NCBI GenBank assembly: GCA_024256285.1
Contig: JACGUG010000007.1
Location: 1-42,283, forward strand
Source: an archaeon
GTDB lineage: Archaea > Thermoproteota > Nitrososphaeria > Nitrososphaerales > JACAEJ01
DNA length: 42,283 nucleotides
Direction: 5' to 3'
Under the pieces are notes generated by a model that worked only from the letters and a program-made list of their open reading frames with translations, had not been told where the DNA came from and ran no database searches. Of this stretch, positions 1-42,283 are shown piece after piece. Positions within the stretch are counted from its first letter, which is position 1, and every line of letters begins with the position of its first letter. The position numbers and the translations under genes are program-made.

Positions 1-19
1 ATAGAAAAGTAGCGATAAT

Positions 20-61
20 TAACTTAGTAGGAACACTTTTTAACTTAGTAGGAACACTTTT
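20..61. repeat. Two perfect tandem copies of a 21-bp unit (taacttagtaggaacactttt)
   Basis: Positions 20-40 and 41-61 are identical by direct reading. Confidence 0.9.
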
Positions 62-185
62 TAATAAAGAGATGAGATACCTATCGACTTTTTTAAAGCG
101 AACCACTTGCTGATAGATAACCTTGGCTATTTTAAATTTTTCATCTAATTAGGCTTTAGGATTGCCTCTAGCACAAGATTCTATC

Positions 186-353
186 TTATACGTTTAACCA
201 GTTCTGCCCCGATTTTCTTTCCAGTATGAACCTCTTTATGAACTTCTTTCTATTCCCACTTTTCGGTATAGGAGCGGTCTTAGGTCTCCTCTCCAACTTT
301 GGAGTTGCGCTTCTAACTTTCCCAGCCTTTGTCAGTGATCCGTGAGTAGGCAT
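186..353 (-). CDS. rps30e: Small ribosomal subunit protein eS30 (S30e), 55 aa, absent from the supplied ORF track
   Basis: Reverse-strand translation MPTHGSLTKAGKVRSATPKLERRPKTAPIPKSGNRKKFIKRFILERKSGQNWLNV*. It has the HGSLTKAGKVR...P...RNRKK..KR..L.RK.GQNW pattern typical of archaeal S30e. Confidence 0.9.
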   Translation of the reverse strand: MPTHGSLTKAGKVRSATPKLERRPKTAPIPKSGNRKKFIKRFILERKSGQNWLNV

Positions 354-402
354 TACTCAACACCTTACTATCTATAAAACTACCCAATATATTTTCTTTT
401 CT

Positions 403-1215
403 CTATATCATGGCGACCCTTCCCGAATGATCCCTCTTGAATGAGCCCAATTCATCGATGATTTCTTCAAGTTTTGGAGAATCGAATACAGGGCCGTCTT
501 TGCATACACGATATCTGCCTATACAACAACTACCACAGATCCCTATACCACACTTCATTATCCTCTCAAGGCTGGCTTGAATAGGCACAGAGAATTCTTG
601 AGCAATCTCCAAGACCTTCTTTATCATCAACTCTGGACCACATGTATAGATCATATCTATTTGCCTTTCCTTTAAGATGGGCTCCATGGCATCTGTTGCC
701 AAGCCCTTCGTCCCATAACTGCCATCTTCGGTGGTTATTATGATCTCACTCTTCGTCTTGGAGAGGGTAGCCCTCGCTCTGTCTACGAAGACGAACTCGT
801 CTATCGTCTTCCCCCCTATTATCATATATATTGAAGAAAGGTTTTGGGTTAGAACCTCAGAGAGTGGCATCAGAGGCGCAAGCCCTGTCCCCGCCCCCAC
901 GATCATTACATCTCCGATAATATTTGTGAAATGCTTGCCATAGGGCCCTCTTACGCCCAGAAGGCTCCCAACCTTCATATCGAATAGAGCTGCGGATGCC
1001 TCCCCCACCTTCCTTACAGTAAATCCAGCCAAACCATCGGCCTTTGTCATGGAGATGCTCATGGGGATTTCATCCACTCCTAGTATCCATACCATAACGA
1101 ACTGCCCAGGCTTTGCCTTGGAGCATGGATCGTCTTCAAAGATCAAGGATCGGACAGTCTGAGACTCTTCTCTCACATCCAATACCTTCACAATCCTTGG
1201 CTTATCGGAAACCAT
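403..1215 (-). CDS. pyrK: Dihydroorotate dehydrogenase electron transfer subunit (FAD/[2Fe-2S]); start likely ATG at 1215
   Basis: Ferredoxin-reductase-like fold motifs (GAGTGLAPL) and C-terminal Cys cluster MKCGIGICGSCCIGRYRVCKDGPVF; overlaps pyrD. Confidence 0.88.
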   Translation of the reverse strand: MVSDKPRIVKVLDVREESQTVRSLIFEDDPCSKAKPGQFVMVWILGVDEIPMSISMTKADGLAGFTVRKVGEASAALFDMKVGSLLGVRGPYGKHFTNIIGDVMIVGAGTGLAPLMPLSEVLTQNLSSIYMIIGGKTIDEFVFVDRARATLSKTKSEIIITTEDGSYGTKGLATDAMEPILKERQIDMIYTCGPELMIKKVLEIAQEFSVPIQASLERIMKCGIGICGSCCIGRYRVCKDGPVFDSPKLEEIIDELGSFKRDHSGRVAMI

Positions 1216-2131
1216 GGGCAAGACCAACTATCTCCCTCACACTCCTCTTCCCTTTCACAATAAGATAATCCTTTACGCCCTGTTTTATCTTCTCGAAGAC
1301 ACTTAATCCCTCGTAGGCGATCCCTGTACCTATCTGTATGGCTGTGGCACCTGCCAGAAAGAACTCGATGGCATCCTCCCAGTCGACTACCCCTCCACAA
1401 CCTATTATAGGGATATCTACATTCTGATAGATTTCATAGACACATCTTACAGCTATAGGCTTGATGGCAGGTCCAGATAACCCCCCTATCTTATTCGCCA
1501 GAATCGGTCTGCCAGTTTCTATATCTATGGCCATAGCCCTGAATGTGTTGGCGACTGTAAGGGCGTCTGCGCCAGTATCCTCAGCCAATTTTGCTGTATG
1601 AACTATATCCGTTACGTTAGGGGAAAGCTTTACGAATACAGGCTTTTGGGTCTCTGTTTTCACAGCCTCTATTATCTCTCCAACCAGTTTCGAATCTTGA
1701 CAGACTTCAGCCCCAAAACCTTTCACATGAGGGCAGGATATGTTCAACTCGTAAGCCTTAACCTCTAACTCGTCGAGAAGGGATATCATCTCCCTAAATT
1801 CGAGTGGATCGGCCCCGAAGAGGCTCACTACTAAGGGTAGATCATCTATCTTCGATCGAGACAACTCTTTATGGAACTCTTTTATCCCTGGGTTCGAGAG
1901 CCCTATAGCATTTAAGTACCCACCATAGACCTCTACTATAGTTGGGTTATTGTAGCCCGTGCGTTGCTCATAACCAACGGATTTTGTAACAACAGCTCCT
2001 GCACCAGCTTCAAATACACGCCTTAGAAGGTCTATAGATGTTCCCAAAATGCCAGATGCCAACATCAGCGGACTTTCCATCTTAAGGCTCGATATCTCGA
2101 TGGACAGATCTGGCTCTTGCATTTGACACAC
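1202..2131 (-). CDS. pyrD: Dihydroorotate dehydrogenase (class 1B type catalytic subunit)
   Basis: NPTIVEVYGGYLNAIGLSNPG, ELNISCPHVKGFG, KLSPNVTDI, NKIGGLSGPAIKP and GCGGV motifs; pairs with pyrK. Confidence 0.92.
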   Translation of the reverse strand: MCQMQEPDLSIEISSLKMESPLMLASGILGTSIDLLRRVFEAGAGAVVTKSVGYEQRTGYNNPTIVEVYGGYLNAIGLSNPGIKEFHKELSRSKIDDLPLVVSLFGADPLEFREMISLLDELEVKAYELNISCPHVKGFGAEVCQDSKLVGEIIEAVKTETQKPVFVKLSPNVTDIVHTAKLAEDTGADALTVANTFRAMAIDIETGRPILANKIGGLSGPAIKPIAVRCVYEIYQNVDIPIIGCGGVVDWEDAIEFFLAGATAIQIGTGIAYEGLSVFEKIKQGVKDYLIVKGKRSVREIVGLAHGFR

Positions 2132-2232
2132 TCAATAAGATTCAGATGAAGACTCTTAAGGTTTTGCTTACTTACCTTTTATCAAAAGGATTTTAAGGAG
2201 ATAGTAGGATTTTAAATTGCCGGGTTGGGATT

Positions 2233-2361
2233 GCCGGGATCGTGCTTGAGAAGACTTCTAACACCCCGTCGGCAGAGTGGACGAATGCGCAGGCCTTGAG
2301 ACTATAGAATGAAAGTCTGTGACCCTTCGGGGTCTCGTGGGTTCGAATCCCACTCCCGGCG
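2233..2361 (+). tRNA. tRNA-Ser(UGA), class II with long variable arm and two inferred introns (about 2241-2270 and 2301-2313)
   Basis: Acceptor gccggga(2233-2239)/tcccggc(2354-2360), discriminator G2361; D-arm gcagagtggacgaatgc(2272-2288); anticodon stem caggc(2290-2294)/gtctg(2315-2319) with cttgag; variable stem gaccc-ttcg-gggtc; T-arm gtggg-ttcgaat-cccac. No encoded CCA. Confidence 0.85.
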
Positions 2362-2698
2362 CTATATCAAATGTCAAAGATTTCGAGCTTTCTACATACC
2401 TCTACGTTTTTGTCTTGAACCTTGGCTGATGGAGGTTGTCTGGCCCGTTGTCAAGCCAAGAACCATTGTCGTGCATGGTTAAGGTTATGTCGACGTTCCT
2501 TCTGATGGCATGCTAAAGTGGCCCCACCCCTCATCGTAGCAATCAGCATCTCCAGCAAAGCCTACCACAGTTAGGTTGGAGAGAACACTTCTGCTATGAA
2601 TGTGGGAAGCTGCTGATCCGACTTTTGCCAAGTTCCAAAAGATAAGATCGAAAATTTGAATCTCTTGTAGCGCTAAAACCGATGAAGCAAACGTACAA

Positions 2699-3442
2699 TC
2701 AGTTATCTCGATGTGGCTCTAATTCCACTCTGACTTTTCCCTTTAAAGTAATCTTGTTTTCGATGAACTCAGAATAGTAAGCGTATACCTCAACTCCCTT
2801 CACGGTAGCATCTCGAAGAACTTTTCCAAACTCTGGATCGGTTTCGTCGTTGGGAGCGAAAAAGAGAGCATCGGTTCTTTGAACGATGAAAAGTACACAC
2901 GCCCTATAACCTTCTTTTTTACCCTTCATCAGATCCCTCAAATGCCTCCTTCCCCTTTCAGTCTTGGCGTCAGGAAACAGGGCTACCCCGTCTTTCACCA
3001 GAGTGCAGGACTTTACTTCCAAAAGACATGGCTCCTGCCCGTTGACCAATAGAAAGTCGAATCTTGTGTGCCCATAACTATATTCTGGCTTTATTGTATT
3101 GTATTCTGAAAGTTCTTCTATGTCCCTATTCTTCAAAGCTTCTAAAACCAGTCTGTTGGGCACCCTGGAGTCGACGGACACCGTCTGACCTTTATGGAAA
3201 ACTCCTATGAGATCGTAAGAAGTTCTTCTTTTCTCTCTCAATACCTCTCTAAGAAGAACTTCTTTTCTTGGAGTTAAAAGTTCGTGCATCCTTCCGGGGT
3301 TGGGCAGAAAACTTGGCAAGATCCTATCTTCGACTTTTACGAGGGCTAAGAAACGGTTTGGTCTCTCTTGAAAAAGACCTTTAAGGGTTCTTCCTTCGAT
3401 CTTTATGAAGCTGACCAACGTCTGAATTTCTCCGATGTACAT
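2699..3442 (-). CDS. sfsA: SfsA-family DNA-binding/nuclease-like protein
   Basis: RFLALV...HLPNPGRM-like N-terminus and RFDFLL......CLLEVKSCTLV..GVALFPDAKTERGRRHL motif. Confidence 0.88.
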   Translation of the reverse strand: MYIGEIQTLVSFIKIEGRTLKGLFQERPNRFLALVKVEDRILPSFLPNPGRMHELLTPRKEVLLREVLREKRRTSYDLIGVFHKGQTVSVDSRVPNRLVLEALKNRDIEELSEYNTIKPEYSYGHTRFDFLLVNGQEPCLLEVKSCTLVKDGVALFPDAKTERGRRHLRDLMKGKKEGYRACVLFIVQRTDALFFAPNDETDPEFGKVLRDATVKGVEVYAYYSEFIENKITLKGKVRVELEPHRDN

Positions 3443-3643
3443 AGAAACGATACAGAATTAGGATAAGATTGGACTTTAAGGACTTAAACCTTTCTTTTAG
3501 AGCCTTATGTATGAGACCTTTCCGGTGCATCGCCTTGGACAAGGAATCACGTACAGTCGATACCTGAACTGGTAGCGAGAAGAGAAGGAGCCGAGATTGT
3601 ACAACTTTATATTATATTGCATTTCAGGCATAAATAGAAAGAA

Positions 3644-4327
3644 TTGCAACATCCCCTCTACGAACTTCATGGTCAGAGCTTGGACAAGAATTACAAACTT
3701 CAAATAGATACAAAGCAAAGGCATTACTTCGAGCAGAAGTACTTCGAGCTCTTCATCTTAGACGAGGATGGACGTAAGTTTCATCCACATGTATTCACGG
3801 GTATCTATAGTGCTGGCCGTAAATCATCGGGAATCAAAGGATGGATAGACGGGGATTACTATGAGAAGGTCTCATCTGATAAAGTGACTCTGAATCTTCC
3901 AGAGTTCGGGCTGGATGTCAAGCTCTTCAAGAAGATCGGTGACTTGATCCCCCATGGAGGGAGCCTGATGGTATCTTATGCGATGTTCTGGGGAGAGAGT
4001 GAAGTACATAAGAATACCTCTCGAGCCTTGGACTTGGGGGTGCCACCCATAGCCACTCCTATAGGATATCTGATCTTTCATGCCGGTTGCTGGGCAGGCT
4101 TCAAAGATTGGTATTTTCCAGAGGGAGGGAATGAAGGGCCGAAGAAACTTCAGGGATTCAAACCTCTCAATAGAGAGGATGCTCTTAGAAGGGCTGAAGA
4201 AACGATCAAGTTCCTCAAAGATTTCATCGAGAGAAAGGGAGATCGTTCTGATCTTAAGCTTACTGCTAAAGAAAGATCCAAAGAGATAATAGATGCCTTA
4301 CTGCTCACCTTTATTATTGACGCCTAA
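3644..4327 (+). CDS. Conserved archaeal protein, possibly DUF1122 family
   Basis: Full-length ORF (TTG start) with GGSLMVSY...GVPPIATPIGYLIFHAGCWAGFKDWYFPEGGNEGPKKLQGFKP block recalled from DUF1122-type proteins. Confidence 0.6.
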   Translation: MQHPLYELHGQSLDKNYKLQIDTKQRHYFEQKYFELFILDEDGRKFHPHVFTGIYSAGRKSSGIKGWIDGDYYEKVSSDKVTLNLPEFGLDVKLFKKIGDLIPHGGSLMVSYAMFWGESEVHKNTSRALDLGVPPIATPIGYLIFHAGCWAGFKDWYFPEGGNEGPKKLQGFKPLNREDALRRAEETIKFLKDFIERKGDRSDLKLTAKERSKEIIDALLLTFIIDA

Positions 4328-4338
4328 AATTACAATAA

Positions 4339-4364
4339 TAAATAAATAAATAAATAAATAAATA
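4339..4364. repeat. Tetranucleotide microsatellite (TAAA)6 plus partial unit
   Basis: Direct reading of taaataaataaataaataaataaata. Confidence 0.9.
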
Positions 4365-4457
4365 GGATGGTAATCTTCAAATGATATAGAACCGAATCCT
4401 TGAAATTGAGCCCTAAATTTTTTATACTTCTAACCATACAATATTCAGGCATTTCTC

Positions 4458-5984
4458 ATGAGCGAAATTGAACTAGACGATTTCTTCAAGCCGACCTACA
4501 CTAAAGGACCTGATGGCATACCGTTGTTTAAGATGTTCATAAATGGGGATTGGTTCACTTCTCTCTCAGAGAAGATGATAGATGTAGATACGCCTATAGA
4601 TGGCAGTATCATAGCGAGAGTAGCAAATGCAAGCAAGGAGGATGTTGAGAGGGCGATAGATGCTGCTTATGAAAGCAGGCAGAAGATAAGAGCTGTCCCA
4701 GGCATAGAGCGCATAGAGATCTTTGAGAAGGCCAGTGAGCTTCTTTCAAGATACATGGACGATTTTGTAAGAACATTGATGCTGGAAGCTGGAAAGCCCA
4801 GAAGGGATGCCGAAGGAGAAGTAAGAGCTACGATAGATAGACTCAAGCTTACCATGCAAGAAGCAAGAAAGATATTTGGGGAGTACGTTCCAGGCGACTG
4901 GTCAGACGATGCCACAGGGAAGATAGCCTTGGTTATTCGTGAGCCTGTAGGGGTTGTGGTTGCCATAGCTCCTTTCAACTATCCTCTCTATATAGTATCG
5001 GCGAAGATAATTCCTGCCCTCTTGGCGGGAAACACAGTAGTATCAAAACAGTCGAGCGAGAATCCACTGTCGTTACTCCTCTTCGCAAGGGTCTTGGAAG
5101 AGGCCGGCATACCGAATGGAACTCTAAACGTAGTTACAGGAAGTAGTGCGATAGGTGATCATCTTGTACCTCACGAAAAAGTCAACATGATCAACTTTAC
5201 TGGAAGTACGGAAGTTGGAAGTTGGATCGCTAAGACTGCTGGCCTTAAAAAACTACATCTTGAACTGGGAGGCAAGGGCATGGCTATAGTCCTTGATGAT
5301 GCTGATCTGGACCTTGCAGCCAAAAGATGTGTCGAGGGATCTCTAAAGAACGCTGGGCAGAGGTGTGATGCCATCAGCTCAGTTTTGGTAGTTGAGAGCA
5401 TAATCGACAAATTTGTCGAAAAGGTAATAGAAGTGGTAAAAGATTGGAAGCACGGCGACCCTAGGAATCCATCCACCAAAGTCGGCCCAGTCATAAACAT
5501 TAGAGCAGCTAAGAGGATCCAAGGATTGGTCGACGATGCAAAAGCCAAAGGAGCAAAATTGCTTGTGGGTGGAAGCCATAAAGATTGCTACTTTGAGCCT
5601 ACAGTGCTGTACGATGTACCACTAGAAGCTAGGATTGCATGGGAGGAGACCTTTGGACCAGTCATCACCATCATAAAGATAAAGGATGAGGATGAAGCCA
5701 TAGAGATAGGCAAGAAGTCAAGATATGGGTTGGATTCTTGCGTCTTTACAAATAATTTTTACAAGATGTGGAAGATAGCTAAGAGGTTGGAGACAGGAGA
5801 GGTAACCATAAACGATCTTCCTAGGCATGGCGTGGGCTACTTCCCCTTTGGCGGATCAAAAGAATCTGGCATAGGTCGGGAAGGTATAGGATACAGTATA
5901 GATGAGATGACAAATCTTAAGACTATAGTCTTCAACCTAGAACCTGCAAAGCTTGGAAAGGTTAGAAGAATATATGGGGCTTAA
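4458..5984 (+). CDS. gapN: Aldehyde dehydrogenase, likely non-phosphorylating glyceraldehyde-3-phosphate dehydrogenase (GAPN)
   Basis: ALDH motifs: FTGSTEVG, LELGGKG, NAGQRCDA (catalytic Cys), EETFGPV; overall archaeal GAPN-like architecture. Confidence 0.8.
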   Translation: MSEIELDDFFKPTYTKGPDGIPLFKMFINGDWFTSLSEKMIDVDTPIDGSIIARVANASKEDVERAIDAAYESRQKIRAVPGIERIEIFEKASELLSRYMDDFVRTLMLEAGKPRRDAEGEVRATIDRLKLTMQEARKIFGEYVPGDWSDDATGKIALVIREPVGVVVAIAPFNYPLYIVSAKIIPALLAGNTVVSKQSSENPLSLLLFARVLEEAGIPNGTLNVVTGSSAIGDHLVPHEKVNMINFTGSTEVGSWIAKTAGLKKLHLELGGKGMAIVLDDADLDLAAKRCVEGSLKNAGQRCDAISSVLVVESIIDKFVEKVIEVVKDWKHGDPRNPSTKVGPVINIRAAKRIQGLVDDAKAKGAKLLVGGSHKDCYFEPTVLYDVPLEARIAWEETFGPVITIIKIKDEDEAIEIGKKSRYGLDSCVFTNNFYKMWKIAKRLETGEVTINDLPRHGVGYFPFGGSKESGIGREGIGYSIDEMTNLKTIVFNLEPAKLGKVRRIYGA

Positions 5985-6130
5985 GATAGCTAGCTCAGGA
6001 AAGACAAGCAACCGAACTCCGAACTTAATGGCATTTCTCCTTTTCTTCAACCTTTATTGCCTTTAGACAGTTATATGCATCAAAGTCCCTGAAGATAGGA
6101 AAATTCAAGACTCTGGCAAGAATTTTAAGC

Positions 6131-6379
6131 TTAAGCAACTATCTTATAGATGCTGTCCTTCTCCCTAACTCTCTCTACTACCTTTAGCCCGATCAACTTT
6201 CCAGCCTCTGCAGATTGAACATTTTCATGCTCTATCTGCATCGACTCCACGATCTGCTCGAAGCTCGTTGTACCCCCCTTTATCAGAATCTTATCGCCAA
6301 CCTTTAGAGGTGCCTTCAACTCCACGATTGCAACCTCTATCTTAGGGTAATAATGTAAAACCTCTCCTACTTCTTTCAT
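6131..6379 (-). CDS. Small EF-Tu domain 2-like beta-barrel protein
   Basis: GEVLHYYPKIEVAIVELKAPLKVGDKILIKGGTTSFEQIVESMQIEHENVQSAEAGKLIGLKV resembles translation-factor domain 2 folds. Confidence 0.65.
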   Translation of the reverse strand: MKEVGEVLHYYPKIEVAIVELKAPLKVGDKILIKGGTTSFEQIVESMQIEHENVQSAEAGKLIGLKVVERVREKDSIYKIVA

Positions 6380-6503
6380 CTAGACCTACCTCTACCAACC
6401 TGAGGTATATAAAACTTCATACTATTAATTCCTTTCTTTGGAAGAGCTCAGAGTTATACGGATATCTTTTATAAGGTTCGATGCATGAAATAAATTTATG
6501 TTA

Positions 6504-8174
6504 TCATCCAATTCCTAAAGATTTTGCAAGTCTTATCGCATTCTTTTTATCCTCTTCTGTCAATTTTCCAGCCTGAAATTTCTCGCCAAAGTACAAATAA
6601 TCCGCTATATTTCGTCTATCCCCTATCGTTGTGAAGATCAGCTTTGAATGCTCAAGATCTTTGCTATGAGCAGCGTTCGTCAAGATGATGGCTTGATCTA
6701 TCTTTCCATGCTCTACGATCTCTAGCATATCCTCTATCTCCTGTCTTGTAAGGTGCTCCTTTTTCGCCAGCTTCACACTCACTACGATCTTCTTGCCATC
6801 TTTCTCCTCAAGATAGATGTCTGCTAAGCGGTAGCTCCTTGACCCACTTGGCGTATCGATCCTCTTTGATGCTCCATGGGCATAGAAGATGAAATCTTCC
6901 ATGAATAAGTAGTATCCTAGGTCTCGAATCGCTTTAGTTAGATTGGCCGATACCTCTTCAGGGGTCTTCATATCGGTCCTCAGAATTCTTAGATAATCTT
7001 GGATGGGAATGTGCATGATGCTGTCCCTTAGCTCTGCTGCAGGCCGAATTCTGATTATAGCTTCGACGAAGTGCTCTTCACTCAATCTTCCCCTCCCTTT
7101 AGCAAGCTCCAAGGTCTCTCTCATCAAAGCAAGAATGTCCCGAATTTCACTCATGCCCAGTTCACTATAAGTGTACTTTATGAGGTACTTGAGGGCCTCT
7201 CCATCCTCTTCTGTAATGGTAGCGTTATAGAACTTCAGATACTCTTTGATTATGTCCCAGATTTCTCCAGGATCGTCGGGCTGTGACAAAGAGTACGTGA
7301 ATGGCGCTCTTCGAAGTCGGTCGGCAAGTGAAGGATCGATTTCGCCTATCTCTCTATCTGCTTCTGACCTTAAGATCGTCATCAGGATCACCCCTGGCGG
7401 CTTTTCGTTTATTATGGCTTTCAGCCCCTCCATTAAGGGCTTAGCAGCAGAGATCTCGTCTATTTCTATCAACAAAACTCTGCCAGCGATACACGAGATG
7501 CTGGCAAGCCCCTTTAGTTTGTCCAAGGCTTCATTAAAATCCTTTACCTCCAAAAACCAGCGTAAATTTTCGGATAGTACGTTAAGGGCTGACTCTAATA
7601 CTGCCTTATCGACCAGCCCTGGCAAGGCTCCTTTAAGGAAGGAGAAGTTGGCAGTCCGTCTCTTGTCGATGATGTCTTTAGCTATATCCTTGGGCTTTCT
7701 TCTTAATATCTTATCAAGTATGCCTATCTTTAGTGCTTTCATGGCATGCCTGTCTCCTTCTTCTGCCCTCTCACACAGCCTTAAAAGAAGGCTACTGCGC
7801 AACCCCTGAAAGAAGGCATCGTCTAAGCCTTTAACGATGGCTAAGTAGATGTTCTGGAGGTCCTTTGGCTCGATTCTCGTGAGGTCTACGTAAATACACT
7901 CGAAATCGTCTTTCAGTGTCTCCATGTGAAGGGCAAGATGTGTCTTCCCTGTTCCTAGAGGCCCAACGATGCTCACGATGCTGAAACCTTGCCCCTCTAT
8001 ACGCAAAGTCTCCTTTAACTCACAAATGCAAGCCAAGATCCCATTCCTGACCTCCTTCCACCTTCGACCGCCGAGCACCTTTGCAGCCGTAAGGCTCGGG
8101 GTTGGCACATGAGAGAAGGGATTGATGCTGAGCCCATAAGGGTATTCAGTCATAATCTGTTCTAGTTGGAGCAA
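6504..8174 (-). CDS. P-loop/AAA+ ATPase (Orc1/Cdc6-like layout) with C-terminal PD-(D/E)XK-like domain
   Basis: Walker A GPLGTGKTHLALH, Walker B-like VLLIEIDEIS; C-terminal RLADIYLEEKDGKKIVVSVKLAKKEHL resembles D...(E/S)xK restriction-endonuclease-like core. Confidence 0.7.
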   Translation of the reverse strand: MLQLEQIMTEYPYGLSINPFSHVPTPSLTAAKVLGGRRWKEVRNGILACICELKETLRIEGQGFSIVSIVGPLGTGKTHLALHMETLKDDFECIYVDLTRIEPKDLQNIYLAIVKGLDDAFFQGLRSSLLLRLCERAEEGDRHAMKALKIGILDKILRRKPKDIAKDIIDKRRTANFSFLKGALPGLVDKAVLESALNVLSENLRWFLEVKDFNEALDKLKGLASISCIAGRVLLIEIDEISAAKPLMEGLKAIINEKPPGVILMTILRSEADREIGEIDPSLADRLRRAPFTYSLSQPDDPGEIWDIIKEYLKFYNATITEEDGEALKYLIKYTYSELGMSEIRDILALMRETLELAKGRGRLSEEHFVEAIIRIRPAAELRDSIMHIPIQDYLRILRTDMKTPEEVSANLTKAIRDLGYYLFMEDFIFYAHGASKRIDTPSGSRSYRLADIYLEEKDGKKIVVSVKLAKKEHLTRQEIEDMLEIVEHGKIDQAIILTNAAHSKDLEHSKLIFTTIGDRRNIADYLYFGEKFQAGKLTEEDKKNAIRLAKSLGIG

Positions 8175-8556
8175 CTTGATATGATATTCCCTCAGTTCGC
8201 TTCTAATGTATAAAGCTCAATAAATTTCAACAATTTGGTTAAGTATGAGTTCTCCATAATTTGATTTGTGCTCCCTATCTCTTGAATCAATGAAACTGCT
8301 CTTGCTGATGGTTATGCGTTTCACTTCGCCCTCACGGTCAAATTCATACACCATCTTGAACCTATGGCCATACTTTTGATAGGCTTGGCTACGGCCTTAA
8401 GATGGGAACTAAGATCGGGTTCAAACTCGTGAAAGCCTACCCCAATTATCAAGAGTTGAGGAGCTACCTTCGATGGATGTATCTACGTATCTGTCGTCTA
8501 TCTTAATGAGCGAAGTTTCAGCCAACTCTTGCCATATGTAAAAATAAACGTATCCT

Positions 8557-9597
8557 TTATCGACTGCGGCTCCCGAACTCTACGGTTGCGTCCACGAAGG
8601 CCTTTATGTGCTCGGTCGGCGTCTCCAGCCAGAAGTCACAGCCTGGGGCGACCATGTCAACACCATCGTCTATGGCCTTCTTCACGAATTCCCTTATCCT
8701 CTCTACAGGTCCAAAGTGTACCACTCCATGGGCCGGGATGTTGCCTATCAATACAGCTTTGGGATCAACCTTCTCGGCTTTTTCCTTGGCTTCCTTTATA
8801 GGTGTTCTCTCATCCACAGCTATCGCTTTCGCTCCACATTCGACCATTTTATCGGCGATCATTGCTGCAGACCCACATATGTTAAGTATTATGGGTACTT
8901 TTACAGACCCGATCATCTCCTTTAAGTAAGGCTTCACAAACACATCGAACTGTTTTGGTGATAGGTTGTCTGTCGAACCACCCATCTCATGGAACGTTAT
9001 AACGTCGGCACCAGCATCTGCAAAGAGCCCGACAAGCTCTTTATACATTCCCATGGATGCCTTTAAAAATTCATGAACTTTGTCTGGCGATTTCCTTACC
9101 GACTTCAGGAAGACGATGCTATCTACTACGTAGCTACTTATGCTTGTAAAGGGAGGGACTATGTAGACGTTTACTGGTACTTTACCCTCGAACTCTTTCT
9201 TCAAGATTTCGATCGCTCTTATGATCGTGGGTACTCTGCCCGCAGCTGAGACATCCTTCGGTATTTTGATGTCCGAGACATCCTCTGCGTGAAAGCTTCT
9301 TATAGACGGCCACTTTATCGTGTCTTCATGAAAGTCGATAGTAGCCCCCATCAGCTCCGCCTCGACCGTCATATCGAATGGCACCGATAAATTATCGAGA
9401 CCACACTGTCTATGGGCTGCAGAGCCGAGTCCGGCCATCTTCTCAGGGTCTTTATGAGCTTGAGGCCAGTAGGCATCATATAACTCCATGAAATCCATCG
9501 TGGCTACGCTTACAGAGTTTACACAAGGGATTCTATCGGTAGCATCCTTGTTTCCATTAAGAACTTCCATAAACCTCTCATACGAGTTCATTTCCAT
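8557..9597 (-). CDS. UroD/MtaA-MtbA-family methyltransferase (corrinoid-dependent), paralog 1
   Basis: YERFMEVLNGNKDATDRIPCVN N-terminus; AGADVITFHE; IILNICGSA; GNIPAHGVVHFGPVERIREFVKKAIDDGVDMVAPGCDFWLETPTEHIKAFVDA. Confidence 0.82.
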   Translation of the reverse strand: MEMNSYERFMEVLNGNKDATDRIPCVNSVSVATMDFMELYDAYWPQAHKDPEKMAGLGSAAHRQCGLDNLSVPFDMTVEAELMGATIDFHEDTIKWPSIRSFHAEDVSDIKIPKDVSAAGRVPTIIRAIEILKKEFEGKVPVNVYIVPPFTSISSYVVDSIVFLKSVRKSPDKVHEFLKASMGMYKELVGLFADAGADVITFHEMGGSTDNLSPKQFDVFVKPYLKEMIGSVKVPIILNICGSAAMIADKMVECGAKAIAVDERTPIKEAKEKAEKVDPKAVLIGNIPAHGVVHFGPVERIREFVKKAIDDGVDMVAPGCDFWLETPTEHIKAFVDATVEFGSRSR

Positions 9598-9758
9598 CGT
9601 AAGACGTCATCTATCTATCCTATTTTAAGGTATCCCAAAACGACAAGCAATTCCTTAAGAGTTCGTCTCGACCCTAAAAGCTCTTCAAGATCATCTCATT
9701 GGAGTGCGTTAAATAGTAAACCTAATATATGACTTTTCCTCCCCAAAAGGCGATGGTA

Positions 9759-10553
9759 ATGAGCGAAAAAGAGGAAATCCTGAAAAAATTTGTTGAAGCT
9801 TCTGCTGGAAGCGACGAAGAGAAGGTCGAAGAGGCATTAAATGAAGCAAAAGAACTAGGTGATGCCCAACTGATCGCCCAGCTAAAACTGATTAGAGGTG
9901 TTGATATTGGAGACGAGGAGATGTGTGCAGAGGCGGCAAAAGAGGCAGTGGAAGCAGGCATGGCACCTTACAAAGCTATAATAGATGGATTGGCTAAAGG
10001 AATGGAGATAGTCGGCGGAAAATACGAATGCAAAGAATACTTCCTACCTGAAGTGCTTATGTCAGCCGATGCCATGTATTCAGGATTGAACTACCTACTC
10101 CCACTTATCCCTAAGGATGAAAAGGGAACCAAAGGGAAGATAATCATGGGTGTAGTCGAGGGAGACGTCCATGATATAGGCAAGAATATAGTCAAGGCGA
10201 TGCTCACAGCAACAGGGTATGAACTCGTAGACTTGGGAAGGGATGTCCCAACCGATGATTTCATCGAGTCAGCCAAGAAGGAAGGGGCGCAGGTAATAGC
10301 CATGTCCACACTGATGACACCTACATTGATGTCCATGAAGACCGTCGAAGACAAGTTAAAGACAACAGGGATGAAGGATAAGGTCAGGACGATCATCGGC
10401 GGTGGCTCAGTTACTGATGAATGGAGAGCAAAGATAGGATCAGATGCCTATGGCAAAGATGCAATGGAAGCAGTCGACAAAGTAAAGATGCTGATCGACC
10501 AGATCATGGTCGCTGTCAAAAAGATGAAGGAAACAGAAGAAGAAGAAAAGTAA
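9759..10553 (+). CDS. Methyltransferase cognate corrinoid protein (MtaC/MtbC/MtoC-like); likely start ATG 9759
   Basis: N-terminal helical cap plus B12-binding domain with DVHDIGKNIVKAML (DxHxxG) and IGGGSVTDEW. Confidence 0.88.
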   Translation: MSEKEEILKKFVEASAGSDEEKVEEALNEAKELGDAQLIAQLKLIRGVDIGDEEMCAEAAKEAVEAGMAPYKAIIDGLAKGMEIVGGKYECKEYFLPEVLMSADAMYSGLNYLLPLIPKDEKGTKGKIIMGVVEGDVHDIGKNIVKAMLTATGYELVDLGRDVPTDDFIESAKKEGAQVIAMSTLMTPTLMSMKTVEDKLKTTGMKDKVRTIIGGGSVTDEWRAKIGSDAYGKDAMEAVDKVKMLIDQIMVAVKKMKETEEEEK

Positions 10554-10810
10554 GCTCAGAAGTAACCTAAACTCAACAAAAGCTGTAGATAACTCTCCTG
10601 AAAGAGAGAAGTAACTGACTACCTATTTTTCCATCTCTTTCTCTCATTAATTCTGCAAATACTCCCGCCTTCTACTCATGAGGACTTACCGACTATGCTT
10701 TACAAAAACTTTGATGTTATCATTCACAAAGATGCACCAAATAGATCAAGACTATGAACATACCGAAAAGGTTTTAAAAAAAGAGATTCAATGCACGGTA
10801 GGGATTGGTG

Positions 10811-11917
10811 ATGGTATACAAAACTATACCTCAAGATGAGATGACACCCTATGAAAGGATAATGACCGTCCTTGCAGGAAAAAAGGAAAAGATCGATCGA
10901 CTTCCAGTCTTTAACGCTATTACTACCTACACGTTACACGGTATGGAAATCTTCGATGCATATTGGCCGGAAGCTCACAAAGACCCTGAGAAGATGGCTA
11001 GGTTAGGTGCAGCTCTTCATGAGCTTACTGGCTTAGAGAACGTTGAAGTCCCATTCGAACTAACCCTTGAGGCAGAGGCACTCGGTATTGAATTAGAATT
11101 TTTTGAGGGTAAGATAAAATGGCCTTCAGTCAAGAGGTATTGGGTTAAGAAGATAGAAGACCTTAAGATCCCAGAAAGACCAGAGGAGATAAGAGAAAGG
11201 GGAAGGGTTCCCATCGTTTGTGAAGCGATTAAAATTCTAAAGAAAAGATATGAGGAGAAAGTTCCAGTACTTGCCAATATAGACTTCCCATTCCAGAGTA
11301 TTGGTGGTTATATAGTCGATACTACTACATGGTACAAATGGATGAGGAGCGAGCCTGAAAACGCTCATGATTTTATGAAAACGCTTACACCACTCTACAC
11401 CGAGATCGCTATTGCATACCTAGAGGCAGGTGCCGACGCAATTACCTATAGAGAAGAAGCCTCTTCACTTGCTAATATTCACCCCAAGACTTTCCGTAAA
11501 TTCGTTATGCCTTATCTTAAGGATTCGATAGCTCGTGCGAAAAAGTACGGACGTGTAATTCTCCATTGTTGTGGTGAGTTGTGGTCCCCAAATCTGGAGA
11601 ATGTGAGCGGGCTTATCGAATGCGATCCTGACGCCCTCACGGTTGAGGAAGCTACGCCTATGGTTGAAGTAAGGAAAATCGCTGATGAGCTAAAGGGACC
11701 ATCGTTTCCAATAGGCGGGAATTTAAGCGCTTTCACGGTTTTGTACCAAGGACCTATTGAAAAAATAAGGGACAGGACCAAGAAAGTCATAGATGACGGT
11801 TGTGATATGCCTATGGCTGGTTGTGACATCTTTATGGGGACTCCTACTGAGTACATAAAAGCGTTTGTAGATGCTGTAATCGAATTTGGAACCCCACCCC
11901 CATGGCGGAGGGGCTAA
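10811..11917 (+). CDS. UroD/MtaA-MtbA-family methyltransferase, paralog 2; likely start ATG 10811
   Basis: YERIMTVLAGKKEKIDRLPVFN; VILHCCGELW (HxC) and DMPMAGCDIFMGTPTEYIKAFVDAVIEFG (distal Cys). Confidence 0.82.
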   Translation: MVYKTIPQDEMTPYERIMTVLAGKKEKIDRLPVFNAITTYTLHGMEIFDAYWPEAHKDPEKMARLGAALHELTGLENVEVPFELTLEAEALGIELEFFEGKIKWPSVKRYWVKKIEDLKIPERPEEIRERGRVPIVCEAIKILKKRYEEKVPVLANIDFPFQSIGGYIVDTTTWYKWMRSEPENAHDFMKTLTPLYTEIAIAYLEAGADAITYREEASSLANIHPKTFRKFVMPYLKDSIARAKKYGRVILHCCGELWSPNLENVSGLIECDPDALTVEEATPMVEVRKIADELKGPSFPIGGNLSAFTVLYQGPIEKIRDRTKKVIDDGCDMPMAGCDIFMGTPTEYIKAFVDAVIEFGTPPPWRRG

Positions 11918-11943
11918 GCGAGGTTTAAAGGAGGTGTCTTGAA

Positions 11944-12186
11944 ATGGGTGTAGCCTTTCAGATGAAGACGTATACGATTCAAAGCAAGATAGGAGATAGC
12001 CTAAAAGTCAGAATCGAAAAGGTAGGCGCAGGAGAGGGAGCAGACATCATCTATAGGATAATTCGCGGCGAAGATAGACGAAACCTGGATCCAGATAAAG
12101 TCATGCTCTATAAAGAGGAGTTAGAGCAGCTCATCGAGTTTCTGAAAGATGATTTTCTCAAAAAGGAGTTTCCAGATGGAGGCTAG
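11944..12186 (+). CDS. Small uncharacterised protein (80 aa) in the methyltransferase cluster
   Basis: ORF with strong upstream Shine-Dalgarno-like aaaggaggtg, shortly downstream of paralog 2. Confidence 0.7.
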   Translation: MGVAFQMKTYTIQSKIGDSLKVRIEKVGAGEGADIIYRIIRGEDRRNLDPDKVMLYKEELEQLIEFLKDDFLKKEFPDGG

Positions 12187-12225
12187 CTATAGCACTCCTA
12201 TACTAAAGAGGTGAGGGAGGTAAAG

Positions 12226-12366
12226 ATGGTAAAATACAAATGCCTAATTTGCGGAGAAGTATTCGATAGCGATGAAAAAGAAGGTAAACTACACATGCAA
12301 ACAAAACATGAGATGGGCTTCTTTGAAGCAATGTGGCTGGGGAAAGTGGAGAAAGTAGAAGAGTAA
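12226..12366 (+). CDS. Small C2H2-type zinc-finger protein (46 aa), not in ORF track
   Basis: MVKYKCLICGEVFDSDEKEGKLHMQTKHEMGFFEAMWLGKVEKVEE*: CxxC...HxxxxH spacing; gtgagggaggt upstream. Confidence 0.75.
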   Translation: MVKYKCLICGEVFDSDEKEGKLHMQTKHEMGFFEAMWLGKVEKVEE

Positions 12367-12400
12367 GGCGAGAAGTAAGAAAATAAGAGGGATAATTGGG

Positions 12401-12423
12401 AAGGCCAGAATTGTTCTGGCCTT
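12401..12423 (+). other. Perfect 10-bp stem / 3-nt loop hairpin in intergenic region
   Basis: aaggccagaa-ttg-ttctggcctt, exact inverted repeat. Confidence 0.85.
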
Positions 12424-12663
12424 CAAGACTTAATGACTCTATGATGGGAGAGAATACAGAGATGATTCCCCATATCTTTTAGTCCTAATGACGATCAGAA
12501 AAAATAACGACTTCAGAATACCTGCAGATGAAGCATTAAGTTACCTTTAACACTAAAAGATATCTTTTATTCCCACTTTAGGCATGATCACGTTCTTCTT
12601 TTACGGATTGTATAGAAAGTTTAGCGAAACCTTTATCTAAGATACCTATGGAAGGGTTTTTGA

Positions 12664-14634
12664 TTGAAATTGTCTTCAGAACCAGAAAAATTTGAAGTAA
12701 TCTTCCTTCCACACGGAAGACGTGATTTCTTTGAACTCGGCACCAGATTATTGGACGCATCTAGAGCATTGGCGATAGACCTTGCTTCAGACTGTGGAGG
12801 AAAGGGAACATGTGGCAAATGTAAAGTCAGAATCGATGAAGGATTAGAGTCGCTAGGTAAGATCAAGCCTTCAGAGGAAAAACACCTAACAAAGGACATG
12901 ATCGAAGGTGGCTACAGATTGGCATGCTTGGCCAAGATACGGGCACCTTTGAAAGTTTACGTTCCTGAGATAAGCAGAGTAGGAAAGCAGAGGCTGCAGA
13001 CCGAGGGACTTGAGGTACCTGTAACTGCGAATCCCTTCGTTAGAAAGTATTTCGTGAAGATGCCAGTACCTACCTTGCATGATGTGAGGTCTGACGAAGA
13101 TCGACTTTTAGATACACTAAAGAAGCAATATAAACTCGATCCGAACACTCTGGTTATGGAATTCGATATAGCGAATGATTTCCCTAAAATCGCGAGGGAG
13201 GCGAACTGGGAGGTAACAGTCACAGTATGGAAGGATATAGGCCGATACAAGATTATTACCATCGAACCCGGAGATACCTCTGGTAGGTGCTTCGGCTTCG
13301 CCTGCGACATAGGCAGTACAAAACTTGCAGGCTTCCTTATGGACTTGAACACAGGCAAGGTTGCAGCGGTAGGTTCAAGGATGAACCCCCAGACCCCTAT
13401 GGGCGAAGACGTGCTATCAAGGATAACCTCCGTCATGATGGGTGGTAAAGAAGCTCAGGATAAGATCCATAATCTTGTTGTAGGCGGGATCAACGAGATT
13501 ATAGAGGAGTGTTGTGAGAAGGCCAACGTGAACATCAATGAAATCTACGAGCTTTGCTTCGTCGGCAATACAGCCATGCAGATGCTCTTCCTCAGATTAT
13601 GGCCTCAGTATACAGCTTTCTCTCCATATCCACCTGTGCTAAGGCGTGGAGTCAACGTGCCTGCACCGAAGTTGGATCTAAAATCCCATCCAAATGCTAA
13701 CGCTTACTATGTACCAGTTATAGGAGGCTTCGTGGGCGCAGATCAGATAGCTGTCATACAGGCAACCCGCATGCTGGAGAGGGAGGAGATCACCATGGAT
13801 GTAGATATAGGAACCAATACTGAGATCGCCCTTGGAAACAGAGACCTAGTGACTTCTGACTCTTGTGCTTCGGGTCCAGCCTTTGAAGGGATGGAGATCA
13901 AGTTCGGCATTAGGGCTGCAACAGGTGCCATAGAGGCGGTAAGCATCGATCCATCGAGCTTGGAGCTTATCCACAGGACTATAGAAGATCAGCCTCCAGT
14001 CGGGATCTGTGGGTCTGCACTTATCGACATTCCAGCCGAACTTCTAAAATCTGGGTTGATCGATCTAAAAGGAAAGTTCGTCTCTAAGATGGCAGAAGAG
14101 ACCAACAGGTTGAGGAAAGGAGCAGAAGGGTGGGAATACGTAATAGCTTGGACAGACGAATCCGCTACCGAGCATGATATAGTGATAACACAGGGAGATA
14201 TAAGAGAATTGCAGAAGGCAAAGGCAGCCATGCATACTGGCGCTGAACTCATGTTGAGAATGAGAGGCATGACTGAGAAGGACATAGACAAAATGTGGCT
14301 GGCTGGTGCATTTGGAAACTACATCAACCCTGAGAACGCTAGGACCATAGGAATGTATCCGGAGCTACCCACTGAAAAATACGTATTCGTCGGGAACGCT
14401 GCTGGAACGGGCGCAAGGATGTCTCTGATATCACAAGAAGAGAGGGCTTACGTCGAAAAGATATCGACGACAGTAGTATATTATGAGCTAGCCACTGATC
14501 CAGACTTCCAGAGTGAATACGCCAGGGCGAACTACTTCCCTTACCAGGACCTTAACAAGTATCCCCTTACAAGAGACCTGCTACTGAGACTTGGCCGCAT
14601 CGATGAGAAGGGGAAGTTCATCTACCCAGAATAA
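12664..14634 (+). CDS. Corrinoid reductive activator, N-terminal [2Fe-2S] plus ASKHA ATPase domain (RACo/MtoD-like, DUF4445/COG3894 type)
   Basis: Ferredoxin motif DCGGKGTCGKC...RLACLA; CDIGSTKLAGFL; DVDIGTNTEIALG; CASGPAFEG; GNAAGTGARM; TTG start. Confidence 0.87.
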   Translation: MKLSSEPEKFEVIFLPHGRRDFFELGTRLLDASRALAIDLASDCGGKGTCGKCKVRIDEGLESLGKIKPSEEKHLTKDMIEGGYRLACLAKIRAPLKVYVPEISRVGKQRLQTEGLEVPVTANPFVRKYFVKMPVPTLHDVRSDEDRLLDTLKKQYKLDPNTLVMEFDIANDFPKIAREANWEVTVTVWKDIGRYKIITIEPGDTSGRCFGFACDIGSTKLAGFLMDLNTGKVAAVGSRMNPQTPMGEDVLSRITSVMMGGKEAQDKIHNLVVGGINEIIEECCEKANVNINEIYELCFVGNTAMQMLFLRLWPQYTAFSPYPPVLRRGVNVPAPKLDLKSHPNANAYYVPVIGGFVGADQIAVIQATRMLEREEITMDVDIGTNTEIALGNRDLVTSDSCASGPAFEGMEIKFGIRAATGAIEAVSIDPSSLELIHRTIEDQPPVGICGSALIDIPAELLKSGLIDLKGKFVSKMAEETNRLRKGAEGWEYVIAWTDESATEHDIVITQGDIRELQKAKAAMHTGAELMLRMRGMTEKDIDKMWLAGAFGNYINPENARTIGMYPELPTEKYVFVGNAAGTGARMSLISQEERAYVEKISTTVVYYELATDPDFQSEYARANYFPYQDLNKYPLTRDLLLRLGRIDEKGKFIYPE

Positions 14635-14696
14635 AAAGTCAGAACTCAAACAGGCATTCCGACAAGACCGGATCATAGTGCCATCCACAATTTTTA

Positions 14697-16058
14697 TTAT
14701 TTTTTACCACTCCTTGATCTTAGATCAGATATCTTGACAGCCATACCTGCAACTTCTACAGCCGTCTTCCCAAGCAGTACGATCATGGGCTCCTTCCCCC
14801 AGTCTCCTTTATGGTATATTAAATCTGGCACTGTCCCTATCCTTTTTACAGCTTGTTCAGCACCCCAACTCATGCTCATTCCCTCTACCTTCTTGATCTC
14901 AGGAGGCTCATTCCCTCTGTCATAGAAAGATACCCTCAATCCGAGCCCTTTGCAAACTTCAACGGTCTCCTCAGAGTACTTGATATTCAAGCCACTTCTT
15001 ATCTTGCCATCATACTTCATAACTGTCAAGATCGTCCTTGCAACGTGTGATGAAGCACCAAACTCAGGGCATGAGGATGCCTTTACCTTCTTCCCGACTT
15101 TAACGATTCGGCCTGGTATAGCTGCTATATCTATAATATCGTCCGCCAAAGGTAGAGCCATCGCCACATTTGTCTGAGACTCTGGAATGAGACTTGAGAA
15201 TTCTGGATGAGACTCTAAGATCGCTACAGCTTCTTTTAAGTTCTTTATAACATGGTACTTTTCAGCTTCATTGTGCAGATGAGCCATAGGATTGACAGGC
15301 CCAAAACCGTGACCTATGGAAAATCCAGACCTCAGAGCCATAGTTGTGAACTCCTTCGCAATCCTCACTGCATCTTTTATACTCTTTCCTTTTGCCAATT
15401 CTGCTGCCATGGCTGAGGCAAAGGTACAACCTGCTCCATGCGTCGTCTTCGTTTTAACCCTCTTTGCTTCAAATATCTTGAAATCTCCATCGAGATAAAG
15501 GAGATCGAAGGCCTTCTCATCAGAAAAGGCATGCCCTCCCTTTATCACTACGGCCTTAGGTCCAAACTCTGCGATCTTTTTTGCAGCCTCCTTTGCATCT
15601 TCCATCACCTCGATCTTCATATCCGATATCGTCTCTGCTTCCATGGCGTTGGGCGTCACAACAGTTGCCAAGGGGAAGAGGGTTTCGATCAGGGTATTCT
15701 TGGCATCTTTTTCAAGAAGATGCGCCCCGCTCTTCGAAATCATGACAGGGTCTACCACTGCTGGAAGATCATGCCTTCTCATCTCTTCAGCCACGACTTC
15801 TATTATCTCCTTTGTATGAAGCATGCCTGTTTTCACTACATCTACACCTATATCGCCAAAGAGAGCTTCTATCTGGGCTTTGATTACATCTACTGGTACA
15901 TCATGGATGGCTGTGAGTTCGACTGTGTTCTGTGCAGTGACAGACGTTATTACCGTCATGCCGTAGACGCCGAGGGCTGTGAAAGTCTTCAGATCTGCCT
16001 GTATCCCCGCTCCACCATCAGGGTCTGAGCCAGCTATACTCAGAACTTTAGGAACCAT
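14697..16058 (-). CDS. thiDN: Bifunctional hydroxymethylpyrimidine (phosphate) kinase / thiamine-phosphate synthase ThiD-ThiN
   Basis: N-terminal [19 protein letters not shown]...[11 protein letters not shown] ThiD motifs; C-terminal ThiN-like region. Confidence 0.88.
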
Positions 16059-16195
16059 CTACACCAACTAAGATAGTTGAACACTTTAGTGATAGATAAA
16101 ACATTTTACTTAATTATGATCCTGCAGATATAGAAGGAGTCGCTCTACTCTTTTCTATGGAAAACTTTATTTCAGAAGACTTAACTTAATACAAT

Positions 16196-17836
16196 ATGCC
16201 AAAGTGGATCTTTGTTACTGGAGGCGTAATGTCGGGCTTAGGTAAAGGTATCGTAACAGCCTCGATAGCAAGGCTCCTCATGATGACAGGGCTAAAGGTC
16301 TCGGCTGTAAAGATCGACCCATACCTGAACGTGGATGCTGGCACTTTAAACCCTATAGCCCATGGAGAGGTCTTCGTCTGTGACGACGGCTCTGAGTGTG
16401 ATATGGACATAGGTAATTATGAGAGGTTCCTCGATAAAGGTTTGAAACGCTACCATAATATCACGAGCGGCCAGGTCTACCAACAAGTTATAAAAGATGA
16501 GAGAAAGGGCAACTATCTGGGCCAATGCGTCCAGATAATCCCCCATCTGACCAATGAAATTAAGCGTCGTATAAGACTCTTTGCCGAGATCGATGATGCT
16601 GACTGCGTAGTCATAGAGTGTGGTGGGACTGTTGGCGATATAGAGAGTTTACCCTTCTTGGAGGCTTTTAGGCAGATGAGGCTTGAAGAAGACTCTTACG
16701 ACACTTTATTCATTCATGTAACATTGGTCCCAGTTCTCGACGTTGTCGGCGAGCAGAAGACAAAGCCCACCCAGCATAGCGTTCAAGAGCTGAGAAGGAT
16801 AGGGATTCAGCCAGATATAATAGTTGCCAGGAGCGAAAAGCCGTTGACAAAGGAAGCGAAGAACAAGATCGCTCTTTTCACCAGCGTAGACCTTAAGAGT
16901 GTGATCTCGAACCCCGACACCGAATCGGTATATAGCGTTCCAGAAAACCTTGCTTCTGAGGGGATAGTATCCACCATATGTGAAAAACTCCAACTGGGCA
17001 ATAAGGAAATCCATTGGGGAGATTGGAAGGAAATCTCTCAATCCTTCATTGGAAATAAAGAGGAAGTCCGAATCGCCATGGTCGGAAAGTACACAGCCCT
17101 CTCAGACAGTTATGTCAGCATCAACCACGCATTGGCCCATGCAGGAGCTCAGCAAGGCTTGAAAATAAAAGTAAGATGGGTCGATGCTGAAGAATTTGAG
17201 GATCGAGAAGGGTCTTTAGATGAACTGAAAGAGTACCATGGAGTGCTCGTGCCAGGAGGGTTTGGACAAAGGGGAAGTGAAGGGAAGATTATTGTAGCAA
17301 ACTATTGTAGAGAGAAAGGGATACCTTATCTAGGCTTGTGTTTTGGCTTTCAGTTGGCTCTGGTATCCTTCGCAAGGTATGTATGTGGTTTAAAGGGCGC
17401 CAACTCCGTAGAGTTGGATCCCAATACCCTCTATCCTGTCGTAGACCTGTTGCCCGAGCAGAGGGATGTAAAAGATCTCGGAGCGACCATGAGGTTGGGT
17501 GGTTATGACATACATCTAGTCGAAGGGACTTTGGCCTATAGAATATACTGCAAGAAAGTCATAAGGGGGAGACATAGGCATAGGTATGAGTTCAATCAGA
17601 ACTACAGAGAGATCTTTGAGAGAAAGGGCATGGTCTTCTCAGGATTTAGTGATGAAGGAAAGAGAGTCGAGATAATGGAGATTCCCAACCATCCCTTCTA
17701 CTTGGCTACTCAGTACCATGCTGAGTTCGTGAGTAGGCCTGGCAGGGCAGAACCCATCTTCTTGGGCTTTTTAGAAGCAGCCTTAAGAAGGAGGCATGAA
17801 GCCCGAGATTACTCGCCTTTGATGAAGAAATTGTGA
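16196..17836 (+). CDS. pyrG: CTP synthase
   Basis: FVTGGVMSGLGKGIVTASIARLL...KIDPYLNVDAGTLNP; GATase motif YLGLCFGFQLA; QYHAEFVSRPG. Confidence 0.97.
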   Translation: MPKWIFVTGGVMSGLGKGIVTASIARLLMMTGLKVSAVKIDPYLNVDAGTLNPIAHGEVFVCDDGSECDMDIGNYERFLDKGLKRYHNITSGQVYQQVIKDERKGNYLGQCVQIIPHLTNEIKRRIRLFAEIDDADCVVIECGGTVGDIESLPFLEAFRQMRLEEDSYDTLFIHVTLVPVLDVVGEQKTKPTQHSVQELRRIGIQPDIIVARSEKPLTKEAKNKIALFTSVDLKSVISNPDTESVYSVPENLASEGIVSTICEKLQLGNKEIHWGDWKEISQSFIGNKEEVRIAMVGKYTALSDSYVSINHALAHAGAQQGLKIKVRWVDAEEFEDREGSLDELKEYHGVLVPGGFGQRGSEGKIIVANYCREKGIPYLGLCFGFQLALVSFARYVCGLKGANSVELDPNTLYPVVDLLPEQRDVKDLGATMRLGGYDIHLVEGTLAYRIYCKKVIRGRHRHRYEFNQNYREIFERKGMVFSGFSDEGKRVEIMEIPNHPFYLATQYHAEFVSRPGRAEPIFLGFLEAALRRRHEARDYSPLMKKL

Positions 17837-17882
17837 ATTACCCCTCTCTTTTATGAGCTTCATATATTTGGAAGGAAATCGG

Positions 17883-18884
17883 TCAACGTATTATAGGATA
17901 CATGGGTACTGCAAGGTCCGCTATATCTACATTACAACGGCATATCTTATTTATCGATGAGAATATCTCGGAGAGTCCCATGAAGACTGCTAGAGGCTGG
18001 CTCGGTATCACTTTCTCATAATCATCCAACCTTATCGATAATCTATCAAAGAGTTTCACCACCTGCCTAGCATCCTTCACACTTTTTGTGAGAAAAGCCT
18101 TTACTGCGAGGTCTTGCATCTTCTCCAAATTCTCTTCAACTTCTTTAAGCAGATTCTTGAGTTCATCGCTAAAATGGAACCTGGGTAGTGTCGAGACATC
18201 TTCTACCATCTCTACAGAGGCATCTCCAACAGTCTCCAATAGACTGGAGGCGACACGGTAATCTAAGCAATCAATCGGATTCATTTCAAAACTACTCAGT
18301 AGCTTAGAGTCTAAAAGCGCACTTCTGATGAGCCTTACAAGAAAAAAGTGAAGTCTATCTAACTCATCGTCTCTCTCCGCTACCACCTTGACCAGATGCT
18401 CATCGTTCTCGATCAAGGAAGTTATTGCATCTTTACACATCCCCCTTGATATCATATGCATTCTGCGGAAGATTTTATCTGGGGTGAGGGATGTGGGCTC
18501 AAGTAAAAATTGTATAGTTATCGATCGTGCATCCTCTTCAACTATCTCGAGACCGATCAACTGTTCCACAGCCTTCTTTATCCTGCCCCTATCCTCATAA
18601 GTTATCCGATCTTTGTCTTGGACTCTGATCACATCGTATCCTAAAAGATAACCGCCGGTGATCTCGTTTATCACGTATTCTATGTGTTCTGCTGGATATT
18701 TTATTACGATCTCACGAATAGGTCTCTCCTCCTTCTGGAAAGGGTATATGGTGAGGCAACCGTTCTCCCTCATATCGACTGTCAGGATGCTGCCCTTCTT
18801 TACCATATTCTTCTTTACCCATTCTTTTGGGAGGGATATGAGAAAGGTTCCGCCTCCCATCTCCTGAACTTTACGAAGCTCCAT
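17883..18884 (-). CDS. AbrB-like DNA-binding domain fused to PhoU-like domains
   Basis: MELRKVQEMGGGTFLISLPKEWVKKNMVKKGSIL AbrB/SpoVT-like N-terminus followed by helical PhoU-like repeats. Confidence 0.82.
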   Translation of the reverse strand: MELRKVQEMGGGTFLISLPKEWVKKNMVKKGSILTVDMRENGCLTIYPFQKEERPIREIVIKYPAEHIEYVINEITGGYLLGYDVIRVQDKDRITYEDRGRIKKAVEQLIGLEIVEEDARSITIQFLLEPTSLTPDKIFRRMHMISRGMCKDAITSLIENDEHLVKVVAERDDELDRLHFFLVRLIRSALLDSKLLSSFEMNPIDCLDYRVASSLLETVGDASVEMVEDVSTLPRFHFSDELKNLLKEVEENLEKMQDLAVKAFLTKSVKDARQVVKLFDRLSIRLDDYEKVIPSQPLAVFMGLSEIFSSINKICRCNVDIADLAVPMYPIIR

Positions 18885-18979
18885 ATCACCACACTAATAT
18901 AATGCTCTTAATAGTTATTTAAAGAGATCTGGTCTATCTATAGATTAATTTAATAAAAGGTGTCTGTTTTCGATAGGCC

Positions 18980-19885
18980 ATGGAAGCATCGGCCTTCTCT
19001 CCATCACATATAACTGGATTTTTCGAGATCGTAGATGAACCCTCCGAACCAGTGTTAAAGGGGTCGAGAGGGGCGGGTGTATCCTTGAGCAAGGGAGTAA
19101 AGACCCATGTAAAGATCGAAGAGTCCTTCAGTCCTAAGTTAGAGGTTAATGTAAATGGCAAAGTCTTGAACTCAACTCAACTCACAAGACATGTGATGGA
19201 TGTCTTCCTCCCTCAAGGAGATAGAAGATACTCGATCATCATAGATCATGAGATGCAGGTACCTATGGGGTCAGGGTTCGGCTCTAGTGGAGCATGCGCT
19301 CTAAGCCTATCTATGGCCATCAATGAAGCCTTAGGTATGGGTTTATCAAAGATCGAGGCTGCAAGAATTGCCCATGTCGCAGAGGTAGAGTGTAAGACAG
19401 GGCTGGGAACAGTTATCGCTGAGACATACGGCGGATTTGAAGTCAGGGTCAAAGCTGGCGCTCCAGGCATAGGTGAAATAGAGCAAGTCCCTGTAGGCAA
19501 TTATTATTCAGTTGTATGCTTGAACTTCGGTCCAATTTCTACCAAAAAAGTCCTGAATGATGGGAACTCACGTATTCGCATAAATGAAGCTGGCAGAGGT
19601 CTGACTAGTCGTCTGATGAAGGAGCCAAGTCCCGAAAATTTTATGAAGTTATCAAGGGGATTTGCCGTTTCCCTCAACATCTTTACTGAAAGGATGAAGA
19701 ATGTTTTGAATGAAGTCGATGAGTATGGCTTCACATGTAGCATGGCCATGATTGGTGAGGCACTCTTCTCTTTTATGAAGACCCATGAGGCAGAAGAGCT
19801 GGCTAAAATATTCCACAAGCATGCAAGGTCTGAGAAGGATGTGATTTTTTGCTCTATCGACACGAAGGGGGCTAGGCTTTTATGA
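18980..19885 (+). CDS. Pantoate kinase (GHMP family)
   Basis: SPSHITGFFEI, PMGSGFGSSGACALSLSMAINEAL, GLGTVIAETYGGFEVRVKAGAPG. Confidence 0.88.
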   Translation: MEASAFSPSHITGFFEIVDEPSEPVLKGSRGAGVSLSKGVKTHVKIEESFSPKLEVNVNGKVLNSTQLTRHVMDVFLPQGDRRYSIIIDHEMQVPMGSGFGSSGACALSLSMAINEALGMGLSKIEAARIAHVAEVECKTGLGTVIAETYGGFEVRVKAGAPGIGEIEQVPVGNYYSVVCLNFGPISTKKVLNDGNSRIRINEAGRGLTSRLMKEPSPENFMKLSRGFAVSLNIFTERMKNVLNEVDEYGFTCSMAMIGEALFSFMKTHEAEELAKIFHKHARSEKDVIFCSIDTKGARLL

Positions 19886-20694
19886 AGGAAGAGATAGAAG
19901 TTCCTCCAGATCACCCAAGGGCTGAATCTTTAAGGATTCGTGAAATGCTTGTCATGCACTACAGGCTTGGGATCGTTGTCCCTCAAGGACTGATAGCTCA
20001 CGGAAGGGGCGAAGCCTTCGACTACCTTTTGGGCGAGAAGACCATAGAACCCGCCCTTAGAGCCATAAGAGCTGCTGGAGTGGCTATGCTTCTAGCTAAG
20101 CATCCAGTTATCTCTATGAATGGAAATTCCACAGCCCTTTCTGCCAAAGAGGTGGTAGAGCTGGCTAAGCTCACTGGGAGCAAGATCGAGGTAAACCTCT
20201 TTTACCGTTCTTTTGAGAGAGAGATGGCTATAAAGAAGGCTCTGATAAACGCTGGAGCAAAAGAAGTTTTAGGGGTTGGAGAGATGTCGTCGGCTAGGAT
20301 ACCAGAGCTTAGCAGTGAGCGTAGAAAGGTGGACGTGGAGGGCATATACTCTGCCGATGTGGTGCTGGTACCCTTAGAAGACGGTGATAGAACAGAAGCT
20401 CTCCGTAAGATGGGTAAGAGTGTTATAGCCATCGACCTCAACCCCCTCTCACGTACAGCACGCCATGCCTCTATCACAATCGTAGACAACATAATCCGTG
20501 TAATCCCTCTACTCATAAAAGAAGTTCAAAGGCTAAGACTCAAGAGTAAAAGAGAGCTCTGGAGGATGATCAGGAGATTTGACAATGAAAAGAACTTGAT
20601 AGAATGCAATAGATTCATAGCTAAGAGGTTGATGGAGATCACAGAGAGAAACGAAATTTATCCAGAAGCCCTGGAACGATCGCCGGACGTCTAA
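19882..20694 (+). CDS. 4-phosphopantoate-beta-alanine ligase (archaeal phosphopantothenate synthetase)
   Basis: PPDHPRAESLRIREMLV...GLIAHGRGEAFDYLLGE...KHPVISMNGN...EVNLFYR; 4-bp overlap with pantoate kinase. Confidence 0.9.
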   Translation: MKEEIEVPPDHPRAESLRIREMLVMHYRLGIVVPQGLIAHGRGEAFDYLLGEKTIEPALRAIRAAGVAMLLAKHPVISMNGNSTALSAKEVVELAKLTGSKIEVNLFYRSFEREMAIKKALINAGAKEVLGVGEMSSARIPELSSERRKVDVEGIYSADVVLVPLEDGDRTEALRKMGKSVIAIDLNPLSRTARHASITIVDNIIRVIPLLIKEVQRLRLKSKRELWRMIRRFDNEKNLIECNRFIAKRLMEITERNEIYPEALERSPDV

Positions 20695-20721
20695 AATTCA
20701 TCAAGATTAGGTGGATTCACT

Positions 20722-21876
20722 TTGACCATGGATTATAGAGGACTGCCGAAGGAGGTCGTTCTAAAATTGCTTGACGAATATCTCCAAGAGGACATGACTT
20801 ACGGTTCTGGAAGAATCCTTGGCTCGATGTGCACATCCCCCCATCCCTTTGCGAAGATGGTCTATTCCAAGTCCATGGAGAAGAACCTTGGCGATCTACA
20901 TCTCTTTTCTGGAACTGTAAAGCTCGAGCGAGAAGCCATAAGCATGATAGGATCGTTACTCTCAAAACAAGATGCCTCAGGTTACATAGTCTCAGGGGGG
21001 ACTGAAGCGAACTTGACGGCTATGAGGGTAGCAAGGAATCTATCTAAAAAGGATAGACCCGAAGTCATAGTCCCAAAATCGGCCCATTTCTCCTTCGATA
21101 AAGCTGCAGACCTCCTTGGCCTTAGGTTGGTGAAGGTTGGGCTCGATGAAAACTTTCGAGTCGATATAAAAGCTGTAAAGGAAGCCATAACCAGCAATAC
21201 GGTAGCCATCGTAGGTGTAGCAGGATCGACCGAATTGGGGGTTGTAGACCCTATATCCGATCTTTCAGAGATAGCCTTGGATCACGGCATATACCTTCAT
21301 GTGGATGCATCTTTTGGGGGTTTTGTCCTCCCCTTTCTAAGGGATGTCGGCTACGATTCTCCAGATTTCGACTTCAAGCTGAAAGGTGTCTGCTCTATCA
21401 CAGCCGATCCTCATAAGATGGGCCTTGCTCCCATCCCAGCAGGCGGGATACTATTTAGGGATTCAGATTTTATGAGGGTTGTGGGCGTGAGAGCCCCTTA
21501 CCTATCCCTTGGAGGGGTAACTCAACATACGATTCTGGGGACAAGGTCTGGTGCATCGGTAGTGGCTGTCTGGGCCATCCTTAAACACATGGGCAGAGAA
21601 GGATACCAGAAGATAGTCAAGAGATGTATGGACCTGACACATATGATCGTCAAAAAGGTTGAGAGATCGAAGAATATATATCCGATAATAAAGCCTACTA
21701 TGAACATAGTTGGTTTGGCTTCCCGATCCGTAGGGCCTAAAAGATTGGCAGATGGATTGAAGCAAAGGGGATGGGCTGTCTCCTTCACCTCGAATTATAT
21801 AAGATTGGTTGTGATGCCTCACCTTAAGAAGAAGCATATCTTGAGATTTTTATCCGATTTAGAAGAATCTGTATAA
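20722..21876 (+). CDS. mfnA: PLP-dependent L-tyrosine/L-aspartate decarboxylase (MfnA)
   Basis: Group II decarboxylase: SGGTEANLTAMRVARN, HFSFDKAADLLGL, VDASFGGFVLPFL, ADPHKMGLAPIPAGGILFR. Confidence 0.88.
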   Translation: MTMDYRGLPKEVVLKLLDEYLQEDMTYGSGRILGSMCTSPHPFAKMVYSKSMEKNLGDLHLFSGTVKLEREAISMIGSLLSKQDASGYIVSGGTEANLTAMRVARNLSKKDRPEVIVPKSAHFSFDKAADLLGLRLVKVGLDENFRVDIKAVKEAITSNTVAIVGVAGSTELGVVDPISDLSEIALDHGIYLHVDASFGGFVLPFLRDVGYDSPDFDFKLKGVCSITADPHKMGLAPIPAGGILFRDSDFMRVVGVRAPYLSLGGVTQHTILGTRSGASVVAVWAILKHMGREGYQKIVKRCMDLTHMIVKKVERSKNIYPIIKPTMNIVGLASRSVGPKRLADGLKQRGWAVSFTSNYIRLVVMPHLKKKHILRFLSDLEESV

Positions 21877-21878
21877 AG

Positions 21879-22742
21879 ATGATGAGAATGGAAAAGGTAA
21901 AACTGACTATCTCTGATATATTTAGGATGAAAGAAGAAAAGAGGAAGATCACGGCCGTCACTGCCTACGACTACCCTACAGCCCTTCTGGCAGATAAGGC
22001 TGGTATAGAAATCATACTTGTCGGCGATACTTGTAGCATGGTAGTCTTGGGATACGATTCGACTATACCTATCACGATGGATGAGATGATCCACCATTGC
22101 AAGGCTGTAAAGAGAGGGGTAAAACGTTCTCTCATCGTGGGCGATATGCCCTTCATGTCCTTCAATGTAGGGAAAGAGGATGCCATCAGAAATGCAGGTC
22201 GCTTCATAAAAGAGGGGGGTTGCGATGCTGTAAAGCTTGAAGGTGGGGTCGTAATGAGGGATACCGTCAAGGCTATCGTCGATGCAGGGATACCCGTGAT
22301 GGGGCATGTAGGCCTGACCCCTCAGACAGCCACCTTCTTCAGTGGTTACAAAGTGAGGGGAAAAGAGGCAGTGGAAGCCATGAGGATAATTCGAGATGCA
22401 GAGGCTCTCGAAGATTCTGGTGTCTTCTTGATAGTCCTTGAGTCTATAACGACTGAAGTTACAAGGATGATCGCCGATAAAGTAAAAGTTCCTCTTATAG
22501 GTATAGGCGCAGGTCCAGATTGTGATGGGCAAGTACTCGTGTTACACGATCTCCTTGGCTTATTCGATAGATTCGTGCCAAGGTTCGTAAAAAGGTATGC
22601 CAACCTGAATGAAGAGATTCTTAAGGCCTTGGAGACGTATAGAGAAGAAGTCCAGAAAGGCATATTTCCAGCCGATCAGCACTGTTACCATATGGATAAG
22701 TCTGAGTTTGAGAAGCTTCAAGAATCCATCAAGAAGAAGTAA
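21879..22742 (+). CDS. panB: 3-methyl-2-oxobutanoate hydroxymethyltransferase
   Basis: ITAVTAYDYPTALLADKAGIEIILVGDTCSMVVLGYDSTIPITMDEM...VKLEGG...GHVGLTPQ...GIGAGPDCDGQVLVLHDLLG. Confidence 0.96.
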   Translation: MMRMEKVKLTISDIFRMKEEKRKITAVTAYDYPTALLADKAGIEIILVGDTCSMVVLGYDSTIPITMDEMIHHCKAVKRGVKRSLIVGDMPFMSFNVGKEDAIRNAGRFIKEGGCDAVKLEGGVVMRDTVKAIVDAGIPVMGHVGLTPQTATFFSGYKVRGKEAVEAMRIIRDAEALEDSGVFLIVLESITTEVTRMIADKVKVPLIGIGAGPDCDGQVLVLHDLLGLFDRFVPRFVKRYANLNEEILKALETYREEVQKGIFPADQHCYHMDKSEFEKLQESIKKK

Positions 22743-22761
22743 GGATGTAAAAGGTGGTATC

Positions 22762-24009
22762 ATGATCCATCCTTCTAAAGACATAATGAGTACAAAGGGA
22801 CGAGAGCTGAAGGGTAAGAAGGTAGCCCTATGCATAACTGGCAGCGTTTCTGCATGTGAATGTCCGAAGATAGCTCGTGAACTTATGAGGCATGGAGCTG
22901 AAGTCTATGCTGTAATGTCTCAAAAAGCTCAAGAGATCATACATCCAAACCTGATGGAATGGGCTACTGGAAACCCAGTAGTGACGGAATTGACTGGTAA
23001 GATAGAGCATGTAGCCCTGGCTGGAGTACATAAGAATAAAGCCGATCTGGTGCTGGTCTCCCCTGCCACTGCGAATACGATAAGCAAGATTTCATGTGGT
23101 ATAGACGATACGGCTGTCACCACCGTTGTTTCAACAGCCTTTGGGTCTAAGATACCTATAATCATAGTCCCATCCATGCATGAACCCTTGTACGACAATC
23201 CGATATTGAGTGAGAACGTCAAGAAGCTCCTTTCCTTGGGCGTAGAGTTCGTCGGTCCAAGAATAGAAGAAGGCAAGGCGAAGATGGTGAGTGTAGACGA
23301 TATAGTCGAGGCTGTCATCAGAAGACTATCTGTCAAGGATATGAAGGGGATCAGGATCTTGGTGACAGCAGGTCCGACTTTGGAGCATATCGACCCCATC
23401 AGAATCATAACTAACAAGAGCTCTGGAAAGATGGGGGTTGCCATAGCCAATGAAGCCTTAAGGAGAGGTGCCGAAGTCACTTTGATTTACGGTCGTGGGA
23501 TAGTGCCTCCCCCTCAGGGTGCAAAGGTCATAGATGTGGAGACCACTGAAGAGATGTATGATGCAGTGATCTCTGAGCTCAAAGTTGAAGAATACGATGT
23601 GCTGGTATCTGCCAGTGCTGTTACAGATTTCATCCCTGAAACGAAGCATGATCACAAACTTTCAAGCCGAGTCGGTGAATTGAACATCAAGCTCAAACCT
23701 CTGCCAAAGATAATCGAAAAAGCTAGAGAGTCTTCTCCTAAGATATTTTTGGTAGCCTTCAAGGCAGAGTATGGATTATCAGAAGAAGAACTCATCGATA
23801 AAGCCTATGAGCTTTTGAAGACATCGAAGGCAGATCTTGTAGTAGCAAATGATCTGAGCAGGGAAGGCGCTGGTTTTGGGACTGATACCAATGAGGTATT
23901 CATAATAAACAGCACCCGTAATATTATCCATGTCCCCCTCTCATCAAAACAGATCGTAGCAAAGAGGATAATCGATACGATCTTAAAGGAACATGAAAGA
24001 AGATCGTAA
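22762..24009 (+). CDS. coaBC: Bifunctional phosphopantothenoylcysteine decarboxylase / phosphopantothenate-cysteine ligase; start near 22762, not 22609
   Basis: KVALCITGSVSACECPKIARELMRHGAEV; ILVTAGPTLEHIDPIRIITNKSSGKMG; SASAVTDF. Confidence 0.92.
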   Translation: MIHPSKDIMSTKGRELKGKKVALCITGSVSACECPKIARELMRHGAEVYAVMSQKAQEIIHPNLMEWATGNPVVTELTGKIEHVALAGVHKNKADLVLVSPATANTISKISCGIDDTAVTTVVSTAFGSKIPIIIVPSMHEPLYDNPILSENVKKLLSLGVEFVGPRIEEGKAKMVSVDDIVEAVIRRLSVKDMKGIRILVTAGPTLEHIDPIRIITNKSSGKMGVAIANEALRRGAEVTLIYGRGIVPPPQGAKVIDVETTEEMYDAVISELKVEEYDVLVSASAVTDFIPETKHDHKLSSRVGELNIKLKPLPKIIEKARESSPKIFLVAFKAEYGLSEEELIDKAYELLKTSKADLVVANDLSREGAGFGTDTNEVFIINSTRNIIHVPLSSKQIVAKRIIDTILKEHERRS

Positions 24010-24089
24010 TGAAACCATTTTATACGCATCTGCCTCATGGAAATCTGGTTGTAGATCGATCAAAAAGGCTTTAAGAGAGCTTGGCGGGC

Positions 24090-25151
24090 CTAATTTCCTT
24101 TTATGAATAAACGCTTTTTTGCCCATAAAGCTACGTTTACGAGGCCTATCATGACAGGCACTTCTATCAACGGCCCTATTACTGTAGCAAAGGCCTCTTT
24201 AGAAGCCAAACCGAACACAGCAACTGCAACGGCTATAGCCAACTCGAAGTTGTTACTGGCTGCTGTAAAAGCAAGAGTGGTAGTTCTTCTATAATCCAGC
24301 TTGGAGTAATAACCTAAGGCAAATGATGCAAAGAACATTATGATAAAATAGGCTACCAAAGGGGTTGCTATCATTACAACGTCAAGGGGCAACCTTACTA
24401 TATAGTCGCCTTTAAGTGAGAACATAACCACTATTGTGAATAAAAGGGCGAAGAGAGAAGTAGGGCTTAACTTCGGCATAAGGATGTTCTCGTACCACGC
24501 TTTTCCCTTAGCTCTTATCAAATAAAATCTGGTCAGCATTCCTCCGAAGAAAGGGATCCCTAAGTATATTGCCACAGACTTGGCAATCTCTATTAACGAG
24601 ATATCGACTAACATTCCTTCTCCCGAAATCCAAGAGCTTACAAAGGTTATGTAAAAGTAGGCTAAGATCGAGTAAAAAGCTATCTGGAAGACGGAGTTTA
24701 GAGCTACAAGTACTGCAGCCCACTCGTTATCTCCGTCTGCGAGGTCGTTCCAGACTATCACCATAGCTATGCACCTTGCTAACCCTACGAGAATTATTCC
24801 GTTTCTAAAAGCTGGGTAGTTGGCGAGAAATATCCAAGCCAGCAAGAACATCAAAAGGGGTCCTACTATCCAATTCAGGGCGAGAGAAGAGGACAGCATG
24901 GTTTTTGAGCCTTTAGCACTCACTATCTTATTCATCTCCTCATACCTGACCTTTGCCAAGGGAGGATACATCATCCATATCAAACCTATTGCTATAGGGA
25001 TAGACGTTGTTCCTACACTCAAGGAGTTAATGATATCTGAGATTTCTGGGAAGGCGTATCCCAATCCAACGCCGAGCATCATAGCCAAGAATATCCAGAG
25101 CGTAAGAAACCTACTGAGTAGTGGAAGTCGACCGCTGACCTTATCAGTCAT
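24090..25151 (-). CDS. acr3: ACR3-family arsenite efflux permease
   Basis: Polytopic; [40 protein letters not shown] (ACR3 Cys), [21 protein letters not shown]. Confidence 0.92.
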
Positions 25152-25180
25152 AAGGATTCGTCTCTACAATAGAGGACTTT

Positions 25181-25208
25181 ATAACAACATATTTAAGTTT
25201 GTTGATAT
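25181..25208. promoter_or_regulatory. Candidate ArsR operator overlapping the TATA-like element
   Basis: Imperfect inverted repeat ATAACAACATA / TTTGTTGATAT around tatttaag, between acr3 and arsR. Confidence 0.6.
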
Positions 25209-25222
25209 AACTAATAATAGAT

Positions 25223-25609
25223 ATGAGTAAGACGATAGAGGCAAGGTTGAAGCGCCTGATCTCTTCTGAGATATGTAAAGCTGAGAATATTGGAGCGTAT
25301 GCTTCAGAACTGAGATGTCTGGCTGCGAGTGTGGGGGAAGAGAACTACCTCAAGGCAAAAGAACGGTTCTTCAAATCACTATCCGATTCGACTCGGCTGA
25401 GAATCGTGAAGATGCTGGCGAAAAAGGAAATGTGCGTCTGTGAAGTCATGGTCGCCCTCGGCCTAACCCAAACTAATGCCTCACATCATTTGAACATACT
25501 TGAAAGGGAGAGGATAGTTAAAAAGAGACGCAAAGGAAAATGGGTTCTCTACAGACTCAACATGCCAGAGATACTAGAATTGATCGACAGCTTCTCAGTT
25601 CAAAAATAA
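25223..25609 (+). CDS. arsR: ArsR-family winged-helix repressor
   Basis: LSDSTRLRIVKMLAKKEMCVCEVMVALGLTQTNASHHLNILERERIVKKRRKGKWVLYRL; ECVCE-like metal site (MCVCEV). Confidence 0.93.
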   Translation: MSKTIEARLKRLISSEICKAENIGAYASELRCLAASVGEENYLKAKERFFKSLSDSTRLRIVKMLAKKEMCVCEVMVALGLTQTNASHHLNILERERIVKKRRKGKWVLYRLNMPEILELIDSFSVQK

Positions 25610-25633
25610 AGTGTGAAGGGAGGCTAAGGATAA

Positions 25634-25969
25634 TTGGTCACAAAGGTTTCAGTCGATATACCTATCTGTGGTAAAAAAGCCATGGTGACGGCTGAGAAAG
25701 ATTCTTCTAGCAAGATAGACATAATAATAGAGAGTGACTGTGAATACATCAGAAGATTGGCTGAGAATTTAAAAGAAATCGACATCAAGGATGCTTGCAT
25801 GAGCTTCGATGAGAATCCAATTTTTATCTCCGCAAAGAATAGCAACGTAACTGTGACATGTCTTGTTCCTTGCGCCATCGTCAACGCTGTCTGGGTCGAA
25901 GCTGGACTCATATCTAGAAGCCTTACACAGGATGAGAAGACGAGGGAGTTGAAGCTCAGATTCCTTTGA
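25634..25969 (+). CDS. Small conserved Cys-containing protein, possibly DUF6951-like
   Basis: ICGKKAMVTAE...IIIESDCEYIRRLAENLKEIDI...VTCLVPCAIVNAVWVEAGL; co-directional 24 bp downstream of arsR. Confidence 0.55.
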   Translation: MVTKVSVDIPICGKKAMVTAEKDSSSKIDIIIESDCEYIRRLAENLKEIDIKDACMSFDENPIFISAKNSNVTVTCLVPCAIVNAVWVEAGLISRSLTQDEKTRELKLRFL

Positions 25970-25980
25970 TTGATTTAAAC

Positions 25981-27054
25981 TCATCCTAACACCAAGAGAT
26001 CCTTCGTAAATCTTGTAAAGGGCTTCGTCTTTTCTGACACAAGAACTGTATCCTCTATTCTTATGCCGAACTTATCTGGCATATAGATCCCAGGCTCCAC
26101 AGTTACTGCTTCTCCCTTCTGTAGAACCTCTTTTCCACCAATTTTAAGAGAAGGAGGTTCATGAACGTCCAACCCAACTCCGTGTCCTGTACTATGAATG
26201 AAGAACTTCCCATACTCTTTTTCGTCTATGACCTCCCTTACCTTTCTATCTATATCTCCAGTGATCGTGCCTGGCTTTACCGCTTTGATGCCCTCCTCCT
26301 GAGCAGACCTGACCACTTCGTATACGTCTTTGATTTCATCTTCGACCCTTCCTAAAGCAAAGGTTCTTGTGGTATCGATTACATAACCCTTGAACCTTAT
26401 GACTATATCGATGACGACCACATCGCCTTCTGATAACCTTCTTTCTGTCAAATCCCCATGGGGGAAGGCTGAGTTGGGTCCTGAGGCAACTATCATCGGG
26501 TTCTGAGTGGAAGAGAAGGCTGGTAGATCACATCCAAACGATACAGCTTTAGCCAAGAGTTCGGCAGCTAAATCCCTCTCTCTAACTTTGGGTCTTATCA
26601 AAGTCAAGGCATGGTTGAACAGTTCATCCATTATCTTCCCAGCTTGAGCGATGGCAGATATCTCCCCTTCATCTTTTATCCTTCTTACAGAGTAGAAGAC
26701 ATCTGGATCGAAGATGGCGTCTTCTTTCAGAGCCTTCTTGATGGCAATTTGTAAAGGCATCTGCACACCGTCAAAGCATACTTTACCCTTGGAAGAGACG
26801 TGCCTCAAAACCAGTTCTTTTAGGCTCTTTCCCATTTCACTGACGATTACATCACAGTCCTTTGCAGAACGTTTCGCTCTCTCTCCTTCCAAAGGGTTTG
26901 TGAACAAGGTTGTTCCATCTTGGCTGATGACAGCAGTACCGTCCCCCCAAAAACCAGTGGTGTAAAACACATTTTGAGGCGTTGCTGAACAAACTATATC
27001 ATAACCCTTCTTCCTTGCCCTCTCTAAAAGTGATCTTCTCCTTTTTGTAAGCAT
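25981..27054 (-). CDS. pepQ: M24-family Xaa-Pro peptidase
   Basis: SGPNSAFPHGDLTERRLSEGDVVVIDIVIRFKGYVIDTTRTFALG; HSTGHGVGLDVHEPPSL; VTVEPGIYMPDKFGIRIEDTVLV. Confidence 0.92.
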   Translation of the reverse strand: MLTKRRRSLLERARKKGYDIVCSATPQNVFYTTGFWGDGTAVISQDGTTLFTNPLEGERAKRSAKDCDVIVSEMGKSLKELVLRHVSSKGKVCFDGVQMPLQIAIKKALKEDAIFDPDVFYSVRRIKDEGEISAIAQAGKIMDELFNHALTLIRPKVRERDLAAELLAKAVSFGCDLPAFSSTQNPMIVASGPNSAFPHGDLTERRLSEGDVVVIDIVIRFKGYVIDTTRTFALGRVEDEIKDVYEVVRSAQEEGIKAVKPGTITGDIDRKVREVIDEKEYGKFFIHSTGHGVGLDVHEPPSLKIGGKEVLQKGEAVTVEPGIYMPDKFGIRIEDTVLVSEKTKPFTRFTKDLLVLG

Positions 27055-27288
27055 GTCTACAAGGATTGCAACTACCTTTATAAATTTGGCTTAAATATTC
27101 TTTTTCGTCGACAAAAGTAAAAAATTACATGCTATTAATTAAACACAAAGGTCAAAAATTTGTAGACCTACACTTATAAACTCGAGGGGAGCACACACAT
27201 GCGTAATAGACTTGATTGGAGAGAGAATTTCTGATTATTTAGTCATCTTGCTCTCTTTTGCTCTCTTTATCAAAGGTCTGGTGGGAGG

Positions 27289-30200
27289 ATGATATCTGGC
27301 GTTAAGACAGGCACTCATATAAAAAGATTGGAGATATTCAACTTCAAGTCTTTTGGGGGTAGGAAGACTTCTTTAACGCTTGAAGAAGGTCTTAACGTAA
27401 TCACCGGTCCAAACGGCTCTGGCAAGAGCAATATAATAGATTCCATCAGGTTCTGTATGGGAGAGAGCAGCCCCAAGTCTTTAAGGATAAACACATTAAA
27501 ATCCCTCAGGTCTGATATCACAGAAAGCTCGACAAAGAGCACAAAAGTAAGGCTAACCTTCGACAACGTCAACAGACTACTCCCAGTGGACTCTGATACT
27601 GTACGCATATCAAGGGAAATTAAGGAAAGTGGAGAGGGTGCATATTTTTTAAATGGGAAGCGTGTTCGAAAGGATACGATATCAAAGATCCTTGATGTCG
27701 CCACGATCTCCTCAACGGGCCTCAATATCATACCTCAGGGGATGATCACAAGAATCTCGGAATTGTCGTCCGATGAAAAGCGCAGGTTGATCGAAAGTGT
27801 CGTGGGCGTCGCACAATTCGATGAAAAGAAGGCTGATGCTGAAAAGCAACTCAAGGAAGCAGACCTTAGGTTGCAAGTAGCTCTAGCGAGGATAGGTGAA
27901 ATCAAGGATAGGGTAGACTCCTTAGAGGGTGAAAGGAGCGATCAACTGAGGCTGAAGCATCTAGAGAAAGAGGTAAGTTGGTTGAAATCTGTGATACTTT
28001 CCAAGAATCTTGAATCTGTTAGGGCTGAGGTCTTCGATCAGAAAGATTTGGTTGACAGACACTCTAAAAGGTTGAAGGAGCTAAGATCTAAGCGAGAAAG
28101 CATCGAAAGCCAGATCAGATCTTTAGGGGATGAGCGCAACGAATTCCTTACAAGCGTTCTTGATGAGTCGGGTGCAAAGCATTTAGAGTTGCAGTTTGCT
28201 ATCGCCAAGCTTTCGAATGAAATCGATAGGCTAAGAACGACGATAGAAGAGAATGAAATCACGGTCGAAAGAATCGGTGAAACATTACCGACTCTCTACA
28301 AGATGCGTGATGAAAAGTTAAAGGAGTTAGAGGTTGCAGAGAAGCAGGTCGAAGGGTTAACAGAGAATCTAAGAGAGATGGAGAAGAATAAAGAAGAGGC
28401 TACCGAAGAACTTTCGACGATTCAGGATAGGAGGAAAAGGCTGGACGCCTCTTTGTCCAAGGCAAATCTGCGTGCTGAGAGATTACAACAGAGGATAATG
28501 AAGAAAAGGGAGGTAGTCGAGAGGCTGTCCGCCAAAATCACTGAATTGGAGACTATTGGATCAGAGACATCTGAAAAGCTTGGTGCATTAAAGGAGAAGT
28601 CCAACTCCTTCCTAGAGACTCTGGGTCGACTAGAAAAGAGCCTCTCGGAGCTTCAGCATTTAAAAGAAGTTGAGCAAGAATCTCTGCACAAGGTGAATAC
28701 ATCCCTTGCCTCCTTGTCAGATCGAAGAACAGAGCTTGTGGACGAGATCACAAAAGCAATGTCAACTCTGGATAGAGCAAGCGAAGCAGTCCTCAGATAC
28801 GAAGCACAACGCTCTATTGTAGAGAGCGTAGCCTCACATGAATCGAATTTGAAAAAGTTAGAAGAGTTGGCAGAGGCTGGGGCTATAGACGATCTCATAG
28901 GCAAGCTGGGTGATCTGATCCAATACGAAAAAAGGCATGAGGCGGTGATCTTGGCAAGCGCTGGAAAGTGGATGAACGCCATAGTAGTAAAGAATCTCAA
29001 GGCTATGTTAAAGATTGCCGAGATTACAAAAAGGCTGAAGATGGGCAGGTTGGTGGTCATCCCCCTCTCAGAAGTCTCGAACATAGCCCCCGTGACCCCC
29101 CCTCCAATCGAAGGATCCTTAGGCCTCATCTCCGACCTCATCTCTACAAAGGAGGGTCTGGAGGGCGCTGTCAACTTCGTCTTCGGCGATACGGTCTTGG
29201 TAAGCTCACATAAAGCAGCCTTTATCGCTTCTTCAAGGGGCTTTAGGGCAGTTACTTTAAATGGCGACCTTTTTGAACCGAAGGGCTCAGCCTTCGAGAC
29301 CGGTTACATCGCAAAGTTAGACGCTATCATCGATCTGATTCGTGACGAAGCTTCATTTTCAGCAGTAAAGGAAGCCTCAAACTCATTGAAAAAGATAATC
29401 GCCAAGAGAAGGTCTTATCTAAACCAGCTCGAGGATCAGTCTGGGAAATTGAATAGGGAGAAGATCCAGAAGACTCTGATGCTTGAGCGCTTAACGACTC
29501 AGCTGACCGACATCAAAAATTTCTTGAAGAGGTACCTCAGACTTCAACGCACGATCCTTAAGAAGATAGAGAAGCTTGAAGACAGATTAAAAAGAATAGA
29601 GAAGAGGATAGAGAAGGCTTCATCGATTCACGCAGAGAGTCTGAAGAAAGTGGAGGAATATGATGAAAAGATTTCTGAGCTTGAAATTCAGTCCATGAAC
29701 GAAGAGATCAGGCTTCTTGATGGCAAGAAGAAATCTCTTAACGACCTGATAGAGAGTATCTCCTCCCAGATCCGTGAGCTTGTTACTCATCTGACAAGAG
29801 AAAAGGCAAATCTGGAGAATATCTTGCGCCCTAGTAGCGAAAGGTTGATCGAGCAGGTATCACGATTAGAGGAAGAGAGGGATGAGAAGATAAGGTCTTT
29901 AGAGGAAGACCGCTTAGAACTCAAAGGCTTATCTGAAGAGTTCGATGAATTAAAGCTCAAGGAATCGCACTTGATAGAATCGAAGAAGAAGTCAAAGCCG
30001 ATCTTAGAAGATTACGAAAACAGGCTGAAAGACCTCCACAATGCTAGAGATGGCCTCTTGCGATCGATAAGCCGTCTAGAAAAGGAGTTGTTCTTCACCA
30101 AAAGAAACTTAGAGTCATTGTCCGATAGAGAGCAAAGAATCTTGAACGAATTGTCATCATTGGGGTACTACGAGCCATCGAAGACCTTCGATAGCGCCGA

Positions 30201-30852
30201 GAAGATACTTGAACAGATAAGCCTTGAACACTCTCAACTCAAAGATAGTGTGAACCTCTTGGCAGACCGTAACTATAGAGAGATAATAACTGGTTACAAG
30301 AACATATCTCTTAGAAAGAACCAATTGGAGAGCGAGAGAAACGCTATAGTCCGTTTTATAGAGGGTGTTGAAGCAGAGAAGAAGCGTGTGTTCATCAGCG
30401 CTTTTGAGAAGATCGATAGAGAGCTAAGGTCTGTATTCAGTGATCTGACAGGGGGGTCTGCGTGGCTTGAGATAGAAGATTCGAGTGACATCTTCTCGAG
30501 CGGTATCTTCCTTATGACTCAATTCCCGGGCAAGGCTCCAAGAGAGTCGACATCTATCAGTGGTGGGGAGAAGACGGTCACTGCCTTGACATTCATACTC
30601 TCCATCCAATCCGTATACCCCTCTCCTTTCTATCTTTTCGATGAAATAGATGCTCATCTTGATGCTGTAAACCTTGAAAGGCTTGCAGACCTTTTAAAGG
30701 AAAGATCGGTAAATTCCCAGATAATCTTGATTACACTGAAACCATCCATGATAACCCGTGCATCCACCACATACGGAGTCTACAATAAAAATGGGTTATC
30801 TAGAGTTGTCAAGTATAAGCCCGATTTAGAGGTGATGGTTAGAAGTGGTTGA
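27289..30852 (+). CDS. smc: Chromosome segregation protein SMC
   Basis: Walker A GPNGSGKSNIIDSIRF; long coiled coils; hinge; C-terminal SISGGEKTVTALTFILSIQ and FYLFDEIDAHLD. Confidence 0.96.
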   Translation: MISGVKTGTHIKRLEIFNFKSFGGRKTSLTLEEGLNVITGPNGSGKSNIIDSIRFCMGESSPKSLRINTLKSLRSDITESSTKSTKVRLTFDNVNRLLPVDSDTVRISREIKESGEGAYFLNGKRVRKDTISKILDVATISSTGLNIIPQGMITRISELSSDEKRRLIESVVGVAQFDEKKADAEKQLKEADLRLQVALARIGEIKDRVDSLEGERSDQLRLKHLEKEVSWLKSVILSKNLESVRAEVFDQKDLVDRHSKRLKELRSKRESIESQIRSLGDERNEFLTSVLDESGAKHLELQFAIAKLSNEIDRLRTTIEENEITVERIGETLPTLYKMRDEKLKELEVAEKQVEGLTENLREMEKNKEEATEELSTIQDRRKRLDASLSKANLRAERLQQRIMKKREVVERLSAKITELETIGSETSEKLGALKEKSNSFLETLGRLEKSLSELQHLKEVEQESLHKVNTSLASLSDRRTELVDEITKAMSTLDRASEAVLRYEAQRSIVESVASHESNLKKLEELAEAGAIDDLIGKLGDLIQYEKRHEAVILASAGKWMNAIVVKNLKAMLKIAEITKRLKMGRLVVIPLSEVSNIAPVTPPPIEGSLGLISDLISTKEGLEGAVNFVFGDTVLVSSHKAAFIASSRGFRAVTLNGDLFEPKGSAFETGYIAKLDAIIDLIRDEASFSAVKEASNSLKKIIAKRRSYLNQLEDQSGKLNREKIQKTLMLERLTTQLTDIKNFLKRYLRLQRTILKKIEKLEDRLKRIEKRIEKASSIHAESLKKVEEYDEKISELEIQSMNEEIRLLDGKKKSLNDLIESISSQIRELVTHLTREKANLENILRPSSERLIEQVSRLEEERDEKIRSLEEDRLELKGLSEEFDELKLKESHLIESKKKSKPILEDYENRLKDLHNARDGLLRSISRLEKELFFTKRNLESLSDREQRILNELSSLGYYEPSKTFDSAEKILEQISLEHSQLKDSVNLLADRNYREIITGYKNISLRKNQLESERNAIVRFIEGVEAEKKRVFISAFEKIDRELRSVFSDLTGGSAWLEIEDSSDIFSSGIFLMTQFPGKAPRESTSISGGEKTVTALTFILSIQSVYPSPFYLFDEIDAHLDAVNLERLADLLKERSVNSQIILITLKPSMITRASTTYGVYNKNGLSRVVKYKPDLEVMVRSG

Positions 30853-31507
30853 CCGCCACTCACTTTCAAGGCCTCCCCTTAACCTCTTGGTGAACCCTGA
30901 AGCCATCAAGAAGCAGAAGCCTTGGGAGTTGGACATCGCCAACCTTTTAGAGATCTTCTCATCCATGATAGAAGGCTCTGAGTTGCTGGACCTTCGTCTT
31001 TGTGGTTCAGCAGTGATATCTTCAGCATTGATCTATAGGTTAAAGGTCGAGACCCTCTTCCTCTTTGAAAAGCTCAAGGTCAAGAGAGGGAGGAAGCCCA
31101 TCAAATCCCTTGAACCCCCGACTTTTGAGATGCCCTTCAGACATGAGCTTTACTCGACATCTCTAGACGAGCTGATATCTATCCTTGAGAGAATTATAAA
31201 GAAGGTAGTTTCAGAGCCCAAGAAAGAGGAGCCTAAGCGCCTCATAGAGCCTGAGCCCTTGCCGGAGGTAGACCCCTTCTCCCTTCAGATAGAGGCGCTC
31301 CTCTCCTCATTTAGGGCCGATCTTTTGAGTGAATTGAAAAAGAAAGAGGAGATCCTCTTCAGTGAATACGTCCGTGGGATGCAACTTTTGGACGCAGTTC
31401 GATCTTTCATCCTTTTACTGTTCATTGCAACAGAAGGTATCATAACTTTGGAGCAGGTGGGTGAAGATATCAAAGTCAAGAGAGAGGTTCAATACATCAC
31501 TCGATGA
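30845..31507 (+). CDS. scpA: Segregation and condensation protein A (kleisin)
   Basis: KKQKPWELDIANLLEIFSSMI N-terminus; C-terminal winged-helix-like region; overlaps smc by 8 bp. Confidence 0.85.
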   Translation: MVDRHSLSRPPLNLLVNPEAIKKQKPWELDIANLLEIFSSMIEGSELLDLRLCGSAVISSALIYRLKVETLFLFEKLKVKRGRKPIKSLEPPTFEMPFRHELYSTSLDELISILERIIKKVVSEPKKEEPKRLIEPEPLPEVDPFSLQIEALLSSFRADLLSELKKKEEILFSEYVRGMQLLDAVRSFILLLFIATEGIITLEQVGEDIKVKREVQYITR

Positions 31508-32078
31508 TGGTGAAATTCAGGCTAGAATAGAGTCTGCCCTTTACGCAGCCGGCCGTCCCCTCTCTCCAAAAGAACTGACTTCCGCTGCACGCATTACATC
31601 CACGAGAAGGGCTGTAAGGGTTGCTAGGAATCTGGCTAGGATTGTAAACTCGACTTTAAAGGCTATAGAGATCGTGGAGCTCGAAGATCGAAGGTTTGCC
31701 ATGCAACTGAGACAGAAGTACAACCCTGTAGCCAAGAAGTTCTCGATGAAGCCTCTGATCTCCCCCTCAACCCTCAAGACCCTCTCTTACGTTGCCTACT
31801 TTCAACCCATATCTCGCTTGGACCTTGTTGAACGAAGGGGGAAGCATGCCTACTCACACCTTAAGACATTGGAGAAACTCGGTTTCATATCAGGGGAGCC
31901 GTCTGGAAGGACCAAAGTCTACAGGACGACACCGGCTTTCTCTGAGTATTTTGGGCTAAGTAGCGATATCGAAGTCATGAAGAAGCAACTCTTTAAGATC
32001 GGTCTTCAGAGGGAGGAGAGGGCTTCTAAAGGGAAAGATCTATCATCAAAAAGCCAAAGAAACCTAAGATTTAAGTAA
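31461..32078 (+). CDS. scpB: Segregation and condensation protein B
   Basis: IESALYAAGRPLSPKELTSAA; LKTLSYVAYFQPISRLDLVERRGKHAYSHLKTLEKLGFISGEPSGRTKVYRTTPAFSEYFGL; start uncertain. Confidence 0.87.
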   Translation: MKISKSRERFNTSLDDGEIQARIESALYAAGRPLSPKELTSAARITSTRRAVRVARNLARIVNSTLKAIEIVELEDRRFAMQLRQKYNPVAKKFSMKPLISPSTLKTLSYVAYFQPISRLDLVERRGKHAYSHLKTLEKLGFISGEPSGRTKVYRTTPAFSEYFGLSSDIEVMKKQLFKIGLQREERASKGKDLSSKSQRNLRFK

Positions 32079-32108
32079 GCGTTACAGAACCTGATATGTG
32101 GTGAGCCT

Positions 32109-32495
32109 TTGCCCCTTAGACCCATCGAGAACTTAGCCAAGCGCAAGCCAACAGGTGGCAGAAGAACCCCTTACAGAGGGAGGAGGGCCTACGAGATCAA
32201 AAGATACCCTGCTGAGACTACTTTAGGAGACGATGAAGTTGTCAAGAGAAGAGTCAGAGGAGGCAACATAAAATTGTCTCTTAAGAGGGCCTCTTATGCA
32301 AATGTCCTTGACCCTTCTACAAAGAAAGTTAAGAAGATAAAGATCCTCAAGGTGATCAAGAACGTGGCCAACAGAGACTATGATAGGCGTGGTGTAATAA
32401 CCAAGGGTGCCATAATCGAAACAGAGTTGGGAATGGCAAGAGTCGGATCGAGACCTGGGCAAGACAGTGTAGTGAACGCTATTCTGATCAAATAG
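32109..32495 (+). CDS. rps8e: Small ribosomal subunit protein eS8
   Basis: KRKPTGGRRTPYRGRRAYEIKRYPAETTLG; VKKIKILKVIKNVANRDYDRRGVITKGAIIETELGMARVGSRPGQDSVVNAILI; TTG start. Confidence 0.94.
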   Translation: MPLRPIENLAKRKPTGGRRTPYRGRRAYEIKRYPAETTLGDDEVVKRRVRGGNIKLSLKRASYANVLDPSTKKVKKIKILKVIKNVANRDYDRRGVITKGAIIETELGMARVGSRPGQDSVVNAILIK

Positions 32496-32579
32496 TGGCA
32501 TCTTTCACTCCTAAACTCTTAGGTAAGAGCCCCACGAACTTTTTATCTATGAGCATCTCTTGAATCCATGTGAAGTTGA

Positions 32580-32882
32580 TTGAAGGATTACAACCTGCTG
32601 GTCCTGTGGCTGGACTACTTCAACTCCAGCCTGAAAAGATCGGAAGGGAGGAGAGCCCCCCTCAATCTATCAGTCAAGAACCCAGCTTTGGACGAGCTTG
32701 TAAAGGCTGCCAAAATTGCGGGGTATGAGCCTAAGCCCTTTGTAGCATCCTACCCAAAGAGAGGTTGGGCCCCTTCTGGTTATATATGCATCGAGAAGGT
32801 TAAGCCGAAATCTGTAGCGTTAAAAGAGATCTCCAAGGCTTTGACCGTAGTTAGAGGTGAGCAATATAAAAATAAAGGGTAG
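32580..32882 (+). CDS. srp19: Signal recognition particle 19 kDa protein
   Basis: LWLDYFNSSLKRSEGRRAPLNLSVKNPALDELVKAAKIAGYEP...YPKRGWAPSGYICIEK. Confidence 0.9.
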   Translation: MKDYNLLVLWLDYFNSSLKRSEGRRAPLNLSVKNPALDELVKAAKIAGYEPKPFVASYPKRGWAPSGYICIEKVKPKSVALKEISKALTVVRGEQYKNKG

Positions 32883-32913
32883 GATAGAAATCCAGGGTTC
32901 AATCATCGATTTT

Positions 32914-33549
32914 TTAATCCGCCCTTGATAGATAATCACGAAGCAGTCTCCCTGCCTTTTCCATGGATTCTCTGTACCTCTCCTTAAGTTTCTCCCTTAT
33001 CTCCTTGACACTATTAGAATTTATTACAGAATTTAGAATGAAGAGCAAGGTCTTTTCAGCTTCCTTCCCATATTTCTCATGTATCTCCAGAGTTATGTAA
33101 GATGCGTGCTCCTTAAATCTATCCTTGACAAAGGGTGGAGGCCCTCCATGCAAGATCTGATCCTCTATAGGCAGGTCTGATCTGTAAGGCATTAGCCTCG
33201 GCACCCCTCTTTTATAGATTCTATCTGGGCTTACCAGATTTTTATAGCTCTTAGAGTTGAATATATGTAGCTCAACAACGACATCGGGCTTGTACCTCTC
33301 AAAGATCGAGAGATACACTCTACCTGCTGGGCTCTTTATGTAATCTTCGTTCGTGGTGCTTACATACCTCCTTCCAGAGATGTTTACGTTAGGGACCACG
33401 ATGACCCGACCCTCTGAAGGGTTCGGCTTAATCTTATCTAGAATCTTGCTACTGACCTCATACTCTCTACCATGCATTCCTCCTACTATAAGTCTTGTAA
33501 TACCTGCTCTACCTGAGCTGTGCTCCCTCACCTTTAATCTTCTGATCAA
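32914..33549 (-). CDS. DUF2119-like archaeal protein (M14 carboxypeptidase-like appearance)
   Basis: IVGGMHGREYEVSSKILDKIKPNPSEGRVIVVPNVNISGRRYVSTTNEDYI...PDVVVELHIFN; HGRE...H pattern. Confidence 0.65.
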   Translation of the reverse strand: MIRRLKVREHSSGRAGITRLIVGGMHGREYEVSSKILDKIKPNPSEGRVIVVPNVNISGRRYVSTTNEDYIKSPAGRVYLSIFERYKPDVVVELHIFNSKSYKNLVSPDRIYKRGVPRLMPYRSDLPIEDQILHGGPPPFVKDRFKEHASYITLEIHEKYGKEAEKTLLFILNSVINSNSVKEIREKLKERYRESMEKAGRLLRDYLSRAD

Positions 33550-33643
33550 TTAAAATCTATGATTCTCTCCAAACCTCTATACTCTATATAAGATAAGATA
33601 GAAACTGCTAATCTGTCAAGAAGAACGTGCACTTATGGCCGTC

Positions 33644-34015
33644 TTAATTTAACTTTCCACTTTCTGCCTTGAAATTGGCGTTATAGGTTCTTTTGCCCTT
33701 TTCGTCGGTTGTGAAGGTAATCCCAGCGGGGAATGTCACACCATTTAATCTCCTCCAAGCTTTGCTGAGATCATCCTCTTTGTCGTCTTGCCAGCATAGA
33801 ACGTATCTATCATATATCTCTTCAGTTGAAGAGATGCAGTCTATGTCCCCCATAAAGGGGAAGAAATCTTTTATATCTCCCCTAAATTTGGCACCTTCTT
33901 CGCCCCTCGAAATTACGAGCCTCTTAGCCCTTACGACCGCAAATGCTTTTCTTTCAGGCTTCTTAAACCTCTCTTTATAGAATACTATAACAGGCTTTTC
34001 CCAAACAAGCTCCAA
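33644..34015 (-). CDS. Hypothetical protein (123 aa)
   Basis: ORF in an otherwise unoccupied interval; no recognised family. Confidence 0.45.
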   Translation of the reverse strand: MELVWEKPVIVFYKERFKKPERKAFAVVRAKRLVISRGEEGAKFRGDIKDFFPFMGDIDCISSTEEIYDRYVLCWQDDKEDDLSKAWRRLNGVTFPAGITFTTDEKGKRTYNANFKAESGKLN

Positions 34016-34254
34016 AACCCGATCTACTTCTTTTTTAAAGAAGATATCTACACCCTTAAATAAGGTTTTAGCACGTACGGATATTTAGAGTGGAGGGCAC
34101 TCGATGATATATGTGGATAGTGGCATCTGATTATTCAGAAAATTAGGCATTATATCGACTACTTACATAAAAATCATAATTTTACTCAACTTTTCGAATA
34201 TATCTCATCATTCATCAATTAGTTTAAAAGTAAGGGAGTCATTAACTACCCGAA

Positions 34255-34515
34255 TTGGAAGAAGTTGGTAAGGTTGTCCATTTGGCTAAAAGTGGTCGCT
34301 TGATAGTTAAAGTAGACCGATGGATAAAACCTGGAACTATTTTGTTTGATTCTAAGGGAAGAAAGTTGGCGAAGGTGACGGAGCTTATTGGACCTGTAAA
34401 ATCTCCTTATGCAACTGCTATTCCTTTGGCTGAAAGGGTAGAGAGGACAGCCGGTAATAAAGTTATGATCTCAGCCAAAACGAGAAAAGGTGTGAAGATT
34501 GAAAGGAAGAAATAG
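34255..34515 (+). CDS. gar1: H/ACA RNP component Gar1
   Basis: GKVVHLAKSGRLIVKVDRWIKPGTILFDSKGRKLAKVTELIGPVKSPYATAIPL; upstream neighbour of tfb. Confidence 0.9.
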   Translation: MEEVGKVVHLAKSGRLIVKVDRWIKPGTILFDSKGRKLAKVTELIGPVKSPYATAIPLAERVERTAGNKVMISAKTRKGVKIERKK

Positions 34516-35491
34516 AGATTTTCAAAAATCCTGCCCTATCTGTGGCAAATCGATCATAGGGGATTGTGACAGGGGAGAACTCATCTGTTCATCCTGCGGG
34601 TTTGTAGTAGAAGATCGTAACGAATATCAAGGACCAGAATGGAAAGCCATGGATTTAGAGGAAAAGGAAAGAAAGGTTAGGGTTGGAGCACCTCGAACCC
34701 TCTCATTACATGATAATGGACTGACAACTGTGATAGGAACCGAACTGAAGGATTCACATGGGACGTCCCTGAGTCCTTACATGCGCATGAGCGTTAAGAA
34801 GATGAAGAAATGGCAGAGAAGGATAAGGACCGCCTCTTCGGAAGAGAGGAGTCTATCTGCCGTCCTTTCTAAGATAAACGAAATCTCCAACAATCTCAAC
34901 CTGCCCAATACAGTCACAGAGACAGCGGCCCACACCTACAGGATCTTGGCAAAGAAAAAGGTGGCGAAGGGCAGGTCCATAATGGGTATGGCTGGGGCAT
35001 CCATATACTTAGCCTGTAGGAAATGTAGAGTCGGCCGTTCATTAAAGGAAGTTAGCAGGGCTACAGGTGCAGATAAGAGGACTATAGCGAAGTACTACAG
35101 ACTTGTACTGAAAGAGACTGAGAAAGATTACGTCCCCCCTCTATCTCTAGGGAAATATATCTCTAAACTGGTGAACACCATAAAGATAGACCCAAAGGTG
35201 GAGAGGTTGGCTATCCACCTTATGTCTGAGATATCTGACTCCAAGATCTTTGACGGCAAGGCGCCTGCTGGTATAGCAGCATCTTTCGTATACATCTCTT
35301 CCATACTATCAGGGGCTCATGTTCCTCAGAGGGAGATAGCGGAGACCGCTGAAGTGACAGAGGTTACGATCAGGAATAGAAGCCGAGAGATCCTTAACAA
35401 CTTTTTGATAAGACAGTGCCTCAAAGTTATACCAAAAGATAGTGACAAGACCCTTGCCGACAGGTACCATAAGAGCTTAAATCTTGGTTGA
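34499..35491 (+). CDS. tfb: Transcription initiation factor TFB
   Basis: Zn ribbon CPICGKSIIGDCDRGELICSSCGFVVEDR; two cyclin-like repeats (AAHTYRILAKKKVAKGRSIMGMAGASIYLACR). Confidence 0.96.
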   Translation: MKGRNRDFQKSCPICGKSIIGDCDRGELICSSCGFVVEDRNEYQGPEWKAMDLEEKERKVRVGAPRTLSLHDNGLTTVIGTELKDSHGTSLSPYMRMSVKKMKKWQRRIRTASSEERSLSAVLSKINEISNNLNLPNTVTETAAHTYRILAKKKVAKGRSIMGMAGASIYLACRKCRVGRSLKEVSRATGADKRTIAKYYRLVLKETEKDYVPPLSLGKYISKLVNTIKIDPKVERLAIHLMSEISDSKIFDGKAPAGIAASFVYISSILSGAHVPQREIAETAEVTEVTIRNRSREILNNFLIRQCLKVIPKDSDKTLADRYHKSLNLG

Positions 35492-35516
35492 TATAATTAA
35501 CATATAGGGTATAGGG

Positions 35517-35897
35517 ATGGAAGAAGAGAACCTCGACCTAACATCTAAAGTCTACAAGCTCATAATCGAACATGGAAAGGAGGGGATATTACAGAGTAAT
35601 CTCTGGAAGGAGCTTGGGCTTACAAGTAGGGATGGATCGAGGCTGGCTATAAGGCTCGAGAAGAGGAATATAATAAGAAGAGAGAAGGTCTTGGATGATG
35701 GAAGATGGACATACCTCCTGATCCCCTTGAAGTTACCCGTCCAGATAAAGTCTATAGAGTTGTCTCCCTGCATAGTCTGCCACGATGAAGAAAAATGCTC
35801 TTCAGACGGTATAGTGACCCCCTACAAATGTACCGAGCTTGAGAAGTGGGTGCTTCAGGAGTACTGTGAAAAGCAGAGCAGCGAAGAAGACTCCTAA
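35517..35897 (+). CDS. Winged-helix protein with C-terminal Cys cluster, likely TFE-beta (RPC39/RPC34-like)
   Basis: WH domain plus CIVCHDEEKCSSDGIVTPYKCTELEKWV, matching the FeS-type Cys pattern of archaeal TFEbeta. Confidence 0.75.
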   Translation: MEEENLDLTSKVYKLIIEHGKEGILQSNLWKELGLTSRDGSRLAIRLEKRNIIRREKVLDDGRWTYLLIPLKLPVQIKSIELSPCIVCHDEEKCSSDGIVTPYKCTELEKWVLQEYCEKQSSEEDS

Positions 35898-35930
35898 ACT
35901 TTATACGTAGATGCTGTTATAATATCTTAA

Positions 35931-36524
35931 ATGAAGCTGGATCAAGCGAAGAGAGACAGTTACAGAAGGATAGCGAAGAGAGAAGGCTATAGAAGCAGGG
36001 CGGCCTTCAAGCTCATGCAGATAGACAAAAAGTACAGGGTCCTTAAGCGTAACGATGTAGTTGTAGACTTCGGTTCTGCACCTGGAGGATGGCTTCAGTA
36101 CATATCGAAGGCTATAGGAACCAAGGGTTTTGCTCTTGGGATAGACCTGAAACCAGTAAAGCTCATCGCTGAAAATGTGAGGACCCTTGTTACCGACGTG
36201 AAAGACTCGAATATTGAAGATAAGATCATGGAGAGGTTGCCAAAGAAGGCAGATGTAGCTACATCCGATCTATCTCAGAGTCTATCTGGGATATGGGAGC
36301 TCGATGTTGCAAGGCAGATAGATCTGACCTCAAGGGTTGTCGAACTCTTCCCATCCATACTCAAGAAGAGGGGCTCTGCTGTTCTGAAGATCTTTCAAGG
36401 AGAGGGGTTCGATGCTTTATTGGATCGGCTCAAGAAGGATTTTAAATCAGTGATCATCGTAAAGCCTCCAGCAAGCAGGCCTCAGAGTAGTGAGGTGTAT
36501 CTTTTGTGCAGAGGATATGCCTGA
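35931..36524 (+). CDS. rlmE: 23S rRNA (uridine-2'-O-)-methyltransferase, RrmJ/FtsJ family
   Basis: YRSRAAFKLMQIDKKYRVLKRNDVVVDFGSAPGGWLQ; KIFQGEGFDALL; KPPASRPQSSEVYLLCRG. Confidence 0.93.
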   Translation: MKLDQAKRDSYRRIAKREGYRSRAAFKLMQIDKKYRVLKRNDVVVDFGSAPGGWLQYISKAIGTKGFALGIDLKPVKLIAENVRTLVTDVKDSNIEDKIMERLPKKADVATSDLSQSLSGIWELDVARQIDLTSRVVELFPSILKKRGSAVLKIFQGEGFDALLDRLKKDFKSVIIVKPPASRPQSSEVYLLCRGYA

Positions 36525-36674
36525 TCAGTTATAACTAAACTTTAAACATCTTCTACTGTATGTTTATTTAAAGCACTTCGGGTGAGATTTGAGCACACGA
36601 TCCCCGTTTAGGAAGCGAACTTTTTAGGATCATATACCTTCACTTCACATTCTCCCGTGGCGCTATACTCTTTG

Positions 36675-37343
36675 TTATTCTCTCTTTTTATCAAGGAGCT
36701 TCTTTACCGTCTTCCACGACCTTCTGGCAAAGGGAGGCAGATCTCCATGCTCTCTCAGCCATCTTTTCAAGAAATTTATAGTTCTAGGATCAGAAGGATA
36801 GCCGCTACCAATAGAGCCAAACTTATCAGCCAATTCAGACAGATCACGATCTCTGTTCACCTTTGCTATTATCGATGCCGCAGATACTATAGGGTAAATT
36901 CTATCAGCATGATGAACTGAGATCAACTCAACCTTCCTTTTTAGAGATTTTAAAATATCTTGCTTGAACCTTTCAACATCTACATCGGATGCATCTACAT
37001 ATACTACTTCAGCATCCAATGGCTCTATCACCTTTGCCATAGAGGTGGCCTCAAGATAATTCAACTTCTCATACTTCTTTCCTCTCAAAACATACTCATC
37101 TATCTGCTCAGGAGTAAGTTTGATCAAAGATACATCATCAGATATATCTATGATCTGACGGTAGAGCCTGGCCCTTCTGTATGGAGATAGTAACTTGGAG
37201 TCTCTCACGCCTATCTCGCCCAATTGTTTCAACTTATCCTTGCTTACGCACACTCCTGCTATCACTAAAGGGCCCAATACAGCGCCCCTGCCTGCATCAT
37301 CCACTCCTGCTATCTTACAACCTTTTGCTTGCATTGGATTCAT
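36675..37343 (-). CDS. rnhB: Ribonuclease HII
   Basis: GVDDAGRGAVLGPLVIAGV; VYVDASDVD; HHADRIYPIVSAASIIAKVNRDR; GSGYPSDPRTINFL. Confidence 0.93.
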   Translation of the reverse strand: MNPMQAKGCKIAGVDDAGRGAVLGPLVIAGVCVSKDKLKQLGEIGVRDSKLLSPYRRARLYRQIIDISDDVSLIKLTPEQIDEYVLRGKKYEKLNYLEATSMAKVIEPLDAEVVYVDASDVDVERFKQDILKSLKRKVELISVHHADRIYPIVSAASIIAKVNRDRDLSELADKFGSIGSGYPSDPRTINFLKRWLREHGDLPPFARRSWKTVKKLLDKKRE

Positions 37344-37899
37344 CCTCGACCTTCGATAAGATTCTCTCAGCCAATATTTTAGGGAGTTTCACCCTATTAT
37401 CTTCTGTGACCTCTATCACTTCAACAAAGGGCTTCGACTTTAACTCTTGGATAAGTGGATCGTTAAGACGCTTATGTACGATGCCGAGAATGGGTTTTCC
37501 ACTTTCTACTACAACTTTCACTGCACGCCTGAAGTCAGGGCTGAAGAGTTCCATAGGTCCTATCTCATCGCATACAATTACATCACAGAAATCGATGGCA
37601 TTTAACAACCCCTTCACCCCTATCTCAGCCAAGTCTATGAGATTCACTCGGTATCTGCCAAGCTTGGGTCCTGTGTTGAGTTTGATAGATGCCAGTACTC
37701 CTTTTCGTCCTGAAGCAACATCCATCAACTCGAAGCCCGTCCTCTCGCCTTTGACCCTAACCTCTCTGCATAACATCCCACCAATTGCGTATCCATGGGC
37801 CCTTATGATATGGATCGTCTCCATAAGGACCGTTGTCTTGCCGACCCCTGGGTTGCCTGTTATGAGCCAAACCCTTGTAGATTCTTTCGAGTTTTTCAT
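37315..37899 (-). CDS. THEP1-family nucleoside-triphosphatase
   Basis: WLITGNPGVGKTTVLMETI; ICDEIGPMELFSPDFRRAVKVVVESGKPILGIVHKR. Confidence 0.9.
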   Translation of the reverse strand: MKNSKESTRVWLITGNPGVGKTTVLMETIHIIRAHGYAIGGMLCREVRVKGERTGFELMDVASGRKGVLASIKLNTGPKLGRYRVNLIDLAEIGVKGLLNAIDFCDVIVCDEIGPMELFSPDFRRAVKVVVESGKPILGIVHKRLNDPLIQELKSKPFVEVIEVTEDNRVKLPKILAERILSKVEDESNASKRL

Positions 37900-38069
37900 A
37901 TAGAATTTACTTGTAAAGATATAATTTAAGTTAGTAGGTTAAGGGACTCCAGACGTGAATTTATACTGCCACCTTATTTTTTACTACGACAGGCATCGTC
38001 GCTCTACCTTGCCTTAGACCTACCAGTACCACATTCCAAACTTTAGTTCATATAGCGTCTTAAAGAGAT

Positions 38070-38822
38070 TTAAAAAACGTCTTTTATGGTCTCAGTAATC
38101 GGGACAGTGAATATATGGACCAATTTACTGAACGGAAGGTAAATCAGTAACGTGTAATTAAATAAGGCATGAAGTGTAAAGTAAGGATTAAAAGGTGGAA
38201 TGGGTGTTGGATTTAAAGTAAGTGAATTCACGAAATAGGTCCTGAACTCAGAAAGTATTATATGGCCTTCCGGAATTAGCCTCATGCCCATTCCAAATAA
38301 CCCTGCAGACAATATAAGAACCAATATAAGATAGTCGTCCAAAGTTGAAATCTCTCTAACTTCTTTAATTACTGTTCTTCTTACAAGAAGAAGTGCAAAA
38401 CCTGCAACAAAGATCGTTCCGACTATTAAACCGCTTAGTGCAGAAAAGGACTCGATTTCTTGTTCAGTCATGTTGAATAGTTCCCATATCGGAGTTAATT
38501 CAGCAAATAATCTTAAGTGACCAAAGAACATTCCCAGAATAGCCATATGTGTGGGCCAAGAAATTAACCACAGCTTAAAGGAGCCTCTATAAACCTTTCT
38601 TAAAAAGAAGACTTCTAAGATCATTCCCTTTATAAAATTCGCTATCTTCGTTGGAGTGCTCGATGATTTCTTAGGTGTTACAAATTGCGATTTTTGGCGT
38701 GATCTAAGCCAGTTTGTACCTCGATAGATCAATCCGGAGAAAAGTGTTGCGAGAGCAATGTAAGGCAGAATCGTCATTAAAAACACATAAAGTGTATCTA
38801 TAAGAGTACTTTCAATTGGCAT
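38070..38822 (-). CDS. hdrE: Membrane b-type cytochrome, HdrE/NarI-like
   Basis: Five or more TM segments with His pairs in WPTHMAILGMFFGHLRLF and FTLHALFNYTLLIYLPFSKLVHIF; divergent from hdrD-like gene. Confidence 0.72.
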   Translation of the reverse strand: MPIESTLIDTLYVFLMTILPYIALATLFSGLIYRGTNWLRSRQKSQFVTPKKSSSTPTKIANFIKGMILEVFFLRKVYRGSFKLWLISWPTHMAILGMFFGHLRLFAELTPIWELFNMTEQEIESFSALSGLIVGTIFVAGFALLLVRRTVIKEVREISTLDDYLILVLILSAGLFGMGMRLIPEGHIILSEFRTYFVNSLTLNPTPIPPFNPYFTLHALFNYTLLIYLPFSKLVHIFTVPITETIKDVF

Positions 38823-38879
38823 CTTCGATCCTTTGGTTGGAACAAGTATATATTTAACATTTTAGACAAATATAAGATA

Positions 38880-40082
38880 GTGGCGAAATCGGGGATGGAA
38901 GTTAGAAGTCTTTTACGTCGAAGATTAAAACCTTCGCTCAGGATGCAATTCGATGCTTGTACAAAATGCGGACTTTGTGTGAAATGGTGCCCTGCTGTAG
39001 AAGAATTGGGGGATACGGTAGTGTCACCAGCGAAAAAGATACAACTCCTGAGAAAAGCATCTAAAAAGAAGAACCTTACAGAAAGTGAGATCGAGGAATT
39101 AAAGAGGGTCTTTTACGCTTGTTCAGAATGTGGGGCATGCGCCGCTGTCTGCGGTTCCTTGATAGATACACCTGAACTTTGGGAGGAGATAAGAACTGAG
39201 TTCGTAGAACAGGGGATGGGACCGTTTGGAAAACAGAAAGTTTTCCTTACAAGAGTGAAAGAGAAATACAACCCGTATAACGAAGATCCTGTTAAGAGAT
39301 TGGATTGGCTACCTGAAGATATAAAAGTAGCAGAAAAAGCGGATTTAGGCATCTATGTAGGTTGTACTCAATCATATAGACAGCAGAAATATTTGATTCT
39401 CACATTGAGATTGTTACAAAAGTTAGGCATCAAATTTACTTTACTTGGGAACGACGAATGGTGTTGCGGCTCTCCTCTACTGAGAACAGGGCAAACAGAG
39501 ATAATACGGGATTTGGTTAAGCATAATGTCGATGCCTTTAAAGAGAAGGGAGTAAAAAGGGTTGTGTACGCTTGTGCAGGATGTTACCGCACCAGCCTTA
39601 TCGATTGGCCTAAATATTATGAAGTGCCCTTTGAAGTTATTCATATCACACAATATCTGGCTGAATTAGTCAATAGGGGTTACTTTAAACTCGATGCAAA
39701 CAAGTTGGCTCCATTAGAAAAAGTTGTCACTTACCATGACCCATGCCATTTAGGTCGTCATATAGGCAGCATCTACGATGCCCCCCGCACAGTACTAAAG
39801 GCAATTCCAAAACTCAAGCTGGTCGAAATGAAGAGAAGTAAAGAAACTGCAAGATGTTGTGGAGCTGGAGGAGGAGTTAAAGCAGGAATGCCAGATTTGG
39901 CGCTAAAAATGTCTATAAAAAGACTGGAAGATGCAACTAGTACGGGAGCGCATACTTTGGTTACTTCTTGTCCATTCTGCTTAACAAACTTCAAGGACGC
40001 ACTAAAAGAAACAAAAATGGATCTAGAGGTCTTAGATCTGGTAGAGCTATTCGCAAATCAGTTAGGTATTAGAGCTGACTAA
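38880..40082 (+). CDS. hdrD: Heterodisulfide reductase subunit D-like Fe-S protein
   Basis: CTKCGLCVKWCP and CSECGACAAVCG [4Fe-4S] motifs; CCG-type motifs CTQSYR...WCCGSPLL...CAGC and CHLGRH...CCGAGGG...CPFC. Confidence 0.82.
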   Translation: MAKSGMEVRSLLRRRLKPSLRMQFDACTKCGLCVKWCPAVEELGDTVVSPAKKIQLLRKASKKKNLTESEIEELKRVFYACSECGACAAVCGSLIDTPELWEEIRTEFVEQGMGPFGKQKVFLTRVKEKYNPYNEDPVKRLDWLPEDIKVAEKADLGIYVGCTQSYRQQKYLILTLRLLQKLGIKFTLLGNDEWCCGSPLLRTGQTEIIRDLVKHNVDAFKEKGVKRVVYACAGCYRTSLIDWPKYYEVPFEVIHITQYLAELVNRGYFKLDANKLAPLEKVVTYHDPCHLGRHIGSIYDAPRTVLKAIPKLKLVEMKRSKETARCCGAGGGVKAGMPDLALKMSIKRLEDATSTGAHTLVTSCPFCLTNFKDALKETKMDLEVLDLVELFANQLGIRAD

Positions 40083-40351
40083 CTCTCATACCTTCTTGAC
40101 ATATCTTTAATTCTTTGAACGAGATTCTCTACTAGATTTTCCCTTACTTTTTCAAGATTCTCCTTACTTGTAGACTCAAACGCTAAGACCTTCTTTTTTA
40201 TAGGCATTCCTTCGCCAGGAAGATTGATATATGCCTCTTCTTCCACGATATTCAGATGATATTCCTTGGCTAGCTTTGCTATGATTGAGAATGGGATGCC
40301 GGGCAAGATAATTAAGCGGTAAATCTTACTCTCTTTTCCCTCATCGCTCAA
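40079..40351 (-). CDS. Uncharacterised 90-aa protein translationally coupled to mcrD
   Basis: 4-bp ATGA overlap with mcrD stop; ferredoxin-like/NIL-like alpha-beta appearance. Confidence 0.65.
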   Translation of the reverse strand: MSDEGKESKIYRLIILPGIPFSIIAKLAKEYHLNIVEEEAYINLPGEGMPIKKKVLAFESTSKENLEKVRENLVENLVQRIKDMSRRYES

Positions 40352-40734
40352 ATTAACTCATCTTTTTGTAAAAAACTCACTCTTAGATTGAATCCAAAAG
40401 GTAATAGTTCATCACAAATTTCTTTCAATTTCTCCAAAAAGTCATGTAAGTCGATATCTTTAATTGGTTGAATTATGATTCGACCAACTTTTACCTTCAA
40501 TTCTATCTCTTCATCGCCAAATTTGATCTTTCTTAAATCCTCATGCCCAGTCTCTACTTTAAGTCCCAAAGAATGTTCCCTAGAAGGAACTATGACATAT
40601 TGAGGGAGTTTTGGACCTTGCAAGATTACGTTTTTAACCACTCCAAGCTGGACGATTTTTTTTAAAAGTTCTTCTACAGTATCCGCCGAAAGCAATCTCT
40701 TGGGGACTATCTCTATTTCCATTTCTATCCCCAT
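40348..40734 (-). CDS. mcrD: Methyl-coenzyme M reductase operon protein D
   Basis: EIEIVPKRLLSADTVEELLKKI...VVKNVILQGPKLP...ELKVKVGRIIIQP...ICDELLPFGFNLRVSFLQK matches the McrD pattern; directly downstream of mcrB. Confidence 0.88.
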   Translation of the reverse strand: MGIEMEIEIVPKRLLSADTVEELLKKIVQLGVVKNVILQGPKLPQYVIVPSREHSLGLKVETGHEDLRKIKFGDEEIELKVKVGRIIIQPIKDIDLHDFLEKLKEICDELLPFGFNLRVSFLQKDELI

Positions 40735-40796
40735 ATGAACTATATGGTAGGGGATTTAAAAAGTATTTAAAATAAAAAAAGAAAGTGGAAGTTAAA

Positions 40797-42128
40797 TCAG
40801 ATTTCACTCTTAATACGTACAGCAGCCTCAGTAACGTACTTTATCGGTTCTCTTAATTCTGGAACTTCGCTTAGAACTTCTCCAGTGGCACCACTTATTT
40901 TCTCAGGTGTATAATATACACTTCCAGCATCCAAAGCCACACCTGCAGCTATACAAGGAATCGCAAATCCTTTACTATGTCTTGTAACGATATGGTTCCC
41001 ATGGAAAACTGCTGGGTTCCCCCCTCCATAGATCGAATGGCTGAAGAACGACATCTCAATTGCTGTCATGTTTATTTTGCCGAAATCAGGTCCAGGTAGG
41101 CTCGTCTCACGCTCTATAATGTCAGTGAAGTATAGCATCGTAGAAGGCGAATGTTGCATAGCCCTTGCAGAACCACATTGTACCATAACGGAAGACAACA
41201 TACCTGCACAAGCATAGGCATTCCATTTAGGCATGTCATCTGTTGTGTAGACTGTGTATTCGCCAGCTTTCTCCAACGGTCTTATCACCCCGTCGTCTAT
41301 CGCTCTTTTGACTGTGTTGGCAACTACTGTTCCAACTGTACCAGTTTTTCCATTCTCTCTCACGATGTCATAAACTAGATTATTTGCGTTAAGACCTTGA
41401 AAAGCTAGTCCTAGTAGATGAAGTCTCTCAAATGCACCTATAGCATCGCCCATTTCAAACATAGCTGTCTGTTCAAGGATGGATGATAGTGCAGCCGCAT
41501 TTAAAGCGTTCTTCCTAGTAATTATGGCTATATCAGCACAAACTATATTTCTGAGAGCGTAACCCATTCCTTCATTCATCTGAGGCACTGATAAGAGAGT
41601 ATCAACAAAGGCACCTAAGGGATTGACAGATTGAGGATATCTTCCCCAAACACCAGCATGGATCATGTCTGCATCCCATAGATCTAATTTGAAGATATCG
41701 ACTAATGCTTGACATAAAGCAGCAGCTGTAACCGTAAAAGCAGTAGTATATTCGACAGATGATTCGACTCTTAAAGTTGGGATTTTAACAAGAAGTTGTT
41801 TGCCCTCTTGAATTTTAGTTACCTCAGTATCATCTTTTGGCTTAACTTGTATGTATTTCTCCAATGCATCGGTTATCGCATCTACATTGTCAAGTATAGG
41901 CAGTTTGATTTCTCTCCCAGGAATAATGCAACGTTCTCCACCTACCCCACCTGCCCCTAATGCTTTCTCTAAACCCTCCAAGTTTACTACGGCACATCTC
42001 TTGGCTATGTTGGCCATCTTCTTTATAGCAGGGTTCCATAGAGGAGATATTGCTTCGATCGGGACTTCCCTTTCGACTAGATTGCCTCTATCATCGTAAA
42101 GGTCTATCTTATCTGGATATTTTGGCAT
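40797..42128 (-). CDS. mcrB: Methyl-coenzyme M reductase, beta subunit; start likely ATG at 42128
   Basis: PDKIDLYDDRGNLVEREVPIEAISPLWNPAIKKM; EMSFFSHSIYGGGNPAVFHGNHIVTRHSKGFAIPCIAAGVALDAG is the diagnostic active-site block. Confidence 0.97.
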   Translation of the reverse strand: MPKYPDKIDLYDDRGNLVEREVPIEAISPLWNPAIKKMANIAKRCAVVNLEGLEKALGAGGVGGERCIIPGREIKLPILDNVDAITDALEKYIQVKPKDDTEVTKIQEGKQLLVKIPTLRVESSVEYTTAFTVTAAALCQALVDIFKLDLWDADMIHAGVWGRYPQSVNPLGAFVDTLLSVPQMNEGMGYALRNIVCADIAIITRKNALNAAALSSILEQTAMFEMGDAIGAFERLHLLGLAFQGLNANNLVYDIVRENGKTGTVGTVVANTVKRAIDDGVIRPLEKAGEYTVYTTDDMPKWNAYACAGMLSSVMVQCGSARAMQHSPSTMLYFTDIIERETSLPGPDFGKINMTAIEMSFFSHSIYGGGNPAVFHGNHIVTRHSKGFAIPCIAAGVALDAGSVYYTPEKISGATGEVLSEVPELREPIKYVTEAAVRIKSEI

Positions 42129-42283
42129 AACACCCACGCAAAAGAATAATCATATTCACCAAATAAACTTTACTGAATTGCATAAAATAATGACAATAAT
42201 TACCTTAAAATATTATATTTATTTTTAAAAAAAATGTAGAATGAAAAAGATTTATAAGTCTAATCTTATTCTCTAATTTGCTG

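Follow-up and report, generated by a model that had tools for sequence, protein, structure and literature searches.

The gene clusters closest to the one described here are the Mto and mlp clusters, and it matches neither in full. The Mto system of Methermicoccus shengliensis consists of MtoA, MtoB1, MtoB2, MtoC and MtoD, among which are two UroD-superfamily proteins, a corrinoid protein, an MtrH-like protein and a RACo-type activase (PMC8630106). The mlp gene clusters were proposed by Kountz and Balskus to act in methyl-sulfur or methyl-selenium salvage; those of Type 1 are recognized by at least two Mlps, a corrinoid protein and an activase, all in a single direction, and by a His-Cys-Cys in Mlp2 and Mlp3 (PMC10418091). 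The archaea of Ca. Methylarchaeales have been called methyl-reducing, with reference to "unknown methylated compounds," from mta, mtb and mtt annotations (PMC9478090, PMC6783470); in the sister genome JZ-2 bin_220 a gene bears the annotation mtsA (PMC6783470), and a corrinoid-MtrH pair without an identified substrate enzyme is known from Bathy-6 archaea (PMC7886697).

The DNA stretch that we analyzed (42,283 nucleotides, hereafter the window) comes from a methane-making archaeon of the TACK branch, a member of Ca. Methylarchaeales whose nearest relative is Ca. Methanoinsularis. The initial annotation had proposed a corrinoid methyl-transfer island in it, and the island proved to be real and nearly as described, with URO-D, B12 and RACo domains recognized by Pfam and two small ORFs. 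UroD1 (346 aa; URO-D, Pfam E 6e-66) is encoded on the reverse strand at 8557..9597, and the remaining genes are on the forward strand: the corrinoid protein at 9729..10553 (274 aa), UroD2 at 10805..11917 (370 aa; URO-D, Pfam E 1e-63), an 80-aa ORF (ORF80) at 11944..12186, a 51-aa zinc-finger-like ORF at 12211..12366 and a RACo-type [2Fe-2S]/ASKHA corrinoid reductive activase at 12664..14634 (656 aa). The TTG start of UroD2 at 10805 is perhaps two codons too early, an ATG being in frame at 10811, and the 51-aa ORF starts with GTG or possibly with a later ATG. As had also been noted, McrB and HdrD/HdrE-like genes are found in the same window. The synteny of UroD1, the corrinoid protein, UroD2, ORF80 and RACo extends to five further MAGs of Ca. 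Methylarchaeales, one of which lacks UroD1 at the island site. From the comparison of the window with Ca. Methanoinsularis HK01M, the four large genes are under purifying selection (dN/dS 0.09-0.15). A search of the window and contig C59 against Rfam gave no match.

The two UroD proteins had been described as divergent, and so they are, since they share 44% identity with each other and 28-35% with the four other URO-D proteins of the genome. Both scored over the cut-off of PRK06252, the methylcobalamin:CoM methyltransferase subfamily model (279 bits for UroD1 and 259 bits for UroD2), and under the curated NCBIfam equivalog cut-offs of MtaA (400 bits; 263 and 223, respectively) and MtbA (600 bits; 178 and 182). 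In the tree, UroD1 and UroD2 formed one clade (support 100/99), the UroD2 clade being supported at 100/100, and AU tests rejected the grouping of UroD2 with MtaA (p 1e-6), of UroD1 with MtaA (p 6e-39) and of UroD2 with MtbA (p 9e-4). From the scores, the separate clade and these tests, the assignment of the UroDs to MtaA or MtbA was rejected. The initial annotation had taken tight clustering of both proteins inside a characterized clade as the result that would speak against it; the placement was run against MtaA and MtbA, and no such clustering was seen for these two families. The motif E-X14-E-X20-H, a sign of the MtoB/MtvB/OdmB clade, was absent from both sequences. Compared by description, MtsA, the methylthiol:CoM methyltransferase, is alike in being a UroD-superfamily S-methyl enzyme that uses a separate corrinoid protein, and MtoB is unlike in being MtvB-like and of 47-48 kDa, whereas UroD1 and UroD2 have lengths of 346-370 aa and get their scores from MtaA-type models.

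With the soluble CoM methyltransferases MtaA and MtbA (4ay7), the pair shares the fold and the subfamily model, and UroD2 also shares the zinc triad, which is intact (His254, Cys256 and Cys340) and present as His-Cys-Cys in 14/14 UroD2 orthologues. The structure model of UroD2 is weak (mean pLDDT 63.1) and was taken for the fold only. In UroD1 the His is replaced by Asn (Asn239, Cys241 and Cys320), and this Asn-x-Cys...Cys arrangement is kept in 12/12 UroD1 cluster orthologues. Together with a dN/dS of 0.09 for the gene, such conservation argues, at the level of sequence, for an altered site that works. The best fold match of the UroD1 model (pLDDT 69.7) was MtaA 4ay8, with a TM of 0.77; we regard UroD1 as an MtaA-fold protein and a candidate substrate-side methyltransferase. 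In the same model, His203, which is conserved in the orthologues, directly follows the strand formed by residues 199-202, and it could perhaps stand in for the lost zinc His. Zinc-free substrate-side methyltransferases are known, namely CdmB and the Moorella O-demethylase (PMC13222342).

The corrinoid protein was said to carry a DVHDIG motif, which we located at residues 146-151 (about 10164-10181). Its B12 cap and Rossmann domains, together with the DxHxxG signature, are those of a methyltransferase corrinoid protein; it passed the TIGR02370 cut-off (220 bits against 215), its nearest solved structure is the trimethylamine corrinoid protein 7xcn, and PF02607 was found in it and in one more protein of the genome. 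The proposed RACo/MtoD-like [2Fe-2S] activator is indeed of the RACo type: the full Pfam domain set is present in order (N-terminal Fer2 [2Fe-2S], linker, middle and ASKHA RACo C-terminal domains), as in the RACo, AcsV and MtoD activases, and it matches the solved RACo 3zyy at 2.7e-124. With the AcsV model it scored 466 bits, under the cut-off of 800, and the corrinoid protein that it adjoins is of the methylamine type, not that of CODH/ACS.

The contents of the island resemble those of Type 1 mlp clusters, in that several MtaA-like proteins, at least two, accompany a corrinoid protein and a bacterial-type activase, and no carrier methylase was seen in the window. It could thus be asked whether the island serves methyl-sulfur or methyl-selenium salvage instead of energy metabolism. 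The corrinoid protein is nearer to that of the Acetoanaerobium noterae cluster (48% identity) than to the methylamine corrinoid protein of its own genome (38%), and a clade with the Mlp-B of that cluster was neither firmly recovered nor rejected (AU p 0.41, with a single reference cluster and long branches). However, UroD1 has Asn-Cys-Cys where Mlp2 and Mlp3 reportedly always have His-Cys-Cys, the activase is only 33% identical to that of the A. noterae cluster, UroD1 is transcribed divergently on the opposite strand, and MtrH lies within the cluster in other genomes, the last two features being at odds with the published description. We consider a salvage role of this kind improbable.

Both small ORFs that had been pointed out are there. 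Homologues of ORF80 occur in all five other members of the order and, outside it, in two genomes belonging to a different class of the phylum (L007-L011, L076 and L084), at 55-88% identity and adjoining UroD2 every time; ORF80 itself gave no Pfam match, and nothing better than E = 1 in a profile search of the PDB. The 51-aa ORF is 84% identical in L007, the nearest relative, and a search of the other loci did not detect it, so it appears to be of genus level only and its membership in the island is uncertain.

In the other class, UroD1, UroD2, the corrinoid protein and RACo are found with MtrH adjoining in six loci (L050, L076, L077, L079, L080 and L083), and a seventh (L081) has UroD2 with MtrH adjoining. 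The RACo of L050 is 59% identical to that of the island. The full Mto parts list, that is, two UroD/MtvB-related methyltransferases, a corrinoid protein, an MtrH-like second methyltransferase and a RACo-type activase, is clustered in L050, L076, L077, L080 and L083. Beyond the phylum, a deltaproteobacterial record, itself a MAG, has a UroD2 nested among those of the order, near a B12-binding protein and MtrH. No match to McrA (PF02249) was obtained in 13 genomes of the other class with UroD1/2 relatives (drafts, 58-97% complete); a CoM-methylase role of the pair is therefore not needed there. In Ca. Methylarchaeales, unlike Mto, MtrH is unlinked (in our genome a lone MtrH lies on contig C52), and no aromatic transporter was seen at the island.

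These data bear on the division of labor in the initial proposal, here read with UroD1 as the enzyme for the substrate (substrate:corrinoid methyltransferase) and UroD2 as that for CoM (corrinoid:CoM methyltransferase), the two making up a self-contained methyl-CoM feed to Mcr. The thiol-activating His-Cys-Cys of MtaA in UroD2 and not in UroD1, the subfamily scores of both proteins and the mcrB and hdrDE-like genes of the window are in its favor; judged from sequence, the triad and the best HMM of UroD2 would suit a CoM-methylating MT2 just as well as a substrate-side enzyme. However, UroD2 is far under the MtaA and MtbA equivalog cut-offs and a clade with either was rejected, four ordinary MtaA/MtbA-type genes are already present elsewhere in the genome, one of them an MtaA over the equivalog cut-off that adjoins hdrD and mcrA, and the pair is retained beside MtrH where McrA was not detected. 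Thus, of the module proposed to feed methyl groups to CoM, the corrinoid module with its RACo-type activase and UroDs distinct from MtaA and MtbA stands, and with it the general idea, whereas a CoM-methylating UroD is at most a candidate, and this division of labor seems to us rather unlikely. The ComE model TIGR03846 (CoM synthesis) did not discriminate, since no genome, G000 included, passed its cut-off.

MtaB, MttB/MtmB and MtrH had been reported as missing. In the family searches MtaB was indeed not found in the genome and the others are absent from the window, but elsewhere the genome has, besides MtrH, a Pyl/MtmB/RamA methylamine system and a non-Pyl MttB-like gene on contig C46. The latter raises another explanation, in which the MttB-like protein would be the substrate enzyme acting on the corrinoid protein of the island, for a quaternary amine, and the UroDs would be second methyltransferases. 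Its nearest PDB entries are 2qne and the glycine betaine methyltransferase 9yce, its contig has no corrinoid gene in a genome with only two PF02607 proteins found, and an MttB-like gene lies within the cluster in L050, L076, L080 and L083. Nevertheless, L077 carries MtmB-family genes in that place, and the MttB-like gene was unmatched in three of the five other members of the order and broken in a fourth (G583), with the island genes retained. Since it was not found or is broken in four of the five, we rejected it as an obligate partner, and an accessory role of the island in quaternary amine use is very improbable.

We give about an even chance to the reading of the island as an Mto-like corrinoid module with substrate-side UroDs and transfer to the methyl acceptor in trans. 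UroD2, with zinc and His-Cys-Cys, and UroD1, with Asn-Cys-Cys, would each take the methyl group from a small methylated compound and place it on the corrinoid protein, which RACo would reactivate; the direction of the reaction, the MT1 role of both UroDs and the acceptor are what we infer. From the corrinoid protein, the methyl group may pass to CoM through an MtaA/MtbA-type protein in trans and on to McrABG, and/or to H4MPT through the lone MtrH and on to acetyl-CoA synthesis. The four MtaA/MtbA-type genes at hand, with no MtaB found, support CoM methylation in trans. Against the Mto-like reading, the island is linked to neither a substrate-specific gene nor a transporter, no MT2 gene lies inside it in Ca. 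Methylarchaeales, and some UroD1 relatives occur alone, with no corrinoid neighbor, in L055, L057 and L085-L087.

More tentatively, and with some doubt on our side, UroD1 and UroD2 might be a new substrate-side pair, one zinc-dependent and the other with a rebuilt, zinc-poor site, for a methyl donor used by no characterized system, common to methyl-reducing TACK methanogens and to McrA-less relatives that send the methyl group to H4MPT. The consistently altered and strongly selected zinc site of UroD1 would offer a probe of methyl transfer in this fold without the classical triad, and the conserved UroD pair with its corrinoid protein and activase, which in other Thermoproteota comes with MtrH, provides a specific candidate for the missing substrate enzyme.

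The four large genes of the island, for two UroD proteins (UroD1, 8557-9597, reverse strand; UroD2, 10805-11917), a corrinoid protein (9729-10553) and a RACo activator (12664-14634), are all present as initially annotated, and both tiny ORFs exist (11944-12186, 80 aa; 12211-12366, 51 aa, zinc-finger-like). The grouping is no accident, for loci L007-L011 share, around ThiDN and PyrG, a syntenic set of UroD1, the corrinoid protein, UroD2, the 80-aa ORF and RACo; UroD2 and the 80-aa ORF are on the far side of ThiDN in L008-L011. UroD1 was absent from the L011 locus examined, and the best UroD1 match in that whole genome was its UroD2 (43%). The genome holding the island (contig C13) comprises 1.48 Mb in 118 contigs. 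Among named relatives, Ca. Methylarchaceae archaeon HK01M is nearest (93% identity in UroD2), and against it dN/dS is 0.09 for UroD1, 0.14 for the corrinoid protein, 0.15 for UroD2 and 0.10 for RACo. The island is real, conserved and partly anticipated in print; in our text search of the literature, neither the UroD pair nor the cluster was found described.

Both UroDs passed the PRK06252 cut-off and failed the MtaA and MtbA equivalog cut-offs. In a tree of 45 rows they formed one clade (100/99) separate from that of MtaA/MtbA (98/99), and AU tests rejected the joins of UroD2 with MtaA (p = 1e-6), UroD1 with MtaA (p = 6e-39) and UroD2 with MtbA (p = 9e-4); they did not reject UroD1 as a clade (p = 0.45) or a grouping with a single Acetoanaerobium Mlp (p = 0.41). 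The MtaA zinc residues map to His-Cys-Cys in 14/14 UroD2 and to Asn-Cys-Cys in all 12 cluster UroD1, with Asn or Ser replacing the lost His in solo relatives. UroD1 has a conserved His203, within an FHEMG-like motif and after a barrel strand in the structure model, that may be a metal ligand. Solo UroD1-like genes with no corrinoid neighbour occur at L055:7767-8786 (flanked by alcohol-dehydrogenase-like and ornithine-cyclodeaminase-like genes), L057:7775-8797 and L085-L087; at L082:7117-10120, in a genome of a different family, a 42% identical RACo adjoins an Asn-Cys-Cys UroD1-like gene.

The O-demethylase system Mto (PMC8630106) shares the island's parts list, but UroD1 and UroD2 score with MtaA-type models. 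The mlp cluster (PMC10418091) equals the island in gene content, but gene direction and the UroD1 zinc site break the published mlp criteria, as does, in relatives, the presence of MtrH inside the cluster. An Acetoanaerobium noterae cluster, resembling that of C. ljungdahlii in gene order, encodes a corrinoid protein 48% identical to the island's. The mtsA annotated with mtrAH in JZ-2 bin_220 for "unknown methylated compounds" (PMC6783470) may be one of these UroDs.

That MttB, MtmB and MtrH are lacking proved true of the window but not of the genome, since these genes lie on other contigs: an MttB-family gene with no in-frame stop on C46 (L051:2180-3631; 413 of 525, under the Pyl-MttB cut-off), MtmB with one in-frame TAG on C59, which also carries tRNA-Pyl, and MtrH alone on C52. 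Methionine-sulfoxide-reductase-like genes lie near the C46 gene. MtaB was not found in our search of the genome, and only two PF02607 corrinoid proteins were found there. Four of its six URO-D genes are of MtaA/MtbA type: one on C59 near pylBSCD, RamA and the second corrinoid protein, an MtaA over the equivalog cut-off on C44 beside hdrD and mcrA, and others on C25 and C98. The C25 paralogue, MtbA-type and beside dph5 (L017:8385-9428), has lost two zinc ligands (Tyr-x-Gly...Cys).

A search across 257 genomes from a different class of the phylum, probably Bathyarchaeia, gave UroD1-like genes in 13; McrA was not found in these 13 (completeness 58-97%). Five of their loci (L050, L076, L077, L080, L083) unite UroD genes with a corrinoid protein, RACo and MtrH, and L084 holds UroD1, UroD2, a corrinoid protein and the 80-aa ORF. 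L050, L076 and L077 add an MtaA/MtbA-type gene, and L050, L076, L080 and L083 both the MttB-like gene and a further corrinoid protein; L077 has instead of MttB two MtmB-family genes without in-frame stop. We considered the MttB-like gene as a requirement of the island and rejected this, because of five other members of the order one has it intact, another (genome G583) has a copy broken by stops and frameshifts, and in the remaining three it was not found. MtmB is usually a pyrrolysine enzyme; PF05369 MtmB-family genes without any in-frame TAG occur in G537 (11 of 12 copies), G556 and G442, with up to 11 per genome, some adjoining corrinoid proteins.

The general idea of a corrinoid methyl-transfer module holds, but the initial assignment of roles, with one UroD methylating CoM, needs correction. 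We infer that both UroDs act on the substrate side, since CoM methylases are redundant in the genome, the pair adjoins MtrH in genomes where McrA was not detected, and a deltaproteobacterial record (CP070673, MAG bin73, 5.1 Mb; L012:10001-13203) has UroD2 near a B12-binding protein and MtrH. Against this, the His-Cys-Cys triad of UroD2 fits CoM methylation too. The bacterial UroD2, 71-78% identical to archaeal ones and nested in the Methylarchaeales clade, reflects either transfer or a chimeric MAG. On the substrate-side reading, UroD1 and UroD2 would transfer methyl groups to the corrinoid protein from a single donor or from two, RACo would reactivate it, and MtaA/MtbA-type proteins or MtrH would take the methyl onward in trans.

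HK01M belongs to a set of MAGs assigned to Ca. Methanoinsularis, in the order Ca. Methylarchaeales, for which methyl-reducing methanogenesis, with HdrDE adjoining mcr, was already inferred (PMC9478090). No ComE (TIGR03846) scored over cut-off in genome G000 and three other order members, so these organisms may take up coenzyme M or make it by a different route. The role of the Wood-Ljungdahl pathway in the order has been called a mystery (PMC9478090); the MtrH route could supply that pathway.
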